A stretch of DNA of 64,000 nt from Micromonospora andamanensis. Lineage in GTDB: Bacteria; Actinomycetota; Actinomycetes; Mycobacteriales; Micromonosporaceae. The first letter of the stretch is position 1. Every line of letters begins with the position of its first letter. Where the stretch lies: contig NZ_BOOZ01000011.1 of NCBI RefSeq assembly GCF_016863495.1, forward strand, positions 124,001 to 188,000. Direction: 5' to 3'. The position numbers and the translations under genes are program-made. The notes beneath the pieces are model-generated. The model was not told the DNA's origin. It searched no databases and saw only the letters and a list, made by a program, of their open reading frames with translations. This document shows, one piece after another, positions 1 through 64,000 of the stretch.

Positions 1-413
1 TGCCCGCCGATCACGCCGGCCAGGCCGAGACGCTCTACCGCACCGGGGACGCCGCGGAGAAGCGGGCGGTGCTCAAGGCCCTGCCGCTGCTGCCGATAGG
101 TGCGGCCGGGGTGCCGTTGCTGCACGACGCGATCCGCACCAACGACACCCGGCTGGTCGCCGCGGCGCTCGGCCCGTACGCCCGGCAGCTCGACCCGCCA
201 GCCTGGCGGCAGGCGGTGCTCAAGTGCGTCTTCACAGGCGTGCCACTGGCGGCGGTGGCCGACCTCGACGCCCGCGCGGACGGGGAACTGGCGGCGATGC
301 TCGCCGCGTTGGCCGCCGAGCGTCGGGCCGCCGGTCGGAGCATGCCCGCCGACGCCACCGAACTGCTGGACCGGCTCACCGCCGCCAGCCAGCCCGAGCC
401 CAGGGAGGTGTGA
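1..413 (+). CDS. eboA: EboA-domain protein, 3' end (5' cut by window edge)
   Basis: The reading frame enters the window from the left and stops at 411-413, so only about the last 136 codons are visible. The residues starting LYRTGDAAEKRAVLKALPLL followed by repeated Leu/Ala-rich helices are the kind of C-terminal helical repeat found in EboA, a protein of unknown biochemistry encoded first in ebo operons. In Nostoc the ebo cluster is needed to bring scytonemin precursors to the periplasm. The stop TGA overlaps the ATG of the next gene, so both are probably translated together. The family call rests on this fragment plus the typical ebo gene order downstream; the start and N-terminus are not in view. 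Confidence 0.8.
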   Translation, partial: PADHAGQAETLYRTGDAAEKRAVLKALPLLPIGAAGVPLLHDAIRTNDTRLVAAALGPYARQLDPPAWRQAVLKCVFTGVPLAAVADLDARADGELAAMLAALAAERRAAGRSMPADATELLDRLTAASQPEPREV

Positions 414-1264
414 TGCGGATCTTCGACCCGCACATCCACATGACGTCCCGCACCACGGACGACTACGAGCGGATGGCCGCCGCCGGCGTCCGGGCGGTGG
501 TGGAACCGGCGTTCTGGCTGGGGCAGCCGCGCACGAGCGTCGGCTCGTTCACCGACTACTTCGACTCGCTTGTCGGGTGGGAACCCTTCCGGGCCGGGCA
601 GTTCGGCATCCGTCATCACGCCACGATCGCGCTGAACCCGAAGGAGGCGAACGACAGGCGTTGCCGGCCGGTGCTCGACGAGCTGCCCCGCTACCTGGAG
701 AAGGACGGTGTGGTGGCGGTCGGCGAGATCGGATACGACTCGATGACGCCCGAGGAGGACGACGTCTTCGCCGCCCAGCTCGCCCTGGCCGTGGCGCACG
801 ACCTGCCGGCCATGGTGCACACCCCGCACCGGGACAAGGTCCGAGGTGTCGAGCGCAGCCTGGCGGTGGTCGCCGAGTCCGGCATCGCGCCGGAGCGGGT
901 GGTGCTCGACCACCTCAACGAGATGACCGTGAAACTGGTCCGCGACACCGGCTGCTGGCTCGGCTTCTCCATCTATCCGGACACCAAGATGTCGCCGCCG
1001 CGCATGGTCGAGCTGCTCAAGGCGTACGGGACCGACCGGATGCTCGTCAACTCGGCCGCCGACTGGGGGCGCTCCGATCCGTTGCTGACCCGGGCGACAG
1101 GCGAGGCGATGCTGCTCGCCGGCTTCACCGACGACGACGTCGACCGGGTGCTCTGGCGCAACCCGGTCGAGTTCTACGGGCAGTCCGGGCGGCTCGACCT
1201 GACCGACGACGACCTCACCGAGCCGACCTTCGCCGGCAACTCGATCCTGCGCGGCGGCAGCTGA
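413..1264 (+). CDS. eboB: TatD-family metal-dependent hydrolase (EboB-like)
   Basis: A 283-residue TIM-barrel amidohydrolase of the TatD type. The N-terminal metal site HxH is visible at H7/H9 (RIFDPHIHM), the bridging Glu in VAVGEIGYD near residue 103, a His in MVHTPH near 136, a His in LDHLNE near 166 and the last Asp in NSAADWGRSD near 217. Its exact substrate is unknown. Placement between eboA and eboE by 1-4 bp overlaps (TGATG at both ends) makes it part of the ebo operon rather than a housekeeping TatD nuclease. The ATG at 413 is chosen because it overlaps the upstream stop and begins right at the barrel's first strand. Confidence 0.88.
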   Translation: MRIFDPHIHMTSRTTDDYERMAAAGVRAVVEPAFWLGQPRTSVGSFTDYFDSLVGWEPFRAGQFGIRHHATIALNPKEANDRRCRPVLDELPRYLEKDGVVAVGEIGYDSMTPEEDDVFAAQLALAVAHDLPAMVHTPHRDKVRGVERSLAVVAESGIAPERVVLDHLNEMTVKLVRDTGCWLGFSIYPDTKMSPPRMVELLKAYGTDRMLVNSAADWGRSDPLLTRATGEAMLLAGFTDDDVDRVLWRNPVEFYGQSGRLDLTDDDLTEPTFAGNSILRGGS

Positions 1265-2487
1265 TGCGGCTGCGCCACACCGGTGGGCGCACCGTCCACC
1301 TCGGATACTGCACGAACGTGCATCCGGCCGAGGATCTCGCCGGAATCGTCGCCCAACTGGACACCTACGCGGTGCCGATCCGCGAGACGCTCGGTGCCGA
1401 CCCGCTCGGGCTGGGCCTGTGGCTGGCCGCCCCGGTCGCCGCCGAACTGGCCGCCGACCCGGTCGCCCGCCGTCGGTTGCACACCGAGCTGACCGTACGC
1501 GGGCTGGAGGTGGTCACCCTCAACGGCTTTCCGTACGCGGCCTTCCAGGCGCTCGTGGTCAAGGGAAACGTGTACCGGCCGGACTGGACCACCGACGACC
1601 GGCTCGGGTACACCCTCGACCTGGCCCGGGTCCTGGCCGACCTGCTGCCCGACGACGCGGTCCGCGGCTCGATCTCCACCCTGCCGCTGGCCTGGCGCGC
1701 GCCGTGGGACCACGCCCGTGCGGACGCCGCCCGCCGCCAGCTCGACAGGCTCGCCGCCGGACTCGCCGCCGTCGAGCGGGACACCGGCCGGCCGGTGCGG
1801 GTCGGCTTCGAACCGGAGCCGGGCTGCGTGGTGGAGAGCACCTCGCAGGCCGTCACCGCGCTGTCCGGAATGGACAACGACCGGCTCGGGATCTGCCTGG
1901 ACCTGGCCCACCTCGCCTGTGCCTGGGAGGAACCCGCAGTCGCCCTGGAGCGGTTGGCCACCGCCGGCCTGCCGGTGGTGAAGGTGCAGGTGTCCGCCGC
2001 GTTGGAGGCGGCCGATCCCGGCGGCGACGCCGCCGCGCTGCGCCGCTGGGTCGAGCCACGGTTCCTGCACCAGACCCGTACCGCCGCCTGCGCCGCCGCG
2101 ACAGGTGCCGGGCCTGCCGACGGGCCGACAGCCGCCGATCCGGCCGATCCGAGCTGGGCGGCGGACGACCTCGACGCCGCCCTCGACGCCGCGCTGCCCG
2201 GGCCGTGGCGGGTGCACTACCACGTGCCACTGCACGCTCCGCCCGAACCACCGTTGGCCTCGACCCTGCCGGTGCTGCGCGCCGCGCTGGCCGCGCTCTT
2301 CGCCGGTGCCGATGCCGGTTGCGACCACCTGGACGTCGAGACGTACACCTGGGGGGTGCTGCCGGCGGCACGACGGCCGAGCACCGACGCGGAGCTGGCC
2401 GCCGGCATCGCCGCCGAGCTGGCCTTCACCCGGGACGAACTCGTCGCTCTCGGGCTGACCCCGACCGGAACGGCGGTACCAGCATGA
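1264..2487 (+). CDS. eboE: EboE, metabolite traffic protein (xylose isomerase-like TIM barrel)
   Basis: A 407-residue protein beginning MRLRHTGGRTVHLGYCTNVH, a typical EboE start. The fold is a xylose-isomerase/AP-endonuclease-like TIM barrel; VGFEPEPGC, LGICLDLAHLACAW and VVKVQVSAAL carry the acidic and His residues expected at barrel strand ends, and VETYTWG follows near the C-terminus. Its biochemical step is not established; ebo genes are linked to moving biosynthetic precursors across the inner membrane. The ATG overlaps the stop of the TatD-like gene and the gene's own stop overlaps the next ATG, so it is embedded in a tightly coupled operon. Confidence 0.88.
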   Translation: MRLRHTGGRTVHLGYCTNVHPAEDLAGIVAQLDTYAVPIRETLGADPLGLGLWLAAPVAAELAADPVARRRLHTELTVRGLEVVTLNGFPYAAFQALVVKGNVYRPDWTTDDRLGYTLDLARVLADLLPDDAVRGSISTLPLAWRAPWDHARADAARRQLDRLAAGLAAVERDTGRPVRVGFEPEPGCVVESTSQAVTALSGMDNDRLGICLDLAHLACAWEEPAVALERLATAGLPVVKVQVSAALEAADPGGDAAALRRWVEPRFLHQTRTAACAAATGAGPADGPTAADPADPSWAADDLDAALDAALPGPWRVHYHVPLHAPPEPPLASTLPVLRAALAALFAGADAGCDHLDVETYTWGVLPAARRPSTDAELAAGIAAELAFTRDELVALGLTPTGTAVPA

Positions 2488-3872
2488 GTCGACAAGTGGT
2501 GGTGCTGGACGTGGTGGGGCTGACCCCCCGGTTGCTGGCGCACATGCCCCGGCTACGCGCGGTCGCCGACTCCGGGTTCCGCGCCGAGCTGGGCACGGTG
2601 CTGCCCGCGGTGACCTGCTCGGTGCAGTCGACCTTCCTCACCGGAGCCCTCCCCGCCGAGCACGGCATCGTCGGCAACGGGTGGTACTTCCGGGACCTCG
2701 GCGAGGTGCTGCTCTGGCGGCAGCACAACGCGCTCGTCGGCGGGGAGAAACTGTGGGAGGCGGCGCGCCGGACCCGGCCCGGCTACACGGTGGCGAACGT
2801 CTGCTGGTGGTACGCGATGGGCGCGGACGTGAACTGGACGGTCACCCCGCGCCCGGTCTACTACGCCGACGGTCGTAAGGAACCGGACTGCTACACCGAC
2901 CCGCCGCAGCTGCACGACGCGCTCACCGACCGGCTCGGCACCTTCCCGCTCTTCACCTACTGGGGGCCGGGCGCGGGCCTGCCGTCGTCGCGCTGGATCT
3001 GCCGGGCGGCCGAGCAGATCCTCGCCGAGCAGTCGCCCGACCTGACCCTGGTCTATGTTCCGCACCTGGACTACGACCTGCAACGCTTCGGCCCGTCATC
3101 ACCTCAGGCCGCTACCGCGGCGGCGGAGCTGGACGGCGTGCTCGCTCCGCTGCTGGACGCCGCGCAGGGCCGTGACGCGACGGTGGTGGTGCTGTCGGAG
3201 TACGGCATCACCGAGGTGTCCCGGCCGGTGGACGTCAACCGGCTGCTGCGCGCCGAGGGGCTGCTGCGGGTGCACACCCAGGCGGGCATGGAGTACCTGG
3301 ACCCGTGGACCTCGCGGGCGTTCGCGGTCGCCGACCACCAGATCGCCCACGTGTACGTGCGTGACCCGGCGGACGTACCGGCGGTGGCTAAGCTGTGCGC
3401 CGGTCTGCCCGGGGTGGCCGAGGTGCTCGACGCCGAGGACAAGGCGGCCCACGGGTTGGACCACGAGCGCGCCGGTGAGCTGGTGCTGGTGGCCGAGCCG
3501 GACGCCTGGTTCACGTACTACTACTGGCTCGACGACGCCCGCGCGCCTGACTTCGCCCGGCTTGTGGAGATCCACCGCAAGCCCGGGTACGACCCGGCGG
3601 AGCTGTTCTTCGACCCGGCCGCGCCGGGCGCGGCGAAGCGCCGTGCCGGGGTGGCGCTGGCCCGCAAGAAGCTCGGCATGCGGTACCTGATGAGCGTCGT
3701 CGGGTTGGCTGCCGGCGCGCGGGCGGTGCGAGGTTCACACGGACGGCTGCCCACCGATCCGGCCGACGGGCCGGTGCTGCTCTGCTCCGACGCGTCGATG
3801 GCCCGGGACCGGATAGCCGCCACGGAGGTGAAGGGGCTGCTGCTGGAGCTGGCCGGGTTGGAGGGGCGGTGA
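2484..3872 (+). CDS. eboF: Alkaline phosphatase-superfamily phosphodiesterase of the ebo operon
   Basis: A 462-residue nucleotide pyrophosphatase/phosphodiesterase-like enzyme. The N-terminal metal-site region VVVLDVVGLTPRLL, the nucleophile region PAVTCSVQSTFLTG (Thr or Ser as nucleophile near residue 40), and the YVPHLDYDLQRFGP segment (Asp/His metal ligands) match the family. Later metal ligands are plausible in VVVLSEYGI and RGSHGRLP. It probably cleaves or transfers a phosphate or nucleotide ester on the exported metabolite, but the substrate is unknown. It overlaps eboE by 4 bp and the polyprenyl synthase by 4 bp. No signal peptide is visible, so action in the cytoplasm is inferred. The symbol follows usual ebo cluster naming and is less certain than the family. 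Confidence 0.82.
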   Translation: MSRQVVVLDVVGLTPRLLAHMPRLRAVADSGFRAELGTVLPAVTCSVQSTFLTGALPAEHGIVGNGWYFRDLGEVLLWRQHNALVGGEKLWEAARRTRPGYTVANVCWWYAMGADVNWTVTPRPVYYADGRKEPDCYTDPPQLHDALTDRLGTFPLFTYWGPGAGLPSSRWICRAAEQILAEQSPDLTLVYVPHLDYDLQRFGPSSPQAATAAAELDGVLAPLLDAAQGRDATVVVLSEYGITEVSRPVDVNRLLRAEGLLRVHTQAGMEYLDPWTSRAFAVADHQIAHVYVRDPADVPAVAKLCAGLPGVAEVLDAEDKAAHGLDHERAGELVLVAEPDAWFTYYYWLDDARAPDFARLVEIHRKPGYDPAELFFDPAAPGAAKRRAGVALARKKLGMRYLMSVVGLAAGARAVRGSHGRLPTDPADGPVLLCSDASMARDRIAATEVKGLLLELAGLEGR

Positions 3873-4936
3873 CTGTCGCCGAGGCACCTGTCGATGCCGC
3901 AGGGTTGCGGGCCCGCTTCGACGCCGAGCTGACCGCGTTCCTCGACCGGCAGGATCCGGACTGGCCGGACGGCGCGCCGCGGGGCGTCTTCACCACGCTG
4001 CACCGGTTCGTGCTGGCCGGGGGCAAGCGTCTGCGTCCCCTCTTCTGCTACTGGGGCTGGCGGGGCGCGGGCGGCCGGGACGGCACGCCGATCGTGGCCG
4101 CTGCCGCCGCGCTGGAGCTGTTCCATGCCTTCGCGCTGATCCACGACGACATCCTGGACGGCAGCGACCGCCGCCGGGGCGAGCCGTCGGTGCACCGGAT
4201 CTTCGCCGACCTGCACACCCGCTCGTCCTGGCGGGGTGACCCCGAGGCGTACGGGCGCAACACCGCCCTGCTCTGCGGTGACCTCTGCGCCGCCTGGTCG
4301 GACCAGATGTTCCACGAGTGCGGGCTGAGCCCCGAGCAGGTGCACCAGGGGTACGCCGTGTTCGCGCTGATGCGGACCGAGGTGATCGCGGGGGAGTACC
4401 TCGACCTGGTGTCCGGGGTGGGCGACGGCTCGGTGGCCAGCGCGCTCACGGTGATCCGGATGAAGGCGGCCCGCTACACGGTCACCCGACCGTTGCAGAT
4501 CGGCGCCGCGTTGGCGGGCGCGCCCGCCGAGCTGCTGGACACCCTCGCCGAGTTCGGCGACCCGCTCGGGGACGCCTTCCAGTTGCGCGACGACGTGCTG
4601 GGGGTCTTCGGCGACCCGGCGGTCACCGGCAAGTCCGTGCTTGACGACCTCCGTGAGGGCAAGCCGACGGTGATGATGGCGCTGGCCCGCGACGCCGCCG
4701 ACCGGGCACAGGGTGCCCGGCTACGTGAGCTGTTCGGCAATCCCGACCTGGACGCGGAGGGCGCCGCCGAGCTGCGCGAGATCATCGAGAGCACCGGTGC
4801 CCGTCGGAAGATCGAGCAGATGATCCAGGTCCGCGCCGAGGCCGGGCTGGCGGCGCTGGAACACACAGAGCTGGCCGCGGAGAGCCGGACCGCCCTGATC
4901 GAGCTGGCCGCCCAGGCCATCGACCGACAGTGCTGA
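3869..4936 (+). CDS. Polyprenyl diphosphate synthase
   Basis: A 355-residue trans-isoprenyl diphosphate synthase. The first aspartate-rich motif is present as HDDILDGSDRRRG near residue 95 and the second as DAFQLRDDVLG near residue 235, and GGKRLRP, the substrate-binding basic motif, lies near residue 52. It condenses isopentenyl diphosphate with an allylic diphosphate; product length cannot be read from the sequence. GTG at 3869 overlaps the upstream stop (GTGA). In ebo operons a UbiA-like prenyltransferase (EboC) is usual, so this enzyme may supply its prenyl donor; eboC itself would lie left of the window. The operon ends here: the next gene has its own 265-bp leader. Confidence 0.92.
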   Translation: MTVAEAPVDAAGLRARFDAELTAFLDRQDPDWPDGAPRGVFTTLHRFVLAGGKRLRPLFCYWGWRGAGGRDGTPIVAAAAALELFHAFALIHDDILDGSDRRRGEPSVHRIFADLHTRSSWRGDPEAYGRNTALLCGDLCAAWSDQMFHECGLSPEQVHQGYAVFALMRTEVIAGEYLDLVSGVGDGSVASALTVIRMKAARYTVTRPLQIGAALAGAPAELLDTLAEFGDPLGDAFQLRDDVLGVFGDPAVTGKSVLDDLREGKPTVMMALARDAADRAQGARLRELFGNPDLDAEGAAELREIIESTGARRKIEQMIQVRAEAGLAALEHTELAAESRTALIELAAQAIDRQC

Positions 4937-5045
4937 GTGCCATTGACCGGCGGTGCTGAGCGCTGTCGCGCCGGAGCCCTCCCGTACGGCTTTTGACCGA
5001 TCTGACGAAAGTCGGCATCCGGCGGGCAGAAGATATAGACACATC

Positions 5046-5058
5046 AACGTATGACGTT
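5046..5058. promoter_or_regulatory. Short palindrome in the leader of the PQQ dehydrogenase gene
   Basis: AACGT-ATG-ACGTT, a perfect 5-bp inverted repeat around ATG, lies about 145 bp before the start of the PQQ dehydrogenase gene. A TTGACC hexamer is visible near 4993, but no convincing -10 at proper distance. It could be an operator, for example for the ROK regulator at 11.2-12.4 kb, but no second copy was found. Low confidence. Confidence 0.25.
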
Positions 5059-5201
5059 TAGTGTCGTCGCTAGGACCAACATGTTTCGTCGAGGTGAACC
5101 GGCGGCGCGGCACCCCCCTCGGCACCTCCCGCTACGGCATCCGGCGCGACGGCGCGCGCCCCGCCCTGGCAGAGCACTCGTCAGGAAGGGACAGCACAGC
5201 C

Positions 5202-8051
5202 ATGTCCACCATGCGTACCACCCACCACCCCGCACGGTGGTCCACAAGCGCCTCAGCGCTGCTCCTCGTCGTCACAGCCGGCACCGTGGCCGTCGCCGGC
5301 CCGGCCCCGGCTCTCGCCCATCCGATCGTCGCCAGCGACTTCCAGCAGGTCACCCTCGCCAAGGGGCTGGCCGAGGTCGGTGAACCGATGAGCATCGCGG
5401 TGCTGCCGGACCGATCGGTTCTGCACACCGCCCGCAACGGCACGTTGCGTCGCACCGACGCCGCGGGCAACACCTCGGTGATCGCCAACATCCCGGTCTA
5501 CACCCACGACGAGGACGGGTTGCAGGGCGTCGGGGTCGACCCGAACTTCGCCACCAACCGGCACATCTTCCTCTACTACGCCCCGCCGCTGTCCACCCCG
5601 AGCGGCGACGCCCCGGCCACCGGCACCAGCTGGTCCGCCTGGCAGGGCGTCAACCGGCTGTCCCGGTTCACCCTCAACGCCGACTTCACGGTCAACCAGT
5701 CCAGCAAGGTCGACGTCCTCGACGTCGCCGCCGACCGGGGCATGTGCTGCCACGCCGGCGGCGACATCGACTTCGACGCCGCGGGCAACCTGTACCTGTC
5801 CACAGGCGACGACACCAACCCCTTCGACTCCGGCGGCTACTCACCGATCGACGAGCGGACCAACCGCAACCCGGCGTACGACGCGCAGCGCAGCGCGGCG
5901 AACACCAACGACCTGCGCGGCAAGATCCTGCGGATCAAGGTCAACGCCAACGGTTCGTACTCGATCCCGGCCGGCAACATGTTCGCCCCGGGCACGGCCG
6001 GCACCCGGCCCGAGATCTACGCGATGGGGCTGCGCAACCCGTTCCGGATGAGCGTCGACAAGGCCACGGGTGTGGTCTACGTCGGCGACTACGGGCCGGA
6101 CTCGGGTTCCACCTCCGCGCGCGGTCCCAGCGGTCAGGTGGAGTTCAACCGGATCACCTCGCCCGGCTTCTACGGCTGGCCGTACTGCACCGGCACCAAC
6201 ACCAGCAACGAGACGTACGCCGAGTGGAACTTCGCCAACAACACCGCCGGAGCGAAGTACAACTGCACCGGCGGCGCGACGAACAACTCGTTCCGTAACA
6301 CCGGCCTGACCACCCTGCCGGCCGCCAAGCCGTCCTGGATCCGCTACGCCGGCGACGCCGGCAGCCCGCCGGAGTTCGGCAGCGGTTCCGAGTCGCCGAT
6401 GGCTGGCCCGGTCTACCGGTACGACGCCGCGCTGAACTCGGCCACCAAGTGGCCGCAGAGCTTCGACGGGCTGTTCTTCGCCGGTGAGTTCGGCAGGGGC
6501 TGGATCAAGCCGATCCACATGAACGCGAACGGCTCCATCGCCAGCATCGACGGGTCCTTCCCGTGGAACGGCAAGCAGGTCATGGACATGGCGTTCGGTC
6601 CGGACGGCGCGCTCTACGTGCTGGACTACGGCACCGGTTTCTACAACGGTGATGCCAACTCCGCCCTGTACCGCTACGACTACGTCGGCGGCGGCAACCG
6701 GGCTCCGACGGCTGTGGCCTCGGCGAACCGGACCTCGGGCGTCGCCCCGTTGACTGTGAACTTCTCCTCGGCCGGGTCGTCCGATCCGGAGGGTGGGGCG
6801 CTCACCTACTCGTGGGCGTTCGGTGACGGCACCACCTCGACGGCGGCGAACCCGACCAAGACGTACAACGCCAACGGCAACTACACCGCCACCCTGACCG
6901 TACGCGACCCGCAGGGCGCCACAGGTACGGCGAGCGTACGGATCGGGGTCGGCAACACCGCCCCGACGGTCACCATCAACAGCCCCGGCAACGGCCAGCT
7001 GTTCAGCTTCGGCGACACCGTGCCGTTCAGCATCACGGTGACCGATCCGGAGGACGGCACCATCGACTGTTCCAAGGTCAAGATGACATACGTGCTGGGC
7101 CACGACAACCACGGTCACCAGATCACCTCGCAGAACGGCTGTTCCGGCTCGATCGCCGTGCCGGTCGACGGTGAACACGACGACGCCGCCAACATCTTCG
7201 GCATCTTCGACGCCGAGTACACCGATGCCGGCGGCCTGACCACGCACACCCAGCACACCCTCCAGCCGCGCAAGCGGCAGGCGGAGCACTACAAGAGCGC
7301 CTCCGGCGTCGACCCGTTCGACAAGGCGACAGCCGAGGGCGGCCGGACCGTCGGCAACATCAACAACGGTGACTGGATCGCGTTCGAGCCGTACCGGATC
7401 GGCAACGCCACCTCGTTCAGCGCCCGGGTCTCGTCGGCCGGCGCCGGTGGCACCCTCCAGGTGCGGGCCGGCTCGGCCACCGGCACGGTGCTCGGCTCGG
7501 CGACAGTGCCGGTCACCGGCGGTTGGGACACCTTCACCACTGTCACCGGCACCATCACCAACCCGCCCACCGGCACCACCACGCTGTACCTGACCTTCGC
7601 CGGTTCGGGCACCGGCCACCTCTACGACCTGGACTCGTTCTCCTTCACCACCGGCAGTGGTGGCACCACCAGAACCGGTCCGATCACCGGGCTTGGCGGT
7701 AAGTGCCTGGATGTGCGCGACGCGGCCACCGCCGACGGCACGCAGATCCAGATCTGGACCTGCAACGGCACCGCGGCGCAGACCTGGACGGTGACGCCGA
7801 ACTCGACGATCCGGGCGTTGGGCAAGTGCCTGGACGTCAACGCCGCCGCCTCGGCGGACGGTACCAAGATCCAGTTGTGGACGTGCAACGGCGGCGTCGC
7901 GCAGGTCTGGTCGGCGCAGTCCAACGGCACGTTGCGCAACCCGAACTCGGGCAAGTGTCTGGACGTGTCGAACAACAGTTCCGCCGACGGGCAGGCCGTG
8001 CACCTGTGGACCTGCCACACCAACGCCAACCAGCGCTGGGTCCTGCCCTGA
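5202..8051 (+). CDS. Secreted PQQ-dependent sugar dehydrogenase with PKD, CBM6-like and ricin-lectin domains
   Basis: A 949-residue exported protein. Residues 1-40 form a signal peptide ending ALAHP. About 41-495 is a soluble glucose/sorbosone dehydrogenase beta-propeller (VLPDRSVLHTARNG, HDEDGLQGVGVDPNF, GDYGPDSG, DGALYVLDYG). A PKD domain (NRAPTAVASANRTSG, AFGDGTTS) spans about 499-585, an Ig-like linker follows, a CBM6-like sugar-binding domain (RQAEHYKSASGV, NNGDWIAFEPYRI) spans about 690-814, and a ricin B-type lectin with three QxW-like repeats (QIWTC, QLWTC, HLWTC) spans 825-949. It likely oxidises a sugar or glycan-linked substrate outside the cell. ATG 5202 is chosen for the AGGAAGG ribosome site at 5183-5190; an ORF start at 5061 would place charged residues before the signal peptide. 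Confidence 0.9.
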   Translation: MSTMRTTHHPARWSTSASALLLVVTAGTVAVAGPAPALAHPIVASDFQQVTLAKGLAEVGEPMSIAVLPDRSVLHTARNGTLRRTDAAGNTSVIANIPVYTHDEDGLQGVGVDPNFATNRHIFLYYAPPLSTPSGDAPATGTSWSAWQGVNRLSRFTLNADFTVNQSSKVDVLDVAADRGMCCHAGGDIDFDAAGNLYLSTGDDTNPFDSGGYSPIDERTNRNPAYDAQRSAANTNDLRGKILRIKVNANGSYSIPAGNMFAPGTAGTRPEIYAMGLRNPFRMSVDKATGVVYVGDYGPDSGSTSARGPSGQVEFNRITSPGFYGWPYCTGTNTSNETYAEWNFANNTAGAKYNCTGGATNNSFRNTGLTTLPAAKPSWIRYAGDAGSPPEFGSGSESPMAGPVYRYDAALNSATKWPQSFDGLFFAGEFGRGWIKPIHMNANGSIASIDGSFPWNGKQVMDMAFGPDGALYVLDYGTGFYNGDANSALYRYDYVGGGNRAPTAVASANRTSGVAPLTVNFSSAGSSDPEGGALTYSWAFGDGTTSTAANPTKTYNANGNYTATLTVRDPQGATGTASVRIGVGNTAPTVTINSPGNGQLFSFGDTVPFSITVTDPEDGTIDCSKVKMTYVLGHDNHGHQITSQNGCSGSIAVPVDGEHDDAANIFGIFDAEYTDAGGLTTHTQHTLQPRKRQAEHYKSASGVDPFDKATAEGGRTVGNINNGDWIAFEPYRIGNATSFSARVSSAGAGGTLQVRAGSATGTVLGSATVPVTGGWDTFTTVTGTITNPPTGTTTLYLTFAGSGTGHLYDLDSFSFTTGSGGTTRTGPITGLGGKCLDVRDAATADGTQIQIWTCNGTAAQTWTVTPNSTIRALGKCLDVNAAASADGTKIQLWTCNGGVAQVWSAQSNGTLRNPNSGKCLDVSNNSSADGQAVHLWTCHTNANQRWVLP
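7677..8048 (+). repeat. Ricin-lectin coding repeat, copy 1
   Basis: The DNA encoding the lectin domain of the PQQ dehydrogenase is nearly the same as 9471-9844 in the next gene. A stretch around 7773-7841 matches base for base, including synonymous positions, so the two domains share recent ancestry or undergo gene conversion. Confidence 0.85.
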
Positions 8052-8055
8052 TCCG

Positions 8056-8102
8056 AGGAGGGGCCCCACGTCAACGCCTAGTGTTGGTAAGGGGCCCCTC
8101 CT
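8056..8102. terminator. GC-rich hairpin between the two secreted-protein genes
   Basis: A 12-bp perfect stem, AGGAGGGGCCCC at 8056-8067 with GGGGCCCCTCCT at 8091-8102, encloses a 23-nt loop that itself contains CAAC..GTTG. It starts 5 bp after the dehydrogenase stop and ends 26 bp before the next ATG. It may attenuate transcription or stabilise mRNA ends rather than act as a simple terminator, since no T-run follows. Confidence 0.6.
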
Positions 8103-8128
8103 GACACAACGATCGTTGGGAGAGCTAG

Positions 8129-9847
8129 ATGCGAAAACTCCTCCGAGCCACTGTCGGCCTGGCCACCGCCGCCCTCGCCGTCCTCGCCTGCACCACCCCG
8201 GCCACCCCGGCCAGCGCCGCCGACGCCCCGTACGACGTGCTGGTCTTCTCCAAGACGGCCGGCTTCCGGCACGACTCCATAGCAGTGGGCACCCAGGCCA
8301 TCCGGGACCTGGGCGCGGCGAACAGCTTCACCGTCGCCGCCACCGAGGACGCCGCCGCCTTCACCACCGGCAACCTGGCCCAGTACGAAGCGGTGATCTT
8401 CCTCAACACCACTGGCGACGTGCTCAACGCCAGCCAGCAGAGCGCCTTCGAGTCGTACATCAGCTCCGGCGGCGGCTACGTCGGCGTGCACTCCGCCGCC
8501 GACACCGAATACGGCTGGTCCTTCTACGGCAACCTGGTCGGCGCGTACTTCCGCTCCCACCCGGCCATCCAGCAGGCCACCGTCCGGGTGGAGAACCGCG
8601 CCCACGCGGCCACCGCCCACCTGCCGCAGAACTGGGTACGCACCGACGAGTGGTACGACTTCCAGAGCAACCCCCGGGCCAACGCGCGGGTGCTGGCGAA
8701 CCTCAACGAGTCGACGTACTCCGGCGGTGTGATGGGCGCCGACCACCCGATCGCCTGGTGCAAGACGTACAACGGCGGCCGGTCCTTCTACACCGGCGGC
8801 GGCCACACCCAGGCGTCGTACTCCGAGCCGGCCTTCCGGGCGCACCTGCTCGGCGGCATCCGGTACGCGGCCGGCCGCACCAAGGCCGACTGCCGGCCGG
8901 AGACCGGCTACACCTCCCTCTACAACGGCTCGACGAACGGCTGGTCCCAGGCCGGTCCGGGCAGCTTCAGCAACTCCGACGCCACGCTGACCTCGGTGGG
9001 CGGGATGGGGCTGTTCTGGCACAGCGCCAAGCAGTTCACCAACTACTCCCTGAAGCTCGACTGGCGGGTGGCCGGCGACGACAACTCAGGCGTCTTCATC
9101 GGCTTCCCACCGTCGAGTGACCCGAACTCCGCCATCAACAACGGCTACGAGGTGCAGATCGACCCCACCGACGCCGCCGACCGGACCACCGGCGCGGTCT
9201 ACGGCTTCAAGGCCGCCGACCTCGCCGCCCGGGACGCCGCGTTGAACCCGGCGGGGGAGTGGAACACCTACGAGCTGCTGGTGGAGGGGGAACGTCTCCA
9301 GGTCTTCCTGAACGGCTCGAAGATCAACGACTTCACCAACACCGACCCGGTCCGGTCGCTCGCCGGGCACATCGGCATCCAGAACCACGGCACCGGCGAC
9401 GACGTCTCGTTCCGCAACATCCGGATCAAGGAACTCGGCGGCACGAACCCGCCGCCCGGCGGTGACCGGACCGGTCGGATCACCGGACTGGCCGGCAAGT
9501 GTCTGGACGTGCGTAACGGCTCCTCGGCCGACGGCACGCAGATCCAGATCTGGACCTGCAACGGTGGCGCGGCGCAGACCTGGACGGTGACGCCGAACTC
9601 GACGATCCGGGCGTTGGGCAAGTGCCTGGACGTCAACGGTGCCGGGTCCGCGGACGGCACGAAGATCCAGCTCTGGACCTGCAACGGCAGTGGGGCGCAG
9701 AACTGGTCGGCGCAGTCCAACGGCACGCTGCGCAACCCGAACTCGGGCAAGTGCCTGGACGTGTCGAACAACAGTTCCGCGGACGGGCAGGCCGTGCACC
9801 TGTGGACCTGCCACAACAACGCCAACCAGCGCTGGGTGCTGCCGTAA
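8129..9847 (+). CDS. Secreted ThuA-DUF1080-ricin lectin protein
   Basis: A 572-residue exported protein. Signal peptide 1-35 (ends PASAADAP). Residues about 36-250 are a ThuA/trehalose-utilisation domain of the class I glutamine amidotransferase-like fold (YDVLVFSKTAGFRHDSI, GGGYVGVHSAADTEYGWSFY, GADHPIAWCKTYNGGRSFY). Residues about 262-437 are DUF1080, a concanavalin-like fold now linked to hydrolysis of 3-keto-glycosides (TSLYNGSTNGW, EWNTYELLVEGERLQVFLNG). Residues 447-572 are a ricin-type lectin. ThuA in rhizobia is tied to 3-keto-trehalose or 3-keto-maltose metabolism. Downstream of a secreted PQQ sugar dehydrogenase it could cleave oxidised glycosides; that link is inference. ATG 8129 directly precedes the signal peptide, with GGGAGAG about 10 nt before it. 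Confidence 0.9.
   Translation: MRKLLRATVGLATAALAVLACTTPATPASAADAPYDVLVFSKTAGFRHDSIAVGTQAIRDLGAANSFTVAATEDAAAFTTGNLAQYEAVIFLNTTGDVLNASQQSAFESYISSGGGYVGVHSAADTEYGWSFYGNLVGAYFRSHPAIQQATVRVENRAHAATAHLPQNWVRTDEWYDFQSNPRANARVLANLNESTYSGGVMGADHPIAWCKTYNGGRSFYTGGGHTQASYSEPAFRAHLLGGIRYAAGRTKADCRPETGYTSLYNGSTNGWSQAGPGSFSNSDATLTSVGGMGLFWHSAKQFTNYSLKLDWRVAGDDNSGVFIGFPPSSDPNSAINNGYEVQIDPTDAADRTTGAVYGFKAADLAARDAALNPAGEWNTYELLVEGERLQVFLNGSKINDFTNTDPVRSLAGHIGIQNHGTGDDVSFRNIRIKELGGTNPPPGGDRTGRITGLAGKCLDVRNGSSADGTQIQIWTCNGGAAQTWTVTPNSTIRALGKCLDVNGAGSADGTKIQLWTCNGSGAQNWSAQSNGTLRNPNSGKCLDVSNNSSADGQAVHLWTCHNNANQRWVLP
9471..9844 (+). repeat. Ricin-lectin coding repeat, copy 2
   Basis: Second copy of the lectin-domain DNA described at 7677-8048. 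The matching extends through the C-terminal codons (NQRWVLP) of both genes and stops at the stop codons, so the duplicated unit equals the domain. Confidence 0.85.
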
Positions 9848-9863
9848 CCGAACAGGTTGACCG

Positions 9864-9896
9864 CCCCGGTGCGACGGTCACCCCGTCGCACCGGGG
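9864..9896 (+). terminator. Intrinsic-like terminator after the ThuA-DUF1080 gene
   Basis: CCCCGGTGCGACGG (9864-9877) pairs perfectly with CCGTCGCACCGGGG (9883-9896) over a 5-nt loop, and CTCTTT follows. It lies 17 bp after the stop codon. Confidence 0.85.
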
Positions 9897-10096
9897 CTCT
9901 TTCGTACCGCCCGCCGCCCGCCTAGAGTGAGGGACGGCGACCGCGAGGTGGCCGGTGAGTCGGCGGGAGGCGCAACCCGTCGGCCCCAGGCGCGACCGCG
10001 TCCACCGGTACATCGTCGGGGCCGTCCACACCCGGTCATCCCTCGCCCCGGTCCCGCAGGTAACGGAATCCCCAACACGACAGGGGAATAGGACAC

Positions 10097-11104
10097 ATGG
10101 CGCGACCGATCACGCTGTTCACCGGCCAGTGGGCCGACCTTCCGTTCGAGGAGGTGTGCCGGCTCGCCGCCGAGTGGGGCTACGACGGCCTGGAGATCGC
10201 CTGCTGGGGCGACCACTTCGAGGTGGACAAGGCCCTGGCCGACGAGTCGTACATCGAACGCAAGCGGGAGACGCTCGCCAAGCACAACCTCCAGGTCTTC
10301 ACCATCTCCAACCACCTGGTCGGCCAGGCGGTCTGCGACCACCCGATCGACGAGCGGCACCAGGGCATCCTGCCCGCCCGGATCTGGGGCGACGGCGAGC
10401 CCGAAGGGGTACGCCAGCGGGCCGCCGAGGAGATCAAGGACACCGCCCGCGCGGCGGCGAAACTCGGCGTGGATACCGTCGTCGGCTTCACCGGGTCGTC
10501 GATCTGGCACACCCTGGCGATGTTCCCGCCGGTGCCGCCGGCCATGATCGAGCGCGGCTACCAGGACTTCGCCGACAGGTGGAACCCGATCCTCGACGTC
10601 TTCGACGAGGTCGGGGTGCGCTTCGCCCACGAGGTGCACCCCAGCGAGATCGCGTACGACTACTGGACGACGAAGCGGACCCTGGAGGCGATCGGAAACC
10701 GGCCTGCCTTCGGGCTGAACTGGGACCCGTCGCACTTCGTCTGGCAGGAGCTCGACCCGGTCAACTTCATCTTCGACTTCGCCGACCGGATCTACCACGT
10801 CGACTGCAAGGACGCCAAGGTGCGTACCGGCGACGGCCGCCGTGGCCGGCTGGCCTCGCACCTGCCGTGGGCGGATCTGCGCCGGGGCTGGGACTTCGTC
10901 TCGACCGGCCACGGCGACGTGCCCTGGGAGGACTGCTTCCGGGCGCTGAACGCCATCGGGTACTCCGGGCCGATCTCCGTCGAGTGGGAGGACGCCGGGA
11001 TGGACCGGCTGGTCGGTGCCCCGGAGGCGCTCCAGTTCGTCCGCCGGCTCGCCTTCGACGCACCGTCCGCCGCCTTCGACGCGGCGTTCAGCAGCAAGGA
11101 CTGA
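10097..11104 (+). CDS. Sugar phosphate isomerase/epimerase-family TIM barrel
   Basis: A 335-residue AP-endonuclease-2/xylose-isomerase-like barrel. Metal-site residues are visible in [13 protein letters not shown] (Glu/His), [12 protein letters not shown] (Asp/His), [10 protein letters not shown] (His/Asp) and [11 protein letters not shown] (Glu). The length and the [14 protein letters not shown] start match a family common beside ThuA, Gfo/Idh and DUF1080 genes in sugar-oxidation loci. Members isomerise or epimerise keto-sugars or inosose; the substrate here is unknown. No signal peptide, so cytoplasmic, unlike the two secreted proteins before it. It is followed by a strong terminator and a divergent-type gap to the ROK regulator, which may control it. 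Confidence 0.88.
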
Positions 11105-11112
11105 CCACCACG

Positions 11113-11145
11113 GCGTCCGGGGGCCGGGGGCCGGCCCCCGGACGC
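11113..11145. terminator. Strong hairpin terminator after the isomerase gene
   Basis: GCGTCCGGGGG (11113-11123) pairs with CCCCCGGACGC (11135-11145), and inner bases extend the stem to about 15 bp with a very small loop. It sits between the isomerase (+) and the ROK gene (-), which converge, and could serve both. Confidence 0.85.
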
Positions 11146-11229
11146 CCGTCCGTCCCGCCAGCGTGCGCCCCAGCCACGACCGCCGCCCGGTTCCGCAGCG
11201 GGCATCGTGGAGCGTCGCGGCAGCGCCGG

Positions 11230-12408
11230 TCAGCCGGCGCTGAAGACGTGTTCGCTGGCCAGGTGGGCCGCGCCCACCACAGCGGCCCGCTCGGCCAGGT
11301 CGGAGAGGACGATCGGCATGGTGCCGGTGGCCAGCGGCGCGGACCGCCGGTAGACCACCCCCCGGATCTCGGAGAGCAGGACGTGCCCGAGCCCCTCGGG
11401 TGCCCCGCCGATCACGACGATGCCGGGGTTGAAGAAGCTGACCAGGCCGACAAGTACCCGACCGAGGCGGCGGGCGGCGTCCCGGACCAGCACCTGGGTG
11501 GCCGGATCCCCGGCGGTGGCGGCCGCGACCACGTCCGCGACGGTGAGCGTGCCCGCCTCGGCCAGCCGCGCGGCCAGCACCGGGGAGCGGTCCGACCGGG
11601 CGACCGTCAGCGCCGCCCGGACCAACCCGGCATCACCGCAGTACGCCTCGAGGCAACCGGCCTCCCCGCAGGCACAGGGCGGCCCCTCCTCGCCGAGCGG
11701 TAGGTGCGCGATGTCGCCGGCGCTGCTCGTCGCGCCCCGGTAGAGCGATCCGCCGAGCACCAGCCCGCAGCCGATCGCCGTACCGAGCTTCAGGTAGAGG
11801 AAGTCCTCGACGGTCCGGCCGATGCCGGCGTGCCGCTCGCCCAGGGCGAGCACGTTCGCGTCGTTGTCGACGAGCACCGGGCAGCCCAGCTCGGCGGCGA
11901 ACGCGTCCCGGACCGGAAAGCGCTGCCAACGGGGCAGCACCGCAGGTGCGGTTGAGGAACCGCCGTCGACCGGCCCCGGAAGGGCGACGCCGACGCCTGT
12001 GAGTTCGGCGACGCCCAGCTCAGCGCGGAGCTTGTCGACGAGCTCGACGGCCCGGCCGATCACCGGCTCCGGACCGTCGCGTACCTCCGCCGCCTCGCTC
12101 GTCTCGGCCAGCACGTTCAGCTCGCCGTCGGTGAGCGCGACGGTGACCCGGTTCGTGGCGACCACCACGCTGGCGAAGCGCACCCCGCCGGAGAGGCGGA
12201 GCAACGACGAGCGGCGTCCACCGCGGGAGGCCGCCGGGCCGGCGGTCTCGACCAGCCCACGGGCGACGAGTCGGTCCAGTTCGGTGGTGAGGGCCGTCCG
12301 GGACAGGCCCAGCAGGTCGCCCAGCTCCACCCGGGAGCGGGGCCCCTCGTCCCGCAGCAACCGGACCAGCCGTGCCTGCTGCGAATTCTCCGGCCGGACC
12401 AGGGCCAT
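11230..12408 (-). CDS. ROK-family transcriptional repressor
   Basis: A 392-residue regulator. A winged HTH spans about residues 5-75 (ARLVRLLRDEG, SRVELGDLLGLSRTALTTEL), followed by a sugar-kinase-like ROK fold. ALPGPVDGG, VLVDNDANVLALGERHAG and the ROK zinc motif (GEEGPPCACGEAGCLEAYC, CxCGxxGCxE) are present, and HTH plus zinc motif marks a repressor rather than a kinase. It probably senses a sugar or sugar phosphate and may control the oxidation genes 5.2-11.1 kb. ATG 12408 is preferred over a longer frame starting 12450 because GGAGGTGG lies 4-10 nt upstream on this strand. Confidence 0.9.
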   Translation of the reverse strand: MALVRPENSQQARLVRLLRDEGPRSRVELGDLLGLSRTALTTELDRLVARGLVETAGPAASRGGRRSSLLRLSGGVRFASVVVATNRVTVALTDGELNVLAETSEAAEVRDGPEPVIGRAVELVDKLRAELGVAELTGVGVALPGPVDGGSSTAPAVLPRWQRFPVRDAFAAELGCPVLVDNDANVLALGERHAGIGRTVEDFLYLKLGTAIGCGLVLGGSLYRGATSSAGDIAHLPLGEEGPPCACGEAGCLEAYCGDAGLVRAALTVARSDRSPVLAARLAEAGTLTVADVVAAATAGDPATQVLVRDAARRLGRVLVGLVSFFNPGIVVIGGAPEGLGHVLLSEIRGVVYRRSAPLATGTMPIVLSDLAERAAVVGAAHLASEHVFSAG

Positions 12409-12529
12409 CGCCACCACCTCCGTGCGGAGTCTTCCACGGCGGTGTTTCAAGCCGGTGGCCGGCCGTGAGCGGACCCGTCAACGCCTGTCGTGGCGTCCGA
12501 CCCACCCGACCCTCAGCCGGGCGGGCGTA

Positions 12530-12571
12530 CGGACGGGCCCGGCCACCGATGTCGATGGCCGGGCCCGTCCG
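12530..12571. terminator. 16-bp perfect hairpin
   Basis: A 16-base left arm (12530-12545, CGGACGGGCCCGGCCA) pairs perfectly with 12556-12571 over a 10-nt loop. It lies just after the stop of the YtxH-like gene (transcribed leftward) and upstream of the ROK gene on the same strand, separating the two units. Confidence 0.85.
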
Positions 12572-12578
12572 GGGGTGC

Positions 12579-12962
12579 TCAGAGCGTGCTGCCGTTGGCT
12601 CCCGAGCTGGACGGCTTGCTGCGGGGGGTGGCGGACGTCGAACCGGAGCTCGACGAGCCGGAACCCGACTTGGTGCCGGCGGTGGCCGGCGTGCCGGCGA
12701 ACGTGTCGTCGGCGGGGGTCAGCCCCTCCTTGCCGTTGGAGCTCAGCTTCTCGCCCAGCTTGGAGTTGCCGAGCTTGTCCCTACCCTCGTGGTAGAGACG
12801 GTTGGCCTGGGCCTGCGCGACCCCGGCCGCCTCCTGGACGGTCGGGTGGTCGAGCACCTTGCGGCCCCGGACCACCAACTCCTCGTACTTCTCCCGGCCG
12901 GCACGGGCGCCCAGGACGAACCCTGCAGCCAGCCCGCCAAGGAACATGATCTTTCCGCGCAT
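12579..12962 (-). CDS. YtxH-like single-pass membrane protein
   Basis: A 127-residue protein: one N-terminal hydrophobic segment (MFLGGLAAGFVLGARAG, residues about 6-22), then a charged helical part (REKYEELVVRGRKVLDHP) and a low-complexity Gly/Ser/Thr tail from about residue 88. This layout matches the small YtxH-type proteins common in actinomycetes, whose role is unknown but which are often stress-induced. The start is supported by AAAGGAG six bases before the ATG. It is monocistronic, with a terminator directly behind it and tRNA-Asn on the other strand upstream. Confidence 0.85.
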   Translation of the reverse strand: MRGKIMFLGGLAAGFVLGARAGREKYEELVVRGRKVLDHPTVQEAAGVAQAQANRLYHEGRDKLGNSKLGEKLSSNGKEGLTPADDTFAGTPATAGTKSGSGSSSSGSTSATPRSKPSSSGANGSTL

Positions 12963-13236
12963 GGCGGCTCCTTTCGTACCTGACGCGCCGTCGTCCCGCT
13001 CCCGGAAGCCGGGCGGCGGGACCTACCGATTCGCGCCTGCGTCCTGTCGTCGGCAGCTAACTACCCATCCTGCTCTCCGCTCATACCTCCTTGTGCCAGG
13101 ATGACGATTTGTCCGGTAAACGGCCGCCAGGTCGCTCGGTGGTGGCCGATGAACCCCCTGGACCAACACCCCCCGCCGTCCTGTACTCTTGTGCCCGGCG
13201 CGGGTGCGGAGCGATCCGTTCCGGGCGTTGTTGCAG

Positions 13237-13309
13237 TCCCCCGTAGCTCAATTGGCAGAGCAGCCGGCTGTTAACCGGCAGGTTTTTGGTTCGAGTCCAA
13301 ACGGGGGAG
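13237..13309 (+). tRNA. tRNA-Asn (anticodon GTT)
   Basis: A complete cloverleaf: acceptor TCCCCCG (13237-13243) with CGGGGGA (13302-13308), discriminator G, anticodon loop CTGTTAA with GTT at 13270-13272, and T-loop TTCGAGT. CCA is not encoded. A 12-bp hairpin follows. Confidence 0.95.
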
Positions 13310-13325
13310 CCTCCTTCCTCACCAC

Positions 13326-13355
13326 GACGCCCACCGGCCCGTTCCGGTGGGCGTC
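13326..13355 (+). terminator. Terminator of tRNA-Asn
   Basis: GACGCCCACCGG (13326-13337) pairs with CCGGTGGGCGTC (13344-13355) over a 6-nt loop, 17 bp after the tRNA. The following 240 bp up to the FAD enzyme hold no further gene that I can support. Confidence 0.8.
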
Positions 13356-13599
13356 ACTCGTGTCCCCACCAGATCAGGCCGGCCGGCGCGACGCCGGGCT
13401 TCAGCGGGCGGCACCCGGCCGACGCGTCTACGCTGGTGCGCGTCGATCCTGCGACGACAGCCGGTGGGTGGGATGTCCGGAAACTGGAAGATCGGCTCGG
13501 CAGAGCTGCGACCATCCGAGGCCGCCGCGCGCCCCGCCGTGGTTGCGCGGCACGCCCGCCGCCAGCCCGCACCGGCACGACCAGGGCAGGGCGTACCCG

Positions 13600-14835
13600 A
13601 TGTCCGCTGACACCGACGTCGTGATCGTCGGCGGCGGTCTGGCCGGCCTGGCCGCGGCCCGCCGCCTGCACCGCGCCGGGGTGTCCTGGCGGCTGGTGGA
13701 GGCCGCCGACCGGCTCGGTGGCCGGGTCGCCACCGACGCCGTCGACGGTTACCTGCTCGATCGGGGCTTCCAGGTCCTCAACACCGCGTATCCCCGGGTC
13801 GGTGCGCTGCTCGACGTGGACCGTCTCGACCTCGGCTTCTTCGTTTCCGGGGTGCTGGTACGCAGCGGCGGCCAGCTGCTGCGACTGGTCAACCCGCTAC
13901 GCGAGCCGACGGGTGGGCCGGGTACCGCCCTGGCCCGCGTCGGGTCGCTTACCGATCGGCTGCGTTTCGCCGTCCTCGCCGCCGGCTACGCCACGCTGCC
14001 CGCCGCGCGTCTGCTCGCCACGCCCGAGACCACCGCCGAGGCGGCGCTGCGCCGTGCCGGCCTGTCCCACGCGATCATCGAGGACCTGTTGCGCCCGTTC
14101 CTGTCCGGCGTGCTGCTCGACCGGGAACTGGCCACCTCCAGTCACGTCCTGGCGATGGTGCTGCGATCGTTCGCCCGAGGCCGGGTCGGCCTGCCCGCCG
14201 AGGGTATGGCGGCGCTGCCCCGGGCCGTCGCCGCGCCGTTGCCGGCCGGGCTGCTCGACCTGAACACCACAGTCTCCGAGGTGGCACCGGGCCGGGTCCG
14301 GACCACAATCGGTGAGCTGCGCTGCCGGGCCGTCGTCGTCGCCGTCGACCCGCCCGCCGTCACCCGGCTGCTGGACCTGCCGCCGGTACGCATGCACAGC
14401 TACACCACCTACTACCACGCGTCCGTCGTGCCGCCGTTGGACGAACCGATCCTGCTCGTCGACGGAGACCGCCGCGAGATGATCGCCAACACGGTCGTGG
14501 TCAGCCACGCCGTGCCTGGGTACGCACCCGCCGGCCGGCACCTGATCGCCACCTCCGTGGTCGGGCCGTCGGTACCGGCCGAGCCAGCCGTGCGGCTGGA
14601 ACTGACCCGGCTGTACGGGCGGCCCACCGCCGACTGGGAGCATCTGACCACCGTCACGATCCCCGCCGCCCTGCCTGCCGCGCCGCCGCCACAGGGCCGG
14701 CTCCGAAAGCCTGTGGCGCTGGGAAACGGGCTGTTCGTCGCCGGTGACCACCGCGACAGCCCGTCCATCCAGGGGGCGCTCGCCAGCGGCTGGCGCAGCG
14801 CCGGAGCCGCCCTGCGGCACCTGCGTCAGCACTGA
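13600..14835 (+). CDS. FAD-dependent amine oxidase/protoporphyrinogen oxidase-like enzyme
   Basis: A 411-residue flavoprotein. The Rossmann dinucleotide motif VVIVGGGLAGLAAARRL starts at residue 7, and VEAADRLGGRVATDAVDGYLLDRGFQVLNT is the typical second segment of the amine-oxidase/PPO superfamily. The C-terminal GLFVAGDHRDSPSIQGALASG is the FAD-closing motif. Carotenoid-desaturase-like or PPO-like chemistry (oxidation of C-C or C-N bonds) is plausible; no substrate gene is nearby. ATG 13600 sits directly before the Rossmann fold; a longer in-frame ORF reaches into the tRNA-Asn region and is not credible. Confidence 0.88.
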   Translation: MSADTDVVIVGGGLAGLAAARRLHRAGVSWRLVEAADRLGGRVATDAVDGYLLDRGFQVLNTAYPRVGALLDVDRLDLGFFVSGVLVRSGGQLLRLVNPLREPTGGPGTALARVGSLTDRLRFAVLAAGYATLPAARLLATPETTAEAALRRAGLSHAIIEDLLRPFLSGVLLDRELATSSHVLAMVLRSFARGRVGLPAEGMAALPRAVAAPLPAGLLDLNTTVSEVAPGRVRTTIGELRCRAVVVAVDPPAVTRLLDLPPVRMHSYTTYYHASVVPPLDEPILLVDGDRREMIANTVVVSHAVPGYAPAGRHLIATSVVGPSVPAEPAVRLELTRLYGRPTADWEHLTTVTIPAALPAAPPPQGRLRKPVALGNGLFVAGDHRDSPSIQGALASGWRSAGAALRHLRQH

Positions 14836-14881
14836 GAATTCGGGGTCACCGGGCCAAAGATGATCACTTATGATCCTCGCC

Positions 14882-15832
14882 ATGCCCGCACCCCTCCCGC
14901 CGCCGGTCTTCGACGCCGCGGCGGCGTACCCCCAGGTGGCCGCCGCCCGTGGCGCGCTGGCCGCCGGTGACTGGCCGGCGCTGCGCGCCCTCGTCGACGC
15001 CCAGGACGCCCACGGTCGGACGGTCCTCGTCGGCGCGGTAGGTGACACACCGGACGCCGAGCCGCTCCTGCGGAAGGCGCTCGCCGAGCAACCGGACGAC
15101 CCGGTGGCCTCGGCCACGCTGGGGGCGCACCTGATCCGCGCCGGATGGCGGATCCGGACGGCCAGCCGGGCACAGGACGTCAGCCGGGAACAGTTCGTCC
15201 AGTTCTTCGATCATCTGCGTCGGGCCGAGCAGATCCTCATCGAGGCCACCGCCCGCCACCCGCAGGACGCGGCAGCCTGGACCCAGCGGGTCACCAGCGC
15301 CCGCGGCCTGCAACTCGGCCAGGCCGAGGCCCGGCGCCGCTACGACCGGCTCGCCGCCGGGCACCCGCACCACCTGCCGGCGCAGGGCTCCCTGCTGCAA
15401 CAGTTCTGCCCGAAGTGGAGCGGCAGTTGGGAGAAGGCGTACGACTTCGCCCGGGAATGCGCCGACGCCGCACCGGCCGGCGCGCCCAACGCCGTCCTCG
15501 TCGTCGAGGTGCACCTGGAGCAGGCCTTCGACCACGGCACCCTGTCCGCCGCGCGGGCATTCCTACGCGGCCAGCAGGTGCGCGCCGCGATCCACGACGC
15601 GGCCCAGCGCTCCATCTGGCACCGCGAGTTCCGCCACGGCTGGGACTGGGTCCAGGTACGCAGCACCTTCGCCCTCGCCTTCTGCCTGATGCAGGAGTGG
15701 ACACCTGCGGCGCAGCAGTTCGCCGCCCTCGGGCACCTCGGTGACGAGTCGATGTTCGGCTACTTCGGCGACGCGGTGGCGCAGTTCCAGCGGTTCCGCG
15801 ACAAGGCGTACGCGAAGGGCGGCCGGCCGTGA
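14882..15832 (+). CDS. DUF4034-like helical repeat protein
   Basis: A 316-residue soluble protein of helical, TPR-like pairs (DAEPLLRKALAEQPDDPVAS, ATARHPQDAAAWTQRVTSAR). The segment LLQQFCPKWSGSWEKAYDFA resembles the PKWGGS-type signature of DUF4034 proteins, whose function is unknown. ATG 14882 is preferred over 14870 because a consensus-like -10 hexamer TATGAT lies at 14869-14874, seven bases before it, which would give a leaderless mRNA. The stop overlaps the GTG of the M16 peptidase by 4 bp, so both form one operon. Function unknown. Confidence 0.8.
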   Translation: MPAPLPPPVFDAAAAYPQVAAARGALAAGDWPALRALVDAQDAHGRTVLVGAVGDTPDAEPLLRKALAEQPDDPVASATLGAHLIRAGWRIRTASRAQDVSREQFVQFFDHLRRAEQILIEATARHPQDAAAWTQRVTSARGLQLGQAEARRRYDRLAAGHPHHLPAQGSLLQQFCPKWSGSWEKAYDFARECADAAPAGAPNAVLVVEVHLEQAFDHGTLSAARAFLRGQQVRAAIHDAAQRSIWHREFRHGWDWVQVRSTFALAFCLMQEWTPAAQQFAALGHLGDESMFGYFGDAVAQFQRFRDKAYAKGGRP

Positions 15833-17526
15833 TCCAACACCTGGAAACCGACGGGGTGCCGACCCTGCTCGCCCCCACCGGCGGGCCGATGCGGGCCGGG
15901 CTGACCTTCCGGGTCGGCACCGCCGACGAGACGCTGGCCCGCCACGGCATCACCCACCTGCTCGAACACCTCGTCCTCGCGCCGTTGGGCACCGCCGACT
16001 ACCACTTCAACGGTGCCACCGGACCGGTCTTCACCACCTTCCACATGCAGGGCTCGGCGGCGGACATCGCCACCTTCCTGACCTCCGTCTGCGCCAACCT
16101 CACCGACCTGCCCACCGGACGGCTGGAGGTGGAGAAGGACATCCTGCGCACCGAGTGGAGCAGCCGGGGAGGTGCGGCAATCGACGACATCCCGTTGTGG
16201 CGTCACGGTGCCCGCGACCACGGGCTCAGCAGCTACCCGGAGTGGGGGCTGAGCGGGCTCACCGCCGAGGAACTGCGCCGGTGGGCGGCACGCTGGTTCA
16301 CCCGGGAGAACGCGGTGCTCTGGATCGCCGGTGACCGGGTGCCCGAGGGGCTGCGGCTGAACCTGCCCACCGGTGTCCGACAGCCGGTACCGACCGCGTC
16401 GTCGGCGCTGCCGACCACTCCGGCCTACTTCGTGCACGGCTCGCGGGCTGTGGTGCTCGACGCGGTGGTGCGGCGTCGGGCCGCCGCCACCGTCTACGCC
16501 GAAGTGCTGGAGCGCGAGCTGTTCCGGGCGCTGCGGCAGGACGCCGGGCTCTCCTACACCATCAACACCGGGTACGAACCGCGCGGCGACGGGCACGCCC
16601 ACCTGCGGGCCCTCGCCGACGCCCTCGCCGAGAAGCAGGACGCCGTCGTCGGTGGATTCATCGACGTGCTGGCCAAGCTGCGGTTCGGGCGGATCGAGCA
16701 GAGCGACCTGGACGCCGCGGTGGCCAAGCGGGTCGACATGTACGCCACCGCGGAGTTCGACGCCGCGCGGCTGCCCGCGTACGCCTTCAACCTGCTCACC
16801 GGCGAACCGAACCACACAATCGACGAGCACCTCGCCGAACTCAAGACGGTCACCGTCACGGACCTGCGCGAGGTCGCCCAGGAGGCGTACGCTTCCGCGC
16901 TGCTGATGGTGCCGGACGGGACCAGCGCCGACTGGGCCGGCTTCACCGCCGCGCCCACCTCGTCGGAGTCGACCGTGTCGGGCACCACCTACCACTCCCG
17001 CGACGGGAACAGCCGTCTGCTCGTCGGCACCGAGGGAGTCAGCCACCTGGGCACCGGCGGCACCGTCACCGTCGCGTACGCCGACTGCGCCGCGATGCTC
17101 GCCTGGCCCGACGGCGCCCGGCAGCTCATCGGTCACGACGCGATAGTGCTGCACATCGAGCCGACCCTGTTCGACACGCACCCGGCGACGATGCAGGTCA
17201 TCGACAGCGGCGTACCTGTCGACAGGCAGATCCGAATGCCGCCGCGCGACCCGGAGCACATCCCGCAACCGCGTGCCGTCCGTGAGACCCGCCAGCACCC
17301 GGGCCAGCCGAAGCGGCCCGCGTGGGAGACCCTGCTGATGGTGCTCAGTGGCCTCGCCACCCTCGTGGTGGGCGGGTTCACCCTGCTGCTCACCATCGGC
17401 ATGTTCATCAGTCCCACAGCTGAGGAGGACGTCGCCGTACTGTGGGGTGCGGTCGTGATCGGCTGGCTGCTCACTGTTATCCTCGCGTTGCCCATCGTGC
17501 TGCTGACACGAGGGCGACGCCGGTGA
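15829..17526 (+). CDS. M16 (pitrilysin/insulinase) metalloprotease with C-terminal membrane anchor
   Basis: A 565-residue protein. The inverted zinc motif HxxEH is H43-L-L-E46-H47 (ITHLLEHLVLAPLG), with the third ligand Glu likely in LEVEKDILRTEW near residue 105. A second M16-like inactive half follows, with the RxY-type region LSYTINTGYEPRG. Unlike usual M16 enzymes it ends with two predicted transmembrane helices (about 500-525, VLSGLATLVVGGFTLLLTIG, and 535-560, LWGAVVIGWLLTVILALPIV), so it is probably membrane-bound. GTG 15829 overlaps the upstream stop. The partner DUF4034-like protein may be functionally linked. Confidence 0.85.
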   Translation: MIQHLETDGVPTLLAPTGGPMRAGLTFRVGTADETLARHGITHLLEHLVLAPLGTADYHFNGATGPVFTTFHMQGSAADIATFLTSVCANLTDLPTGRLEVEKDILRTEWSSRGGAAIDDIPLWRHGARDHGLSSYPEWGLSGLTAEELRRWAARWFTRENAVLWIAGDRVPEGLRLNLPTGVRQPVPTASSALPTTPAYFVHGSRAVVLDAVVRRRAAATVYAEVLERELFRALRQDAGLSYTINTGYEPRGDGHAHLRALADALAEKQDAVVGGFIDVLAKLRFGRIEQSDLDAAVAKRVDMYATAEFDAARLPAYAFNLLTGEPNHTIDEHLAELKTVTVTDLREVAQEAYASALLMVPDGTSADWAGFTAAPTSSESTVSGTTYHSRDGNSRLLVGTEGVSHLGTGGTVTVAYADCAAMLAWPDGARQLIGHDAIVLHIEPTLFDTHPATMQVIDSGVPVDRQIRMPPRDPEHIPQPRAVRETRQHPGQPKRPAWETLLMVLSGLATLVVGGFTLLLTIGMFISPTAEEDVAVLWGAVVIGWLLTVILALPIVLLTRGRRR

Positions 17527-17678
17527 GGAGAGGCCGTCGACACGGAATCCCACTCGACGGGCACCGCACGGGCGCTCACGGACAGCGTCCGACCTGGCGG
17601 GCCGTCGGGCCGCGAGGGAAGGTCGGGAAGGCTCATTGGCCGGTGATCGACCGGGCGGGATAAGATCCGCCCGGTACC

Positions 17679-17755
17679 GGGGCGGTAGCTCAGCCGGTTA
17701 GAGCAGGGGACTCATAATCCCTCGGTCGCGGGTTCGAGTCCCGCCCGCCCCACCA
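17679..17755 (+). tRNA. tRNA with CAT anticodon (Ile2 or elongator Met)
   Basis: GGGGCGG (17679-17685) pairs with CCGCCCC (17745-17751); anticodon loop CTCATAA gives CAT at 17713-17715; the T arm is GCGGG-TTCGAGT-CCCGC; discriminator A and an encoded CCA end the gene. CAT can belong to elongator Met or to lysidine-modified Ile2; the bases after the anticodon stem (GGTCGC) resemble Ile2 but I cannot decide. The 3' part is the attachment site of the element to the right; the gene remains whole. Confidence 0.93.
17710..17755 (+). repeat. attL, 46-bp direct repeat in the tRNA 3' half
   Basis: The 46 bases from the last base of the anticodon stem's 5' arm through CCA are identical to 37640-37685. 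Bases before and after differ, which defines the repeat length. The left copy completes the working tRNA gene. Confidence 0.95.
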
Positions 17756-19348
17756 TTAAGAAGCGCGCTTGACCTGGTGTTTCTTGCCGCTCTTGCGATC
17801 TTTTCCACTGCTCGGCGTCGATGCAGAGGGCCGCTGTGAGCCCGACGTGAGCCCGGCGGATCGCCTGGAGCCCTGACGGGGGACCAGGCGGACGGCTGCC
17901 TCGGCTGCTTCCCGTGCCAGCTCCGGCAGAACCGAGGTGTAGGTGTCGGACGTCAGTGAGATCGAGGAGTGGCCCAGCATGTCCTGGACCACTTTCATCT
18001 CGGTGCCGGCCGCGAGAGCGATCGTGGCAGCGCCGTGGCGTAGATCGTGCAGGCGGATCGGCGGCAAGCCCGCCTTGCGTACCAGTCGATCGAAGTAGTC
18101 CGACAGCCAGTTGGGCTCGACCCACTCACCGGTCGGCCGGGTGAACAGACGCCCACTCTCTACCCATGCCGCTCCGGCTTCCTCCTGAGCCTTCCGCTGT
18201 CGTTTGAGGTGGCGCTTGGCCACCTTCAGGCTGTCGCGATCCAGGGCGACGATGCGGTTTCCGGCATCGCTCTTCGGCGCGTTCTCCTCGATCTCTCCGC
18301 TGATCTCCACGAGTTGCGTGGCAACTGTGAGGGTCTTGCCCTTGAGATCCAGGTCTTCCGGCCGCAGGCCGCACGCCTCGCCTCTGCGCAGCCCTCGAAA
18401 CGCGATCAAATGAAAGAGCGCGTACAGCTCGTCGTCGGCGATGAAGTCGAGGAAGGCCCCTGTCTGTTCGGGAGTCCACACCATGACGGGCGATGGCCTT
18501 TCGTTGGTGGCTTGCCACCGCGCAACACGCTCGTCTGTCCACACCATTGCCCTCGGCCGACGAACGGGGTCAAGCTCAACGTGAGCCGCCGGATTGAAGG
18601 TGATCAGCTCTTGCGTGATGGCGTCGTTCAAGGCGGCCCGCAGCGTCGCCCGGATGTGCCGTCGCGTCGTTGGCCCCACGGTACGGCGGAACGGCGGCAT
18701 TTCAGCGATGGCGGCACGCGCGGCGCGGCGGCGCTCACGCCCCTTGAGCGACTTCAGTTCGTCGATCGCGGCACGCCGTAGGGCGTTCGCTTCCTCGATC
18801 TCGATGTTCCGCTCAACGATCGCGTTGAACATCTCTGTCAGGTGGGACACGCGCAGCCGGTCAAGACGGATATTGCCAATGCGCGGCTTGAGGTGGAGTC
18901 GGATATCCCGGCCGTACCGGTTGATGGTGTTGCGACGAATCTTCCGGCCAGCAAGCCAGGTGTCGAGCCATTCCCCGACCGTGATGCGTGCGGTCAACGA
19001 CTGCCCGCTACGGAACTTGCGCCGCGTTTCCTCCAGGTCAGGAAGCGGCTCCCGGTCGGACGCCACGCGCTCCAGCAGATCCCCCATGCGCTGGCGACCG
19101 TCGACGTCATCGGCGTCGGGTATGGCCAGCAGCGCGCGGACGGCATCCAGATCCGCTTGGGCCTCCGTGGCGGTCGAGTAGCCCGACCGGCGGAACGTAC
19201 GACGTTCGCCCTCGGCGTTCGATGGAAGCTCTTGGCGTACGCCCCAGGTGCCGTGTCGCCGCTGGTTGAGCTTGGGGCACGATTGCCCGTACTGCTTGCC
19301 GGTCAGCGGATCTCGACAGGCGCAGCGGCGGAATACTGATCCTCTCAA
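17756..19348 (-). CDS. int: Tyrosine site-specific integrase of the AICE
   Basis: A 530-residue phage-type integrase. The N-terminal AP2-like/core-binding part includes ITVGEWLDTWLAGRKIRRNT; the catalytic residues are R in AFRGLRRGEACGL (near 317), the HxxR box HDLRHGAAT (near 434), H in MLGHSSISLTSD (near 460) and the nucleophile Y in SDTYTSVLPEL (near 470). The tail is basic. It recombines attP with the tRNA attB. The start codon is TTG at 19346-19348, supported by AAGGAGG four to five bases upstream; the stop TAA directly abuts the CCA of attL. The ribosome site lies next to the palindromic promoter at 19367-19398, so control may be shared. Confidence 0.93.
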   Translation of the reverse strand: MRGSVFRRCACRDPLTGKQYGQSCPKLNQRRHGTWGVRQELPSNAEGERRTFRRSGYSTATEAQADLDAVRALLAIPDADDVDGRQRMGDLLERVASDREPLPDLEETRRKFRSGQSLTARITVGEWLDTWLAGRKIRRNTINRYGRDIRLHLKPRIGNIRLDRLRVSHLTEMFNAIVERNIEIEEANALRRAAIDELKSLKGRERRRAARAAIAEMPPFRRTVGPTTRRHIRATLRAALNDAITQELITFNPAAHVELDPVRRPRAMVWTDERVARWQATNERPSPVMVWTPEQTGAFLDFIADDELYALFHLIAFRGLRRGEACGLRPEDLDLKGKTLTVATQLVEISGEIEENAPKSDAGNRIVALDRDSLKVAKRHLKRQRKAQEEAGAAWVESGRLFTRPTGEWVEPNWLSDYFDRLVRKAGLPPIRLHDLRHGAATIALAAGTEMKVVQDMLGHSSISLTSDTYTSVLPELAREAAEAAVRLVPRQGSRRSAGLTSGSQRPSASTPSSGKDRKSGKKHQVKRAS

Positions 19349-19366
19349 GGTTCCTCCTTGGGAGAG

Positions 19367-19398
19367 GGGAAGTGGTACCTATAATGGTACCACTTCCC
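19367..19398 (+). promoter_or_regulatory. Perfect 13-bp palindrome with TATAAT as its spacer
   Basis: GGGAAGTGGTACC (19367-19379), then TATAAT (19380-19385), then GGTACCACTTCCC (19386-19398). The spacer is a consensus -10 hexamer for rightward transcription into the gene at 19423, and TTGGGA at 19358-19363 could be a -35. A repressor bound to both arms would cover the -10, and its site also lies just upstream of the integrase ribosome site. Likely the switch for int versus the small rightward gene. Confidence 0.85.
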
Positions 19399-19422
19399 AG
19401 AATGGTTGATGGAAGGTGCGCT

Positions 19423-19659
19423 ATGCGACGACGCCGGGTGGTCGAAGCTGCTCAGGGATTGCCGGCGCTTCCCGGCGAGGAGAAGCGCGACCAGCAGGTC
19501 AAGATCCGGCTCTCACGCAGCGAGGTTGACAAGCTGGTGAGCATGCGGCCGGATCTCACCGCCGCCGGCATCGTCGCGCTTCTGGTCGATGACGTGCTGT
19601 CGGGTCGGCATGTTCCTGAATGGACAGTGAAGTCAGGTAACGGCCCGGACGCCGAGTAG
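19423..19659 (+). CDS. Small ribbon-helix-helix-like regulator of the AICE
   Basis: A 78-residue protein starting MRRRRVVEAAQG. The middle part QQVKIRLSRSEVDKLVSM followed by a second helix (TAAGIVALLVDDVLSG) has the beta-strand, helix, helix layout of a ribbon-helix-helix DNA-binding domain. GGAAGGTG lies 5-12 bases before ATG 19423. It is driven by the TATAAT inside the palindrome 19367-19398, and RHH proteins commonly bind such inverted repeats, so autoregulation and control of int is a reasonable inference. It runs against the int/xis strand and its last 27 bp overlap the 3' end of xis. Confidence 0.65.
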   Translation: MRRRRVVEAAQGLPALPGEEKRDQQVKIRLSRSEVDKLVSMRPDLTAAGIVALLVDDVLSGRHVPEWTVKSGNGPDAE

Positions 19660-19857
19660 TTCGAGGATCGCCGGCACGGGGACGACGTAGTTTCGCCCGA
19701 CGCGGAGCACCCGCACGGGGAACTGTCCACGCTTGGCGAGTGCGTACGCCTTGCTCCGGCCGATCCCGAGGATCGCTCCGGCTGTTTCTACGTCCGTCGT
19801 CAAGCCAAGTGCACGGACGGCTTCGATAGTCCAAGTGCTGTCAATAGTCGTGCTCAT
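19633..19857 (-). CDS. xis: Excisionase/HTH DNA-binding protein (Xis)
   Basis: A 74-residue protein with a MerR/excisionase-like winged HTH: TTDVETAGAILGIGRSKAYA then GQFPVRVLRVGRNYVVPVPA, a typical helix-turn-helix plus wing of AICE Xis proteins. ATG 19857 is preferred to 19881 because AGGAG lies eight bases upstream. The first 17 bp overlap the 3' end of rep, so rep and xis are probably co-transcribed, while int has a separate ribosome site and TTG start. Xis bends att DNA with Int during excision. Confidence 0.88.
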   Translation of the reverse strand: MSTTIDSTWTIEAVRALGLTTDVETAGAILGIGRSKAYALAKRGQFPVRVLRVGRNYVVPVPAILELLGVRAVT

Positions 19858-21271
19858 TGCATGTCTCCTGATGAGTGTCAACGCTCATGCGAGCGTCATG
19901 GGCGGCTTCGCGGGCGGTCCGTAGGTCGTCCGCGATGCCGTCGGCGAACATGGCTTGTCCGGGGGTGTGGCCATTGCCGGTGTAGGTCCAGTCCTTGTCG
20001 GTGATGGTGTCGATGTCGTCGGACGTTTCCTCCTGGTCGTTGTGGTCGCGGCGGTGTTGTTCACGGGCAGCGCGCAGTGCCGTGTAGGTGGTCGAGTAGG
20101 CGCGGCTTTTGGTGGCGATGTGGCCCCGGTAGCCGAGCTGGTGCGCCCACCGCCGCAGGTTCAGCGACTTGTATTCGGCGCGGCTGGCGAGGGTCCAGCA
20201 GATGCGGATGAGGGTGCGGGCGTGATCGGTGACGGGAAGGACGGAGATGGTGATGGCGTCGCGGATGGGCCGGTCCACGGTGATGCCGGCGACCTCAGGT
20301 TTCGTGACGTACTTGGCGATGTAGGAGGCCACGGCCCGCTCGGTGAGATCGTCGCCGTGGTGGCCGGGCAGGATGGGCCGGATGTCGAGCTGCGCGCCGA
20401 ACCGCAGGATGGTGTCCAGGCCGGGTACGGCCAGGTGCACTCGGCGGGTGGCGGTGCGGATGGTCCGCACCAGCAGTGCCAGGGTGGCCCAGGCCGGGGG
20501 TGGGGCGTCGGGGGTGGGGCCGTCGAAGCGCATGACGGCGTGGAAGTGGACCGATCCGCGCCGCTGGTATTCCGCGACTTTGGCGTAGGCGACGCGGACC
20601 GCGTTGCGGACGGCGGTGCGGGAGATGCCCCGGGTGGTGGCGATGGCTTCGTAGAGGTTGCGGTGCAGGCGTTGCCACAGGTCGCGGGTGTGGGCGTTCC
20701 ACAGCACCGCGGCCGGGTAGTCGTAGCAGTCGGCGCAGAGTGGGGCACCGGTGAGCGGGTCGCCGGAGGTGTGTCGGTCGAGGCACCACAGGGGCCGGCC
20801 GTGGCCGCAGACGAGGCCCCGCCTGCCGCGTGAGGGTCGGCAGGGTTTGTCGGTGGTGTGCCGGTGGACGGGGCCGAAGCTGGGCGCGGTGAATGTGACG
20901 AACACGCGCGGATGGCTTCTCACGGTGTCGGGGAGGCCCTTGCCGCCGGCGAGCCCGGACACGACGAGGTGGTACGTGTCGCCCTGGTGCAGACGGGCGC
21001 ACGGTTCGCAGCGCGACTGCCGCCGGTTGCCGCAGGCGATGGTGAGCCGCCCGTGCGGCTGCTCGGCCGATGTGAAGGAGTGCACCAGGCGACCGGTAGA
21101 GGCGTCCACGGTCAAGGTGTGGCCGACCAGGTGCACCGGGTGTTGGCAACCGCCGATGTGGCGCACACGGGCCAACCACGCCCGGAAGTCGGGGTGCGTG
21201 GCGGTGGACAGGATCTCTCGGTCAGTGAACGACAGGCCCTCGTCAGGCCCGCCGGGGGCGGGGGTGGGCAT
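19841..21271 (-). CDS. repSA: RepSA-type rolling-circle replication initiator
   Basis: A 476-residue protein. The HUH metal motif is GSVHFHAVMRF near residue 242 (HFH), and the catalytic Tyr region SYIAKYVTKPEV lies near 317. N-terminal Cys/His groups (CGNRRQSRCEPCARLH, PLCADCYDYP) form probable zinc sites, as in pSAM2-type Rep proteins. It nicks the double-strand origin to start rolling-circle replication of the excised element. ATG 21271 follows GAGGAGCAGAGGACC. The 141-bp gap to traB carries another strong ribosome site (see findings). The origin itself was not located. Confidence 0.92.
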   Translation of the reverse strand: MPTPAPGGPDEGLSFTDREILSTATHPDFRAWLARVRHIGGCQHPVHLVGHTLTVDASTGRLVHSFTSAEQPHGRLTIACGNRRQSRCEPCARLHQGDTYHLVVSGLAGGKGLPDTVRSHPRVFVTFTAPSFGPVHRHTTDKPCRPSRGRRGLVCGHGRPLWCLDRHTSGDPLTGAPLCADCYDYPAAVLWNAHTRDLWQRLHRNLYEAIATTRGISRTAVRNAVRVAYAKVAEYQRRGSVHFHAVMRFDGPTPDAPPPAWATLALLVRTIRTATRRVHLAVPGLDTILRFGAQLDIRPILPGHHGDDLTERAVASYIAKYVTKPEVAGITVDRPIRDAITISVLPVTDHARTLIRICWTLASRAEYKSLNLRRWAHQLGYRGHIATKSRAYSTTYTALRAAREQHRRDHNDQEETSDDIDTITDKDWTYTGNGHTPGQAMFADGIADDLRTAREAAHDARMSVDTHQETCNEHDY

Positions 21272-21412
21272 GGTGGTCCTCTGCTCCTCGCGTAGGGGTG
21301 GCGGGCGTCGGGGTGCCGATCCGGTGGTGGTCCGTCGTCACGGGTCGGTGGAGCGGGGCGGGATGGTCGTGGTCGCATCGGTTACCTCCGTTCGCGTCGG
21401 GATGGCCGCAGG

Positions 21413-22918
21413 TCAGGCGGCGGGTGGGGTGAGGCCGGGCAGGACCGGCGCCAGGTGTGCCGTGGCCGCGATGACGGCCGCCAACTGCTCCGGCGACAGG
21501 TAGACCGAGCGGGCACGGATCCAGCCCGCGTGGTCGGCGGTGGTGACCGCGATGCCCTTCACGGCGGGGTCGATCTGCTGGGCGGCTTCCACCGCGTCCG
21601 GGTAGAGGTCGCCCAAGGTCATGTCCACGGTTTCCTCATCGTTGACCCGCAGACAGATCCGCCCGGCGAGCTGGGCACGCAACGCGGTCACGCCGGGACC
21701 GAGGTCGGAGCCGACCCGTTGCCCGGCCACGACCAGGTGCACGCCGAGGGCCGCGCCGAGCTGAGCCAATCGCAACAGGTTCGTTGTCGCCCGCAGCGCC
21801 TCGTCCTTGTCCGCACGGGAGGCGACCAGGTACAGCTCTGCCAACTCGTCGACGATCACGACCACCGGCACCGGCCGCACCTCGGGCGCGAGCTGCCAGA
21901 TGTTGCGCGCCCCGTGCTGGCGGCACAGGCTCATCCGCCGCTGCGTTTCCGCGACGAGTGCGGCCAGGACGTCCGCCGCTTCCGCCCGGTCGGTAGCCAG
22001 AGCGGACAGCCGGGGTGCGTGGGGGGCCAACTCCATGCCGCCCTTGCAGTCGATCCCGACCAGCGCCACCGGCCGCGCCGCCCACCGCGCTACGGCGGCG
22101 TTGATCAGCGTGGACTTGCCTGACTGCGTGGCCCCGGTGATCAGCCAGTGCGGGAAGGTCACCAGGTCGACCACCCACTGCTGTCCGTCCTCCCGCTGCC
22201 CCACATCGGCCGCCAGGTCCGCCGGCACCGCCACCGCCGAGGCAAGCAGTTCGATGGCCTCCGAGGGGCAGGAGGCCATCGCGGTCTCCTTCGGTGACGG
22301 TCCGGTCGCCCAGGCCGCCGCCTCCGTCCGCTGCGCGGTGAGGGGATCGGCGGTGAGGATGGTCAACCGGATCCGGCCGCGTAGTCGTGCGTCGACCCGC
22401 ACGGCGTGCACACCCCAGGCGTGTGCCATCGCCTCCGCCGCGTTCACGAACGGCTCCGGGACCTGCCCGGGATGCAGCAGGATCACCGCTGTCGCCCCGA
22501 AGGAGCGGGGTCGGATACGCCGCAGCAACGGCAGGACCGGCATGATCAGCCGACCCTTGACCAGGAGTGGCCCGAGTTGCCCGGTGGTGGGCCGGTCGGT
22601 GCCGGTCAACTGCGCGTTGAGGCACAGGTGCCGCCAGGAGCGGCGCATCCGCATGCGCAGCAGCGCAAACCCGAACAGGTACCAGTGGGCGCGGGGTGCC
22701 AGCTGGCGCAGCAGCCGCGACACCACGGCCAGCGCCACGACGACGGCCACCAGGACCACGACGGCGGTGATGATCGTGGGTAGCCACGCCTGAAGCTGGT
22801 CGAGGGTGACCCCCGGGAAGCGCGGCACGAAGCCGGGAATCCCGGGGGCCATCGACGGTGACGGCGTAGGCGTCGGCACTGCGGCCGATGCCGCCGGCAT
22901 CACTACTGCGGCGATCAT
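21413..22918 (-). CDS. traB: TraB/FtsK-SpoIIIE-family DNA translocase for conjugative transfer
   Basis: A 501-residue protein. An N-terminal region with a transmembrane helix (WLPTIITAVVVLVAVVVALA, about residues 45-66) is followed by the motor domain: Walker A GATQSGKST near residue 261, Walker B VVVIVDELAELY near 351, and HLVVAGQRVGSD as a sensor-like segment. In AICEs this single hexameric ATPase moves double-stranded DNA between mycelia after recognising clt repeats. ATG 22918 overlaps the stop of the Pra-like gene (ATGA). The clt site could not be identified by eye. Confidence 0.92.
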   Translation of the reverse strand: MIAAVVMPAASAAVPTPTPSPSMAPGIPGFVPRFPGVTLDQLQAWLPTIITAVVVLVAVVVALAVVSRLLRQLAPRAHWYLFGFALLRMRMRRSWRHLCLNAQLTGTDRPTTGQLGPLLVKGRLIMPVLPLLRRIRPRSFGATAVILLHPGQVPEPFVNAAEAMAHAWGVHAVRVDARLRGRIRLTILTADPLTAQRTEAAAWATGPSPKETAMASCPSEAIELLASAVAVPADLAADVGQREDGQQWVVDLVTFPHWLITGATQSGKSTLINAAVARWAARPVALVGIDCKGGMELAPHAPRLSALATDRAEAADVLAALVAETQRRMSLCRQHGARNIWQLAPEVRPVPVVVIVDELAELYLVASRADKDEALRATTNLLRLAQLGAALGVHLVVAGQRVGSDLGPGVTALRAQLAGRICLRVNDEETVDMTLGDLYPDAVEAAQQIDPAVKGIAVTTADHAGWIRARSVYLSPEQLAAVIAATAHLAPVLPGLTPPAA

Positions 22919-23304
22919 GAGCCGGTGGCCTTACCGCCGCCGCGCTCCCGCTGGGGCGGGGTCGGCACCGCAGGCGAGCCACCACCGTTGCCAGGCCGCT
23001 TCGGGTAGATCGACGCCGCCTTGTAGGACAAGCCGTGCCGGCCCTCAATCTCCCACAGCGACACGTCCAGCTCGGTCACACCGACCGGGCTTCCCTCCGT
23101 CACGCCTTCCGGCTGGGCGGAGGTCTGCACGTCGATCACCGACGCCTTACGGGTACCGGCCCGACGTACCGCGAGTCCGGTCACCCACAGGTGGTTACCG
23201 TCGCGGTCCTTGCGCTGCTCACCGTCGAGATCGGTCTTGGGTTCCGGCGCAGCCACGCACAGCAGGCCGGTCAGACGAGAAAGATCAACAGGAATGCTGT
23301 TCAC
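22915..23304 (-). CDS. SCO3933/Pra-like AICE regulatory protein
   Basis: A 129-residue protein beginning MNSIPVDLSRLTGLLCVAAP, a start shared with the SCO3933 family of AICE proteins; in pSAM2 the related Pra activates replication, integration and excision genes. The middle has a beta-rich core (TGLAVRRAGTRKASVIDVQT) and the C-terminus a Pro/Gly-rich tail. GTG 23304 is preferred over the TTG 12 bp upstream because GGAG lies six bases before the GTG. The stop overlaps traB and the start overlaps a small upstream gene, so transfer functions form one operon. Family assignment is by pattern, not by search. Confidence 0.7.
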   Translation of the reverse strand: MNSIPVDLSRLTGLLCVAAPEPKTDLDGEQRKDRDGNHLWVTGLAVRRAGTRKASVIDVQTSAQPEGVTEGSPVGVTELDVSLWEIEGRHGLSYKAASIYPKRPGNGGGSPAVPTPPQRERGGGKATGS

Positions 23305-23480
23305 AACAAACTCCAAGGTTGGATGAGGTAGTGCTCGGAGGTGGTGCCGTACAGGTGGTGCGGTAGTCGGGACAGGGACAGCACGCAGCCCGGCAGCCGG
23401 GGCGGACCGCGACTCCGCACCACCGGTACGAGGCGCGACCGGATCGGCTCCGCAAGGGCGCGGCAGTAGCGAGAAGGCAC
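23301..23480 (-). CDS. Small 59-residue protein leading the AICE transfer operon
   Basis: GTG 23480 is preceded by a full AGGAGG six bases upstream, the clearest ribosome site in the element. The frame reads 59 residues (start MPSRYCRALAEPIRSRLVPV) and its TGA overlaps the GTG of the Pra-like gene (GTGA), a coupling arrangement. I do not recognise the protein. It may be a real small protein or a leader whose translation opens the next start. An overlapping longer frame on this strand lacks a ribosome site. Confidence 0.5.
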   Translation of the reverse strand: MPSRYCRALAEPIRSRLVPVVRSRGPPRLPGCVLSLSRLPHHLYGTTSEHYLIQPWSLL

Positions 23481-24724
23481 GACAAACCTCCTAATAGGAC
23501 AGTTGGCAGCGACTGCGCCGTCCAGAGGCAGGACGAGCAGGATGGACCGAGCCGGGGTCGAGGCGACCCAGGTCGGCTACCCGGAGGCCGGGCAGACAGA
23601 CCAAGCGCGACGCGTTCCGGGCGAGCGGGCGCGGCAGCGACTCGCAGCCGGACGGCCACGAGCGGACGGCACCACGAGGAACGGCGCGGACCCCGCGCAC
23701 CGGGCGACTGGCGATCACGGCCAAGACGCCAGGGGCGAGGCGAGCACGGTCAACACCCCGGAGGGGTAGAGGTGCGTACGAGTTTCCCTACTTGGTCAAG
23801 AGCGAGATCGGCATGGCCGGTCCCGCGAGACAGGGGAGAGGGGGAAAGGAGCGGTGGGCGGGGTCGGGGGCTGCGGCCTGGCGGCCGGTCCCCCGCCCCG
23901 CGCCAGAGAGAACAGAGCGCACACGACACCGGAGACGACCAGTAGCCAACAACCAGGCGTCAGCCTCACGCCGGCCCCCGAACACGGATGCACACCACGC
24001 CGACTCCGACCACAGCGGACGACGGCACGGCGACCTCACCCGTCGGCAAGTCGGGCGGGCGACCGGATCACCATCGTCACCAGGAGGCCAGCCGACACGC
24101 CCGAACCGCGACCGATCCTCACCGATGCGGCCAACACTGGCCGAAACCGCTGGCCACAGCATCAAGAGCGCCGACGACTCGCATACGGTCGATTCACGGC
24201 CGGGCTTGGAGGTGCTGCCGCGCCGGCAAGCCGGCTTGCCCCCGAACGCCGAGGCTGAGCAGCGCGAACGCGACGGCAGCAGGCATGACGCCACCGCCGG
24301 CCATCCACGGTCCCGACATCTCCGATCTTTATCCCCCTCCTCATGTCGCCGCGCCACGCGCACGGATCCTTCTACCCACCAAAGGGGACCGCCAGGGGCC
24401 CGGATATTCCAAGATCGAAAGATTGGTGGGCGCAACTCGAAGATTTCTTCAGGCCCGCGCGTACGCTCAGAGATCAAGGTCTGGCCGGCATGGGGGGTCG
24501 GTCCGGTTGTCGGTTGTGGAGCCGAGCGACGACGAGGGCTCGCAGCGGGGCCACGCAAACGGCATGGCACCCACGAGCGAATCTCGCACCCTTGTGCGAC
24601 TCCCGGCGGTGTCCGGAGCACGCCGGGCCGCATCAGGGGCCAGCGTCGACCCGGCTCACCACCGCCGACAGGCGGCCTGGCGTGTTCCACCCAGCCCGAG
24701 GCGACGTTGGGAGGACACGAACCC
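23481..24724. other. 1.24-kb stretch without a supported gene
   Basis: Several long open frames cross this stretch on both strands, but they are Arg/Pro/Gly-rich, lack ribosome sites and show no family features, as expected of shadows in high-GC DNA. It separates the leftward replication/transfer operon from the rightward cargo and should hold their promoters. In related AICEs the replication origin or the clt transfer site may lie in such a region; I could not point to either. Confidence 0.5.
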
Positions 24725-25732
24725 GTGCCCGAACACCGAGTGCCCGCAAGGCACCCCCACGGCATAGCCCTGCCCGGCCACCTCACCTTCTCCGCACCAC
24801 CACCACCACCCGCCGACGCTGCGCCCGACCCGGTTGCCGCCCTCGTCAGACAGAAGGCGCTTCCCGCCGGCCAAGTGCTCTCCGCCGCCATCACGCTCTG
24901 CCGCGTCGGAGTGCCGAAAGGCTGGCTCACCGGCACCGACGACCCCCGCCCCGCCCGCGCCGATGAGGTCCTACGCCGCCTGCTGGCTGACGACGCCAGC
25001 CGCGAAATCAAAGACCAGGTATGGCGGCACATCGTCGCCCACGTCCGCGACGATCCCGACAACCGCGAAGACTGGAACCTCTACGCCCTCGGCGTCGCCG
25101 CCCGTGGACTGCTCTCCCGCGCCGCCCGACTCGCCATGCCCGACGATCCCGCCAAGCGCCTGATCGCCGCCCAATACACGCTGATCTACGCCTTCCTCGA
25201 CCGGATGCAAGCCACCGTGACCACCACGGCCGGCACTCGCTGGCGGCTGGACATCGACCGGCCCAACGTCTACCCCCGGCTACTCGGCGGCGCGTACGAC
25301 CACGCCAGCGGACGCACCAAGCACCGCCGCAAACAGCTCACCCGCCGCCCCGACGAAACCGCTGCTGAGCACGAGGATCGCATGACGCGCCTCCGCGAGG
25401 AAGAATCCCGAGAGGTGCCCGTGGGCGGCGACGACGAGATCAGCGCGCACCAGGTCAGGCACCACGACGGACCCGACCGGCGAGGCATGGAAGCCGTCGT
25501 CACCCGCCTACAAGAATTCGTCGCGCAGTCCGCCCAGCTGCCACCCGCCGACCGGATCGACCCTGCCAGCGCCGAACTCCTGCGACGTACCTACCTCGAC
25601 GGCGAACCCCTCGGCCAGGTCGCCGCCGACCTGAACCTCTCCCAAAGCAACGCATCCAAACGCCGCGCCACCGCCGTACGGCAACTCCGCCGACTCATCG
25701 CCCGTATACCGCAGCAGCGACCGCCCAGCTAG
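24725..25732 (+). CDS. Sigma-70-like protein carried by the AICE
   Basis: A 335-residue protein with GTG start (GGGAGGA ten bases upstream). Residues about 120-165 (ALGVAARGLLSRAARLAMPD) resemble a region 2-like helix set only weakly. The C-terminal part, PASAELLRRTYLDGEPLGQV then AADLNLSQSNASKRRATAV and RQLRRLI, is a convincing sigma region 4 HTH. The middle carries a charged linker (TKHRRKQLTRRPDETAAEHE). It could redirect RNA polymerase to element genes or be a DNA-binding relative. The frame is open upstream, but that extension has no coding character. Codon use fits the surrounding DNA. Confidence 0.65.
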   Translation: MPEHRVPARHPHGIALPGHLTFSAPPPPPADAAPDPVAALVRQKALPAGQVLSAAITLCRVGVPKGWLTGTDDPRPARADEVLRRLLADDASREIKDQVWRHIVAHVRDDPDNREDWNLYALGVAARGLLSRAARLAMPDDPAKRLIAAQYTLIYAFLDRMQATVTTTAGTRWRLDIDRPNVYPRLLGGAYDHASGRTKHRRKQLTRRPDETAAEHEDRMTRLREEESREVPVGGDDEISAHQVRHHDGPDRRGMEAVVTRLQEFVAQSAQLPPADRIDPASAELLRRTYLDGEPLGQVAADLNLSQSNASKRRATAVRQLRRLIARIPQQRPPS

Positions 25733-25793
25733 ACGCTGAGTCCGGCCGCTCCGTGAACGTCGCACCGCACCCACGAGGCGGCCGGACAGCCCT

Positions 25794-26525
25794 CTAGGCG
25801 ACCGGCGTCACCGGGCGCGCATACTTGTCTCCGCCCCACCCGTAGCGCGCTGCCTCCGCCACCACACGCGTGACCGCTTCTTGGATCAGCTCACGGGATT
25901 CCGTGTCGTCCTCCACCCGCCAGCCGTAGCGGGACGTCGCATCCACAAAGACCACGATGGCGTTGACGATCGGGCTGACCCGGAACACCAGCGACCACGA
26001 CGGCCCGTGCACCCGTAGCACCACCCCGCCGTCACCGGGAACGACCCGCAGCACACCCGGCCCACCCCGCTCCACCACAGCGGCAGCATCGACAAAGGGT
26101 TGCCGCATCGCCGGATCATCGCCCAACCGCGCCGGCAACACCTGTTGCGCGAGCACGTCCGTTCCCGCACGCCACGGGTCGATCGTCGGCTGATCCGCAA
26201 GGCTGTTCGCCACCTGATCCGCCAGCGCCCGACGACGCCGCGACGCCTCGGACAACCCGCGAGGCTCGGCAGCACGCTTGCCCAACGGCACAGCCGGATC
26301 ACCGACCGGCAGCACCCTCACCGGCGCGTCCGCGCCTTGCGCCTGAGCACGCCATACCTGATCGTGGGCGACCTCGGACCGCAGGTTGTACAGATCATCA
26401 GCCCAGGACGCCCAGGCCGCCCGCGTACGCGGCTTCGGCAACATCCACCGTCCCGAACGCAAGCGCCCACGCGTCAACCGCCGAGCCCACACGCTTTGGC
26501 GACGAACAGGTGAGTTGCGGTACAT
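25794..26525 (-). CDS. Hypothetical protein
   Basis: A 243-residue frame with normal high-GC codon use. I do not recognise it. Visible: a basic N-terminus (residues 1-30, possibly not translated), a charged middle (LSEASRRRRALADQVANSLA), and a beta-rich C-terminal half (GDGGVVLRVHGPSWSLVFRV then IVNAIVVFVDATSRYGWRVE) ending in an amphipathic helix. No membrane segment or signal peptide. ATG 26525 lacks a good ribosome site; ATG 26444 is an alternative start. It converges on the sigma-like gene with a 61-bp gap. Confidence 0.55.
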   Translation of the reverse strand: MYRNSPVRRQSVWARRLTRGRLRSGRWMLPKPRTRAAWASWADDLYNLRSEVAHDQVWRAQAQGADAPVRVLPVGDPAVPLGKRAAEPRGLSEASRRRRALADQVANSLADQPTIDPWRAGTDVLAQQVLPARLGDDPAMRQPFVDAAAVVERGGPGVLRVVPGDGGVVLRVHGPSWSLVFRVSPIVNAIVVFVDATSRYGWRVEDDTESRELIQEAVTRVVAEAARYGWGGDKYARPVTPVA

Positions 26526-26731
26526 AAATCACAGCTTGGCACACTGCTAGTTAGCCTCGCGAGAGTTGACCTGGTGCCATTCCCGACTAGAGCCGTGACG
26601 CGCTGAGGCGGCTTGCTCTGTCGTCTGTTCGCCGATCGGGCACGACGCGGGTTGCTTCAGCCGGCCGACGACGCTGACGCGCGGCTTGGGCGAGCCTGGG
26701 TAACTGGGGAACACGCCGCTAGGCTCATCGA

Positions 26732-27376
26732 GTGCCTGACAGGAAACAAACGCCGACGCACGTCCTGACAGCTGAAGCCGTGCGCTGGGGGATCGAAGCC
26801 CTCGCGTCTCAGCGGCTCCACCCGACGTTCGTGATGTATCTACACCTGCGCACGCAGCAGCGCGCAGGGAAGCTGAGCGAAGCATCCGCGTCGTCGGATG
26901 AGTTGCTTGCCCTAATTAGAATGCCTGGTAATCCAACGAAGCCCTACTACTTCCCTCTTATAGATCGCGGGCAGCGGCGGCCGGGGGAACTACTGTCTAG
27001 CTTCTGGCGCGCGGGAAACATCCCTGGCAGCTGGTCGCCAGGGTCGATCTCCCGCCTGAAGCACGGCGGATGGATGGGGCGCTCGACGGGCGAGTATTTT
27101 CTTCCCCGGGATCACGTCGGGCGAGCGCTGAGCGAACTGCTTTACGATGTTCCGGTCTCAGCGCTTGCACTCGGGGCCTATTTTCTGCGCAACGACGGCT
27201 TCATCATCGCAGGCACCCCTGGTCCTAGCGATCTAATTGAAGCGTTCCGGTTGAGATTCGATTATCCCGATGATGCGCAGGAGGAATTCGCAATCCTATT
27301 CAATGTCGATTTGCCCACCAATGTTGATTTCGACTGGTTTGCACAATCAGATCCACCCGTCACCCTTAATTCTTGA
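26732..27376 (+). CDS. Unidentified 214-residue first gene of the McrBC-type operon
   Basis: Starts with GTG 26732 (MPDRKQTPTHVLTAEAVRWG). I do not recognise a family. The N-terminal half is helical and basic, with MPGNPTKPYYFPLIDRGQRR and GSISRLKHGGWMG, which could bind nucleic acid. The C-terminal half has FRLRFDYPDDAQEEFAILFN, a more acidic beta-type region. It is 12 bp upstream of the McrB-like ATPase on the same strand and shares its lower GC content, so it belongs to the same acquired module. Because that ATPase lacks the usual DNA-reading N-terminal domain, this protein may supply target recognition; that is inference only. Confidence 0.75.
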   Translation: MPDRKQTPTHVLTAEAVRWGIEALASQRLHPTFVMYLHLRTQQRAGKLSEASASSDELLALIRMPGNPTKPYYFPLIDRGQRRPGELLSSFWRAGNIPGSWSPGSISRLKHGGWMGRSTGEYFLPRDHVGRALSELLYDVPVSALALGAYFLRNDGFIIAGTPGPSDLIEAFRLRFDYPDDAQEEFAILFNVDLPTNVDFDWFAQSDPPVTLNS

Positions 27377-27388
27377 TTTGGGGGGCCA

Positions 27389-28333
27389 ATGCTTGAAAAG
27401 TTAATTCCCGGAGTTCGAACTCTCACCGCCGACGACTTGGGTATCGGCTCCCGGGCGAAGGCGGCGAGCAGTCACGCCTCCTCCGCTCCGGACGCGCCAG
27501 AGATTACTGGAGATCATCCTCGCGTGCAGGAGATCGCCCGCCTCGCCAGCATCTATGGCGGGGTTATTCTCACCGGCCCCCCAGGAACCTCAAAGTCATT
27601 CTTCGCGCACTCTGCGGCGCAAGCGCTTACTGGAGGCGACAAGAAGCGCTGCGCATTCGTTCAGTTTCACGCCAGCTACCAGTACGAAGACTTTATGCTT
27701 GGACTGTCCCCTAACCAAGGTGGATTTGGTTTTAAGAAGGGTCCGTTCCTCAGGCTTGCGGACGCCGCGGATAAAGATCGAGGCAACACGTACGCCCTGG
27801 TCATCGACGAGTTGTCCCGCGCGGACGTCGGGAGGGTATTTGGCGAAGCCCTGACCTACGTCGAACGCAGCAAGCGCGAACTTCCATTCACTATTGCTAA
27901 TGGTGAAGAGATTAGAGTTCCGTCCAATCTAGTAATCCTCGCGACAATGAATCCATTCGACCGAGGAGTGGACGAAGTCGACGCCGCCTTCGAGCGACGC
28001 TTCGCCAAAGTTTCGATGGATCCGGACAAGGCCGTCCTACTGGAAATGCTCGATGACAACGGGATGGAAGAGAAGCTCAAGGCCGGGGTTGTCCGATGGT
28101 TTGGGCGGATTAACGGGCATGCGCGGAAAAATCCGGCCGCCGCAGTAGGACATGCCTACTTTTCTACCGCAACAGACGAGGCGTCCCTCTGGGACATTTG
28201 GGAGTATCAGCTGAAGTACCTAGTACAGCGGGCATTCCGCCGCGACGAGAATACCCGCGCAGATCTGGAGACGGCGTGGGCCCACGTTTTCTCGGTGCCG
28301 GAACCCGTAGCCGCCCAGACCGGCCAGCCGTGA
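27389..28333 (+). CDS. mcrB: McrB-like AAA+ GTPase/ATPase
   Basis: A 314-residue AAA+ protein with the McrB signatures: Walker A GPPGTSKS at 63-70, QYEDFMLGL near 99-106, Walker B LVIDELSRADVGRVFGEAL from 138, the McrB-specific MNPFDR at 187-192 and arginine finger ERRF at 202-205. In McrBC enzymes it forms hexamers that hydrolyse GTP and drive the nuclease McrC. Only about 50 residues precede the AAA+ core, so the N-terminal DNA-binding domain of classical McrB is missing. GGGGGG precedes ATG 27389. The stop overlaps the mcrC GTG by 4 bp. Confidence 0.9.
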   Translation: MLEKLIPGVRTLTADDLGIGSRAKAASSHASSAPDAPEITGDHPRVQEIARLASIYGGVILTGPPGTSKSFFAHSAAQALTGGDKKRCAFVQFHASYQYEDFMLGLSPNQGGFGFKKGPFLRLADAADKDRGNTYALVIDELSRADVGRVFGEALTYVERSKRELPFTIANGEEIRVPSNLVILATMNPFDRGVDEVDAAFERRFAKVSMDPDKAVLLEMLDDNGMEEKLKAGVVRWFGRINGHARKNPAAAVGHAYFSTATDEASLWDIWEYQLKYLVQRAFRRDENTRADLETAWAHVFSVPEPVAAQTGQP

Positions 28334-29751
28334 CCCGAGCCGCCGAAGTGACTGAAGCCGCCGCGGATCTGATAGTCGTGGAGTGCGCCGAACACGACAA
28401 CATCGAGATCGATGCCGCGCTGTGGCTCAGCGGTGACCACCATTTGGTCCTGAACCCGGAGATTGACGGACGCGATATTCTTCGCGCGAACTTCCGCAGA
28501 GGTGTGCTGCGACTTCAAGCCACGTCATACGTCGGTGTAATCCCTCTGAACGACCGGGTGATTGTTCGAGTTAAGCCTCGCGTCCCGATCGCTAACTTGA
28601 CGCGTATGGTGATCGAGACTGGGCACGACGTATTGGCTCTGTCCGCCTTCCGCGAGTACTCTAGTCGCGGCAGTGCCGACGACTGGGCTATGGACGTCTA
28701 CGCCGACGCGCTGCTCGACTACCTGGACGAGCTGCTCGACGCCGGCATGATGCGGTCCTATGAGCGCCGGGACGATGAGGGCTGCTTCCCGCACGGCCGC
28801 ATCGACTTTACTCGGACGATGCAGCGCTTCGCTGCGCGCGGCGTGCCGAATAAAGCCACTTATTCATGGTTCGAGCGCACCATCGATATTCCGGCGAACC
28901 GCTGCATCAAATCTGCGATGCAGGCGGTCCACGCTCATCTTTCGAAGTCGAAGGCGAAGCCGCGCAAGGGCGACCGCGCAAAGATTACCCGGCTAGCTGG
29001 ACAACTGCTCGCCTTCGAAGAGGTCGAAGAGGACACAAGCTACCAGTTCCTCGATGACTCATTAGTGCTTGGTTTGACGCCTCTTCCCGAAGCGCGCGCC
29101 TATTATCGGTCGGCGCTAGACCTGTCGATCGTTATCCTCCGTGGCGTCGGTATTGCGCTTGAACTCGGCGGCACCGACGTGCGATTAAGCTCCCTTCTAA
29201 TCGACACCAACAAGCTGTTCGAGAATTTTGTTCGTGTCAGCTTATCCAAATCTGCGGCAAGACAGGGTTGGCCGATGGAGGTCCTCGACGGGAATTCCGA
29301 GGGACGAGTCGATCTGTACGATGTTCCAGATCCTCTTCCTTCCCCACTCGGGAAGCCGATTAATGCACTCGCTAGCCTTGACCCGGGCAAGGCGCAGCCC
29401 GACGTTGTCCTACGAGGTCTCGACGGCAGCTTCCGACTCATTGCCGAAGTCAAGAATACAGTTCACGGCAAAAATGCGAGATTTGACGACGTCCTACCCG
29501 AGCGTGATGAGGTCGAGCAGGCAGTCACATACGCCCTACGCTATGGTCTCGACTTCACCGTACTAATCCACCCTTGGTTCAAGGGTACGAAGGGACTTGT
29601 ATACGTCGGTCGAGTACGCTCGGTCGACGTATACGACTACAGGCTTGATTTGTCTACGGAAGACAGAACTGATGCAGCACTGGCCGACATGGCAGCGACC
29701 ATGGCCGGCCTCGCCGGACTAGCCATTGGTCAGCCGCCGACGTCCGCCTGA
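28330..29751 (+). CDS. mcrC: McrC-like restriction endonuclease subunit
   Basis: A 473-residue protein. The N-terminal domain (VGVIPLNDRVIVRVKPRVPI) and the middle helical part match the 5-methylcytosine-restriction McrC family, and the C-terminal PD-(D/E)xK nuclease core is visible as P357-D358 (QPDVVLRG) and E373-V-K375 (LIAEVKNTVHG). It cuts DNA when activated by the McrB-like motor. GTG 28330 overlaps mcrB's stop; the long frame upstream of that GTG is excluded since it would overlap mcrB. The last 22 bp overlap the tail of the methyltransferase gene on the other strand. Confidence 0.9.
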   Translation: MTRAAEVTEAAADLIVVECAEHDNIEIDAALWLSGDHHLVLNPEIDGRDILRANFRRGVLRLQATSYVGVIPLNDRVIVRVKPRVPIANLTRMVIETGHDVLALSAFREYSSRGSADDWAMDVYADALLDYLDELLDAGMMRSYERRDDEGCFPHGRIDFTRTMQRFAARGVPNKATYSWFERTIDIPANRCIKSAMQAVHAHLSKSKAKPRKGDRAKITRLAGQLLAFEEVEEDTSYQFLDDSLVLGLTPLPEARAYYRSALDLSIVILRGVGIALELGGTDVRLSSLLIDTNKLFENFVRVSLSKSAARQGWPMEVLDGNSEGRVDLYDVPDPLPSPLGKPINALASLDPGKAQPDVVLRGLDGSFRLIAEVKNTVHGKNARFDDVLPERDEVEQAVTYALRYGLDFTVLIHPWFKGTKGLVYVGRVRSVDVYDYRLDLSTEDRTDAALADMAATMAGLAGLAIGQPPTSA

Positions 29752-30881
29752 TTCATGAGAGGTACTAGATCGACGCCGACTGCGTCGCGGCCTTCCACAT
29801 TCGCGGTCTTCAAAGTCGTGCCAGTGCCGGCGAAGGGGTCAAGGACGACGCCGCGAGCGGGTGTTCCGTGTCCGCAGTCAGTCCAGCCAACTGTGCGCTT
29901 TTTGGCGAAAGTAAATTCACGGAAGTAGCCACCAAGAACCGCCTTTGCTTCCATGGCAAGTCTCTGCACTTCGAGGCTGTTACGGCCGGTCCCACTCTGA
30001 AACTTGGTGGCTTTGCCGACATCGGAGACGCCGAACGCCTGGATTGCACGGATATGATCTGCCGTCAATTTGTGTTCTTCGGCCAACTCCATTGCCCGTT
30101 TGGCTTGCGGTCGCTTGGGATCGAGTTCAGACGTGCGCTCGATCACGCGACGGCGCGGCACGTTGCAGGTCGCGCAGACCTGAGCGGGCGCGGCTAGTTG
30201 AATCGCGCGGCGAACTATCTCACGTGGGAACGGGGCAAGGTGCTCACCCATGTTTCGCTCCGGATTGATTATCCAAACGTCACCCGGATTCGCGCCATTA
30301 CCGACTGACTCCGAGTACCCGACAAGGTCATAATAGTAGTCTGCGGACGGAGTAAGGTGGATGATGTACTCGTGGCGGTTGGCAAGTCGGTTCTTTGCCG
30401 GGTCTGGCATGCCAGACTCCTTGGCCCAAATGATCCTGTTGCGAACTAGCCAGCCGCCGCTGTTGACAGCGTCCCACTCAATGCGGCCGGGAATGCCGAG
30501 CAGTGACTTCTTAAAATAGGTGTCACCGACGTTTAGGAAGACCGAGCCGTGCGGCCGGAGAACGCGTTTCCACTCTTCAAGGCATTCCAGTATGGCGTGG
30601 ACATACGCCTGGGGTGTCGCCTCTTGCCCGATCTGATCCGTGTGCCCGTAGTCCCTTTTGTTCCAGTATGGCGGCGATGTGACAATCAGGTCGACTGAGT
30701 TCTCGGGCAGGCCGGTCTTGCGGGCATCGCCGGACGTGAAGGTGAGCTGAGGCTCGAAAAGCTCGCGCTCCCAGTCTTCAAGCTGGGTGACGGACACAGC
30801 GCCGAGGTTTGGTCGGGCTGCTGCGGGCTCCGATCCGGTCTCCGGTGCGGGCACCGGAGACGTCCTGGAGTGGCGCTTCAT
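29730..30881 (-). CDS. DNA methyltransferase, beta-class, N4-cytosine type likely
   Basis: A 383-residue enzyme. Motif IV is TSPPYW at 68-73 (the SPPYW form is typical for N4-cytosine methylation), and the SAM-binding motif I is LDPFAGTGTT from 347 near the C-terminus, giving the beta-class order. Between them is an insertion of about 110 residues that opens with a CxxC pair (C236, C239) and closes with a CxH near 338, probably a zinc-bound target-recognition region. ATG 30881 is chosen for AGAAGGAAGGG upstream; the frame could begin at 31001. Tail-to-tail with mcrC, it probably protects host DNA from the McrBC-type nuclease, as in LlaJI-like systems. Confidence 0.88.
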   Translation of the reverse strand: MKRHSRTSPVPAPETGSEPAAARPNLGAVSVTQLEDWERELFEPQLTFTSGDARKTGLPENSVDLIVTSPPYWNKRDYGHTDQIGQEATPQAYVHAILECLEEWKRVLRPHGSVFLNVGDTYFKKSLLGIPGRIEWDAVNSGGWLVRNRIIWAKESGMPDPAKNRLANRHEYIIHLTPSADYYYDLVGYSESVGNGANPGDVWIINPERNMGEHLAPFPREIVRRAIQLAAPAQVCATCNVPRRRVIERTSELDPKRPQAKRAMELAEEHKLTADHIRAIQAFGVSDVGKATKFQSGTGRNSLEVQRLAMEAKAVLGGYFREFTFAKKRTVGWTDCGHGTPARGVVLDPFAGTGTTLKTANVEGRDAVGVDLVPLMNQADVGG

Positions 30882-31423
30882 GCGGGCTTCCCTTCCTTCT
30901 GCCTTGGCTCGGATCGGTGCTGCGGTCAGGGGCCGGGCAGTTACCTGGCCGGACAAGTCCCCGAAGATCATATCCAGCCAACCGCGACAACTCTCAGGCA
31001 TGTATAGCCGGTAGATCGGTGGTCGTCGAGGACCGTGTCCGGCGAGTCATGCTGACGGCAGTGCGCCCGCTGTTCGCCGTTACGTCCGAATGAGCGGTGC
31101 TCCTGTGGGCAGTCTGGCCTGCGGGCCGAGCAGCAAGGCCAAGCAGACAGGGGACGTCTGAGCACGGTCGCTCAGACGAAGAGTGCTCGACGTTGCCGAG
31201 GGTCCATCCTGTCCGCTTCGCTGTGTGTAAACGAGCCGGTCGCAGGGCGGGAGGCAGAGCGGATGGCACCCCACAATCCTGCGGTTACACCAGCAACCAC
31301 TTCGACAACGCCACGACTTACGGCCGCCCACGGGGGTGGAGGCTCGCGCGGTGCTGGAACCCATCCAACTACAGCGACCGATGGACCAGGCGCGACGGAA
31401 ACCCGGCACGGTAGGTTCATCTC
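30882..31423. other. 542-bp gap between methyltransferase and MurF-like gene
   Basis: Divergent promoters for the methyltransferase (leftward) and the murF-like gene (rightward) must lie here. Short open frames are present on both strands, but none has a ribosome site plus coding character. No convincing inverted repeat or structured RNA was seen. Confidence 0.5.
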
Positions 31424-32830
31424 GTGCTTCCGATGACTCTGCAAGAGATCAGGGCCGCGATCGGCGGGGCAGTACACGACGCGGCCGAAGGCGTTACCGT
31501 CACCGCGCCCGTCGTGTTCGACAGCCGTTGCGTCGAGGCCGGCGGCATGTTCGTGGCGCTGCCCGGTGAGCGCGTCGACGGGCACGACTACGCTGCCCAG
31601 GCCATCGAGGCCGGCGCGGCAGCGGTGCTGGCGTCACGGCCGGTCGGAGTACCCGCCGTGGTCGTCGAGGACGTACCCACCGCCTACGGGCGACTCGCCC
31701 GCGCAGTGGTGGACCGGCTGCCGCAAACCACCGTGATCGGGGTGACCGGCTCGGTGGGCAAGACGTCGACCAAGGACATCCTCGCCCAGATGCTGCCCTC
31801 GTGGGGTGCCACGGTGGCCAACCGGGCGTCGAACAACAACGAGCTTGGGTTGCCGTACACGGTCACCCGCGCCACCGCCGACACCCGCTATCTGGTGTTG
31901 GAGATGGGCGCACGCGGCATCGGGCACGTGGCGTACCTGACCCGGATCGCTCCGCCCACCGTCAGCGTCGTAACCCGCGTCGGACACGCGCACCTTGGCG
32001 AGTTCGGGTCGGTGGAGAACATCGCCCAGGCCAAGGGTGAGATCGTGGAAGCGCTGCCCGACGCCCGCGACGGCGGGTTGGCGGTGCTCAACGGCGACGA
32101 CGCGTTGGTGGCCGCTATGGCGAGCCGTACCCGCGCCCGAGTGTTGACCTACGGCATCGACAATCCGGCTGACGTGCGCGCCGAGCGCGTGACTGTGGAT
32201 GAGTTGGGCCGCGCCAGCTTCCGGCTGATGCACGACGGCCAGGCCGCCGAGGTGCGGTTGCGCCTCTACGGGCTGCACCAGGCGTCCAACGCGCTGGCCG
32301 CCGCCACGGTTGCCCTCGGTCTGGGGCACCCGATCGAGGCGGTAGCCGAGGCAGTGTCACAAGCCGAGGCGGTGTCGCCGGGTCGAATGCAGGTCAGCAC
32401 CCGCGCCGACGGGGTGACCGTCATCAACGACGCCTACAACGCTGCGCCTGACGCGATGCGGGCCGCGTTGCGCGCCTTGCACGCAATGGCCGGCGACGGT
32501 CGGCGGGCGGTCGCGGTGCTCGGGGAGATGGCCGAGCTGGGCGAGCACGCCGCACAGGTACACCGCGAGATCGGGCAACAGGTGGCCGAGATCGGAGCCG
32601 GGTGGCTGGTCGCCATCGGCGGAGCCGACGCCGAGCAGTACGCCAGCGGAGCAGCCGGCAACGGCACGGCCGTAGACCGGGCGGGCAACGTGGCCGAGGC
32701 GTGGGAGTTGCTGCGCGACGGGTTGCGGCCGGGCGACGTGGTGTTGGTCAAGGCAGCCAACAGCGCCGGGCTCCTCGCGCTCGCGGACAAGCTCGTCGAG
32801 GAACCCGGCGCTGTCACCGCCCAGGCGTAG
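31424..32830 (+). CDS. MurF-like UDP-MurNAc-tripeptide D-Ala-D-Ala ligase paralogue
   Basis: A 468-residue Mur ligase of full MurF length. The N-terminal domain begins MLPMTLQEIRAAIGG, the ATP loop is GVTGSVGKTSTKDIL near residue 108, the UDP-substrate region has NRASNNNELGLPYTVTR and EMGARGIGHV, and the C-terminal domain holds INDAYNAAPDAMRAAL near 335 (MurF usually NDAYNANPxS). MurF joins D-Ala-D-Ala to the UDP-MurNAc-tripeptide in the cytoplasm. A chromosome should already have one in its dcw cluster, so this AICE copy is extra and may act on a different dipeptide or non-peptidoglycan substrate. It converges on a MurC-like gene with a 3-bp gap. Confidence 0.9.
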   Translation: MLPMTLQEIRAAIGGAVHDAAEGVTVTAPVVFDSRCVEAGGMFVALPGERVDGHDYAAQAIEAGAAAVLASRPVGVPAVVVEDVPTAYGRLARAVVDRLPQTTVIGVTGSVGKTSTKDILAQMLPSWGATVANRASNNNELGLPYTVTRATADTRYLVLEMGARGIGHVAYLTRIAPPTVSVVTRVGHAHLGEFGSVENIAQAKGEIVEALPDARDGGLAVLNGDDALVAAMASRTRARVLTYGIDNPADVRAERVTVDELGRASFRLMHDGQAAEVRLRLYGLHQASNALAAATVALGLGHPIEAVAEAVSQAEAVSPGRMQVSTRADGVTVINDAYNAAPDAMRAALRALHAMAGDGRRAVAVLGEMAELGEHAAQVHREIGQQVAEIGAGWLVAIGGADAEQYASGAAGNGTAVDRAGNVAEAWELLRDGLRPGDVVLVKAANSAGLLALADKLVEEPGAVTAQA

Positions 32831-32833
32831 GAC

Positions 32834-34279
32834 TCACGCGGACAGCGCGACCTCGGTCCGGCTGCTCAGGGCGTCAAGGATCGCCGCACCGTAGCCGGTT
32901 ACGTCACCGGTGCCCATCGTCAGCACCACGTCACCGCGGCCAGCCATCCGCCCGATGAGCCGCGCCGCCTGGCCCGGGCCGAGCGGCAGGCAGTAGTCGC
33001 CCTCGCGCAGCCGGGCCATGATCGCGGAGGCGTCCGCCACGGGTCGACCGGTCGGCACCGTGCCGTGCACATCCAGGAGCAGGACGTGATCGGCCTTGTC
33101 CGCCAGAACGCCGCCGATGCGTTCCCCGAACGCCAGGACGCGGGCGTGCCCGGACGGCTGGAACACCACGAACACCCGACCCCGCGCCAGGGTGCGCGCG
33201 GCATCCAGATCGGCGGCGATCTCGTGCGGGTGATCGGCGTAGGAGTCGATCACCGTCACCCCGGCCCGGGTGTCGATGTGCTCGAACCGCCGACGCACCC
33301 CGGCGAAAGTGCACACTGCCCCGGCCACGTCGCCGGGGTCCAGGCCCAGCGCCGCCGCGCACGCAGTGGCCGCCGCCGCGTTGTCCAGGTGGTGCGCCGC
33401 CGGAGTCGGCAGGGTCAGCCGGACCTCCGTTCCGTTCGGCATCCGCACCGTCGCGGACGCACTCCAGCCCTCGGTGTGCACGTCCAACAGCCGCACGTCC
33501 GCTGTCCGGTCCCGGCCATAGCGCAGTACCGTCAGGTCGGGACGCTCGTCGGCGATCACGTCGGCGGCCACCGTCGCCCCCACGCAATCCGCGTTGACGA
33601 TCAGGAACCCGTCGGGGGCGACCCGGCCGCCGAACCCGACGTAGGCACGCAGAACCTCGGCGTGGCTGACGAAGTTCTCCGGGTGGTCGTCGGTCACATT
33701 AGTGATGACCGCGATCGACGGAGTGAGAAAGTGGAACGAGCGGTCCGACTCGTCCGCCTCCGCCACCAACAGCCGGGACGCGCCGAGGTGGGCACCCGAG
33801 CCCGCCCCGGTCACGTCGGCACCGATCAGGTAACTCGGGTCCTGACCAAGCGTGCGCAGGATGTGAGCGAGCATGCCCGCCGTGGTGGACTTGCCGTGCG
33901 ACCCGGACACCGCCACCAGCCGCCGCGCGGCGGCCAACACGTCGAGGACTTGCGCCCGGTGCACCACCGGAATGCCCGCGACCCGGGCCGCACGCACCTC
34001 CGGCGCGTTCTGCGCAACGGTGGTGTAGACGACGCAGCTAGCGCCCTTGATGTACGCCGGATCGTGCCCGACCTGCGCTCGGACGCCGGCCGCACGCAGC
34101 GCCGCCAGCGTGGCCGAGTCACGTAGATCGCTGCCGCTGACCTCGTGACCCAACTCTGCCAGCAGCCGCGCCAGGCCGGACATCGCGCAACCGCCGATGC
34201 CCACGAAGTGCGGACGGGACAGGTCAATCGGACCGGTGTACGCCTCGATTGTCGGGTTACCAGTGATCGTGTCGGTCAT
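32834..34279 (-). CDS. MurC-like UDP-MurNAc amino acid ligase paralogue
   Basis: A 481-residue Mur ligase. The N-terminal UDP-binding region FVGIGGCAMSGLARLLAELG, ATP loop VSGSHGKSTTAGMLAH near 124, ADESDRSFHFLTPS and the C-terminal FQPSGHARVLAFG match MurC. The usually conserved DDYxHHPTEI motif reads DSYADHPHEI near 343: the second Asp and the first His are changed, the HP.E part kept. This suggests altered substrate handling or reduced activity. ATG 34279 is chosen for AAGGAG upstream; a longer frame begins 34324. Together with the MurF-like gene it forms an unusual convergent cargo pair. Confidence 0.9.
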   Translation of the reverse strand: MTDTITGNPTIEAYTGPIDLSRPHFVGIGGCAMSGLARLLAELGHEVSGSDLRDSATLAALRAAGVRAQVGHDPAYIKGASCVVYTTVAQNAPEVRAARVAGIPVVHRAQVLDVLAAARRLVAVSGSHGKSTTAGMLAHILRTLGQDPSYLIGADVTGAGSGAHLGASRLLVAEADESDRSFHFLTPSIAVITNVTDDHPENFVSHAEVLRAYVGFGGRVAPDGFLIVNADCVGATVAADVIADERPDLTVLRYGRDRTADVRLLDVHTEGWSASATVRMPNGTEVRLTLPTPAAHHLDNAAAATACAAALGLDPGDVAGAVCTFAGVRRRFEHIDTRAGVTVIDSYADHPHEIAADLDAARTLARGRVFVVFQPSGHARVLAFGERIGGVLADKADHVLLLDVHGTVPTGRPVADASAIMARLREGDYCLPLGPGQAARLIGRMAGRGDVVLTMGTGDVTGYGAAILDALSSRTEVALSA

Positions 34280-34638
34280 GGTGCCGTGTCTCCTTCTGTG
34301 TAAAAGCTGATGGGTTCGTGCCATGAGCTGACGTGCTAGAGGGATTCACTCCTTCCACTCGTGCGACTCCTTGCACGCGGCCGGGTTGACCCCGAGTCAC
34401 CATCTCGACCGCGCGAGTCCAATCGATCTGTGTCGGGCCATCCGACACTCGTGTGGCCGAAGCAGACGGTGGAGCGGCCCGAAGCGACGGCAGGTAGCCC
34501 GCAGGCGGCACCGTCGGCGAAGGGGTCAGGCGCTTGCGCCTACGCCCTGACCGGCATGCCGGACAGACGCACGCCCGGCCGCCCGGGAAACGGCGTGACC
34601 GATGCGGACGGTGCCGAGGACTGGTCAGGCCCGCGTCC
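34280..34638. other. 359-bp gap upstream of the MurC-like gene
   Basis: Contains the leftward promoter of the murC-like gene, preceded on that strand by the end of the XRE gene. No further gene, terminator or repeat that I can support. Confidence 0.5.
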
Positions 34639-35112
34639 TCATCCACGGCGCTGTCTTCTATCCGCTTGCATGACGGACGAACGGCCGAGGTGCGCCGCCG
34701 ACGTAGCTCCTGCTACTTCAGTAAGCAGGAGTTGAAGATCGCGGCACACGCACCTTGGCGGCGACTCAGACAAGCGCAGCCGGATCCGCTCCATCGCTGT
34801 CTGATCGCGTAAGCGGCTCGACAGCACCTCGGTTTCCGCCCACGCGGCCACCAACAAACCACCGGCACCCAGCGCAAGATCACACGCCAACCAGAACTCT
34901 CTTGGAGTTGACTGCCGTCCCGTCTCGACGCTGGCGACCGTGCTGCGCGACCAGCGCACCATCCGGGCGAGGTCCACCTGCCTGACGCTGGCAGCCCTAC
35001 GCGTGTTCGCTAACCGAGCCCCCAACAACCGACGAGCATCCGCCACCGTTGCCGGCGTCACCGGCTCCGCAGCAGCGCGTAGGGGGATAAGCGCATCGGA
35101 GGCAACTGCCAT
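34639..35112 (-). CDS. XRE-family HTH regulator
   Basis: A 157-residue protein. The HTH spans about residues 22-78: ADARRLLGARLANTRRAASV, QVDLARMVRWSRSTVASVET, then GRQSTPREFWLACDLALGAG, a standard Cro/C1-type fold. The remainder (LRLSESPPRCVCRDL) carries a Cys pair. ATG 35112 has AGGTGG six bases upstream; GTG 35121 is an alternative. It follows a small Cys-containing gene by 9 bp on the same strand. It may regulate element cargo. Confidence 0.8.
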   Translation of the reverse strand: MAVASDALIPLRAAAEPVTPATVADARRLLGARLANTRRAASVRQVDLARMVRWSRSTVASVETGRQSTPREFWLACDLALGAGGLLVAAWAETEVLSSRLRDQTAMERIRLRLSESPPRCVCRDLQLLLTEVAGATSAAHLGRSSVMQADRRQRRG

Positions 35113-35121
35113 GACGGCCAC

Positions 35122-35367
35122 CTACCGCGTCGCGAGCAGCATGGGCACACCGACACGACGCGCGCCGATCAGCTCCGGGCGAGTAGCCCCGGGCCGGCGG
35201 CTGGGCAGACGTAGTGATCGCGTGAACACCAACACCGCTGCTTCCCGGGAAGCGCACGGCCCCGCCGTTCCGCAGCTCAGACACCTACCATCCGCGCTCG
35301 ACACCGCGTGTCGCTCAAGCGCAACCTGCGCGGCATCTACCTGTTCGCCGCCGGGGTACAGGGCCAT
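35122..35367 (-). CDS. Small CxxC protein upstream of the XRE regulator
   Basis: An 81-residue protein starting MALYPGGEQVDAAQVALERH. The core GRCLSCGTAGPCASREAAV followed by RLPSRRPGATRPELIGARR resembles small actinomycete proteins with a GRCxxCGxxxPC zinc motif and an LPxRxPG tail that sit beside HTH regulators in mobile elements; function unknown. ATG 35367 has GGCGG six bases before it. The frame is open further upstream but loses coding character. The stop lies 9 bp before the XRE start, so the two form an operon. Confidence 0.65.
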   Translation of the reverse strand: MALYPGGEQVDAAQVALERHAVSSADGRCLSCGTAGPCASREAAVLVFTRSLRLPSRRPGATRPELIGARRVGVPMLLATR

Positions 35368-35671
35368 CCTCAACCGCCTTTCACGCTGGTGGCCGTACGC
35401 GTTGCGAGCGGGAGACCGGGCGTTATCCGGCCTAGCGCAACGTGCCGACCGCCTGCCTGCGTGGACTGAGCAGCGCAAAGCAGGAGCCGCAGCGCCGTAA
35501 TCGACCTGTCGCTTATCGTTACGACACGATGCCGCGGGGCGGACCTTGGGCAACATGACAGAGGGCGGATGTCGATATGCACCTCATGCATGGGCACAAC
35601 CGACACTCGGATGGGATCTTGGAGAGGCACTGCCTACCATCAAGGCTCGGCAGCCACGCAAGGACGCCAAG
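35368..35671. promoter_or_regulatory. 304-bp divergent intergenic region
   Basis: Separates the leftward CxxC/XRE pair from the rightward HTH gene, so it should carry two divergent promoters. I could not assign -10/-35 boxes or an operator with confidence. Confidence 0.4.
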
Positions 35672-36952
35672 ATGACATCGACCCGCCAGACCCGCTATTG
35701 CCGCTGCGGCGCACGGCTCGCACGCGACAACACCGGTGGCCGCTGTTCACCCTGCTCGTCCCACGACCGACAGCACCCAGAGTCAGCGCCGAAGGTTCCG
35801 GCCGACTTTTGGAACGAGGTCGTCCTTGCCCGAGCGCTACAAGACCGCCACATGGGCCGAGTGATCCGAGCCTGGCGAACCCACCCCCACCATGGCCGCC
35901 ACCCGATATCTCAAGATCAAGCCGCTTCCTGGGTCGGCATAAGCCAAGCTCAACTAAGCCGGATCGAGAACGGTCCCCCCGTCGTCCACCTTGACCGCCT
36001 GGCGCAGTGGGCAGCAGTGCTACACATACCGGAAGACCGATTGTGGTTCGCCCTGCCATCCGCTAGCGAAGAGGTGGACGAGAAAGAGGGCACAGTGAAC
36101 CGCCGCCAGTTCTTCTCCTCTACGGCCGCCACCGCCGCCAACAGGCTTCTATGCGGTCCTTCGATGCCTGGTCAGTCAATCGGCGACCACGAAGCCGTCG
36201 ATTGGCTCGCATGGCAGCTTTGGCAAAACCGTAAGGACGAGCTGGATCCTTCCCGAATCCCCCAGCCAATCGCTTACCGCCTGAACACGCACCCACACGT
36301 CCTACGAACAGCAGACGGAGCCTACCGATTCACGGACCCGGCACTGACCGACGTTCTCGTCGCCCACCGCGTATTCGGTGACATCGCCCAGGGCAGCGGG
36401 CATCTCCTCGCCACTGCCCAGACCAGTCACGCCACCGATCTCACCATCAGCGCTCTGGCAGCCGAGAATGAGCAAGCACGCCGGGGCCTGACCGCATGGA
36501 TGCGTAGCGGTGCCACCGCAGTCCTGAGAGTCAACTCCGCCGGCATCCTCGCCAAGGTGGGAGCGGCTGACCTTGGCGATGCGGCAATTTCGGCCATCCG
36601 CAGCGACCAAGACGCCCGACACCTCTACGTCACAGCCGTCGCCAGCCGAGTCCTGGAACTGCCGTGGGGGCAAGCAGCCGATCTATCCGGCGCGACAAAC
36701 ACACAAGCAGCCGACTGGACGCTTGGCGAAGGCCACGACACGAAAACTTGGGCGTCGCGCCGTCTTGCTGATGAGCTTGCGAACAACCGGGACGCTGCCG
36801 CCCGATGGTGTAGCGCGGTGCTGCTCGCGAACTGCGTAGATGCCGAGGACATGCGGATGCGATCCGCTCTGATGTTGGCCGTGAGGAACGAACCGTGCCG
36901 CGAGAACCTGCGCGCATATGCGGCAGTGCTGGCCGGTGCGACTCCCCTATAG
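35672..36952 (+). CDS. XRE-family regulator with N-terminal zinc-like motif
   Basis: A 426-residue protein. An N-terminal CRCGARLARDNTGGRCSPC (four Cys, residues about 9-27) likely binds zinc; the HTH follows at about 65-115 (SQDQAASWVGISQAQLSRIE, NGPPVVHLDRLAQWAAVL); the long C-terminal helical part resembles the TPR-like or sensor region of large actinomycete XRE proteins. The segment NRRQFFSSTAATAANRL looks like a twin-arginine stretch but lies mid-protein and is not a signal. ATG 35672 is chosen over the frame start 35546 because AAGGA lies upstream and the Cys motif begins directly after it. It may sense a small molecule. A PPC-domain gene follows 16 bp later. Confidence 0.8.
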   Translation: MTSTRQTRYCRCGARLARDNTGGRCSPCSSHDRQHPESAPKVPADFWNEVVLARALQDRHMGRVIRAWRTHPHHGRHPISQDQAASWVGISQAQLSRIENGPPVVHLDRLAQWAAVLHIPEDRLWFALPSASEEVDEKEGTVNRRQFFSSTAATAANRLLCGPSMPGQSIGDHEAVDWLAWQLWQNRKDELDPSRIPQPIAYRLNTHPHVLRTADGAYRFTDPALTDVLVAHRVFGDIAQGSGHLLATAQTSHATDLTISALAAENEQARRGLTAWMRSGATAVLRVNSAGILAKVGAADLGDAAISAIRSDQDARHLYVTAVASRVLELPWGQAADLSGATNTQAADWTLGEGHDTKTWASRRLADELANNRDAAARWCSAVLLANCVDAEDMRMRSALMLAVRNEPCRENLRAYAAVLAGATPL

Positions 36953-36968
36953 ATTGGATAAGCAGCCG

Positions 36969-37304
36969 ATGAAGCTGTTGAGCGTCAAGCCTGGTGAAGA
37001 AGTAATCGACACGCTTACGCGGCGTGCAGCAGAAGAGGGCATAGCCAATGGCGCAATCGTCTCTCTCATCGGTGCTGTCGATGAGTGCGCGATCAGCAAC
37101 ATGCCTGCGGACGACGCAAGCACGGACATCGTCAACGAGTACCGGCAACCATTCGAGTTGAGCGGCACCGGCGAGATCCGGGACGGCAAAGTCCATGTGC
37201 ATGTGGTCCTCGGCCGAGAGGGCGACGGAGCACTTGCCGGTCACCTGCACTGGGCGCGCGTCGAAACCTTCTTCGTGCACGCGTACACGATCCCGTTGGA
37301 GTAG
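36969..37304 (+). CDS. PPC/DUF296-domain protein
   Basis: A 111-residue single-domain protein: MKLLSVKPGEEVIDTLTRRA, SLIGAVDECAIS, YRQPFELSGTGEIRDGKVHV and HVVLGREGDGALAGHLHWAR are the strands and His-rich end of the PPC (DUF296) fold, found in plant AHL proteins and stand-alone in bacteria, where the role is unclear; the clustered His (HVHVVL, GHLHWA) could bind metal. ATG 36969 is used rather than 36918, which would overlap the upstream gene. Likely co-transcribed with the HTH gene. Last gene before attR. Confidence 0.85.
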   Translation: MKLLSVKPGEEVIDTLTRRAAEEGIANGAIVSLIGAVDECAISNMPADDASTDIVNEYRQPFELSGTGEIRDGKVHVHVVLGREGDGALAGHLHWARVETFFVHAYTIPLE

Positions 37305-37567
37305 GGGTAACCACAGTCAGAAGGAATCGGCCGAATCACCTACCGCTACCCCTGCACCGGCTGGCAGCAGGCGACCGCTCCATCAAAGCGAGGGACTCAG
37401 CCCGGCCCACGCGGCGGGGCCAAGCCAACCGACCTGGCCGACTCAGGTGCTCGGACCGTGCTCCGCAGATCCCGGCGCGGCCCAGGCGGAGCAGCAGCCA
37501 AAGTGAGCCCGGTGTGAGCCCGGACGCCTACAGACTGAGCGACACCGTTTACTACCAATGAACAGCC

Positions 37568-37603
37568 GTAGGGGTGTCTACCTGCATAGATAGACACCCC
37601 TAC
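37568..37603. terminator. 13-bp perfect hairpin 36 bp before attR
   Basis: GTAGGGGTGTCTA (37568-37580) pairs perfectly with TAGACACCCCTAC (37591-37603) over a 10-nt loop. It could end transcription of the last element gene, but its place next to the crossover site also fits an Int or Xis arm site or part of a transfer origin. Confidence 0.65.
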
Positions 37604-37639
37604 AGACTGCCCGTCACCCGCAATCACGATCGGGATTCA

Positions 37640-37685
37640 ACTCATAATCCCTCGGTCGCGGGTTCGAGTCCCGCCCGCCCCACCA
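37640..37685 (+). repeat. attR, second copy of the 46-bp direct repeat
   Basis: Identical to 17710-17755. Here only the 3' half of the tRNA is present (no D arm or 5' acceptor strand), so it is a recombination scar, not a tRNA gene. It marks the right end of the AICE. Confidence 0.95.
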
Positions 37686-37719
37686 ACCGATGTCATTCAG
37701 CTCTCGACCTGCACTTCTA

Positions 37720-37732
37720 GGTTCGCATGGTG
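37720..37732 (+). repeat. Short copy of the TA-zone repeat
   Basis: GGTTCGCATGGTG, the 13-base core that recurs exactly at 38552 and 39591 in the spacers between toxin-antitoxin modules. Confidence 0.6.
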
Positions 37733-37740
37733 CCCGGAGA

Positions 37741-37758
37741 TATAGGCTGGGCTATAGT
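37741..37758 (+). promoter_or_regulatory. Promoter and operator of the first TA module
   Basis: TATAGGCTGGGCTATA (37741-37756) has inverted TATAGnC/GnCTATA arms. TATAGT at 37753-37758 fits a -10 box seven bases before ATG 37766, so transcription probably begins at the start codon (leaderless). Binding of the HTH antitoxin to the palindrome would block it. Confidence 0.6.
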
Positions 37759-37765
37759 TGGTCCT

Positions 37766-38158
37766 ATGCCCCACGGCTCCGATCGTCGCTGGGCGATCAG
37801 AACGACAAGCGATGTCCGCGACTGGTTGCGCTCGCTCCGCCAAACTGATCCGGCGACGTACCGGTCGGTCAACGTGGCGATCGACATGCTCGCTGACGCC
37901 GGTCCGGGTTTGGGGCGTCCACTGGTCGACATGCTCAAAGGTTCGAGCATCAGCAACCTCAAGGAGTTGCGACCGAGGTCTGGGCGGGACGTCGCGATCC
38001 GGGTTCTGTTCGTCTTTGATCCCTGGTCGCAGGCGGTGCTGTTGGTGGCCGGAAACAAGGCTGGCGACTGGTCTCGATGGTATGAGGAAGCGATCCCGGT
38101 CGCCGAGGTCGCGTACGAGGGCTGGCTCGCCTTTGAGAGGAAGCGGAGGGAGGGCTGA
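37766..38158 (+). CDS. RelE/HigB-type toxin
   Basis: A 130-residue protein. RWAIRTTSDVRDWLRSLRQT, AIDMLADAGPGLGRPLVDML, SISNLKELRPRSG and DVAIRVLFVFDPWSQAVLLV with NKAGDWSRWYEEAIP form the RelE/ParE fold of HigB-like (Gp49-related) ribosome-dependent mRNA endonucleases. Arg in LKELRP and the RVLFVFD strand are the usual active-site surroundings. ATG 37766 is preferred over 37727 because of the leaderless promoter at 37741-37758. The stop overlaps the antitoxin ATG (TGATG), and toxin-before-antitoxin order is the HigBA type. It lies just outside attR. Confidence 0.9.
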   Translation: MPHGSDRRWAIRTTSDVRDWLRSLRQTDPATYRSVNVAIDMLADAGPGLGRPLVDMLKGSSISNLKELRPRSGRDVAIRVLFVFDPWSQAVLLVAGNKAGDWSRWYEEAIPVAEVAYEGWLAFERKRREG

Positions 38159-38472
38159 TGGGCGACTTCCATGACTGGGACGACATCCGTGCCGAGTTGC
38201 ACGACGGAGACGACGCCGCGCTCGATGCGGAGCGCGCCCGTACCGAGGCGTGGGTCAGTGCGTTCCACCTTGCCGAGGAGCGTAAGCGGCTCGGTCTCAC
38301 TCAGCGGCAGGTGGCCGAGTTGATGGGGGTCACGCCGGGCCGGGTCAGCCAGATCGAGAACGGCGACCTGGAGGCCAACGAGGTCGCGACCCTGAGCCGG
38401 TACGCCCGAGCGCTGGGCGCGCGGATGCGGATCATCTTCGACTACGGCAGCGATCTCCGTCAGATCGCCTGA
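38158..38472 (+). CDS. XRE-family antitoxin (HigA-like)
   Basis: A 104-residue protein. The HTH at about 35-90 (AEERKRLGLTQRQVAELMGV, TPGRVSQIENGDLEANEVAT) and the short Asp/Glu-rich N-terminus are typical of HigA antitoxins. The C-terminal ARALGARMRIIFDYGSDL strand often pairs with the toxin or dimerises. It overlaps the toxin stop by one base and probably binds the palindrome at 37741-37756. Confidence 0.9.
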   Translation: MGDFHDWDDIRAELHDGDDAALDAERARTEAWVSAFHLAEERKRLGLTQRQVAELMGVTPGRVSQIENGDLEANEVATLSRYARALGARMRIIFDYGSDLRQIA

Positions 38473-38523
38473 TCCTGCGCCGGGCCGCCGCGCCGCGCTC
38501 CTGACCTGCACATCCGCAGCGGC

Positions 38524-38580
38524 AACGGATCACCGGCGATGGTCGCCGTCTGGTTCGCATGGTGGTACCTCCGGCCCACC
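38524..38580 (+). repeat. TA-zone repeat, copy A
   Basis: Spacer after the first TA module. Its last 29 bases (38552-38580) match 39591-39619 at 27 of 29 positions. The preceding half is related but more divergent. Confidence 0.7.
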
Positions 38581-38697
38581 GAAACGGATACCCAGACGGA
38601 GGGGTGCAAGGTTCCAGAAGCGCAGGCCGCAGTCGGTGTCGCCGGCCGCGCTGCCGTACGGCGGCCGGACCCCGCACCAGGGTGGTGGATTCGTGGG

Positions 38698-39108
38698 TCA
38701 GTTCTGGCCGGGGCTTGCTACGGGTAGTCCTGCTTGCTTGGCGCATTCGAGCAGCCGCCGATCGTAGGTGACGAAGGCGGTGAGTGCCGCGCCGGACTCG
38801 TTGGTCAGCACTTGGGCGGTGGCCAGGTGGATGGCGTCGAGGCTGCGGAGCGTCGGCTCGGCGAACGCAGCTGCGGTCGCACGGATCGTGCTGTCGATCT
38901 CCAGTCGGAACAGCCGTCCGACGGCAGCCGGTACTCCGATCAAAGCTTGCGGAGCTGATCGGCGCAGCGCTCTGGGTACTTCCACCTCGACGAGAGCGGA
39001 GGAAACCAGCGGCACGTCGTCGTGCTTGTTGAGCCAGGAGACAAGGTCGGCGCTGCACATCTCCTGCCGAACCAGCTTGACGACGGCAGCTGAATCGAGA
39101 TAGATCAC
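38698..39108 (-). CDS. vapC: PIN-domain toxin (VapC-like)
   Basis: A 136-residue PIN nuclease: start MIYLDSAAVVKLVRQEM supplies the first Asp (D5), SALVEVEVPRAL the Glu near 42, LRSLDAIHLATAQVL the second Asp near 91, and FVTYDRRLLECAKQAGLPVA the last acidic pair. These chelate Mg for RNA cleavage, typically of tRNA. GTG 39108 overlaps the antitoxin stop. The antitoxin comes first, as in VapBC. Confidence 0.92.
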   Translation of the reverse strand: MIYLDSAAVVKLVRQEMCSADLVSWLNKHDDVPLVSSALVEVEVPRALRRSAPQALIGVPAAVGRLFRLEIDSTIRATAAAFAEPTLRSLDAIHLATAQVLTNESGAALTAFVTYDRRLLECAKQAGLPVASPGQN

Positions 39109-39383
39109 CAGCGCTCCTCGTCACGCATCGCAGCGAGTGAGGCGGCCGCGTCCACACTCTCATCACCGAGCTTCGGCGGAAGTGGAACAGAGCCGCCGCC
39201 GGTGGGGGCGACGGCTCGCCCTGCCGCTACCAACTTGGCCAACACCGACCTGTCGTCGCCTACCGGAACAAGTCGGGCAATCGGGTGTCCGCGATCGGTA
39301 ATCTCGACGGTCTCGCCGCCACTCACCCGAGCCAGCACCTGGCTCGTGTTCTGGTTCAACTCCCGGACACCGATGCGTTCCAT
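39105..39383 (-). CDS. vapB: Phd/YefM-like antitoxin (VapB)
   Basis: A 92-residue protein: MERIGVRELNQNTSQVLARV then GGETVEITDRGHPIARLVPV is the Phd/YefM N-terminal DNA-binding fold; the C-terminal acidic tail (DESVDAAASLAAMRDEERW) would wrap the PIN toxin. ATG 39383 is preferred over GTG 39389 because TACACT ends eight bases upstream and would make a leaderless message from this ATG. A perfect palindrome sits just upstream. Confidence 0.9.
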   Translation of the reverse strand: MERIGVRELNQNTSQVLARVSGGETVEITDRGHPIARLVPVGDDRSVLAKLVAAGRAVAPTGGGSVPLPPKLGDESVDAAASLAAMRDEERW

Positions 39384-39391
39384 GGACACAA

Positions 39392-39412
39392 GTGTAGAAC
39401 TAAATGTTCTAC
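39392..39412 (-). promoter_or_regulatory. Operator/promoter of vapBC
   Basis: GTAGAAC (39394-39400), spacer TAAAT, GTTCTAC (39406-39412) is a perfect 7-bp inverted repeat 11 bp from the vapB start. On the leftward strand TACACT (39397-39392) fits a -10 box for a leaderless start. Autorepression by the VapBC complex is likely. Confidence 0.75.
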
Positions 39413-39561
39413 GGTTCTAGCTCCTGGCGTCATCCGGGCTGCCTGTTCGCCGTCCAGAGAGGTCCACGGGTCTAGACCACGGCGACTGGCCGGCGGTTCG
39501 GTGGGTGGTGTCGGAATCATCGCGCACGACCCGAGGTCCGGGGGCCGGGCAAGTTCAGGGT

Positions 39562-39619
39562 TAGCGGATCGCCTGCGATCGTGGCGGCGCGGTTCGCATG
39601 GTGACACCTCCGGCCCACC
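39562..39619 (+). repeat. TA-zone repeat, copy B
   Basis: Intergenic DNA between vapBC and the third TA module. It matches copy C (40249-40305) across about 57 bp and copy A across its right half. The rest of the 326-bp gap 39390-39715 holds the vapBC operator on the left and the third module's promoter on the right, and no gene. Confidence 0.75.
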
Positions 39620-39700
39620 ATGGCCTTGACCTGCTCTTATATCGATGCGAATCGAACGGTGCGAACACCGCTCCTCGGCTACGCTGGCAGCTGAGGCCGT

Positions 39701-39717
39701 TATAGCATTGCTGCTAT
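39701..39717 (+). promoter_or_regulatory. Promoter and operator of the third TA module
   Basis: ATAGCA (39702-39707), spacer TTGC, TGCTAT (39712-39717) is a perfect inverted repeat that runs into ATG 39716. TATAGC at 39701-39706 fits a -10 box nine bases before the ATG, the same leaderless design as the first module. Confidence 0.65.
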
Positions 39718-39865
39718 GACATGGGGTGCCGTCGAGTTGGAGCCGGAGGTCGAGAAGTGGCTGGAGAGTCTGCCGACCGCGCTGTTCGCCCGAGCGGCGT
39801 TCTACGTCGACCTGCTGGCGAGATGCATTGACGAGGCGCACCGCCTCGTGGAAGAGGAGGGGTAG
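39716..39865 (+). pseudogene. Internally deleted HigB/Gp49-type toxin
   Basis: Only 49 codons. The start MTWGAVELEPEVEKWLESLP then LFARAAFYVDLLA is the normal N-terminus of this toxin family, and the end RCIDEAHRLVEEEG is the normal C-terminus, but the roughly 60-70 residues between (including the strand with the catalytic Arg) are absent and the reading frame is kept across the junction. It cannot be an active nuclease. Promoter, operator and the antitoxin gene 4 bp downstream are intact. Confidence 0.75.
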
Positions 39866-39868
39866 GTC

Positions 39869-40168
39869 ATGGGCGAGCGTGGCGATTGGGCCGCGATGCG
39901 GGAGCGGCGTATGGCTGAGCCTGGGGCGGCGGAGGCGTACGACGCGGCGCGGTTGGCGTTCGAGCTCGGCCGTGCGGTTCGCGAGCTTCGTGAACGCCGA
40001 GGTTGGAGTCAGGCGCAACTTGCTAAGGAATCCAGGATGACCCAGTCGGCGGTCGCGCGGTTCGAGGCCGGCGGCACCGTTCCGACCCTGCCGGTGTTGG
40101 AGCGGTTGGCGGCGTCCTTGAATGTGAGTCTCAGCGTGAGGTTCGAGCCACGCGATGCGGCGGCTTGA
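39869..40168 (+). CDS. XRE-family antitoxin (HigA-like) with disabled toxin
   Basis: A 99-residue protein. HTH at about 35-85: ELGRAVRELRERRGWSQAQL then ESRMTQSAVARFEAGGTVPT, with the C-terminal strand VSLSVRFEPRD common in HigA-like antitoxins. It starts 4 bp after the broken toxin and shares its promoter. Without a toxin to neutralise it may persist as a repressor or as protection against related toxins. Confidence 0.88.
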   Translation: MGERGDWAAMRERRMAEPGAAEAYDAARLAFELGRAVRELRERRGWSQAQLAKESRMTQSAVARFEAGGTVPTLPVLERLAASLNVSLSVRFEPRDAAA

Positions 40169-40248
40169 GTCGCCGACAACCGCTGATGCGGAGCTGGTGG
40201 CGCTCATCGCGTACCGCCTCGCGCCCGTGACCTGGTCAAACGGGCCAG

Positions 40249-40305
40249 TAGCGGGACGCCTGCGACCGTGATGTGCGGTGTTCGCGGCGACGCGTCCGGC
40301 CCACT
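40249..40305 (+). repeat. TA-zone repeat, copy C
   Basis: Spacer after the third TA module; aligned with copy B (GCCTGCGA.CGTG and TCCGGCCCAC blocks in the same order and spacing). The gap 40169-40587 otherwise holds only a doubtful short frame at 40399-40578. Confidence 0.7.
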
Positions 40306-40398
40306 TACGGCTGGCATCACGCGTCGATCGAGCGGGTCGGCTGAAACCGCAGCGTGACGGGACAGCGGCGGAACGTGTCATCACCGTATGTTCCCCGT

Positions 40399-40578
40399 AT
40401 GGATGCCCTCGGCCGAATTCCTCGCGGTCTCGCTCGAGTTGTGGCCGGCCTGGCCCTGTTCGGCGACGATCGCCGCTTGGCGAGGTACGCGGACGTGTAC
40501 GTTGCGTTCCACACGCCGGATGGTCGGCCGGCCGGGTTGTGGATGCTGAGGGCTCGTGGAATGGGCGTACCCGGTTAG
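40399..40578 (+). CDS. Doubtful 59-residue ORF
   Basis: Frame starting MDALGRIPRGLARVVAGLAL, with FGDDRRLARYADVYVAFHTP after it. Codon use is moderately biased to G/C at third positions, but no ribosome site is visible and no family is recognised. It ends 9 bp before the next gene. Could be a shadow. Confidence 0.25.
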   Translation: MDALGRIPRGLARVVAGLALFGDDRRLARYADVYVAFHTPDGRPAGLWMLRARGMGVPG

Positions 40579-40587
40579 GGGTGACAC

Positions 40588-41250
40588 GTGGGGGCATCGG
40601 CGTTTCTTTACTGCTCGTGCAACCGGATCTGCTGGGGGCTCGGTAAGCCATTGAGCGAGCAGCCCGGCGGCACTGTTATCAGGTATGCCGGCAATCCTGG
40701 TCAGCCGGTCTTTTCGCAGTCCCGACTGCCGTCCAGCGCGTTGTGGAAGTTGCTTGCCGACCACGTCGGTCACCAGCTTCGGGTGGCTCACGACTGGGAT
40801 CCCGAACTGCATCGTCAGATGGAGAGCGGTGTGCTGCCGGCCATGCTGGACGCGGACGGCGACTTGGGCATACCCCTTCCGGCCTACCTTGCCGGCTGGC
40901 CGGAGGACGGGTTCGCAGATTTTTTGTCCGCCGGCTTCGACGGCACCGACGAAGGGTTTCTGACCTGCGAAGGCTGCCCTGAGCGGCTGGCCCTCGGCCG
41001 GGCGCTGCGGGATCGCGCAGGTGCCCTGTTGCTGTTCCACGCGGGCGAACCGGGTGAGGTGGCCAATTCTCGGCAACCGGAGCTGAACGCGGCGGCTTGG
41101 CGCTTCCTGACCGTGCACTTCCAACATCCGCTGCGGGTCGTCGCGTATCCCGCTGGGGAGCGTGCTCCGGCCGACGGCTGTGTGACAGTCGGCGGTGGCG
41201 GGTCGGGCGGCATGTCGCTCACGGCGTACGTCGCCGGGTTCACCGGCTGA
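40588..41250 (+). CDS. Hypothetical protein
   Basis: A 220-residue frame from GTG 40588. I do not recognise a family. Visible: a Cys-rich N-terminus (FLYCSCNRICWG) that may not be translated, an acidic middle (DDADGDLGIPLPAYLAG-like segment near 90), a CxxC pair in FLTCEGCPERLALGRAL near 126-129, and a Gly-rich C-terminal stretch (VTVGGGGSGGMSLTAYVAG). No signal peptide or membrane helix. It stands alone between the TA zone and the TetR gene. Confidence 0.55.
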   Translation: MGASAFLYCSCNRICWGLGKPLSEQPGGTVIRYAGNPGQPVFSQSRLPSSALWKLLADHVGHQLRVAHDWDPELHRQMESGVLPAMLDADGDLGIPLPAYLAGWPEDGFADFLSAGFDGTDEGFLTCEGCPERLALGRALRDRAGALLLFHAGEPGEVANSRQPELNAAAWRFLTVHFQHPLRVVAYPAGERAPADGCVTVGGGGSGGMSLTAYVAGFTG

Positions 41251-41467
41251 TCTCGGGACAGACCTGCAAGCGGTCAGGGCGCGGCGGCGGAGTTGATGGC
41301 CTGCCCACTCGTTACCGGTGATGGTCGGCTCGCCAAAGCCAGCGGCGTCCGCTTTAGGTGATCATGCCACTGACCTGCATGTTTGTGGTTCAGGTGTACG
41401 CGCCCGAACCGGTACGCCCAATGGCAGCTTGTAGCGACCGCCTCAGGCGGCCCTGCCGGCCGCGCGG

Positions 41468-42058
41468 TCATCTCGCGGGGCGAAGCCCGTCGAAGACGAT
41501 GTCGAGCACCCGGGCGAGTACCTGAGAATCGGAAGGGGTCTGCTCGGCCGCCCGGGCTATTCCGATCATCACCGTCAGCACCTCCGGTGTCCGTACGTCC
41601 TCGCGTACGGCTCCGGCGCGTTGTGCCCGGGTCAGGAGGGTGCTGACCGCCGCGCGGAGGTGGCTCGTCTCCTGCGGGTGCGTGCGCCCGATCGCCCCGA
41701 CGTCGATGCCCGCGCCAGCCAGGACATCGGCGAAGGCGTGCTTGGCGATGGAGAGCTCGGTCAGGCGGACGAAGAATGCGAAGAACGCCGCACCCGCATC
41801 ATCCGCTGTGGACAGTGTCTCGGCCTCGTCGACGAGTTGACGCACCCGCTGGGCGAAGACGGCCTGGACCAGTTCCTCCTTGGTGGGGAAGTGGCGGAAG
41901 ACGGTGCCGATGGCGACCCCGGCCCGCCGGGCGACCTCCTCGGTGGACGCGGCAGGTCCGCCCTCGGCGAAAACCTCCTCCGCCGCCGCGAGGACCCGTT
42001 CCCGGTTCCGCCGCGCATCGGCGCGCAGGGGCTTGCCTGTGTGAGGTGTGTCGGCCAC
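41468..42058 (-). CDS. TetR-family repressor
   Basis: A 196-residue protein. The HTH is in residues about 18-60: RRNRERVLAAAEEVFAEGG, STEEVARRAGVAIGTVFRHF, PTKEELVQAVFAQRVRQLVD. The C-terminal helices form the ligand domain (FFVRLTELSIAKHAFADVLA). GTG 42058 is preferred over 42088 because GGAG lies six bases upstream. It is divergent from the SDR gene, and an inverted repeat with one mismatch lies between them, so it should repress the SDR-MBL pair. Confidence 0.9.
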   Translation of the reverse strand: MADTPHTGKPLRADARRNRERVLAAAEEVFAEGGPAASTEEVARRAGVAIGTVFRHFPTKEELVQAVFAQRVRQLVDEAETLSTADDAGAAFFAFFVRLTELSIAKHAFADVLAGAGIDVGAIGRTHPQETSHLRAAVSTLLTRAQRAGAVREDVRTPEVLTVMIGIARAAEQTPSDSQVLARVLDIVFDGLRPAR

Positions 42059-42078
42059 GCCAGCTCCGTTGACAAGTC

Positions 42079-42116
42079 GAGTCGTCACTCATATTTTCGT
42101 AGTCGAGTGATGACTC
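42079..42116. promoter_or_regulatory. TetR operator in the divergent promoter
   Basis: GAGTCGTCACTC (42079-42090) and GAGTGATGACTC (42105-42116) are inverted copies with one mismatch in 12, spaced by 14 bp of A/T-rich DNA that could hold the -10 boxes. Placed between tetR and the SDR gene. Confidence 0.75.
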
Positions 42117-42143
42117 ATGTTAGCCGGTGGGAAGGGGTTCGGC

Positions 42144-43043
42144 ATGACCACGATCGTGATGACCGGGGGCACGTCAGGGATCGGCGAGGTCGCCGCGCGC
42201 AGGCTCGCGACCAGACCCGGTACGCGGGTGTTCGTCGGCGCGCGGGGTCGTCCCCCGCGAGGGCTGACGACGCTTCCGCTCGATCTCGCGAGCCTGGACA
42301 GCGTCCGGTCGTTCGCCCGGGCGGTCGGCGAGCAGGCCCCCGAGATCGACGCCCTGGTGCTCAACGCCGGCACCAGTCAGCCCGACGTGTACGGCCGGAC
42401 GGTCGACGGCTTCGAGACGACTTTCGCGGTCAATCACCTCGCTCACTATCTGCTTCTGCGCCTGTTGCTGCCCCGCCTCGCGTACGGCGCGGACGTGATC
42501 CTGACAACCAGCGGGACGCACAACCCGGCCGAACAGACGATCCTCCCGCCGCCGCGGCATGCCGACGCGCGGCTGCTTGCGCACCCCGACGAGGATCCCG
42601 AACTCGATCGGCAGCCACGTACGGCCGCCGGTCGTGCCTACGCCACCTCGAAGCTGTGCGCGATCCTGACCGCGCGGGCGCTGGCGGCTCAGCCGGAGGC
42701 ACGCGAACACGGCCTCTCGGTGGTCGCGTACGACCCGGGCCCGACGCCCGGCACTCGCCTCATGCGGGCGACGCCGCTCGCCCTGCGGGCCGTCTGGTGG
42801 CTGCTCGGGACGCCGCTGCGGCGCCTCGTGCCGCGCTTCAACAGCAAGGCGACGGCCGGCCGCACGCTTGCCGAACTCGCGCTCGGTGAGATCCGCCCAC
42901 CCGCCGAAGCGATCCACGCGGCGCTCCGGCGCGGACGCCTGACCTGGCCGGCCCCGTCCGATCTGGCCCTCCGCGACGACCTCAGTGCCGACCTGTGGCA
43001 CGACAGCGGCGTGCTTGTCGGTCTGCCAAGTCGCACGCGCTGA
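42144..43043 (+). CDS. Short-chain dehydrogenase/reductase
   Basis: A 299-residue SDR. The NAD(P) motif TGGTSGIGEVAARRL starts at residue 6, NAGTSQPD follows near 78, the catalytic Ser is likely in LTTSGTHN near 125, and YATSKLCAI gives the YxxxK pair near 163. Retinol dehydrogenase/protochlorophyllide-reductase-like relatives are closest by pattern; the substrate is unknown. ATG 42144 has GGGAAGGGG upstream; ATG 42117 lies inside the operator. Followed 27 bp later by an MBL-fold gene, with which it is probably co-transcribed under TetR control. Confidence 0.9.
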   Translation: MTTIVMTGGTSGIGEVAARRLATRPGTRVFVGARGRPPRGLTTLPLDLASLDSVRSFARAVGEQAPEIDALVLNAGTSQPDVYGRTVDGFETTFAVNHLAHYLLLRLLLPRLAYGADVILTTSGTHNPAEQTILPPPRHADARLLAHPDEDPELDRQPRTAAGRAYATSKLCAILTARALAAQPEAREHGLSVVAYDPGPTPGTRLMRATPLALRAVWWLLGTPLRRLVPRFNSKATAGRTLAELALGEIRPPAEAIHAALRRGRLTWPAPSDLALRDDLSADLWHDSGVLVGLPSRTR

Positions 43044-43069
43044 CCGCCAGCGCAAGCGAAGGAGAAGCA

Positions 43070-43798
43070 ATGAAGCTCGGACCACACCTGCACCGCATCG
43101 GCAACGATCTCGTGGCCGCTTATCTGGTCGTGACCGACGAGGGCGTGACAGTCATCGACGCGGGCCTCCCCGGGCACTGGCGGGAACTCACGGCCGAGCT
43201 TGCCGGACTCGGCCGATCGGTCGCCGACATCCGCGGCGTCATCCTCACCCACGGCGACACCGACCATCTCGGGTTCGCCGAGCGGCTCCGCCGCGATCAC
43301 GGCGTGCCGGTGCACATCCACCAGGCCGACGCCGCCCGCGCCCGCGGCGAGGAGAAGGTGACCAACTCCTGGGGTCGATTCAGGATCACCGCCACCGCAA
43401 GCTTCCTCTGGTACGCCAGCCGCAAGGGTGTCCTCCGCCCGGTGCACCTCACCGAGGTGGTCGAGGTGCACGACGGTGACGTACTCGACCTGCCGGGGGC
43501 GCCGCGCATCCTCGGGCTCCCGGGTCACTCGCCGGGAAGCATCGCCATCCACGTGCCCGTCGCCAACGCCGTCTTCGTCGGCGACGGACTCACCACCCGG
43601 CACGTGCTCACCGGCGAGCGCGGCCCCCAGCCGGCGCCCTTCAGCGACGACCCGGAGCAGGCGCTCGTCTCGCTTGACCGGCTGGCTGAACTGCCCGCCA
43701 CCTGGGTCCTACCCGGCCACGGCACGCCCTTCGACGGCGGACCGGCCGAAGCGATCCGGCGCATCCGGGCTGTCGCGGCTGGCCGGTCACCACACTGA
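43070..43798 (+). CDS. MBL-fold metallohydrolase
   Basis: A 242-residue metallo-beta-lactamase-fold enzyme: LTHGDTDHLGFAERL (HxxxDH, with Gly where HxHxDH has the second His), LGLPGHSPGSIAI (third site His), FVGDGLTTRHVL (bridging Asp) and VLPGHGTPFDGG (last His). It likely hydrolyses a thioester or ester; the substrate is unknown. GGAGAAG precedes ATG 43070. Second gene of the TetR-controlled set. Confidence 0.88.
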   Translation: MKLGPHLHRIGNDLVAAYLVVTDEGVTVIDAGLPGHWRELTAELAGLGRSVADIRGVILTHGDTDHLGFAERLRRDHGVPVHIHQADAARARGEEKVTNSWGRFRITATASFLWYASRKGVLRPVHLTEVVEVHDGDVLDLPGAPRILGLPGHSPGSIAIHVPVANAVFVGDGLTTRHVLTGERGPQPAPFSDDPEQALVSLDRLAELPATWVLPGHGTPFDGGPAEAIRRIRAVAAGRSPH

Positions 43799-43995
43799 CG
43801 GGCGCGTCGACGCCGGTCGGACGTGCCCGTCACGCTCTCTTCCCCGTTCATGACGAACAGCAGGGGGGCTGGTCAGCGGTCAGCGGGACAGATCCGGCGA
43901 TCTACCGCTGTCCGGAGGCCGGAGTAGATCACCAGCGCTTCTTGCCGCTCGTGCCGCAGTTCGTTCTGGAATTCCTCGGTATTCAGTGTTGCTAT

Positions 43996-44028
43996 CTACT
44001 GGTACCTAGCGTTACTGTCTACCAGTAG
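43996..44028. promoter_or_regulatory. Inverted repeat upstream of padR
   Basis: CTACTGGTA (43996-44004) and TACCAGTAG (44020-44028), perfect 9-bp arms 15 bp apart, end 33 bp before the padR ATG. A likely binding site for the PadR regulator, controlling the whole exporter operon. Confidence 0.7.
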
Positions 44029-44060
44029 TCAGCGTCGCTGGGTAGCGAGGAGAAGATGGC

Positions 44061-44408
44061 ATGGGCAACCAGATGACGGAGATGCTGAAGGGCACCCTCG
44101 AAGGCATCGTCCTGGCGATCCTGGCCCGCGAGTCCGCGTACGGCTACGAGATCACCGCGTGGCTGCGGGACCGCGGATTCTCGGACATCGCCGAAGGCAC
44201 CATCTACGCGTTGCTCGTCCGCGTCGAGCAACGCGGGTTCGTGGACGTGGAGAAGGTTCCCTCCGAAAAAGGGCCCCCGCGGAAGGTGTACTCGCTCAAC
44301 GCGAAGGGGCGGGACCAGCTCGCCGAGTTCTGGCGGACGTGGAGCGTCCTCGCGGATCGCATCGAGCAACTCCGGCACAACGGCAACCAGCAGGACAAGG
44401 GAGCATGA
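44061..44408 (+). CDS. PadR-family regulator
   Basis: A 115-residue winged-helix protein: MLKGTLEGIVLAILARESAY, GYEITAWLRDRGFSDIAEGT, IYALLVRVEQRGFVDVEKVP with SEKGPPRKVYSLNAKG as the wing, the standard PadR layout. GAGGAGAAG precedes the ATG. It begins an operon with DUF1048 and an ABC exporter (4-bp overlaps throughout), an arrangement known for multidrug-inducible exporters in Gram-positive bacteria. Confidence 0.92.
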   Translation: MGNQMTEMLKGTLEGIVLAILARESAYGYEITAWLRDRGFSDIAEGTIYALLVRVEQRGFVDVEKVPSEKGPPRKVYSLNAKGRDQLAEFWRTWSVLADRIEQLRHNGNQQDKGA

Positions 44409-44791
44409 GCATGGCCGCGAAGTGGATCGAGATGCTTGTCGGATCGCTCGAGCAGAAGAAGCAGTACCGGCAGAACATGGCTCGGATCGATGCCCTGCCG
44501 GAGCCCTATCGCGGCTCGGCCAAGGCGCTGCACAGGTACTTCATGTACCAGGGCGGCATCCTCGACGGCGACACGATCACCACGATGCTCGGCGACTTCG
44601 TCGACCTCTGGGAGCGTGCGGTCGCCGACGGAACGCCGGTCCGCGCGGTCGTCGGCGACGATCCGGTCGAGTTCGCCGAGACGTTCCTGCAGGCGTACGC
44701 CGGCAGGCAGTGGATCGACAAGGAGCGCGAGCGCCTCCGGAAGGCGATCGACGCCGCCGACGACAACAACGGAGAGGGGAAGGGGGCATGA
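44405..44791 (+). CDS. DUF1048 protein
   Basis: A 128-residue helical protein (MAAKWIEMLVGSLEQKKQYR, LPEPYRGSAKALHRYFMYQG, MLGDFVDLWERAVADG) of the DUF1048 family, regularly found between padR and ABC transporter genes; function unknown, possibly an accessory to the regulator or transporter. It overlaps padR (ATGA) and the ATPase gene. Confidence 0.88.
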   Translation: MSMAAKWIEMLVGSLEQKKQYRQNMARIDALPEPYRGSAKALHRYFMYQGGILDGDTITTMLGDFVDLWERAVADGTPVRAVVGDDPVEFAETFLQAYAGRQWIDKERERLRKAIDAADDNNGEGKGA

Positions 44792-45600
44792 CCGTCGAGA
44801 CGCGAGAGCCCGCGATCAGGGTGCGGGCCATCACGAAGTCCTACAAGGAGCTGCACGTGCTACGGGGCGTCGACTTCGACGTGGCGGCCGGGAGCATCTT
44901 CGCGCTGCTCGGCTCGAACGGCGCCGGAAAGACCACGCTGGTGCGGATCCTGTCGACGTTGCTGAAGCCCGACAGCGGCAGCGCGACAGTCCACGGCTTC
45001 GATGTCTCCTCGGCTCCGGCCGACGTACGCCTGTCGATAAGCCTGACCGGGCAGTTCGCCGCGGTCGACGGAGTGCTCACCGGCCGGGAGAACCTGACCC
45101 TGGTTGCGAAGCTCCGCCACCTGAAGGATCCGGGTGCGATCGCCGACGACCTGCTCGCCCGTTTCTCGCTCACTGATGCCGGGAACCGCCGGGCGGCGAC
45201 GTACTCGGGCGGCATGCGGCGACGGCTGGACATCGCGATGAGCCTGGTCGGCAACCCACCTGTCGTATTCCTCGACGAACCGACCACAGGCCTCGACCCG
45301 CAGGCGCGCATCGAGGTCTGGCAGACGGTCAAGCAGCTCGCCCAGGGTGGCACGACCATCCTGCTGACCACCCAGTACCTCGACGAGGCCGAGCAGCTCG
45401 CCGACCGGATCGCGGTCCTGCACCAGGGCACGATCATCCAGCACGGCACCCTCGCCGAACTGAAGCAGCTCCTCCCGTCCGCCAAGGTCGAGTACGTCGA
45501 GAAGCAGCCGAGCCTTGAGGACGTCTTCCTCGCCCTCGTCGGCGCGACCAGTGACACCGCCGACAGAGCGGTCACGCCCGCAGGAGGGGAATCCCGATGA
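44788..45600 (+). CDS. ABC transporter ATP-binding protein (DrrA-like)
   Basis: A 270-residue nucleotide-binding subunit. Walker A GSNGAGKTT near 46, Q-loop SLTGQFAAVDG, signature YSGGMRRRLD near 143, Walker B VVFLDEPTTGLDP near 165, and the H-loop replaced by Gln (LTTQYLDEAEQLA), a known DrrA-type variant. The C-terminal tail (VEKQPSLEDVFLALVG) is typical of daunorubicin-resistance family ATPases. It powers the permease encoded next, probably exporting a lipophilic compound. Confidence 0.92.
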   Translation: MTVETREPAIRVRAITKSYKELHVLRGVDFDVAAGSIFALLGSNGAGKTTLVRILSTLLKPDSGSATVHGFDVSSAPADVRLSISLTGQFAAVDGVLTGRENLTLVAKLRHLKDPGAIADDLLARFSLTDAGNRRAATYSGGMRRRLDIAMSLVGNPPVVFLDEPTTGLDPQARIEVWQTVKQLAQGGTTILLTTQYLDEAEQLADRIAVLHQGTIIQHGTLAELKQLLPSAKVEYVEKQPSLEDVFLALVGATSDTADRAVTPAGGESR

Positions 45601-46361
45601 CTGCCCACGTTCTCAGCGACACCGGAGCCCTCACCGGCCGCTCGCTGCGTCACATCCTCCGCAGCCCGGACACCATCATCACCACCGCGGTGACCCCGAT
45701 CGCGCTGCTGCTGCTCTTCGTGTACGTGCTGGGCGGAGCCATAAACACCGGATCCGGCGAGTCGTACATCAACTACATGCTCCCGGGCATCCTGCTCATC
45801 ACGATCGCGTCCGGCATCGCCTACACGGCGTACCGTCTGTTCCTCGACATGCAGGGCGGCGTCTTCGAGCGCTTCCAGTCGATGCCGATCTCGCGACCCG
45901 TCGTGCTCTGGGCGCACGTCCTGACCTCACTTGTCGCCAACCTGGCCTCGCTCGTGCTCGTCATAGGCGTCGCACTGATCATGGGATTCCGCACCGGCGC
46001 ATCCATAGTCGACTGGCTCGCCGTCGCCGGCATCCTGAGCCTGTTCACCCTCGCCCTCAGCTGGCTCGCCGTGATGGCTGGCCTGTCGGCCAAGACCATC
46101 GACGGCGCCAGCGGCTTCAGCTACCCGCTGATCTTCCTGCCCTTCATCAGCTCGGCGTTCGTGCCCACCGACTCGATGCCCGGACCGGTCGCCTGGTTCG
46201 CCGAGAACCAGCCGGTGACGTCAATCGTGAACAGTCTCCGCGCACTCTTCGCACAGCAGCCTGTCGGCAACGACATCTGGGTCGCCCTCGGCTGGTGCGT
46301 CGGCCTGCTCGTGGTCGCCTACGTCGCCGCGACAGCGATCTACCGCAAGAAGATCAGCTAG
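45597..46361 (+). CDS. ABC transporter permease (DrrB/ABC-2 type)
   Basis: A 254-residue membrane protein with six hydrophobic helices (for example TAVTPIALLLLFVYVLGG, ILLITIASGIAYTAYRLFL, LVANLASLVLVIGVALIMGF, ILSLFTLALSWLAVMAGL, ALGWCVGLLVVAYVAATAIY) and the ABC-2 motif DMQGGVFERFQSMPISR before helix 3. ATG overlaps the ATPase stop. A hairpin terminator follows 17 bp after the stop. Confidence 0.92.
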   Translation: MTAHVLSDTGALTGRSLRHILRSPDTIITTAVTPIALLLLFVYVLGGAINTGSGESYINYMLPGILLITIASGIAYTAYRLFLDMQGGVFERFQSMPISRPVVLWAHVLTSLVANLASLVLVIGVALIMGFRTGASIVDWLAVAGILSLFTLALSWLAVMAGLSAKTIDGASGFSYPLIFLPFISSAFVPTDSMPGPVAWFAENQPVTSIVNSLRALFAQQPVGNDIWVALGWCVGLLVVAYVAATAIYRKKIS

Positions 46362-46377
46362 CCCGACCGGAAGGAAG

Positions 46378-46407
46378 CAGCGCCGCATCCGTACGGGTGT
46401 GGCGCTG
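46378..46407. terminator. Hairpin terminator after the exporter operon
   Basis: CAGCGCCGCATCCGT (46378-46392) pairs with ACGGGTGTGGCGCTG (46393-46407); the two non-Watson-Crick pairs are G-U in RNA. TTCTCC follows. It lies between convergent genes. Confidence 0.75.
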
Positions 46408-46471
46408 TTCTCCGCTGGGTCCGCACTCCACGAGATCGGGCCGACAACCGGCCGGCAGCATGCCCGGCGCT

Positions 46472-47254
46472 TCAGCGGTGCAGCGCGTCGTCGAAGACCA
46501 GGCGGTTCGCGCGGATGTACGTCGCGTCGTTGAGATACTGGGTGTGGTGTCCGTCCGCGAGGTGGCCGGCGAAGGCGGCGTTTCCGGCGGCTGCCTGGGC
46601 GTGCATGAAGTCGACGAGTGCGTGCAGTCGGGCGACTGTGACGTCGACCAGGCCGGCCCGGGCGGTGCCGTCGAGCCCGTAGCTGTCGCAGAACGTGCGG
46701 AGCCGGGCGCCCTGTTCCCCGGTGGTGCCGAAGCCGTCGGTGTTCCCCGGCGCGGTCATCGGCACCCATCGGTAGGCCGCGTAGGCGACATCCCAGACCC
46801 GGGGACCGGGCTGGGCGTGATCGAAGTCGATGATGCCCACCACCCGGTTGCCGTCCAGCACGCAGTTGTGCGGCGCGTAGTCACCGTGACAGATGACCTC
46901 CACCGGCTCGGTCGCCGGCACCTGCCAGCCGTCGCGTGGCGCCCGCCGCGCGTACTCGGCAGTCGCGTCGTGGTACGCCCTCAGCAGCCGTGCCGCACTT
47001 TCCAGCGCCTCCGTCGAGGCCGCTGCGGCGGTGGGTGGATAGTTCGACACCTCGCCGGGCAGGAAGTCGAGGATCTCGAAACCGGGCTCGCTGGTGTCGC
47101 GTATCCGGGGCGCCGCCGTGAAGCCCTCGGCGGCGAGCTGCCGCAGCAGTTCGTGGACCCGCGCGGACCAGGGGCCGGTGGGGCGGCGCACCGTGTCGCC
47201 GATCCGAACGACCTCGTTGACGCCACCGCCGGTCAGGATCTCCCGCTCGACCAT
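46472..47254 (-). CDS. Aminoglycoside phosphotransferase-fold kinase
   Basis: A 260-residue APH/choline-kinase-like protein: catalytic loop ICHGDYAPHNCVL near 120 and metal site GIIDFDHAQPGPRVWD near 138. The N-lobe is short (EVVRIGDTVRRPTGPWSARV). Small-molecule hydroxyl phosphorylation is expected; whether it gives resistance cannot be told. ATG 47254 is chosen (GGAG eight bases upstream); GTG 47263 is possible. Divergent from arsR, whose operator lies between. Confidence 0.88.
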   Translation of the reverse strand: MVEREILTGGGVNEVVRIGDTVRRPTGPWSARVHELLRQLAAEGFTAAPRIRDTSEPGFEILDFLPGEVSNYPPTAAAASTEALESAARLLRAYHDATAEYARRAPRDGWQVPATEPVEVICHGDYAPHNCVLDGNRVVGIIDFDHAQPGPRVWDVAYAAYRWVPMTAPGNTDGFGTTGEQGARLRTFCDSYGLDGTARAGLVDVTVARLHALVDFMHAQAAAGNAAFAGHLADGHHTQYLNDATYIRANRLVFDDALHR

Positions 47255-47366
47255 CCGCCCCACTCCACTGCCACGCCGTCCGACAAGCCGACCCTGACCG
47301 TACGACGATACGAACCGGCTTCGGACTGTGGCGTGGCGGACCGGCTGGCGGGGACACCACGACTAT

Positions 47367-47398
47367 ACAAACAATCCATTGCGCAAATGACTGTTTGT
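47367..47398. promoter_or_regulatory. ArsR-type operator
   Basis: A 32-bp imperfect palindrome centred on GCGC: outer arms ACAAACA (47367-47373) and TGTTTGT (47392-47398) are perfect and 13 of 16 half-site bases match. It ends 13 bp before the arsR ATG and lies in the divergent promoter shared with the kinase gene. Confidence 0.75.
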
Positions 47399-47411
47399 GT
47401 TACCGTGGGGC

Positions 47412-47759
47412 ATGTCCACCTCGCTGGCGGTACCCGCCCCGGAGCTCGACTCCGCCTTCGCCGCCCTGGGCGACCCCGTCCGGCGTGCCCTGGTGACCCG
47501 CCTCGCGCACGGTGACGCCACGGTGGGGGAGCTCGCGGAACCGTTCGACCTGACCCCACAGGCGATCTCGCACCATGTCGGGGTTCTGCGCCGGTGCGGT
47601 CTCATCGAGCAGCGGCGTGAGGGCACGAGGCGGCCCTGCCGGTTGAAGGTCGAGCACCTGTCGTTGCTCCGTACCTGGATCGACGACCAACGCCGGGTCT
47701 GGGACGACCGGCTCGACGCGCTTGAACGGCACCTCGTCGACCAGGACGTGGTCCGGTGA
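47412..47759 (+). CDS. ArsR-family regulator
   Basis: A 115-residue winged HTH: ELDSAFAALGDPVRRALVTR, DATVGELAEPFDLTPQAISH, HVGVLRRCGLIEQRREGTRR. No Cys cluster for metal binding, so it belongs to the metal-independent ArsR group usually paired with AHSA1 (SRPBCC) genes, as here. ATG 47412 fits the fold; an ORF start 15 bp earlier is in the spacer. The stop overlaps the GTG of the next gene. Confidence 0.9.
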   Translation: MSTSLAVPAPELDSAFAALGDPVRRALVTRLAHGDATVGELAEPFDLTPQAISHHVGVLRRCGLIEQRREGTRRPCRLKVEHLSLLRTWIDDQRRVWDDRLDALERHLVDQDVVR

Positions 47760-48223
47760 CCGCCAGCTCCCAGCTTCGCGGCGACGAGCTGATCGCCAGC
47801 CGCCACCTCCCGGCCGACCCCGGACGCGTCTGGGCCGCCTTCACCTCACCGGCGGGCATCGCGGCGTTCTGGGGCGGCTCCCACGCCGTCGTGCCGCCCG
47901 AGTCCGTGCTCGTGGACCTGCGCCCCGGCGGGGAGTTCGCGCTCGACACCCGCGCACCGGACGGCGCCACCCGCCGACTCCGGTTCGTCTACGTGGGCGT
48001 CAGCGCACCGCACGAGCTCGTGTTCGACGAGCCGTTGACCGGGCTGCGGACAACCGTAAGCATCCGGCCCGCTGCCGGCGGCACGGATCTCACGGTGCAC
48101 CAGCGCCGGCTGCCCGTCGAGCTGCGCACGACCCAGGCGGCCGAAGGGCTCGCCTCGATCCTCGACGCGCTGGCGGCCCACCTGCGACTCCACGATGTCA
48201 CACCAGGACGGAGCACACGATGA
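47756..48223 (+). CDS. SRPBCC/AHSA1-domain protein
   Basis: A 155-residue START-like fold: SRHLPADPGRVWAAFTSPAG, IAAFWGGSHAVVPP, VDLRPGGEFALDTR, then a long C-terminal helix (TTQAAEGLASILDALAAHLR). Such proteins bind small hydrophobic ligands. GTG 47756 overlaps the arsR stop and the stop overlaps the next ATG, so three genes are coupled. Confidence 0.88.
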   Translation: MTASSQLRGDELIASRHLPADPGRVWAAFTSPAGIAAFWGGSHAVVPPESVLVDLRPGGEFALDTRAPDGATRRLRFVYVGVSAPHELVFDEPLTGLRTTVSIRPAAGGTDLTVHQRRLPVELRTTQAAEGLASILDALAAHLRLHDVTPGRSTR

Positions 48224-48576
48224 CCGGGCAGACCCAGCGCGACCTCGTCGCGGATTACTTCGAAGGATTCCGGACGAGTGACCATCGGCGCATCCTCGCC
48301 ACCGTCACCGACGACGTCGAGTGGGTCATCCATGGCCATCGGACCACCCGAGGCAAGGCCGAGTTCGACAGCGAGATCGAGAATCCGGCGTTCGCCGGCA
48401 GCCCTGAACTCGACGTCCAGCGCGTGTTCGAGGACGGTCCGGTGGTCGTCACCACCGGCGAGGGGCGTGGGACGAGCGTCGAGCACGGACCGTTCCGGTT
48501 CGCCTTCAACGATCTGTTCACCTTCCGCGACGGGCTGATCGCCCGCGTCGACTCCTACGTCGTCCCACTGCCCTGA
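48220..48576 (+). CDS. SnoaL/NTF2-like protein
   Basis: A 118-residue cone-fold protein: LVADYFEGFRTSDHRRILAT, VTDDVEWVIHGHRTTRGKAE, FNDLFTFRDGLIARVDSYVV are the usual NTF2-like strands. Enzyme or binding role unknown. Overlaps the AHSA1 gene by 4 bp. Confidence 0.85.
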   Translation: MTGQTQRDLVADYFEGFRTSDHRRILATVTDDVEWVIHGHRTTRGKAEFDSEIENPAFAGSPELDVQRVFEDGPVVVTTGEGRGTSVEHGPFRFAFNDLFTFRDGLIARVDSYVVPLP

Positions 48577-48614
48577 CGGGCTGCCGGGCGTTCAGCCGAG
48601 TTGTTCGGGGCCGG

Positions 48615-49760
48615 TCAACGGCGTAGGTCCGCGTTGAGTCGGGCGGCCTGCCGCGTGAGATGGTCGATTTCGGGAAGGCTGGGCGCCAGTCGGGCGGCTT
48701 CGGCGTAGAGCCGCGCCGCAGTCGTCAGCTCACCGGCACGCTCGTGCAGATAGGCGGCGACAGCGCGGTGCCGGGGCAGCGCGGGGTCGAGTTCGGCCAG
48801 GGCGGCCAGGCCGGCCCGTGGCCCGTCGGCCTCGCCGACCGCGACAGCCCGGTTGAGGCGCGCCACCGGGCTGTCGGTGAGGCGCATCAGTTCGTCGTAC
48901 CACTCGACGATCTGCACCCAGTCGGTCTCCGCTGCCGTGCGGGCGTCGGCATGCAGCGCGGCGATGGCGGCCTGGGCCTGGTACTCGCCCAGGCGGTCGC
49001 GGGCCAGCGCGTTCTGGAGCACCTGGACGCCCTCGGCGATGAGGCTGGTGTCCCAGCGGCTGCGGTCCTGTTCGGCAAGCGGCACCAGCCGGCCGCCGGC
49101 GGCGGTCCGAGCCGCCCGACGGGCGTGGTGGAGCAGCATGAGCGCGAGCAGGCCCGCCACCTCCTCGTGCCGGATCCTCGCCGCGAGCTGGCGGGTGAGC
49201 CGGATCGCCTCGGCGGCGAGGTCGACATCGCCCGAATAGCCCTCGTTGAAGACCAGGTAGAGCACGCGCAGCACGGTGGCGACGTCACCTGGCTGGTTGA
49301 ACCGGACGCCCGAGACGGTCCGCTTGGCCCGGCTGATCCGCTGAGCCATCGTCGCCTCCGGCACCAGGTAGGCCCGGGCGATCTGCCGCGTGGTCAGGCC
49401 GCCCACCGCCCGCAGCGTCAGCGCGACCGCCGAGGCGGAGGTCAACGACGGGTGCGCGCACAGGAAGTACAGCGCGAGCGTGTCGTCCACCGGTTCGCCC
49501 GGGCCGGGCGGAGGCTCGACCTCCACGAGCGCCTCGCGCCGCCGCCGGGAGCTGTCCGCGCGGGCCGCGTCGAGGAACTTCCGCCAGGACACCGCGATCA
49601 GCCAGCCCTTGGGGTCGCGCGGCGGGTCGGTCGGCCATGCCCGGACGGCCTCGACGAGCGCGTCCTGCACGGCATCCTCGGCCGTCGCGAAGTCGACTCC
49701 GCGACGGACGAGGATGCCGATCACAGTGGGAGTAAGGGTCCGCAGGACGGCCTCATCCAC
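48615..49760 (-). CDS. ECF sigma factor, ECF42/SigJ-like long type
   Basis: A 381-residue sigma factor. Region 2: RRGVDFATAEDAVQDALVEA and DPKGWLIAVSWRKFLDAARA; region 4: LRAVGGLTTRQIARAYLVPE, ATMAQRISRAKRTV. The long C-terminal extension (from about 180, with VLYLVFNEGYSG and TPR-like repeats, DWVQIVEWYDELMRLTDSPV) is the mark of ECF42, which has no anti-sigma factor and is encoded with a DGPF (YCII) protein. Here that partner lies 6 bp upstream. A second pair occurs at 56.6-58.3 kb. Confidence 0.92.
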   Translation of the reverse strand: MDEAVLRTLTPTVIGILVRRGVDFATAEDAVQDALVEAVRAWPTDPPRDPKGWLIAVSWRKFLDAARADSSRRRREALVEVEPPPGPGEPVDDTLALYFLCAHPSLTSASAVALTLRAVGGLTTRQIARAYLVPEATMAQRISRAKRTVSGVRFNQPGDVATVLRVLYLVFNEGYSGDVDLAAEAIRLTRQLAARIRHEEVAGLLALMLLHHARRAARTAAGGRLVPLAEQDRSRWDTSLIAEGVQVLQNALARDRLGEYQAQAAIAALHADARTAAETDWVQIVEWYDELMRLTDSPVARLNRAVAVGEADGPRAGLAALAELDPALPRHRAVAAYLHERAGELTTAARLYAEAARLAPSLPEIDHLTRQAARLNADLRR

Positions 49761-49766
49761 CGTGCG

Positions 49767-50174
49767 TCACTCAGAGATGGTCGGCGGCACGGTCAGGAAC
49801 GGTCGTACCTCGAGCCACTCGTGGAGCGGCTTACCGCCGGCACCCGGTGCTGCGGACAGCTCACCGGCCAGTTCCAGCGCCCGCTCGTAGGTCTCGACGT
49901 CGATCACCATCCAGCCGGCGATCAGATCCTTGGTCTCGGCGAACGGGCCGTCGGTGACCGGCGGTCGCCCCTCGCCGTCGTAGCGGACGAACGTTCCCTC
50001 CGGGGAGAGCGCCTGACCCTCGACGAACTCGCCGGTGCCTTCGAGTTGAGCCGCGAAGTCGCGCATGTACTGGACGTGGGCCGAGATCTCCTCGGGCGTC
50101 CACTTGTCCATCGGCACGTCGTGCAGCGGGGTCGGGCCGCCACGGTAGTGCTTGAGCAGCAGGTACTTGGCCAT
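49767..50174 (-). CDS. YCII/DGPF-domain protein
   Basis: A 135-residue protein: MAKYLLLKHYRGGP, QLEGTGEFVEGQALSPEGTF, PPVTDGPFAETKDLIAGWMV with the DGPF motif near 79. Known partners of ECF42 sigma factors; some YCII proteins act as small hydrolases or ligand sensors. ATG 50174 has AAGGAG upstream; the frame extends further but without coding character. First gene of the sigma operon. Confidence 0.9.
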   Translation of the reverse strand: MAKYLLLKHYRGGPTPLHDVPMDKWTPEEISAHVQYMRDFAAQLEGTGEFVEGQALSPEGTFVRYDGEGRPPVTDGPFAETKDLIAGWMVIDVETYERALELAGELSAAPGAGGKPLHEWLEVRPFLTVPPTISE

Positions 50175-50298
50175 CGGATGCTCCTTGTCAGGTACGGGCC
50201 ATTGTGGCCGCGTTCGCAGCGAGGACGGAGCCCGACCCGGCTTCTCGACATGTCGCCGGGAGAAGTTTCCGACCGGCCCCGGCGACAACGCGCTGTGG

Positions 50299-51177
50299 TC
50301 AGGCCGGTACCGCCGCCACCCCGGTCAGGCAGGCCAGCGCCCGGGCGCTGGCCGTCGACGTGGCGGGCAGCAGCGGCGGGCGGACGAGCGGCGTCGGGAC
50401 ACGTCCCTGGGCGTGCAGCACCGCCTTGACCACAGCGGGGTTGGGTTCGGCGAACAGCGCGGCCGAGAGGGTGGCGAGCCGGTGGCCGAGCGGCCGGGCC
50501 CGGGCGATGTCGCCGGACTGCCAGGCCGAGACCAGATCGGCGTAGTCGGCGGTGGCGAGGTGCGCGGAGGCGAGGATGCCGCCGGCCGCGCCGAGGGCCA
50601 GCAGCGGCGAGACGTACGCGTCCTCGCCGCACAGCACGGCGAAGCCGGGTGGCGGATCGGCGAGCAGCGCGATGGTGTCGGCGTCGATCCCGCCGACGGC
50701 GTGCTTGACGCCCACCAGGCCGGGCAGCCCGGCGAGACGGCGCAGGGTGCCGACGCCAAGCTGCTGTCCGGTGCGGTAGGGCACGTGGTACGCGACAAGC
50801 GGCACCGGGGAGTCCTCGGCCAACCTGGCGAAGTGCGCGAGCACGGCCTCCTCGCCGGGGCGGAGAAACGGCGGGACCAGGCAGAGCGCCGCGGTCACCC
50901 CGGGGCGCTCGGCGAGGGCCCGCAGCTCCGGTGCGGTGTGCGCGCCGACCAGGAGACCGGCCCGGTGTTCCCGGCAGGCCGCGGCGATCGTGTCGACCAC
51001 CGTCTGCTGTTCGACGGCGCTGAGGGCGTGCGGCTCGGCTGTGGTGCCGAGGGCGACCAGCCCGACCGCGCCGGCCGCCAGCACCTCGTGGGCGAGGGCG
51101 CTGAGCGCATCGAGGGCGACAGCTCCGCTCTCGTCGAACGGCGTGATCATGGGTACGTAGAGCCCGGCAGGTGTCAT
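50299..51177 (-). CDS. Dihydrodipicolinate synthase-family lyase
   Basis: A 292-residue class I aldolase-like barrel. GLVALGTTAEPHALSAVEQQ is the substrate-carboxylate loop (GTTxE), VPLVAYHVPYRTGQQL holds the conserved Tyr, and GLVGVKHAVGGIDADT carries the Schiff-base Lys near 155. It probably cleaves or makes a 2-keto-acid aldol; the true DapA is usually elsewhere, and the Ala-rich divergent sequence argues for a catabolic lyase. It is divergent from a LysR gene 70 bp away, likely its regulator. Confidence 0.88.
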   Translation of the reverse strand: MTPAGLYVPMITPFDESGAVALDALSALAHEVLAAGAVGLVALGTTAEPHALSAVEQQTVVDTIAAACREHRAGLLVGAHTAPELRALAERPGVTAALCLVPPFLRPGEEAVLAHFARLAEDSPVPLVAYHVPYRTGQQLGVGTLRRLAGLPGLVGVKHAVGGIDADTIALLADPPPGFAVLCGEDAYVSPLLALGAAGGILASAHLATADYADLVSAWQSGDIARARPLGHRLATLSAALFAEPNPAVVKAVLHAQGRVPTPLVRPPLLPATSTASARALACLTGVAAVPA

Positions 51178-51247
51178 GCTGCCAGCCTCCGACAGCAGAA
51201 GGTGAAGTACCAGTTCCGATTACTCACCGAATACGTAAGCTGAACTG

Positions 51248-52156
51248 ATGCTTGACGTCCGTCGGCTCCGCCTGCTGCGGGATCTGTCCCACCTCGGCAC
51301 CATCGCCGCCGTGGCGGAGGCGCACACCTACACCCCGTCCGCCGTCTCCCAGCAACTCGCCGCGCTGCAACGGCAGGCCGGCGTCGCGCTCCTGGAACGG
51401 GCCGGCCGACGGGTCACCCTGACCCCCACCGGGGAGGCGCTGGTCCGGCACGCCGAGGTCGTCCTCGCCGCGCTGGAGGCGGCGGACGCGACAGTGGCCG
51501 CCGCGCGGGGCGGGCTCTCCGGCACGGTACGCATCGGCGCGTACCCCAGTGCCGTGCGGACGCTGCTGCTGCCCGCCCTGGTCGCGCTCGGCCGTGACCA
51601 CCCCGCGCTCGACCTGATGGTCACCGAGCTGGACCCGGTCGCGGTGCCCGACGCGCTGCGCGATCGCCGCCTCGACGTGGCGCTCGTGCATGACTACGAC
51701 ATCGTGCCGGTCGAGCCGGATCCGGCGCTGGACTCGGTGCCACTGCTTGACGAGACGGTGTACCTCGCCGTCGGGACGGACCGGCACCACACCGGCGACC
51801 CGATGCGGTCGGTACGCGACGCGGACTGGATCGTGGGCAGCCCGGGCACGCTCTGTCACGCGGTGACCCTGCACGCGTGTGAGCTGGCCGGCTTCCGCCC
51901 GACAGTGCGGCACCACGCGGACGACTTCACCGCCGTGCTCGCCCTGGTCGCCGCCGGTCAGGGCGTCGGTCTGGTGCCTCAACTGGCGCTCGGGCGGCCG
52001 TCCACCGGGGTGGCCCTGGTTCCCCTCACCATCCGACGCCGAACCCGGATCGCCTACCGGCAGGGTGCGGGTGGGCATCCCGCGGTGGCCGCGAGCGTCG
52101 CCGCGCTGCGGGCCGCCGCCCGGGACCTGCCCGGTGAGCACTCGGCCGGATCCTGA
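51248..52156 (+). CDS. LysR-family regulator
   Basis: A 302-residue LTTR: HTH MLDVRRLRLLRDLSHLGTIA, AVAEAHTYTPSAVSQQLAAL, QRQAGVALLERAGRRVTLTP, then the periplasmic-binding-like ligand domain (GTVRIGAYPSAVRTLLLPAL, LVAAGQGVGLVPQLALG). Divergent from the DapA-like gene, the usual placement for the target of a LysR protein. Confidence 0.92.
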   Translation: MLDVRRLRLLRDLSHLGTIAAVAEAHTYTPSAVSQQLAALQRQAGVALLERAGRRVTLTPTGEALVRHAEVVLAALEAADATVAAARGGLSGTVRIGAYPSAVRTLLLPALVALGRDHPALDLMVTELDPVAVPDALRDRRLDVALVHDYDIVPVEPDPALDSVPLLDETVYLAVGTDRHHTGDPMRSVRDADWIVGSPGTLCHAVTLHACELAGFRPTVRHHADDFTAVLALVAAGQGVGLVPQLALGRPSTGVALVPLTIRRRTRIAYRQGAGGHPAVAASVAALRAAARDLPGEHSAGS

Positions 52157-52165
52157 GCCGACGCC

Positions 52166-52201
52166 GCCGCCGTACCCGCCGCCGTACCCGCCGCCGTACC
52201 C
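52166..52201. repeat. Three perfect 12-bp tandem repeats
   Basis: GCCGCCGTACCC repeated three times without change (52166-52177, 52178-52189, 52190-52201) directly after the lysR stop. A slippage-prone short tandem repeat. Confidence 0.9.
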
Positions 52202-52207
52202 GCCGTC

Positions 52208-52239
52208 GGTCCCCGCCCAGGTGTGCCTGGGCGGGGACC
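52208..52239. terminator. Bidirectional terminator
   Basis: GGTCCCCGCCCAGG (52208-52221) pairs perfectly with CCTGGGCGGGGACC (52226-52239) over a 4-nt loop, between the convergent lysR and secreted-protein genes. Confidence 0.85.
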
Positions 52240-52246
52240 GCCGGGC

Positions 52247-53335
52247 TCAGACGCTCGACGAGAAGGTCGAGCTGAACGCGACGTCCTGCGGACGACCGGC
52301 GTTGCTGAAGCAGGCGACCGGCACCACCGCATCGCTGCCGAACTGCGCCCACAACTCCTGGAGGGTGCAGTACGAGGGGCCGTCACCGATCGCGGTCACC
52401 TGCGCGGTGGTGCTCTTCTCGTGCAGAGCCGGGAACTTGACGACGAAGGTGCCGGGGCCGGTGGGTCCGAAGCCGTTGGCGCCGACACCGAGCGGGTACG
52501 AGTAGTTCGTCGGGCCGCCGAACGGCGTCGAGAGGTACCCGAAGTGCTTCGGCGGGCCGAACGACGCGTAGACCGAGCGCTCCCGATGCAAGGACACGGT
52601 GAAGTCGCTGTTCATCAAGGCGCCGGTGACCGGGTTGTGGCAGGCGACGTAGACCACCGCGTCCGGGCCGGACGCACCCCAGCGGAGGATCTTGCATCGG
52701 CGCGGTTGTGCGTTCGGCTGTTGGGCGGTCACCTGCACGTTCCCGGACAGCACGCCGGGTGGCGCGCCTACCGCCGGAAAACGCACGTCGTAGATGCCCA
52801 CCGCGACGTTGGCGACGGTGACGGGCGCGCCTGTCGAGTTGTACGACTGGGCGAGGACGTTCGACAACACCTGCGCCGAGGCGTACGCGCCGACGCCGGC
52901 AGGCAGGAGGCCCGAGCTGACCGTCCACAGCACCGTGAACGGGGTGTCGGCGGGGGTGCCGCCGGGTCGGAAGCACTGCACGTCGACGATCTCGTCGGCG
53001 CCCGAACTGCCCCACCGCACGAGCTGGCAGAAGCGGCCGTCCTTGGCCACGGCGGTGACGTGCGCGTTGCCACGGGAACCCAGGCCGATGCCCGGGAACC
53101 GGACCAGGAACCGGCCGGGGGCCACCTTGCCGCCGGTGGCCGTCGGCCCTGGTGCCCAGCTGCCGAACTGGTAGGCCGCGGGCAACGGCGTCCAGATCGG
53201 CGCCGTCGGATCGTCGACGTACGCGAACCCGAAGCGGTCGGCGGTGGCGGCTGCGGCAGGTGCGCCCGGGATCGACAGCGTCGCGGCCAGCACCACGGCG
53301 ATGGCGGCGGAGAGGGGACGGAGACGGAGAGACAT
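52247..53335 (-). CDS. Secreted protein of three repeated domains
   Basis: A 362-residue exported protein. Signal peptide about 1-30 (MSLRLRPLSAAIAVVLAATL, cleavage after APAAAATA). The rest is three copies of a beta domain of about 105 residues with the same order: an entry like RFGFAYVD/YASAQVL/VYASFGP, then PGRFLVRFPGIG/VGIYDVRFPAVG/PGTFVVKFPALH, an HVTAVAKDG/QVTAQQPN/QVTAIGDGP strand, a Cys, LVRWGSSGADEIVDVQC-type end. Each repeat has a Cys pair, presumably a disulfide. Function unknown; adhesin or substrate-binding is conceivable. Confidence 0.85.
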   Translation of the reverse strand: MSLRLRPLSAAIAVVLAATLSIPGAPAAAATADRFGFAYVDDPTAPIWTPLPAAYQFGSWAPGPTATGGKVAPGRFLVRFPGIGLGSRGNAHVTAVAKDGRFCQLVRWGSSGADEIVDVQCFRPGGTPADTPFTVLWTVSSGLLPAGVGAYASAQVLSNVLAQSYNSTGAPVTVANVAVGIYDVRFPAVGAPPGVLSGNVQVTAQQPNAQPRRCKILRWGASGPDAVVYVACHNPVTGALMNSDFTVSLHRERSVYASFGPPKHFGYLSTPFGGPTNYSYPLGVGANGFGPTGPGTFVVKFPALHEKSTTAQVTAIGDGPSYCTLQELWAQFGSDAVVPVACFSNAGRPQDVAFSSTFSSSV

Positions 53336-53594
53336 GGTCCACCCCTATCGGCAGTGATCGATGCTTATTGCCACTGTTCCGGGTGCCGGTCAAGGTCACA
53401 GTCGGCTTGCCTACAACCGGCGGACGGGTGTCCGGCACCCGCGCGGTCGACCTGCCGACACCCGTCGCCGGGGTGGGGATCGCTCAGCCGGTGAAGGGTT
53501 CGGGTCCGAACCGGGCTGATGCCGCCGCCCCGGCCGCTGTGACAGCTCCACCACGTGACCCCCCTTCACAACCTCCTGCACGCGAAGGAATTGG

Positions 53595-54539
53595 GTGGCT
53601 CACCCGCGCGCCCGGCGCGAGGATCTCGACGTGACGCTGCATCACTGTGAGATTCCGGTCGACGAGGATGTCGTCAGGGCGTTGGTGACCGAGCAGTGCC
53701 CACAGTGGGCACATCTGTCGCTGTACCGGGCGGGTGCGGGCACCGACAACACCATGTACCGGCTCGGCACCGGCCTGCTCGTCCGACTTCCGCGTACCGC
53801 CGACAAGGCACCGTCGCTGCGCAAGGAGCAGCGATGGCTGCCCCGGCTGGCGCCGCTGCTCGCCTGCCGCATCCCGGAACCGGTGCACAGCGGCGAACCG
53901 ACAGGCGTCTTTCCGCTGCCCTGGTCGGTCTACCGGTGGATCGAGGGCGACGAGGTCGGGCCGGCTACCGTCTCGGACTGGGCGGCCTTCGGCACCGACC
54001 TGGCGGCCGTGGTGCGGGAACTGCACGGCGTTGACCTCATGGGAGCGACCCGCACGGGCGAGCTGAGCTGGTATCGAGGGGGCGAGCTGCGAGCCTGCGC
54101 CGAGTGGGTCGGGCGCGCCCTGTCCGACTGCCGCGCCATCGTCGGCACGGAGATCGACGTCGACACCCTGGAACGGCTGTGGCGGACGGCGCTGGCCCTG
54201 CCCGAGCCGTCCGGGCCGCAGGTGTGGCTGCACGGCGATCTCCGGCCCACAAACCTCCTGGCACGGCACGGCAGGTTGCACGCGGTAATCGACTTCGGCG
54301 GCCTGTCGGTCGGCCTGCCCGACGCCGAGCACGCCCCGGTGTGGGACCTGCCGCCCGAGGCCCGGCACGCCTGCCGCCACGCCATCGACATCGACGACTC
54401 GACCTGGGTACGCGCCCGGGCCTGGGCGATCGGCGTGGCCGCCAGCGGCATCCCGTACTACCAGCACAGTTACCCGGCGTTCGTGGCCGAGTGCCGGGCC
54501 CGCCTCCAGGCGATCCTCACCGACGAGCGCACGTCCTGA
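53595..54539 (+). CDS. Aminoglycoside phosphotransferase-family enzyme
   Basis: A 314-residue APH-fold kinase: nucleotide lobe LSLYRAGAGTDNTMYRLGTG and LVRLPRTADKAPSLRKEQRW, catalytic loop VWLHGDLRPTNLLARHGRL near 214, metal site AVIDFGGLSVGLPDAEHA near 234. Like the MPH/APH relatives of actinomycetes it may phosphorylate a natural product or metabolite; resistance cannot be claimed. GTG 53595 has AAGGA upstream; GTG 53631 is an alternative. Monocistronic. Confidence 0.88.
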   Translation: MAHPRARREDLDVTLHHCEIPVDEDVVRALVTEQCPQWAHLSLYRAGAGTDNTMYRLGTGLLVRLPRTADKAPSLRKEQRWLPRLAPLLACRIPEPVHSGEPTGVFPLPWSVYRWIEGDEVGPATVSDWAAFGTDLAAVVRELHGVDLMGATRTGELSWYRGGELRACAEWVGRALSDCRAIVGTEIDVDTLERLWRTALALPEPSGPQVWLHGDLRPTNLLARHGRLHAVIDFGGLSVGLPDAEHAPVWDLPPEARHACRHAIDIDDSTWVRARAWAIGVAASGIPYYQHSYPAFVAECRARLQAILTDERTS

Positions 54540-54607
54540 CGGGCCGGTGCCGGGCGGACGGTCGGCGAGGTCTGGGGTGGTGGACCGCTACGGATATCGT
54601 GTCATCG

Positions 54608-55846
54608 ATGCCGCGTTGGTCGAGCACGTCCCGGATCCTGCCCGCCGTCCTGGTGGGACTGCTGGTCGCGACGATGCTCAGCGGCGACCGGGGAAGGGGT
54701 GGCGCGCCGCGCCTGCACCTGGATGTGTCGCCTGCCGTCGCGCTCGCCGACGAGCCGCTCCGGGTACGCGTGCGTGGCCTGGCCGCCCGGGAGCGGGTGG
54801 TGGTCGCCGCCGAGGCCCACGATCACGCGGGGCACCTGTGGCGTGCGGAGGTGACGTTCGTCGCCGACGCCAACGGTGTCGTGGACGTGTCCCGGGACGC
54901 CCCGGTGGAGGGCTCCTACTCGGGCGTGGACCCGATGGGCCTGTTCTGGTCGATGGATCCGCTGGACGGCGACGCCTCCTACTTCGCGCCGGTCTGGCCG
55001 CACATACGCCGTGCCTTCGCGGTCCGGCTGTCGGCCGTGAGCGGCGGGCGCGAGCCGGCCGCCGTCACCGTACGGCGGGACTGGACGGCGGGCGAGGTGT
55101 CGTTCACCGAGCTGACCCCGACGGCCCACGGGGTACGCGGGTTGCTCGTCCTTCCCCCGCCGGAGGTGCCTCGACGGCGCGGGGTGCTGTGGCTCGGTGG
55201 CTCGGAGGGCGGCGTCGGCGGGCTGTACGACGCACCGTTGCTCGCCTCCCGTGGGCACCCGGTGTTGTGCCTGGGCTACTTCGGGGCTTCGGGGCTGCCG
55301 GACAGCCTGCACGACATTCCGCTGGAGTACTTCGCCACCGCCGCCGAACTGCTCGCCCCGAACTCCGGCGGCGAGGTGGTGGTGACGGGCTACTCACGCG
55401 GCACCGAGGCCGCGTTGCTGCTGGCGCAGCAGCGTCCCGACCTGGTCCGCGCCGTCGTCGTCTACGCGCCGAGCAGCGTCGTCCACCCCGGATACCCGTA
55501 CTCGGGAGCGCCCGCCTGGACCTACCGTGGCAGGCCCGTGCCGACCGGCCCGATCCCCGTCGACCGGGTCGACGGACCGGTACTTGCCATCGCCGGGGCG
55601 GACGACCTGCTCTGGGACGCGCCGAGCTACGCCGCCGAGCTGCTGTTGGCGCTCGGTGGCTCACCTCACCGGGTGCTGCTCTACCCGGACGCCGGTCACG
55701 GCGTGGGCACCTTCCCGTACCTGCCGTCGAAGACGGTGCATCAGGGGCGCACCGGCGAGCAGACACACGGCGGGTCCCGGGCGGGTGACGCCGCCGCCCG
55801 CCGGGACGGGTGGTCGGAGGTGCTCACCTTCCTCGCCACCCTTTGA
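54608..55846 (+). CDS. BAAT/acyl-CoA thioesterase-like alpha/beta hydrolase
   Basis: A 412-residue protein. N-terminal membrane or signal segment (SRILPAVLVGLLVATMLSGD), a beta-sandwich domain like the bile-acid-CoA:amino-acid N-acyltransferase N-domain (LRVRVRGLAARERVVVAAEA, EGSYSGVDPMGLFWSMDPLD), then an alpha/beta hydrolase with nucleophile VVTGYSRGTEAALL (Ser near 263), Asp in AIAGADDLLWDAPS and His in YPDAGHGVGTFPY. Acyl-CoA thioester hydrolysis or transfer outside the cytoplasm is possible. Its last 106 bp overlap, antisense, the tail of the reductase gene to the right. Confidence 0.85.
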   Translation: MPRWSSTSRILPAVLVGLLVATMLSGDRGRGGAPRLHLDVSPAVALADEPLRVRVRGLAARERVVVAAEAHDHAGHLWRAEVTFVADANGVVDVSRDAPVEGSYSGVDPMGLFWSMDPLDGDASYFAPVWPHIRRAFAVRLSAVSGGREPAAVTVRRDWTAGEVSFTELTPTAHGVRGLLVLPPPEVPRRRGVLWLGGSEGGVGGLYDAPLLASRGHPVLCLGYFGASGLPDSLHDIPLEYFATAAELLAPNSGGEVVVTGYSRGTEAALLLAQQRPDLVRAVVVYAPSSVVHPGYPYSGAPAWTYRGRPVPTGPIPVDRVDGPVLAIAGADDLLWDAPSYAAELLLALGGSPHRVLLYPDAGHGVGTFPYLPSKTVHQGRTGEQTHGGSRAGDAAARRDGWSEVLTFLATL

Positions 55847-56544
55847 CGGCACGCCCTACGGGTGTCGGTACCGCGGCCGCGGTCGTCGAGGACCAGCGGG
55901 GCGCGACCGCGCACCGCGTACCTGACGTGGGTGACCTGCGGGCTGGCAACAACCCGCTCGGGGGCCAGCTCGATCGCCTCGAAGTCGTCGAGGCCCAGGT
56001 CGTCGAAGAGGCGTAGCCCGGCACCGAGGACGACCGGCACCACGTGCAGCTCCAACTCGTCGAGCAGCCCCGCCCGCAGCACCTGCCGGACCAGGCTGCC
56101 ACCGCCGGCCACCGCGACGTTCCTGGCACCGGACGCGGCCCGGGCCTGGGCCACCGCGCTGGCCACCCCGTCGGTGACGTAGGTGAAGCTGGTGCCACCC
56201 TGGCGGTGCAGGGTCGGGCGGGGCCGGTGGGTCACCACGAAGACCGGAGCACGGAACGGTGGTTCGTCGCCCCACGGCACTTCGCCGCCGTCGGCCATCC
56301 GGCGACCCATCACGTACGCGCCGGCCGTGGCGAACGACTCGGCGATGATCTCGGAGTCGGCGTCGTGCCGGCCGCCGGCGAAGCCCTGCCGCTCGCGCCA
56401 CGCCATCGCTTCGGTGGCCCACCGGGTCACCCGGAAGAACCCGTGGCTCTCCGCCGACCGCAGCCAGTCGCCGTCGCCGTCGTGCTGTGGGCCGGCGTAG
56501 TAGCCGTCCACCGACACCGACAGCTGAGCGGTCACCTTCGTCAT
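55741..56544 (-). CDS. RibD-C/dihydrofolate reductase-like protein
   Basis: A 267-residue frame. MTKVTAQLSVSVDGYYAGPQ, GAYVMGRRMADGGEVPWGDE, PVFVVTHRPRPTLH, NVAVAGGGSLVRQVLRAGLL, DELELHVVPVVLGAGLRLFD and VVASPQVTHVRYAVRGR form a complete RibD C-terminal/DHFR-like fold by about residue 205. The last 60 residues are Arg/Ser/Pro-rich without family likeness and run into the BAAT gene on the other strand, so the original stop was probably lost or the annotation end should be read with care. NADPH-dependent reduction of an unknown substrate. Confidence 0.85.
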   Translation of the reverse strand: MTKVTAQLSVSVDGYYAGPQHDGDGDWLRSAESHGFFRVTRWATEAMAWRERQGFAGGRHDADSEIIAESFATAGAYVMGRRMADGGEVPWGDEPPFRAPVFVVTHRPRPTLHRQGGTSFTYVTDGVASAVAQARAASGARNVAVAGGGSLVRQVLRAGLLDELELHVVPVVLGAGLRLFDDLGLDDFEAIELAPERVVASPQVTHVRYAVRGRAPLVLDDRGRGTDTRRACRQRVARKVSTSDHPSRRAAASPARDPPCVCSPVRP

Positions 56545-56645
56545 GTCCGTTCCTCCCGGATCCGGCGGCACCCACGACGGGTGCCGACCCACCTGTGGAT
56601 CGGAGCCGGACCTGCCGCTTCTACCGGCTTCGACGGTGACCCCTG

Positions 56646-57848
56646 TCACATCGCGGCGGAACTCGGGTCGCTCGCGGCGGCGGCTCGGCGCAGCAGGTAC
56701 CGCCGTTCGGGTTCGCTGCCGGCAAGCGTCGCGGCGGTCCGCCACTGTGCTGCGGCGGCTGCCTGGTCGTCGGCGAGTTCCAGCAGGTGGGCGCGGACGG
56801 CGTGCAGTCGGTGGTGCCCGGCCAGCAGCCCCGACTCCAACTCGGACAGCAGGGTCAGCCCGGCGGCGGGACCGTGGACCATGCCCACCGCCACCGCCCG
56901 GTTCAGCGTGACCACCGGGTTGGGCGCGAGACGCTCCAGCAGTTCGTACAGGGCGAGCACCTGCGGCCAGTCGGTGGCCTCGGTGCCCGGTGCCTCGGCG
57001 TGCACCGCCGCGATGGCGGCCTGGACCTGGTACGGCCCCGGTGGCGAGGTGGCGAGGGTCCGCTCGACAAGGGCGCATCCCTCCTGGATCGCCGCCCGGT
57101 CCCACCGGCGACGGTCCTGCTCCGCCAGCGGCACCAGGTCACCGTCCGGGCCGACCCTGGCCGCCGCCCGGGCCTCGGTGAGCAGCATCAGCGCGAGCAG
57201 GCCGGCCGTCTCCCCGTCGTCGGGCAGTCGCTCGTGCAGCCGCCGGGTCAACCGCAGGGCCTGCCCGGTCAGGTCGGCGCGACGAAGGTGGGGGCCGCTG
57301 CTGGCGCTGTACCCCTCGTTGAACATCAGGTACAGCACCTGGCGTACCACGGCCAGCCGTGCGTCGCGTTCCGCCTCAGGCGGCGGTGCGAACCGGGCGC
57401 CCGCCTCGCGGAGTCGCTGTTTGGCCCGCGAGATCCGTTGCCCCATGGTCCGCTCCGACACCAGGAAGGCGGCGGCGACCTCGGCGGTGGTGAGCCCACC
57501 GACCGCACGCAGGGTCAGTGCCAGCTGCGCGGGCGCGGGCAGCGCCGGATGGCAGCAGAGCAGGAACAACTCCAGCAGGTCGTCGCAGGGCGCCGCGACG
57601 TCGGGCGGCGGGGCGACGAGCGCGTCTCGCGGGGTGAGGTCCAGCGCCGTACGTTCGCGGCGGGTGCGGGCGGACTCGGTGCGTACCAGGTCGACGTAGC
57701 GGCGGGCGGCGACGGTGTGCAGCCAGCCTGACGGTTGCTCGGGAACGCCGTCGAGCGGCCACCGCTCGACGGCGACGACAAGCGCCTCCTGCACGGCGTC
57801 CTCGGCCCGGCCGAAGTCACCGTACCTGCGGACGAGCGTGGCCAGCAC
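56646..57848 (-). CDS. ECF sigma factor, ECF42-like, second copy
   Basis: A 400-residue sigma factor from GTG 57848: region 2 ATLVRRYGDFGRAEDAVQEA, SGWLHTVAARRYVDLVRTES; region 4 LRAVGGLTTAEVAAAFLVSE, RTMGQRISRAKQRL; the long ECF42 C-terminal extension with VLYLMFNEGYSA follows. The open frame continues upstream by 17 codons (LSLDQATVDLLRRLAPQ, like the N-terminus of the first copy), to a CTG at 57897-57899 that overlaps the DGPF gene's stop. Either CTG is the true start, coupled to the stop, or the protein begins at GTG with a shortened helix. Confidence 0.9.
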   Translation of the reverse strand: MLATLVRRYGDFGRAEDAVQEALVVAVERWPLDGVPEQPSGWLHTVAARRYVDLVRTESARTRRERTALDLTPRDALVAPPPDVAAPCDDLLELFLLCCHPALPAPAQLALTLRAVGGLTTAEVAAAFLVSERTMGQRISRAKQRLREAGARFAPPPEAERDARLAVVRQVLYLMFNEGYSASSGPHLRRADLTGQALRLTRRLHERLPDDGETAGLLALMLLTEARAAARVGPDGDLVPLAEQDRRRWDRAAIQEGCALVERTLATSPPGPYQVQAAIAAVHAEAPGTEATDWPQVLALYELLERLAPNPVVTLNRAVAVGMVHGPAAGLTLLSELESGLLAGHHRLHAVRAHLLELADDQAAAAAQWRTAATLAGSEPERRYLLRRAAAASDPSSAAM

Positions 57849-57895
57849 CTGCGGCGCGAGCCGGCGCAGCAGGTCGACGGTGGCCTGGTCGAGGC

Positions 57896-58264
57896 TCAGT
57901 GCTCCGCTCCGTCGCCGGCCATCAACGGCCAGATCTCGATGCCGCCGCTGGCGGAGCCGAACCGCACCCCCGGATACTCGCGGGCGATCTCCAACGCCCG
58001 CTGTTCGTCGTCGACGTCGACCACGAAGTACGACCCGACATACTCCTTGGCCTCCAGGTACGGGCCGTCCGTCACCACAGGCGTGCCGGCGACGATCCGC
58101 ACCGACCTGGGGCGGGACACCAGGCCCTGCACGTCGACCAACTCACCGGAGGCCCGCAGCGACTGGTTGAAGGCGTCCACCTGACCGATCAGGGTGCTCA
58201 GATCGCCGTCCGGCAGGCTGCCCCAGATCTCCTCATTGCCGTAGATCAACATCAGATACTTCAC
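57896..58264 (-). CDS. YCII/DGPF-type protein, second copy
   Basis: A 122-residue protein starting MKYLMLIYGNEEIWGSLPDG; TPVVTDGPYLEAKEYVGSYF shows DGPY in place of DGPF near 66. GTG 58264 has GGAG five bases upstream; ATG 58276 is an alternative adding METT. Its TGA overlaps the possible CTG start of the sigma gene downstream. Confidence 0.88.
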   Translation of the reverse strand: MKYLMLIYGNEEIWGSLPDGDLSTLIGQVDAFNQSLRASGELVDVQGLVSRPRSVRIVAGTPVVTDGPYLEAKEYVGSYFVVDVDDEQRALEIAREYPGVRFGSASGGIEIWPLMAGDGAEH

Positions 58265-58533
58265 GGTCGTCTCCATAAAGGTCGATATGTCCGGAAACGG
58301 ACAGGACGGTGTGGCCTGCCCCGACGCATTGTTGTAGCAGGTAGAGAGGCCGCGGATGGCGGGCCACATCCGATCCTCGGGCCGGGTCGGGAGCGTGACG
58401 TCCCGCCGGCCGCCAGTACGGCAACCGCCGGGTCGCGCCGCCGCGCCGTCCGGCTCCGGCCCGCCGTCGCAGACCAGCCGCACCGACGGTGTTGCACAGC
58501 TGGTCGCGACGACCAAGCCAGGAAGGAGCCGCC

Positions 58534-58803
58534 ATGGCCGCTCCCACCGCCAACGCCTCGATGAACTCCACCACCTATTCGCCAGGCGAGCAGATGCTGC
58601 TGACCGTCAACTACGGCGACGCGGACAACCAGCGGCTCACCGTAACTGTCACCGTGGCCGACGCGCAGGGCAACCGCAGTGCTCCCGTGTCCGTGACCGC
58701 CGTGATCGACCCGCTCACCATCACCGTCGTCGACGACTCGGGGCGCACCTGGTCCCGGGTCTCCGACAGCGGCGCGGTGGCTGTCTACCGGGCGGTGGCG
58801 TGA
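58534..58803 (+). CDS. Small Ig-like beta-sandwich protein
   Basis: An 89-residue protein, MAAPTANASMNSTTYSPGEQ, MLLTVNYGDADNQRLTVTVT, VADAQGNRSAPVSVTAVIDP, an Ig/Big-like fold as found in phage tail and virion surface proteins. GGAAGGAG precedes the ATG. No signal peptide. The stop overlaps the next ATG, so the two proteins are made together and may form one particle or fiber. Confidence 0.7.
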   Translation: MAAPTANASMNSTTYSPGEQMLLTVNYGDADNQRLTVTVTVADAQGNRSAPVSVTAVIDPLTITVVDDSGRTWSRVSDSGAVAVYRAVA

Positions 58804-59840
58804 TGCCGAGGGTGACAGTCACCGTGCGGGACTCCGCCAGCCGGACCGCCAGCGCCACAGTCGCCTACACGGTGTTACCACCCGTGCTGGGCGGCTACTA
58901 CCTCTCCGGCGGCGCGGACCCGACCGCCGACATGGCCGGCGGCAACTTCCGGTCGCTTACCCAGTACCGCAGCTTCGCCGACGCCTTCATCTTTCCCGGC
59001 TACCAGCGGCCCTGGCTGGTCACTCTGGGACGGGCCGGGGTGCAGGTCAACATGGTGCTCGAACTGAAGCACTACGGCGCGCCCGACACCGGGCCACAGA
59101 CGTTCACAGTGGACGGGGTGACGTACACCGTGCCGGCACCGGCGATGACCATCCAGCAGCGGCCCGGCGCGGTCTGGCCGAGGGCGTACGGCTACGGCCA
59201 GGTCATCGCCGGACAGTGCGACGGGTTGTTCGCCCGGGCATTGTCGCAGTACCGGACGATGGGTTTCGGGGTGAACATCCAGCTCGCCTCCGAACTGGAC
59301 ACGGATCATGAGTTCGGCACCACGGAGGCCGGCAGGGCGTACACCTGGGCCGAGTCGGACGCCCGGGCGGTGCAGGCGGTGACGTACATCGTCAACTGGT
59401 TCAGGGCCAGAGGGCTGCCGCAGGGCAGCACCTTCTCGGTCGGGCTCGGTGGCTTCAACCGGGACTGCTTCCGGCGTACCCACCCGGAGGCGTTGATGAC
59501 CCGGCTGGACTACCTCCAGTGGAACGTCTACGCGACAAGTCCCAGCCACACCGCGCTGGAGCGGTTCCGGCGCACCAAGGACTGGGCGGTGGCCGACCTC
59601 GGTCCGGTCGCGTTGTCCCGTCCGGTGCTCATCGCCGAGTGGGGCGTCCGGGTCATCGAGATCCCCGACCAGGCGGCCTGGATCGCCACCGTGCCGCCGG
59701 CCATCGCCCGACTCAACGCCGAACGCGGCCCCCTCATCGCCCGGACGAACTACTTCAACTCCGGCTGGGGCACCCTGAGCCCGAAGGCGACAGGGCTGGC
59801 CGCGCTGCGGGCCGCGTACGCCCGGCCGCCGTACGGCTGA
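58803..59840 (+). CDS. Glycoside hydrolase-like TIM-barrel protein with N-terminal Ig-like strand region
   Basis: A 345-residue protein. MPRVTVTVRDSASRTASATV starts a short Ig-like region; from about 30 a TIM barrel follows: GGYYLSGGADPTADMAGGNF, VNMVLELKHYGAPD, GFGVNIQLASELDTDHEFG (candidate acid/base Glu), LDYLQWNVYATSPSH, PVLIAEWGVRVIEI (candidate nucleophile Glu). It resembles mannanase/cellulase-type barrels found in actinophage minor tail proteins. No signal peptide, so not classically secreted; possibly phage or tailocin derived. Ends in a strong terminator. Confidence 0.7.
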   Translation: MPRVTVTVRDSASRTASATVAYTVLPPVLGGYYLSGGADPTADMAGGNFRSLTQYRSFADAFIFPGYQRPWLVTLGRAGVQVNMVLELKHYGAPDTGPQTFTVDGVTYTVPAPAMTIQQRPGAVWPRAYGYGQVIAGQCDGLFARALSQYRTMGFGVNIQLASELDTDHEFGTTEAGRAYTWAESDARAVQAVTYIVNWFRARGLPQGSTFSVGLGGFNRDCFRRTHPEALMTRLDYLQWNVYATSPSHTALERFRRTKDWAVADLGPVALSRPVLIAEWGVRVIEIPDQAAWIATVPPAIARLNAERGPLIARTNYFNSGWGTLSPKATGLAALRAAYARPPYG

Positions 59841-59848
59841 TCCCGGCG

Positions 59849-59882
59849 CCGGCCCGGTCCGGTGTGCTCCGGACCGGGCCGG
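59849..59882. terminator. 14-bp hairpin terminator
   Basis: CCGGCCCGGTCCGG (59849-59862) pairs with CCGGACCGGGCCGG (59869-59882) over TGTGCT, right after the barrel gene and before the convergent anti-sigma-like gene. Confidence 0.85.
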
Positions 59883-59931
59883 TACGCGCGGCGGGCCGAC
59901 CCCCGTCAGGTCCGACCCGCGTGGCGCCGGC

Positions 59932-61083
59932 TCACCGCGACGGCGGCTGGCCGAGCAGGTCGGTCATGGCGTCCCGCAACTCCGGGGTGAGCGCATGGAG
60001 AAAGTTGACGCTGCGGCACGGCTCGTGCCGGATCCAGAACTCGGCGGTCTCTCCGGTGGCGTCGGCGACGGTAAGTGTGTCGAACAGGGTCGGTTCCTCG
60101 TAGTCCGGCCAGTCGCCGCAGTCGCTGCGCTCCGCCGACCGGCCGACAGCCTGGTTGAGCACGGCCCGCAACTGGTCCGCGCCCGCGCGCCGCCGCTGCT
60201 GTCCGACCAGTTCGCCGGTCTCGCCGCGCACCTCGTACCGGCAGGCGGTGACCTCGATCAGCGGCGTCGGCAGGGCAAGGTACGGATCGCTGTTGTTGAA
60301 ATCGATCCGGTCCAGTGGGCCGTCCTCCGAGCCTTTCCGCATCCGCTGCACCGGAAACGTGGCCGCGCAGGCGGGGGTGGTCACGGTGGCCGGGTCGGTG
60401 GTCGCGACGAGCTGCGCCCGGTACCTGTCGAGGAACGTCCTGATCACCCCGAAATCAATCCCCCGGCCGTGGGTCGCGGTGACCGCCACCCGGCAGTTCT
60501 CGTCAGTCCAGACCGTGACCGGGTCCCGGTCCGGGTAGCGCAGCACCAGGACCGTCTCCTCGTAGGTGGCTTTCAGCGTGCACCTCATCTGCTGGCCGTC
60601 CGGCAGCGGCCGACCCCGTCCGTCCTGCTGAGTCGGTGGTTGGGCGTTGAGCAGCCGGACGATCTCGTCGACGCCGGTGGTGAGGGTCCGGGGGCCGATC
60701 CGGTTCGCCGGATGGGGTCCGCCAGCGACCGGCACCTGGCAGCTGGTGACCTCCACCGCGCCGGTCGGCACCAGCGGCTCGTCGTCGCCGTAGCGCACGA
60801 ACCTCAGGTCCGGACGCCCGTCGAGGCTGGTCGGGCAGTTGGCGTCACCGCGCGGGCCGGGGGTGACGAGTGGGATGACGTCGTCGCGTCCGGGACCAGC
60901 CACCAGCGCCGGCAGGCCGATGCCCAGGCCGACGGTGAGCGCGACCGCCGCCGCGCCGCCGGCCATCCGGCGGCGGTGCCGGCGTACCCGGACGCCGACC
61001 TCGGCGACCCGGTCCGGCGGTGCGGCAAGCGGTGGTACGGCCCCGGCGAGCAGCCCTCGGATGTCCTCGTCGTCGCGGGTCAC
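59932..61083 (-). CDS. Membrane protein, probable partner of the SigE-like sigma factor
   Basis: A 383-residue protein: a cytoplasmic N-terminus (MTRDDEDIRGLLAGAVPPLA), basic stretch VRRHRRRMAG, one membrane helix (AAAVALTVGLGIGLPALVAG, about 44-63), then an extracytoplasmic domain of two related halves (PTGAVEVTSCQVPV, TPLIEVTACRYEV) with several Cys. The gene overlaps the sigma stop by 4 bp. This layout suggests an anti-sigma or signal-receiving partner, though no ZAS zinc motif is visible. Confidence 0.8.
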   Translation of the reverse strand: MTRDDEDIRGLLAGAVPPLAAPPDRVAEVGVRVRRHRRRMAGGAAAVALTVGLGIGLPALVAGPGRDDVIPLVTPGPRGDANCPTSLDGRPDLRFVRYGDDEPLVPTGAVEVTSCQVPVAGGPHPANRIGPRTLTTGVDEIVRLLNAQPPTQQDGRGRPLPDGQQMRCTLKATYEETVLVLRYPDRDPVTVWTDENCRVAVTATHGRGIDFGVIRTFLDRYRAQLVATTDPATVTTPACAATFPVQRMRKGSEDGPLDRIDFNNSDPYLALPTPLIEVTACRYEVRGETGELVGQQRRRAGADQLRAVLNQAVGRSAERSDCGDWPDYEEPTLFDTLTVADATGETAEFWIRHEPCRSVNFLHALTPELRDAMTDLLGQPPSR

Positions 61084-61607
61084 GGTACGACCTCCCGGTT
61101 GGTGAACAGGTTCAGGTCCGGATCGGTACGCAGGCTGCGCAGGGCGCGCGACGACTGCACCTTCACCGTGTTCGTCGAACAGCCCAGCACCTGGGCGGTC
61201 CGCTCCACGGAGAGGTCCTCGACGTAGCGCAGCACCACGATCGCCCGCTGCTGGCGGCTGAGCCGGGCCAGCGCCCGGCGGACCGCGTCCCGGTCGGCCG
61301 ACTCCCGGGCCAGGTCACCGGGCCGGGAGTGGTCCGGCGGTGCGGCGGCCGGGAACTCGGACCGCCACCGCCGACGCCACCACGAGACGTAGGTGGTGAA
61401 CAGCGCCCGACGCAGGTACGCCTCGGGATGCCCGGCCGCGACCACTGTCGGCCAGCGCCGCCAGGCGGCGGCCAGCACGGTCTGGAGCAGGTCCTCGGCG
61501 CGACCGGCGTCGCCGGTGAGCAGCCAGGCTGAGCGCAGCAGCGCACCGGACCGGGCCGCCACGAAGTCGGCGAAGCCCTCAGGTGGTGCCGGGTACCTGT
61601 CGGTCAT
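61080..61607 (-). CDS. SigE-family ECF sigma factor
   Basis: A 175-residue sigma factor: region 2 FADFVAARSGALLRSAWLLT, GDAGRAEDLLQTVLAAAWRR; region 4 RALARLSRQQRAIVVLRYVE, DLSVERTAQVLGCSTNTVKV, the SigE-family form typical of actinomycetes. It heads a two-gene operon with the membrane protein. Divergent from the YtrA operon. Confidence 0.92.
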   Translation of the reverse strand: MTDRYPAPPEGFADFVAARSGALLRSAWLLTGDAGRAEDLLQTVLAAAWRRWPTVVAAGHPEAYLRRALFTTYVSWWRRRWRSEFPAAAPPDHSRPGDLARESADRDAVRRALARLSRQQRAIVVLRYVEDLSVERTAQVLGCSTNTVKVQSSRALRSLRTDPDLNLFTNREVVP

Positions 61608-61698
61608 GCGTACCTCCCGACAGATAGACGCGCCGGCCGGGCCGGAAGGTTAACGCCGGTCGTCCGTCTCCCTTGACACCGGCCGTACCTTGGTTGCA

Positions 61699-61724
61699 TG
61701 GTTAGTTACATGAGTAATGAACCA
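61699..61724. promoter_or_regulatory. YtrA-type operator
   Basis: TGGTTAGTTAC (61699-61709), ATGA, GTAATGAACCA (61714-61724): inverted arms matching at 9 of 11 positions, in the promoter of the GntR/ABC operon. Form and spacing fit YtrA-subfamily GntR sites. Confidence 0.7.
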
Positions 61725-61759
61725 GCCAACCAGTGTGGCGACTGGGAATGGTGGACGTG

Positions 61760-62119
61760 ATGGAGGACGGCCGACCGATCTTCCTCCAGATCGCGGAGCT
61801 GCTGGAGAACTCGATCCTGGACGGGACGTTCCCCGAGGAGAGCCAGGTGCCCTCGACGAACGAGCTGGCCGCCTTTCACCGGATCAACCCCGCGACCGCC
61901 GCCAAGGGGGTCAACACGCTTGTCGACGACGGAACTCTCTACAAAAAGCGAGGAATCGGCATGTTCGTCTCATCCGGTGCCCGAGCGAAGCTCCGCGGCC
62001 GGCGCCGCGACGAGTTCGCCAGGCAGTACGTCCGGCCGCTGCTGACCGAGGCGCGCAAGCTCGGCATCGAACCGGCCGAACTCAAGAGCATGATCGACAC
62101 CTGGGAGGAGGGCCGATGA
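61760..62119 (+). CDS. GntR-family regulator, YtrA subfamily
   Basis: A 119-residue protein: winged HTH MEDGRPIFLQIAELLENSIL, PSTNELAAFHRINPATAAKG, VNTLVDDGTLYKKRGIGMFV and a short C-terminal dimer part (LLTEARKLGIEPAELKSMID), the YtrA layout. These regulate ABC transporter operons and respond to cell-wall stress or antibiotics. ATG 61760 (GGTGG eight bases upstream) is chosen; ATG 61748 and GTG 61733 are alternatives. Stop overlaps the ATPase ATG. Confidence 0.9.
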   Translation: MEDGRPIFLQIAELLENSILDGTFPEESQVPSTNELAAFHRINPATAAKGVNTLVDDGTLYKKRGIGMFVSSGARAKLRGRRRDEFARQYVRPLLTEARKLGIEPAELKSMIDTWEEGR

Positions 62120-63039
62120 GCGCGGTCGTCACGGTCACCGAGCTGACCAAGCGGTACCGAGGGGTGACCGCCCTGGACGGCGTCAGTTTCTCGCTCGCCG
62201 AGAACCGGATCCACGGCCTGCTGGGACGCAACGGGGCCGGCAAGACCACCCTGATGCAGATCCTCACCGCGCAGAACTTCGCCACCAGCGGGGAGATCTC
62301 CGTCTTCGGGCAGCACCCGTACGAGAACGAGCAGGTGCTCTCCCGGATCTCGTTCATCAAAGAGAGCCAGACCTATCCGTCGCACCTTCGGGTCACGCAC
62401 GTCCTGCGCGCGGCCCGCCTGGTCTATCCGGGCTGGGACGAGGAGTTCGCCCAACGGCTCGTCGACGTGTTCCAGTTGCCGCGCGGTCGCAACGTCCGCA
62501 AGCTCTCCCGTGGCATGCTCTCCGCGCTCGGCATCGTGGTCGGGCTCGCCTCGCGTGCCCCACTCACCTTCTTCGACGAGCCCTACCTGGGCCTGGACGC
62601 GGTGGCCCGGCAGATCTTCTACGACCACCTGCTTGCCGACTACACCGAACACCCCCGCACCATCGTGCTGTCGACCCACCTCATCGACGAGGTCAGCGAC
62701 CTGATCGAGCACGTGCTGCTGATCGACAGGGGTCGACTCCTGCTTGATGTCGAGGCGGAGGCGCTGCGCGGCCAGGTGGTCACCGTCTCCGGCCCGGTCG
62801 CGGCCGTCGACGAGTTCTCCCGTACCGGCACCGAACTGCACCGGGCGTCGCTCGGCGGGACGGCCCGGGTCACCGTACGCGGCGACTTCGGCCCGGCCGC
62901 GCACGACCGCGCCCGGTCCCTGGGCCTCGACCTCGAAGCGTCCTCGCTTCAGGACATCGTGGTACGCCTGACCACGTCGCAGAACGGGCACGCGACCGGC
63001 AGCGCCGCCGCGGCAGACAAGAAGGAGGCTGTCCGATGA
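62116..63039 (+). CDS. ABC transporter ATP-binding protein (YtrB/BcrA-like)
   Basis: A 307-residue ATPase: Walker A GRNGAGKTTLMQ near 37, Q-loop region SFIKESQTYPSHL, degenerate signature LSRGMLSALGIV (for LSGGQ) near 131, Walker B LTFFDEPYLGLDAV near 150, H-loop VLSTHLIDEVSD. Together with the permease and YtrA regulator this is a cell-envelope-stress type exporter. Confidence 0.92.
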   Translation: MSAVVTVTELTKRYRGVTALDGVSFSLAENRIHGLLGRNGAGKTTLMQILTAQNFATSGEISVFGQHPYENEQVLSRISFIKESQTYPSHLRVTHVLRAARLVYPGWDEEFAQRLVDVFQLPRGRNVRKLSRGMLSALGIVVGLASRAPLTFFDEPYLGLDAVARQIFYDHLLADYTEHPRTIVLSTHLIDEVSDLIEHVLLIDRGRLLLDVEAEALRGQVVTVSGPVAAVDEFSRTGTELHRASLGGTARVTVRGDFGPAAHDRARSLGLDLEASSLQDIVVRLTTSQNGHATGSAAAADKKEAVR

Positions 63040-63731
63040 ACCGCGCATTTACCGTGGCCCGCCTGCAGTTCGTCGGCTGGCGCAGCGTGGTCGGCTGGCC
63101 GTGGGGCATCCTCGCACTGAGTTTCCTCATCAACGTGGCGCTGTTCAGCGCGATGAACGAGGCCGACGACTTCGAGCCGAGCACCGGCGGGCTGATGAGC
63201 ATCTACGTGGTGATGTTCGTCGCCAGCGTCAACGCGATCACCCAGGACTTCCCGTTCGCGCTCGGGCTGGGCGTCTCACGCCGCAGCTTCTATCTCGGCA
63301 ACGTGCTCCACTTCGCCGGCCAGGCGATCAGCTACGCGGCGGTGCTCTACCTGCTGGCCGTGATCGAGGAAGCCACCGACGGGTGGGGCGTCAACCTGAC
63401 CTTCTTCGGCCTGCCGTTCCTGATGGTCGACAACCCGGTGCTCAGGTTCCTCGGCTTCGCCCTCCCGTTCCTGCTGCTCGGCTTCATCGGCATCGCCATC
63501 GGCCTGGTCTTCAAGCGCTGGGGCATCAACGGCCTGCTGATGCTGAGCACCGTCGCGTTGGCCGGGATCGGTGGGCTCGTCGTGCTCGCCACCTGGCAGG
63601 GCTGGTGGTCGGCGATCGGCGGCTGGTTCGCCGACCAGCCGGGCTGGGCCATGCTGGTCGGCTGGCCGGCGCTGCTCACCCTGCTGCTCGCCGGCCTCAG
63701 CTACTTGACCATCCGACGCGCGACGCCCTGA
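63036..63731 (+). CDS. ABC transporter permease
   Basis: A 231-residue membrane protein with about six helices (WPWGILALSFLINVALFSAM, IYVVMFVASVNAITQDF, HFAGQAISYAAVLYLLAVIE, FLGFALPFLLLGFIGIAIGL, LLMLSTVALAGIGGLVVLAT, LVGWPALLTLLLAGLSYL). ALGLGVSRRSFYLGN is a motif of these small permeases. Overlaps the ATPase stop. Confidence 0.9.
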   Translation: MNRAFTVARLQFVGWRSVVGWPWGILALSFLINVALFSAMNEADDFEPSTGGLMSIYVVMFVASVNAITQDFPFALGLGVSRRSFYLGNVLHFAGQAISYAAVLYLLAVIEEATDGWGVNLTFFGLPFLMVDNPVLRFLGFALPFLLLGFIGIAIGLVFKRWGINGLLMLSTVALAGIGGLVVLATWQGWWSAIGGWFADQPGWAMLVGWPALLTLLLAGLSYLTIRRATP

Positions 63732-63800
63732 CCGTCGGCCCGGCCGGCGCCCGAGGTGGGGCGGACGCCGGCCGCCCGACGCACCGTGGCACGACGGGGG

Positions 63801-63831
63801 CGGCCCCTCCCGACCAGGTCGGGAGGGGCCG
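63801..63831. terminator. 15-bp hairpin terminator
   Basis: CGGCCCCTCCCGACC (63801-63815) pairs perfectly with GGTCGGGAGGGGCCG (63817-63831); outer GCACCGTG/CACGGTGC arms extend it. Lies between convergent genes. Confidence 0.85.
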
Positions 63832-63862
63832 CACGGTGCGGGACGGTCAGCACTCGGGTGGC

Positions 63863-64000
63863 TCAGCGCCAGGTGTCGGTGAGCGTCACCGCGCCGGAGG
63901 CGGTGGCGGTGCGGTCCGCACCCGACTCCCACACCACAGGCCCGGAGTCGGTGCGCTTGACGTACTTGTAGGAGAACGTCGTGCCGGCGGGCAGGTTCAC
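63863..64000 (-). CDS. Starch-binding CBM20 domain, C-terminal end (cut by window edge)
   Basis: The last 45 codons of a leftward gene whose 5' part lies right of the window. [15 protein letters not shown], then [15 protein letters not shown] and VTLTDTWR are the closing strands of a CBM20 starch-binding domain with its conserved Trp and Lys/Tyr, as at the C-terminus of secreted alpha-amylases. The catalytic part is not visible. Confidence 0.85.

Follow-up and report, generated by a model that had tools for sequence, protein, structure and literature searches.

A four-gene DNA-defence set was found at 26732-30881 of the window, the whole 64,000-nucleotide stretch of Micromonospora andamanensis DNA analysed here. 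It encodes a small protein, P1, a McrB-type motor, the McrC nuclease and, convergent with these, a beta-class methyltransferase, and is carried by an AICE of 20 kb whose att repeats measure 46 bp. The features are as follows:

17679-17755: tRNA-Met, with an att repeat lying inside it
17710-17755, plus strand: att repeat 1, 46 bp, identical to 37640-37685
17756-19348, minus strand: tyrosine integrase of the AICE (PF00589, E 2.5e-21)
19841-21271, minus strand: RepSA replication initiator, pSAM2 type (PF20199, E 6.6e-146)
21413-22918, minus strand: FtsK/SpoIIIE-type protein, probably the transfer protein (PF01580, E 1e-27)
26732-27376, plus strand: P1, 214 aa, GTG start, first gene of the unit
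27389-28333, plus strand: McrB-like AAA+ motor, 314 aa, without N-terminal domain
28330-29751, plus strand: McrC nuclease, 473 aa, starting with a GTG that overlaps the stop codon of mcrB
30881-29730, minus strand: beta-class amino-DNA methyltransferase, 383 aa, predicted m4C
37640-37685, plus strand: att repeat 2, 46 bp, exact copy of the first

The methyltransferase start was chosen from the alignment; a longer open frame reaches 31001. All four ORFs of the set are open and carry their catalytic motifs. The AICE also encodes a Xis-like HTH protein, and the tRNA att repeats, integrase, RepSA and FtsK-type transfer protein of a pSAM2-like AICE are all present. An earlier sequence-only reading had proposed a McrBC-type set with a methyltransferase on an AICE, and the ORFs, Pfam matches and att repeats agree with it.

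The McrB-like motor was matched by Pfam AAA_5 (E 8.3e-19) and by the E. coli McrB structure 6hz4 (E 1.6e-30). The motifs GPPGTSKS, VIDELSR, MNP(F/L)DR and ERRF are present in all six rows of the motor alignment (A3), from which the Phytohabitans McrB, with its broken frame, was omitted. The window copy reads MNPFDR and carries the Walker A/B and MNxxDR signature of McrBC-family motors. GTP versus ATP specificity of McrB has been described as set outside the AAA core. The AAA match starts at residue 46-58. Among 25 further McrBC loci fetched from the order, 24 have a McrB ORF (470-988 aa) whose motor match starts no earlier than residue 212, which bears out the claim that the window motor lacks the usual N-terminal domain. 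The remaining locus (L079) gave no match.

McrC was matched by Pfam McrBC PF10117 (E 1.3e-18), a family matched in one of 14 control genomes. Its catalytic residues PD358 and (E/D)373-x-K375 are kept in 7/7 rows, in agreement with the claim of an intact PD-(D/E)xK nuclease. Sequence comparison gave no match to a solved McrC chain. The methyltransferase was matched by Pfam N6_N4_Mtase PF01555 (E 5.8e-37) and PADLOC MTase_II PDLC03316 (E 3.7e-185). Of its two motifs, TSPPYW lies close to the N-terminus and DPFAGTGTT close to the C-terminus, and from the SPPY motif its product is predicted to be m4C. The methyltransferase gene lies on the minus strand, and in the window it shares 22 bp with mcrC where the two 3' ends meet; the methyltransferase is thus the tail-to-tail, beta-class SPPYW enzyme that had been described.

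P1 had been noted as an unidentified 214-residue protein, first in the operon, and this held: searched against Pfam, PADLOC, NCBIfam and PHROGs, window P1 had no match at E <= 1. The P1 of Actinokineospora, 35% identical to that of the window, gave two PHROG matches (E 0.09 and 0.13). A dN of 0.126 and a dS of 0.96 between the window and M. mirobrigensis copies show purifying selection on P1. Its middle stretch, residues 60-112, is both the most conserved part (19 of 53 residues invariant, versus 34 of 161 elsewhere) and basic, with a net charge of +5 to +8 in 7/7 rows; residues 113-205 have a net charge of -7 to -13 in 7/7 rows. Two AlphaFold2 runs on seven rows gave poor models (mean pLDDT 59.7 and 62.0), with residues ~49-122 of the window protein lacking resolved structure. 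With these poor models, Foldseek gave no match at E <= 0.001, and of the seven chains that VIA-align re-aligned none attained a Z of 2. By sequence, the best solved chains were not significant (E 1.6 and 0.24). Neither the sequence libraries nor the poor models yielded a DNA-binding family or fold for P1.

Across the order, 397 genomes were examined for recurrence of the set. P1 was found in five, and the methyltransferase (E <= 1e-60) and a close McrC (E <= 1e-81) were found in the same five; the remaining 22 genomes with a McrC match had a best E of 9.9e-11 or weaker. Among 396 genomes of the phylum, the P1 family matched only the window's own genome, plus one fragment with stops (E 2.4e-4) that was not counted. 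Seven actinobacterial loci, all located via P1, were compared. In each, the other three genes stand beside P1 in the same order and orientation, and P1 and mcrB are spaced by -13 to +14 bp; the 22-bp overlap of mcrC and the methyltransferase recurs in six. None of the other six copies was found next to the AICE genes that flank the set in the window. The GC content is 0.587 in the module and 0.682 elsewhere in the AICE. Its lower GC had been read as a mark of recent acquisition. The low GC is real, but in five of the six other copies (0.558-0.646), too, the module is richer in AT than the DNA around it; low GC is therefore a property of the module and no guide to when it arrived.

Searches of plasmids, phages and IMG/VR with the P1 sequence or the first P1 profile found no copies. 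Two IMG/VR copies surfaced only through motor and methyltransferase searches, and both IMG/VR motor matches of at least 44% identity carry P1. The McrC, methyltransferase and motor searches, which had other starting points than P1, also led to P1. Absence of P1 from homologous operons had been named as an observation that would refute the proposal; instead, P1 is in the same five of 397 genomes and in both IMG/VR contigs.

In the first of these contigs (L112), McrB begins with an in-frame fusion to a P1 homologue; McrC and a convergent methyltransferase come next. The P1 profile (A2) matches residues 4-193 of the fusion (E 5.8e-24) and the motor profile (A3) residues 208-505 (E 1.9e-102); hhalign of A2 against the fusion gave 98.8% and E 1e-16. 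The second contig (L113) carries a divergent split version, also with a methyltransferase. Among 1430 proteins and ORFs, A2 matched at E <= 1 only L112/L102, which are one contig, and L113. The putative reading domain, a separate gene in the window, is thus joined to the N-terminus of McrB in L112. Because its homologue is fused to McrB there, P1 stands in place of the McrB N-terminal domain, and very likely the small separate protein is the front part that the motor lacks.

In the second of two motor trees, split and fused P1 copies group together (99/97), and their sister group is the fused MTase-AAA-McrC operons (100/99). The fused copy is nested within the split copies at 91/86, under the starred level. 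The first tree included 14 of the 24 McrB proteins of the order. The second left out six LlaI/LlaJI rows and T4_L078, T4_L080 and T4_L082, and at its deepest join long branches meet, as the tool warned.

Taken together, these data suggest a mobile McrBC-based restriction-modification system in which P1 is the DNA-reading N-terminal part of McrB as a separate subunit, a reading that we give a probability of about 0.74 from sequence comparison. The methyltransferase would modify a short motif in host DNA; P1 would bind the unmodified motif and load the McrB AAA+ ring; and the ring would hydrolyse nucleotide and bring in McrC to cut. P1 would then read DNA and be blocked by methylation, the methyltransferase would be cognate to the McrBC set, and the set would presumably restrict phage. 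N-domains of McrB proteins have been reported to read DNA (SRA, YTH, EVE and B3), and the McrB-like R1.LlaJI to bind its own unmodified site. Target recognition on a separate subunit, as proposed in the sequence-only reading, is well supported by the co-occurrence and the L112 fusion, short of proof.

Another explanation is that P1 is a subunit for ring assembly or coupling, or a first-gene regulator, with specificity elsewhere, for example in McrC. The C-terminal half of P1 (~115-192) weakly resembles the N-domain of McrB proteins paired with m5C methyltransferases (hhalign score 22.0, probability 2%, E 0.024; the score beat 60/60 column shuffles; hmmsearch E 0.0037 for a Ruminococcus phage protein) and could be a shared adapter; this half is also acidic. 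However, the most conserved and most basic stretch of P1 is its middle, and no other candidate reader was seen within the four-gene unit. Typical controller proteins are smaller than P1, which counts against a regulator. We consider this explanation unlikely.

Considerably less probable is a modification-dependent (Type IV) McrBC that lies beside a methyltransferase by chance. The motor and nuclease are of the McrBC family, and an adjacent methyltransferase is no proof of a modification-blocked enzyme, as a review notes for MspJI (PMC3874153). Close homologues of the methyltransferase also exist without McrBC. Type IV systems are defined by having no associated methyltransferase, whereas one is adjacent in 7/7 actinobacterial loci (found via P1) and present in L112 and L113. 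It is the best conserved of the four proteins (72-91% identity to the window copy), and 0/25 other McrBC loci of the order had it at E < 1e-5. That the AICE carries a mere remnant, decayed or inactive, as the broken mcrB frame of the Phytohabitans copy could suggest, is hardly credible given four open ORFs with catalytic motifs in the window and a family under purifying selection.

Two Mycobacterium phages, Dulcie and Parliament, encode a methyltransferase 72-73% identical to that of the window, with the other genes not nearby. These enzymes are candidates for counter-defence, and the window system and the phages may have a motif in common. Methyltransferase relatives of 49-73% identity, without nearby P1, McrB or McrC matches or annotations, were found in L101, L103 and three plasmids. 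The methyltransferase is thus not bound to P1 in every relative.

If P1 is the reader, its unannotated family gains a likely role. Well-studied McrBC machines have their reader as a covalent part of the ring's motor subunits; with one reader occurring in nature both fused and split, the number of readers per ring and their swappability become directly testable. More tentatively, and at somewhat under even odds, P1 may be a new class of portable reader that serves one type of McrB ring either in cis (L112) or in trans (Actinobacteria, L113). The motor could then in principle be re-aimed by swapping 214 residues, and actinophages may have answered with a matching methyltransferase. HsdS is swapped in Type I systems, an analogy for such exchange.

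Among known systems, the three-gene cassettes LlaI and BsuMI are precedents for the window set. Like it, these three-ORF cassettes have a small McrB-like motor (337 and 343 aa; PMC1459862); the motor has no N-domain and is accompanied by a separate ORF and a McrC-like nuclease. A Lactococcus plasmid locus (L095) that looks like LlaI encodes a protein of 252 aa, a 337-aa AAA protein whose P-loop lies right at its start, and a 464-aa LlaJI-family nuclease. Its motor is far from the window motor in the tree (100/100), and no similarity was found between P1 or McrC and its other proteins, including P1 against the 252-aa and 413-aa proteins. The annotated methylase pieces of L095 are adenine methylases, and BsuMI has m5C methylation. 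LlaJI resembles the system proposed for the window in directing a McrBC-like nuclease to an unmodified site with methyltransferases alongside (PMC1459862). Its reader, however, is described as fused to the motor (R1, B3 domain), whereas P1 is separate, and it has two m5C methyltransferases rather than one N6_N4-type beta-class amino-methyltransferase.

The closest motors sampled outside the P1 clade are those of alphaproteobacterial plasmid operons (Roseibium L050, Sphingobium L051, Mesorhizobium L052) and of viral L055 and L056. These MTase-AAA-McrC operons combine an amino-methyltransferase with McrC, as in the window, but a ~240-aa N-domain not detectably similar to P1 is fused to their motor. 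The plasmid methyltransferases (L050-L052) are only 30-33% identical to that of the window, and all genes of the plasmid operons run in one direction, whereas the window methyltransferase is convergent. By eye, P1 and the alphaproteobacterial N-domain look alike. Homology between the two was rejected: hhalign gave E 0.29 and 0.079, and column-shuffled controls scored as high in 84/150 and 8/60. A post hoc correlation of hydropathy profiles ranked the N-domains of these five operons within the top 0.7-8% when compared with 300 control segments and was not relied on; by charge correlation the five did not stand out among 300 control segments. Finally, the CoCoNuTs census describes NxxD McrB with methyltransferases as prevalent, deferring details to a later paper, and in the parts consulted makes no mention of a detached reader in these branches (PMC11090510). 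CoCoNuTs themselves are described as defined by an NxD motif (and long coiled coils); the window motor, with NPFD, is of the NxxD type and by this motif falls outside them.

The four genes that the sequence-only reading had grouped together (a 214-residue protein, an McrB-like protein, McrC and an SPPYW methyltransferase) were confirmed, with the motifs of the last three present, in a genome of 7.08 Mb. The set occupies 26732-30881:

26732-27376, plus strand: P1, 214 aa, the proposed detached DNA reader
27389-28333, plus strand: McrB-like AAA+ motor, 314 aa
28330-29751, plus strand: McrC, 473 aa
29730-30881, minus strand: methyltransferase, 383 aa

Compared with E. coli McrB, the AAA+ protein scores E 1.6e-30; its Walker A (GPPGTSKS) and Walker B motifs, its arginine pair and its MNxxDR signature are preserved. 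McrC retains PD...(E/D)xK in all seven aligned rows. In the methyltransferase, TSPPYW lies ahead of the central region and DPFAGTGTT behind it, which is the beta order. As a rule of thumb, an SPPY motif points to m4C, and this suggests m4C as the predicted product. PADLOC holds a model close to the methyltransferase (E 3.7e-185) and none matching P1. Searches of Pfam, PADLOC, NCBIfam and PHROGs with P1 gave nothing at E ≤ 1, and no solved structure was a significant match. A possible -10 box, TAGGCT (26720-26732), lies six bases ahead of the P1 GTG and is retained in M. mirobrigensis, while TACGCT is found near the P1 start in three other copies. This placement presumably fits a leaderless-mRNA pattern.

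The four genes recur as a unit. Mutually independent searches of 397 genomes of the order found P1 in five, the methyltransferase (E ≤ 1e-60) in the identical five and a close McrC (E ≤ 1e-81) again in those five; 22 more genomes had distant McrC relatives only (best E 9.9e-11). When the P1 alignment was scanned against 84,980 species, six loci came up: four in genomes already known to have P1 and two new ones (Antrihabitans stalactiti and Phytohabitans flavus). Adding the window brings the total to seven; since all were reached via P1, its presence in them is by construction and co-occurrence is carried by the independent searches. mcrB, mcrC and the methyltransferase gene stand beside P1 in 7/7, in constant order and orientation, although mcrB of P. 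flavus (L038, 6633-7606) is broken across two frames. The P1-mcrB gap is -13 to +14 bp in all seven; mcrC and the methyltransferase gene overlap at their 3' ends, by 22 bp in six loci and by 71 bp in Actinokineospora. P1 evolves under constraint, since its dN is 0.126 against a dS of 0.96 in the comparison with M. mirobrigensis. The Actinokineospora methyltransferase is 72% identical to the window copy, whereas identity is 35% in P1 and 38% in McrC, which suggests one conserved target motif.

The motor was said to lack its N-terminal domain, and this is real: in a sample of 25 further McrBC loci of the order, 24 have an McrB ORF (470-988 aa) whose motor match starts no earlier than residue 212. 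None of the 25 has this methyltransferase at E < 1e-5, a check that covered this methyltransferase type alone. Outside the P1 clade, the nearest sampled motors come from MTase-AAA-McrC operons, three on alphaproteobacterial plasmids and two on viral contigs, in which the AAA protein has ~240 additional N-terminal residues.

IMG/VR, searched with alignments of the methyltransferase and of the motor, yielded a fused copy. On IMGVR_UViG_2799112336_000002 (L112), residues 4-193 of a 506-aa ORF without internal stop (5374-6894) match the P1 profile with E 5.8e-24, and residues 208-505 match that of the motor with E 1.9e-102; McrC comes next, with the methyltransferase convergent to it. Profile comparison of P1 with the fusion gave a probability of 98.8% (E 1e-16, 187 columns). 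A divergent split copy, IMGVR_UViG_648276728_000003 (L113), has methyltransferase, P1, motor and McrC all in the same direction, its P1 being a 221-aa ORF 26% identical to the window's. These two contigs were the only matches at E ≤ 1 when the first P1 profile was run against 1430 proteins and ORFs, some repeated. Of six IMG/VR motor matches, both at 44-46% identity have P1; two of the four at 24-26% (L114 and L116) gave no P1 match. In the motor tree, fused and split copies group together as a clade (99/97), the fused copy nesting among the split ones (91/86); the sister group consists of the fused operons of alphaproteobacterial type (100/99). P1 thus sits in the position of the McrB N-domain.

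Studied McrB N-domains that read DNA are described as SRA-type, YTH and EVE, and that of LlaJI as a B3 domain reading an unmodified site (PMC12707154, PMC7680126, PMC1459862). P1 in the N-domain position, together with the methyltransferase, would make a modification-blocked McrBC with its reader as a free subunit. The earlier interpretation, a restriction-modification set with target recognition on a separate subunit, is right in its main point, the function being predicted. Stretch 60-112 of P1 is the most conserved (19/53 residues invariant vs 34/161 elsewhere, Fisher p 0.043) and is basic in 7/7 copies (net +5 to +8), and 113-205 is acidic in 7/7 (-7 to -13); these boundaries were picked after the models had been viewed. 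Once L112 and L113 are included, 8 of the 18 invariant residues fall within 75-105. From its conservation and basic charge, the middle would be the putative DNA contact, and the acidic half may face the motor. AlphaFold2 models leave the middle region unresolved. Residues ~115-192 bear a weak resemblance to the N-domain found in McrB proteins that are paired with m5C methyltransferases (above 60/60 shuffles; probability 2%, E 0.024), which a shared adapter would fit. The P1 profile widened with L112 and L113 also matched a Ruminococcus phage McrB N-domain (E 0.0037). Ruminococcus phage NatCom_2329 (L088, 1961-6126) encodes consecutively a DNA methyltransferase with a PCQPF motif, which we take to be m5C-type, a fused McrB and an McrC-like gene.

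The methyltransferase travels without P1, because relatives occur in phages, in another stretch (L103, 57% identical) and in three plasmids (49-58%). Mycobacterium phages Dulcie and Parliament (MK494116.1, OK040791.1) carry copies 72.5% and 72.2% identical over 92% of its length; none of the other phage records among the 42 at E ≤ 1e-30 exceeds 60%. Around this gene, the Dulcie annotation shows two methylases in a replication region. We infer that the phage enzyme is a candidate shield against this type of system. On an IMG/VR contig of 53970 bases (L101), equal in length to Dulcie, the P1, motor and McrC profiles had no match in the 13-kb stretch around the methyltransferase (6001-7080). Methyltransferases 58% identical to the window's lie among unnamed genes and no annotated McrBC on plasmids of Streptomyces halstedii (L047, 6004-7161) and Haloprofundus (L048, 5641-7005); from these contexts, this methyltransferase type may also serve other restriction partners.

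The final 46 bp of tRNA-Met (17710-17755) are repeated exactly at 37640-37685. Since the restriction genes lie between these repeats with an integrase, an Xis-like HTH protein, RepSA and an FtsK-type protein, they are cargo of a 20-kb AICE. Further cargo includes two tail-to-tail genes with Pfam Mur_ligase domains (31424-32830 and 32834-34324), MurF-like and MurC-like by eye. The AICE genes had no relatives in the stretches surrounding the six other copies. The module has a GC of 0.587, against 0.682 for the remainder of the AICE and 0.714 and 0.703 for the two flanks. Low GC had been read as a sign of recent acquisition, which was not borne out: the six other modules have a GC of 0.558-0.646, lower than their surroundings in five, and low GC is a trait of the module itself.

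By titles and abstract openings, and with some of the searches aimed at other questions, no detached reader of this kind was found in the open-licence literature, which does not prove absence. One census reports methyltransferase-associated McrB branches and leaves the details for a later paper (PMC11090510). Three-ORF cassettes with small McrB-like proteins, LlaI and BsuMI, are already published (PMC1459862). One locus on a Lactococcus plasmid, which has a motor of 337 aa and AbiA downstream, resembles LlaI, and no similarity to P1 was found in its other proteins. Because the wider motor tree places LlaI- and LlaJI-type motors far from the P1 clade (100/100), the P1-motor split seems to have arisen independently of the split in LlaI.
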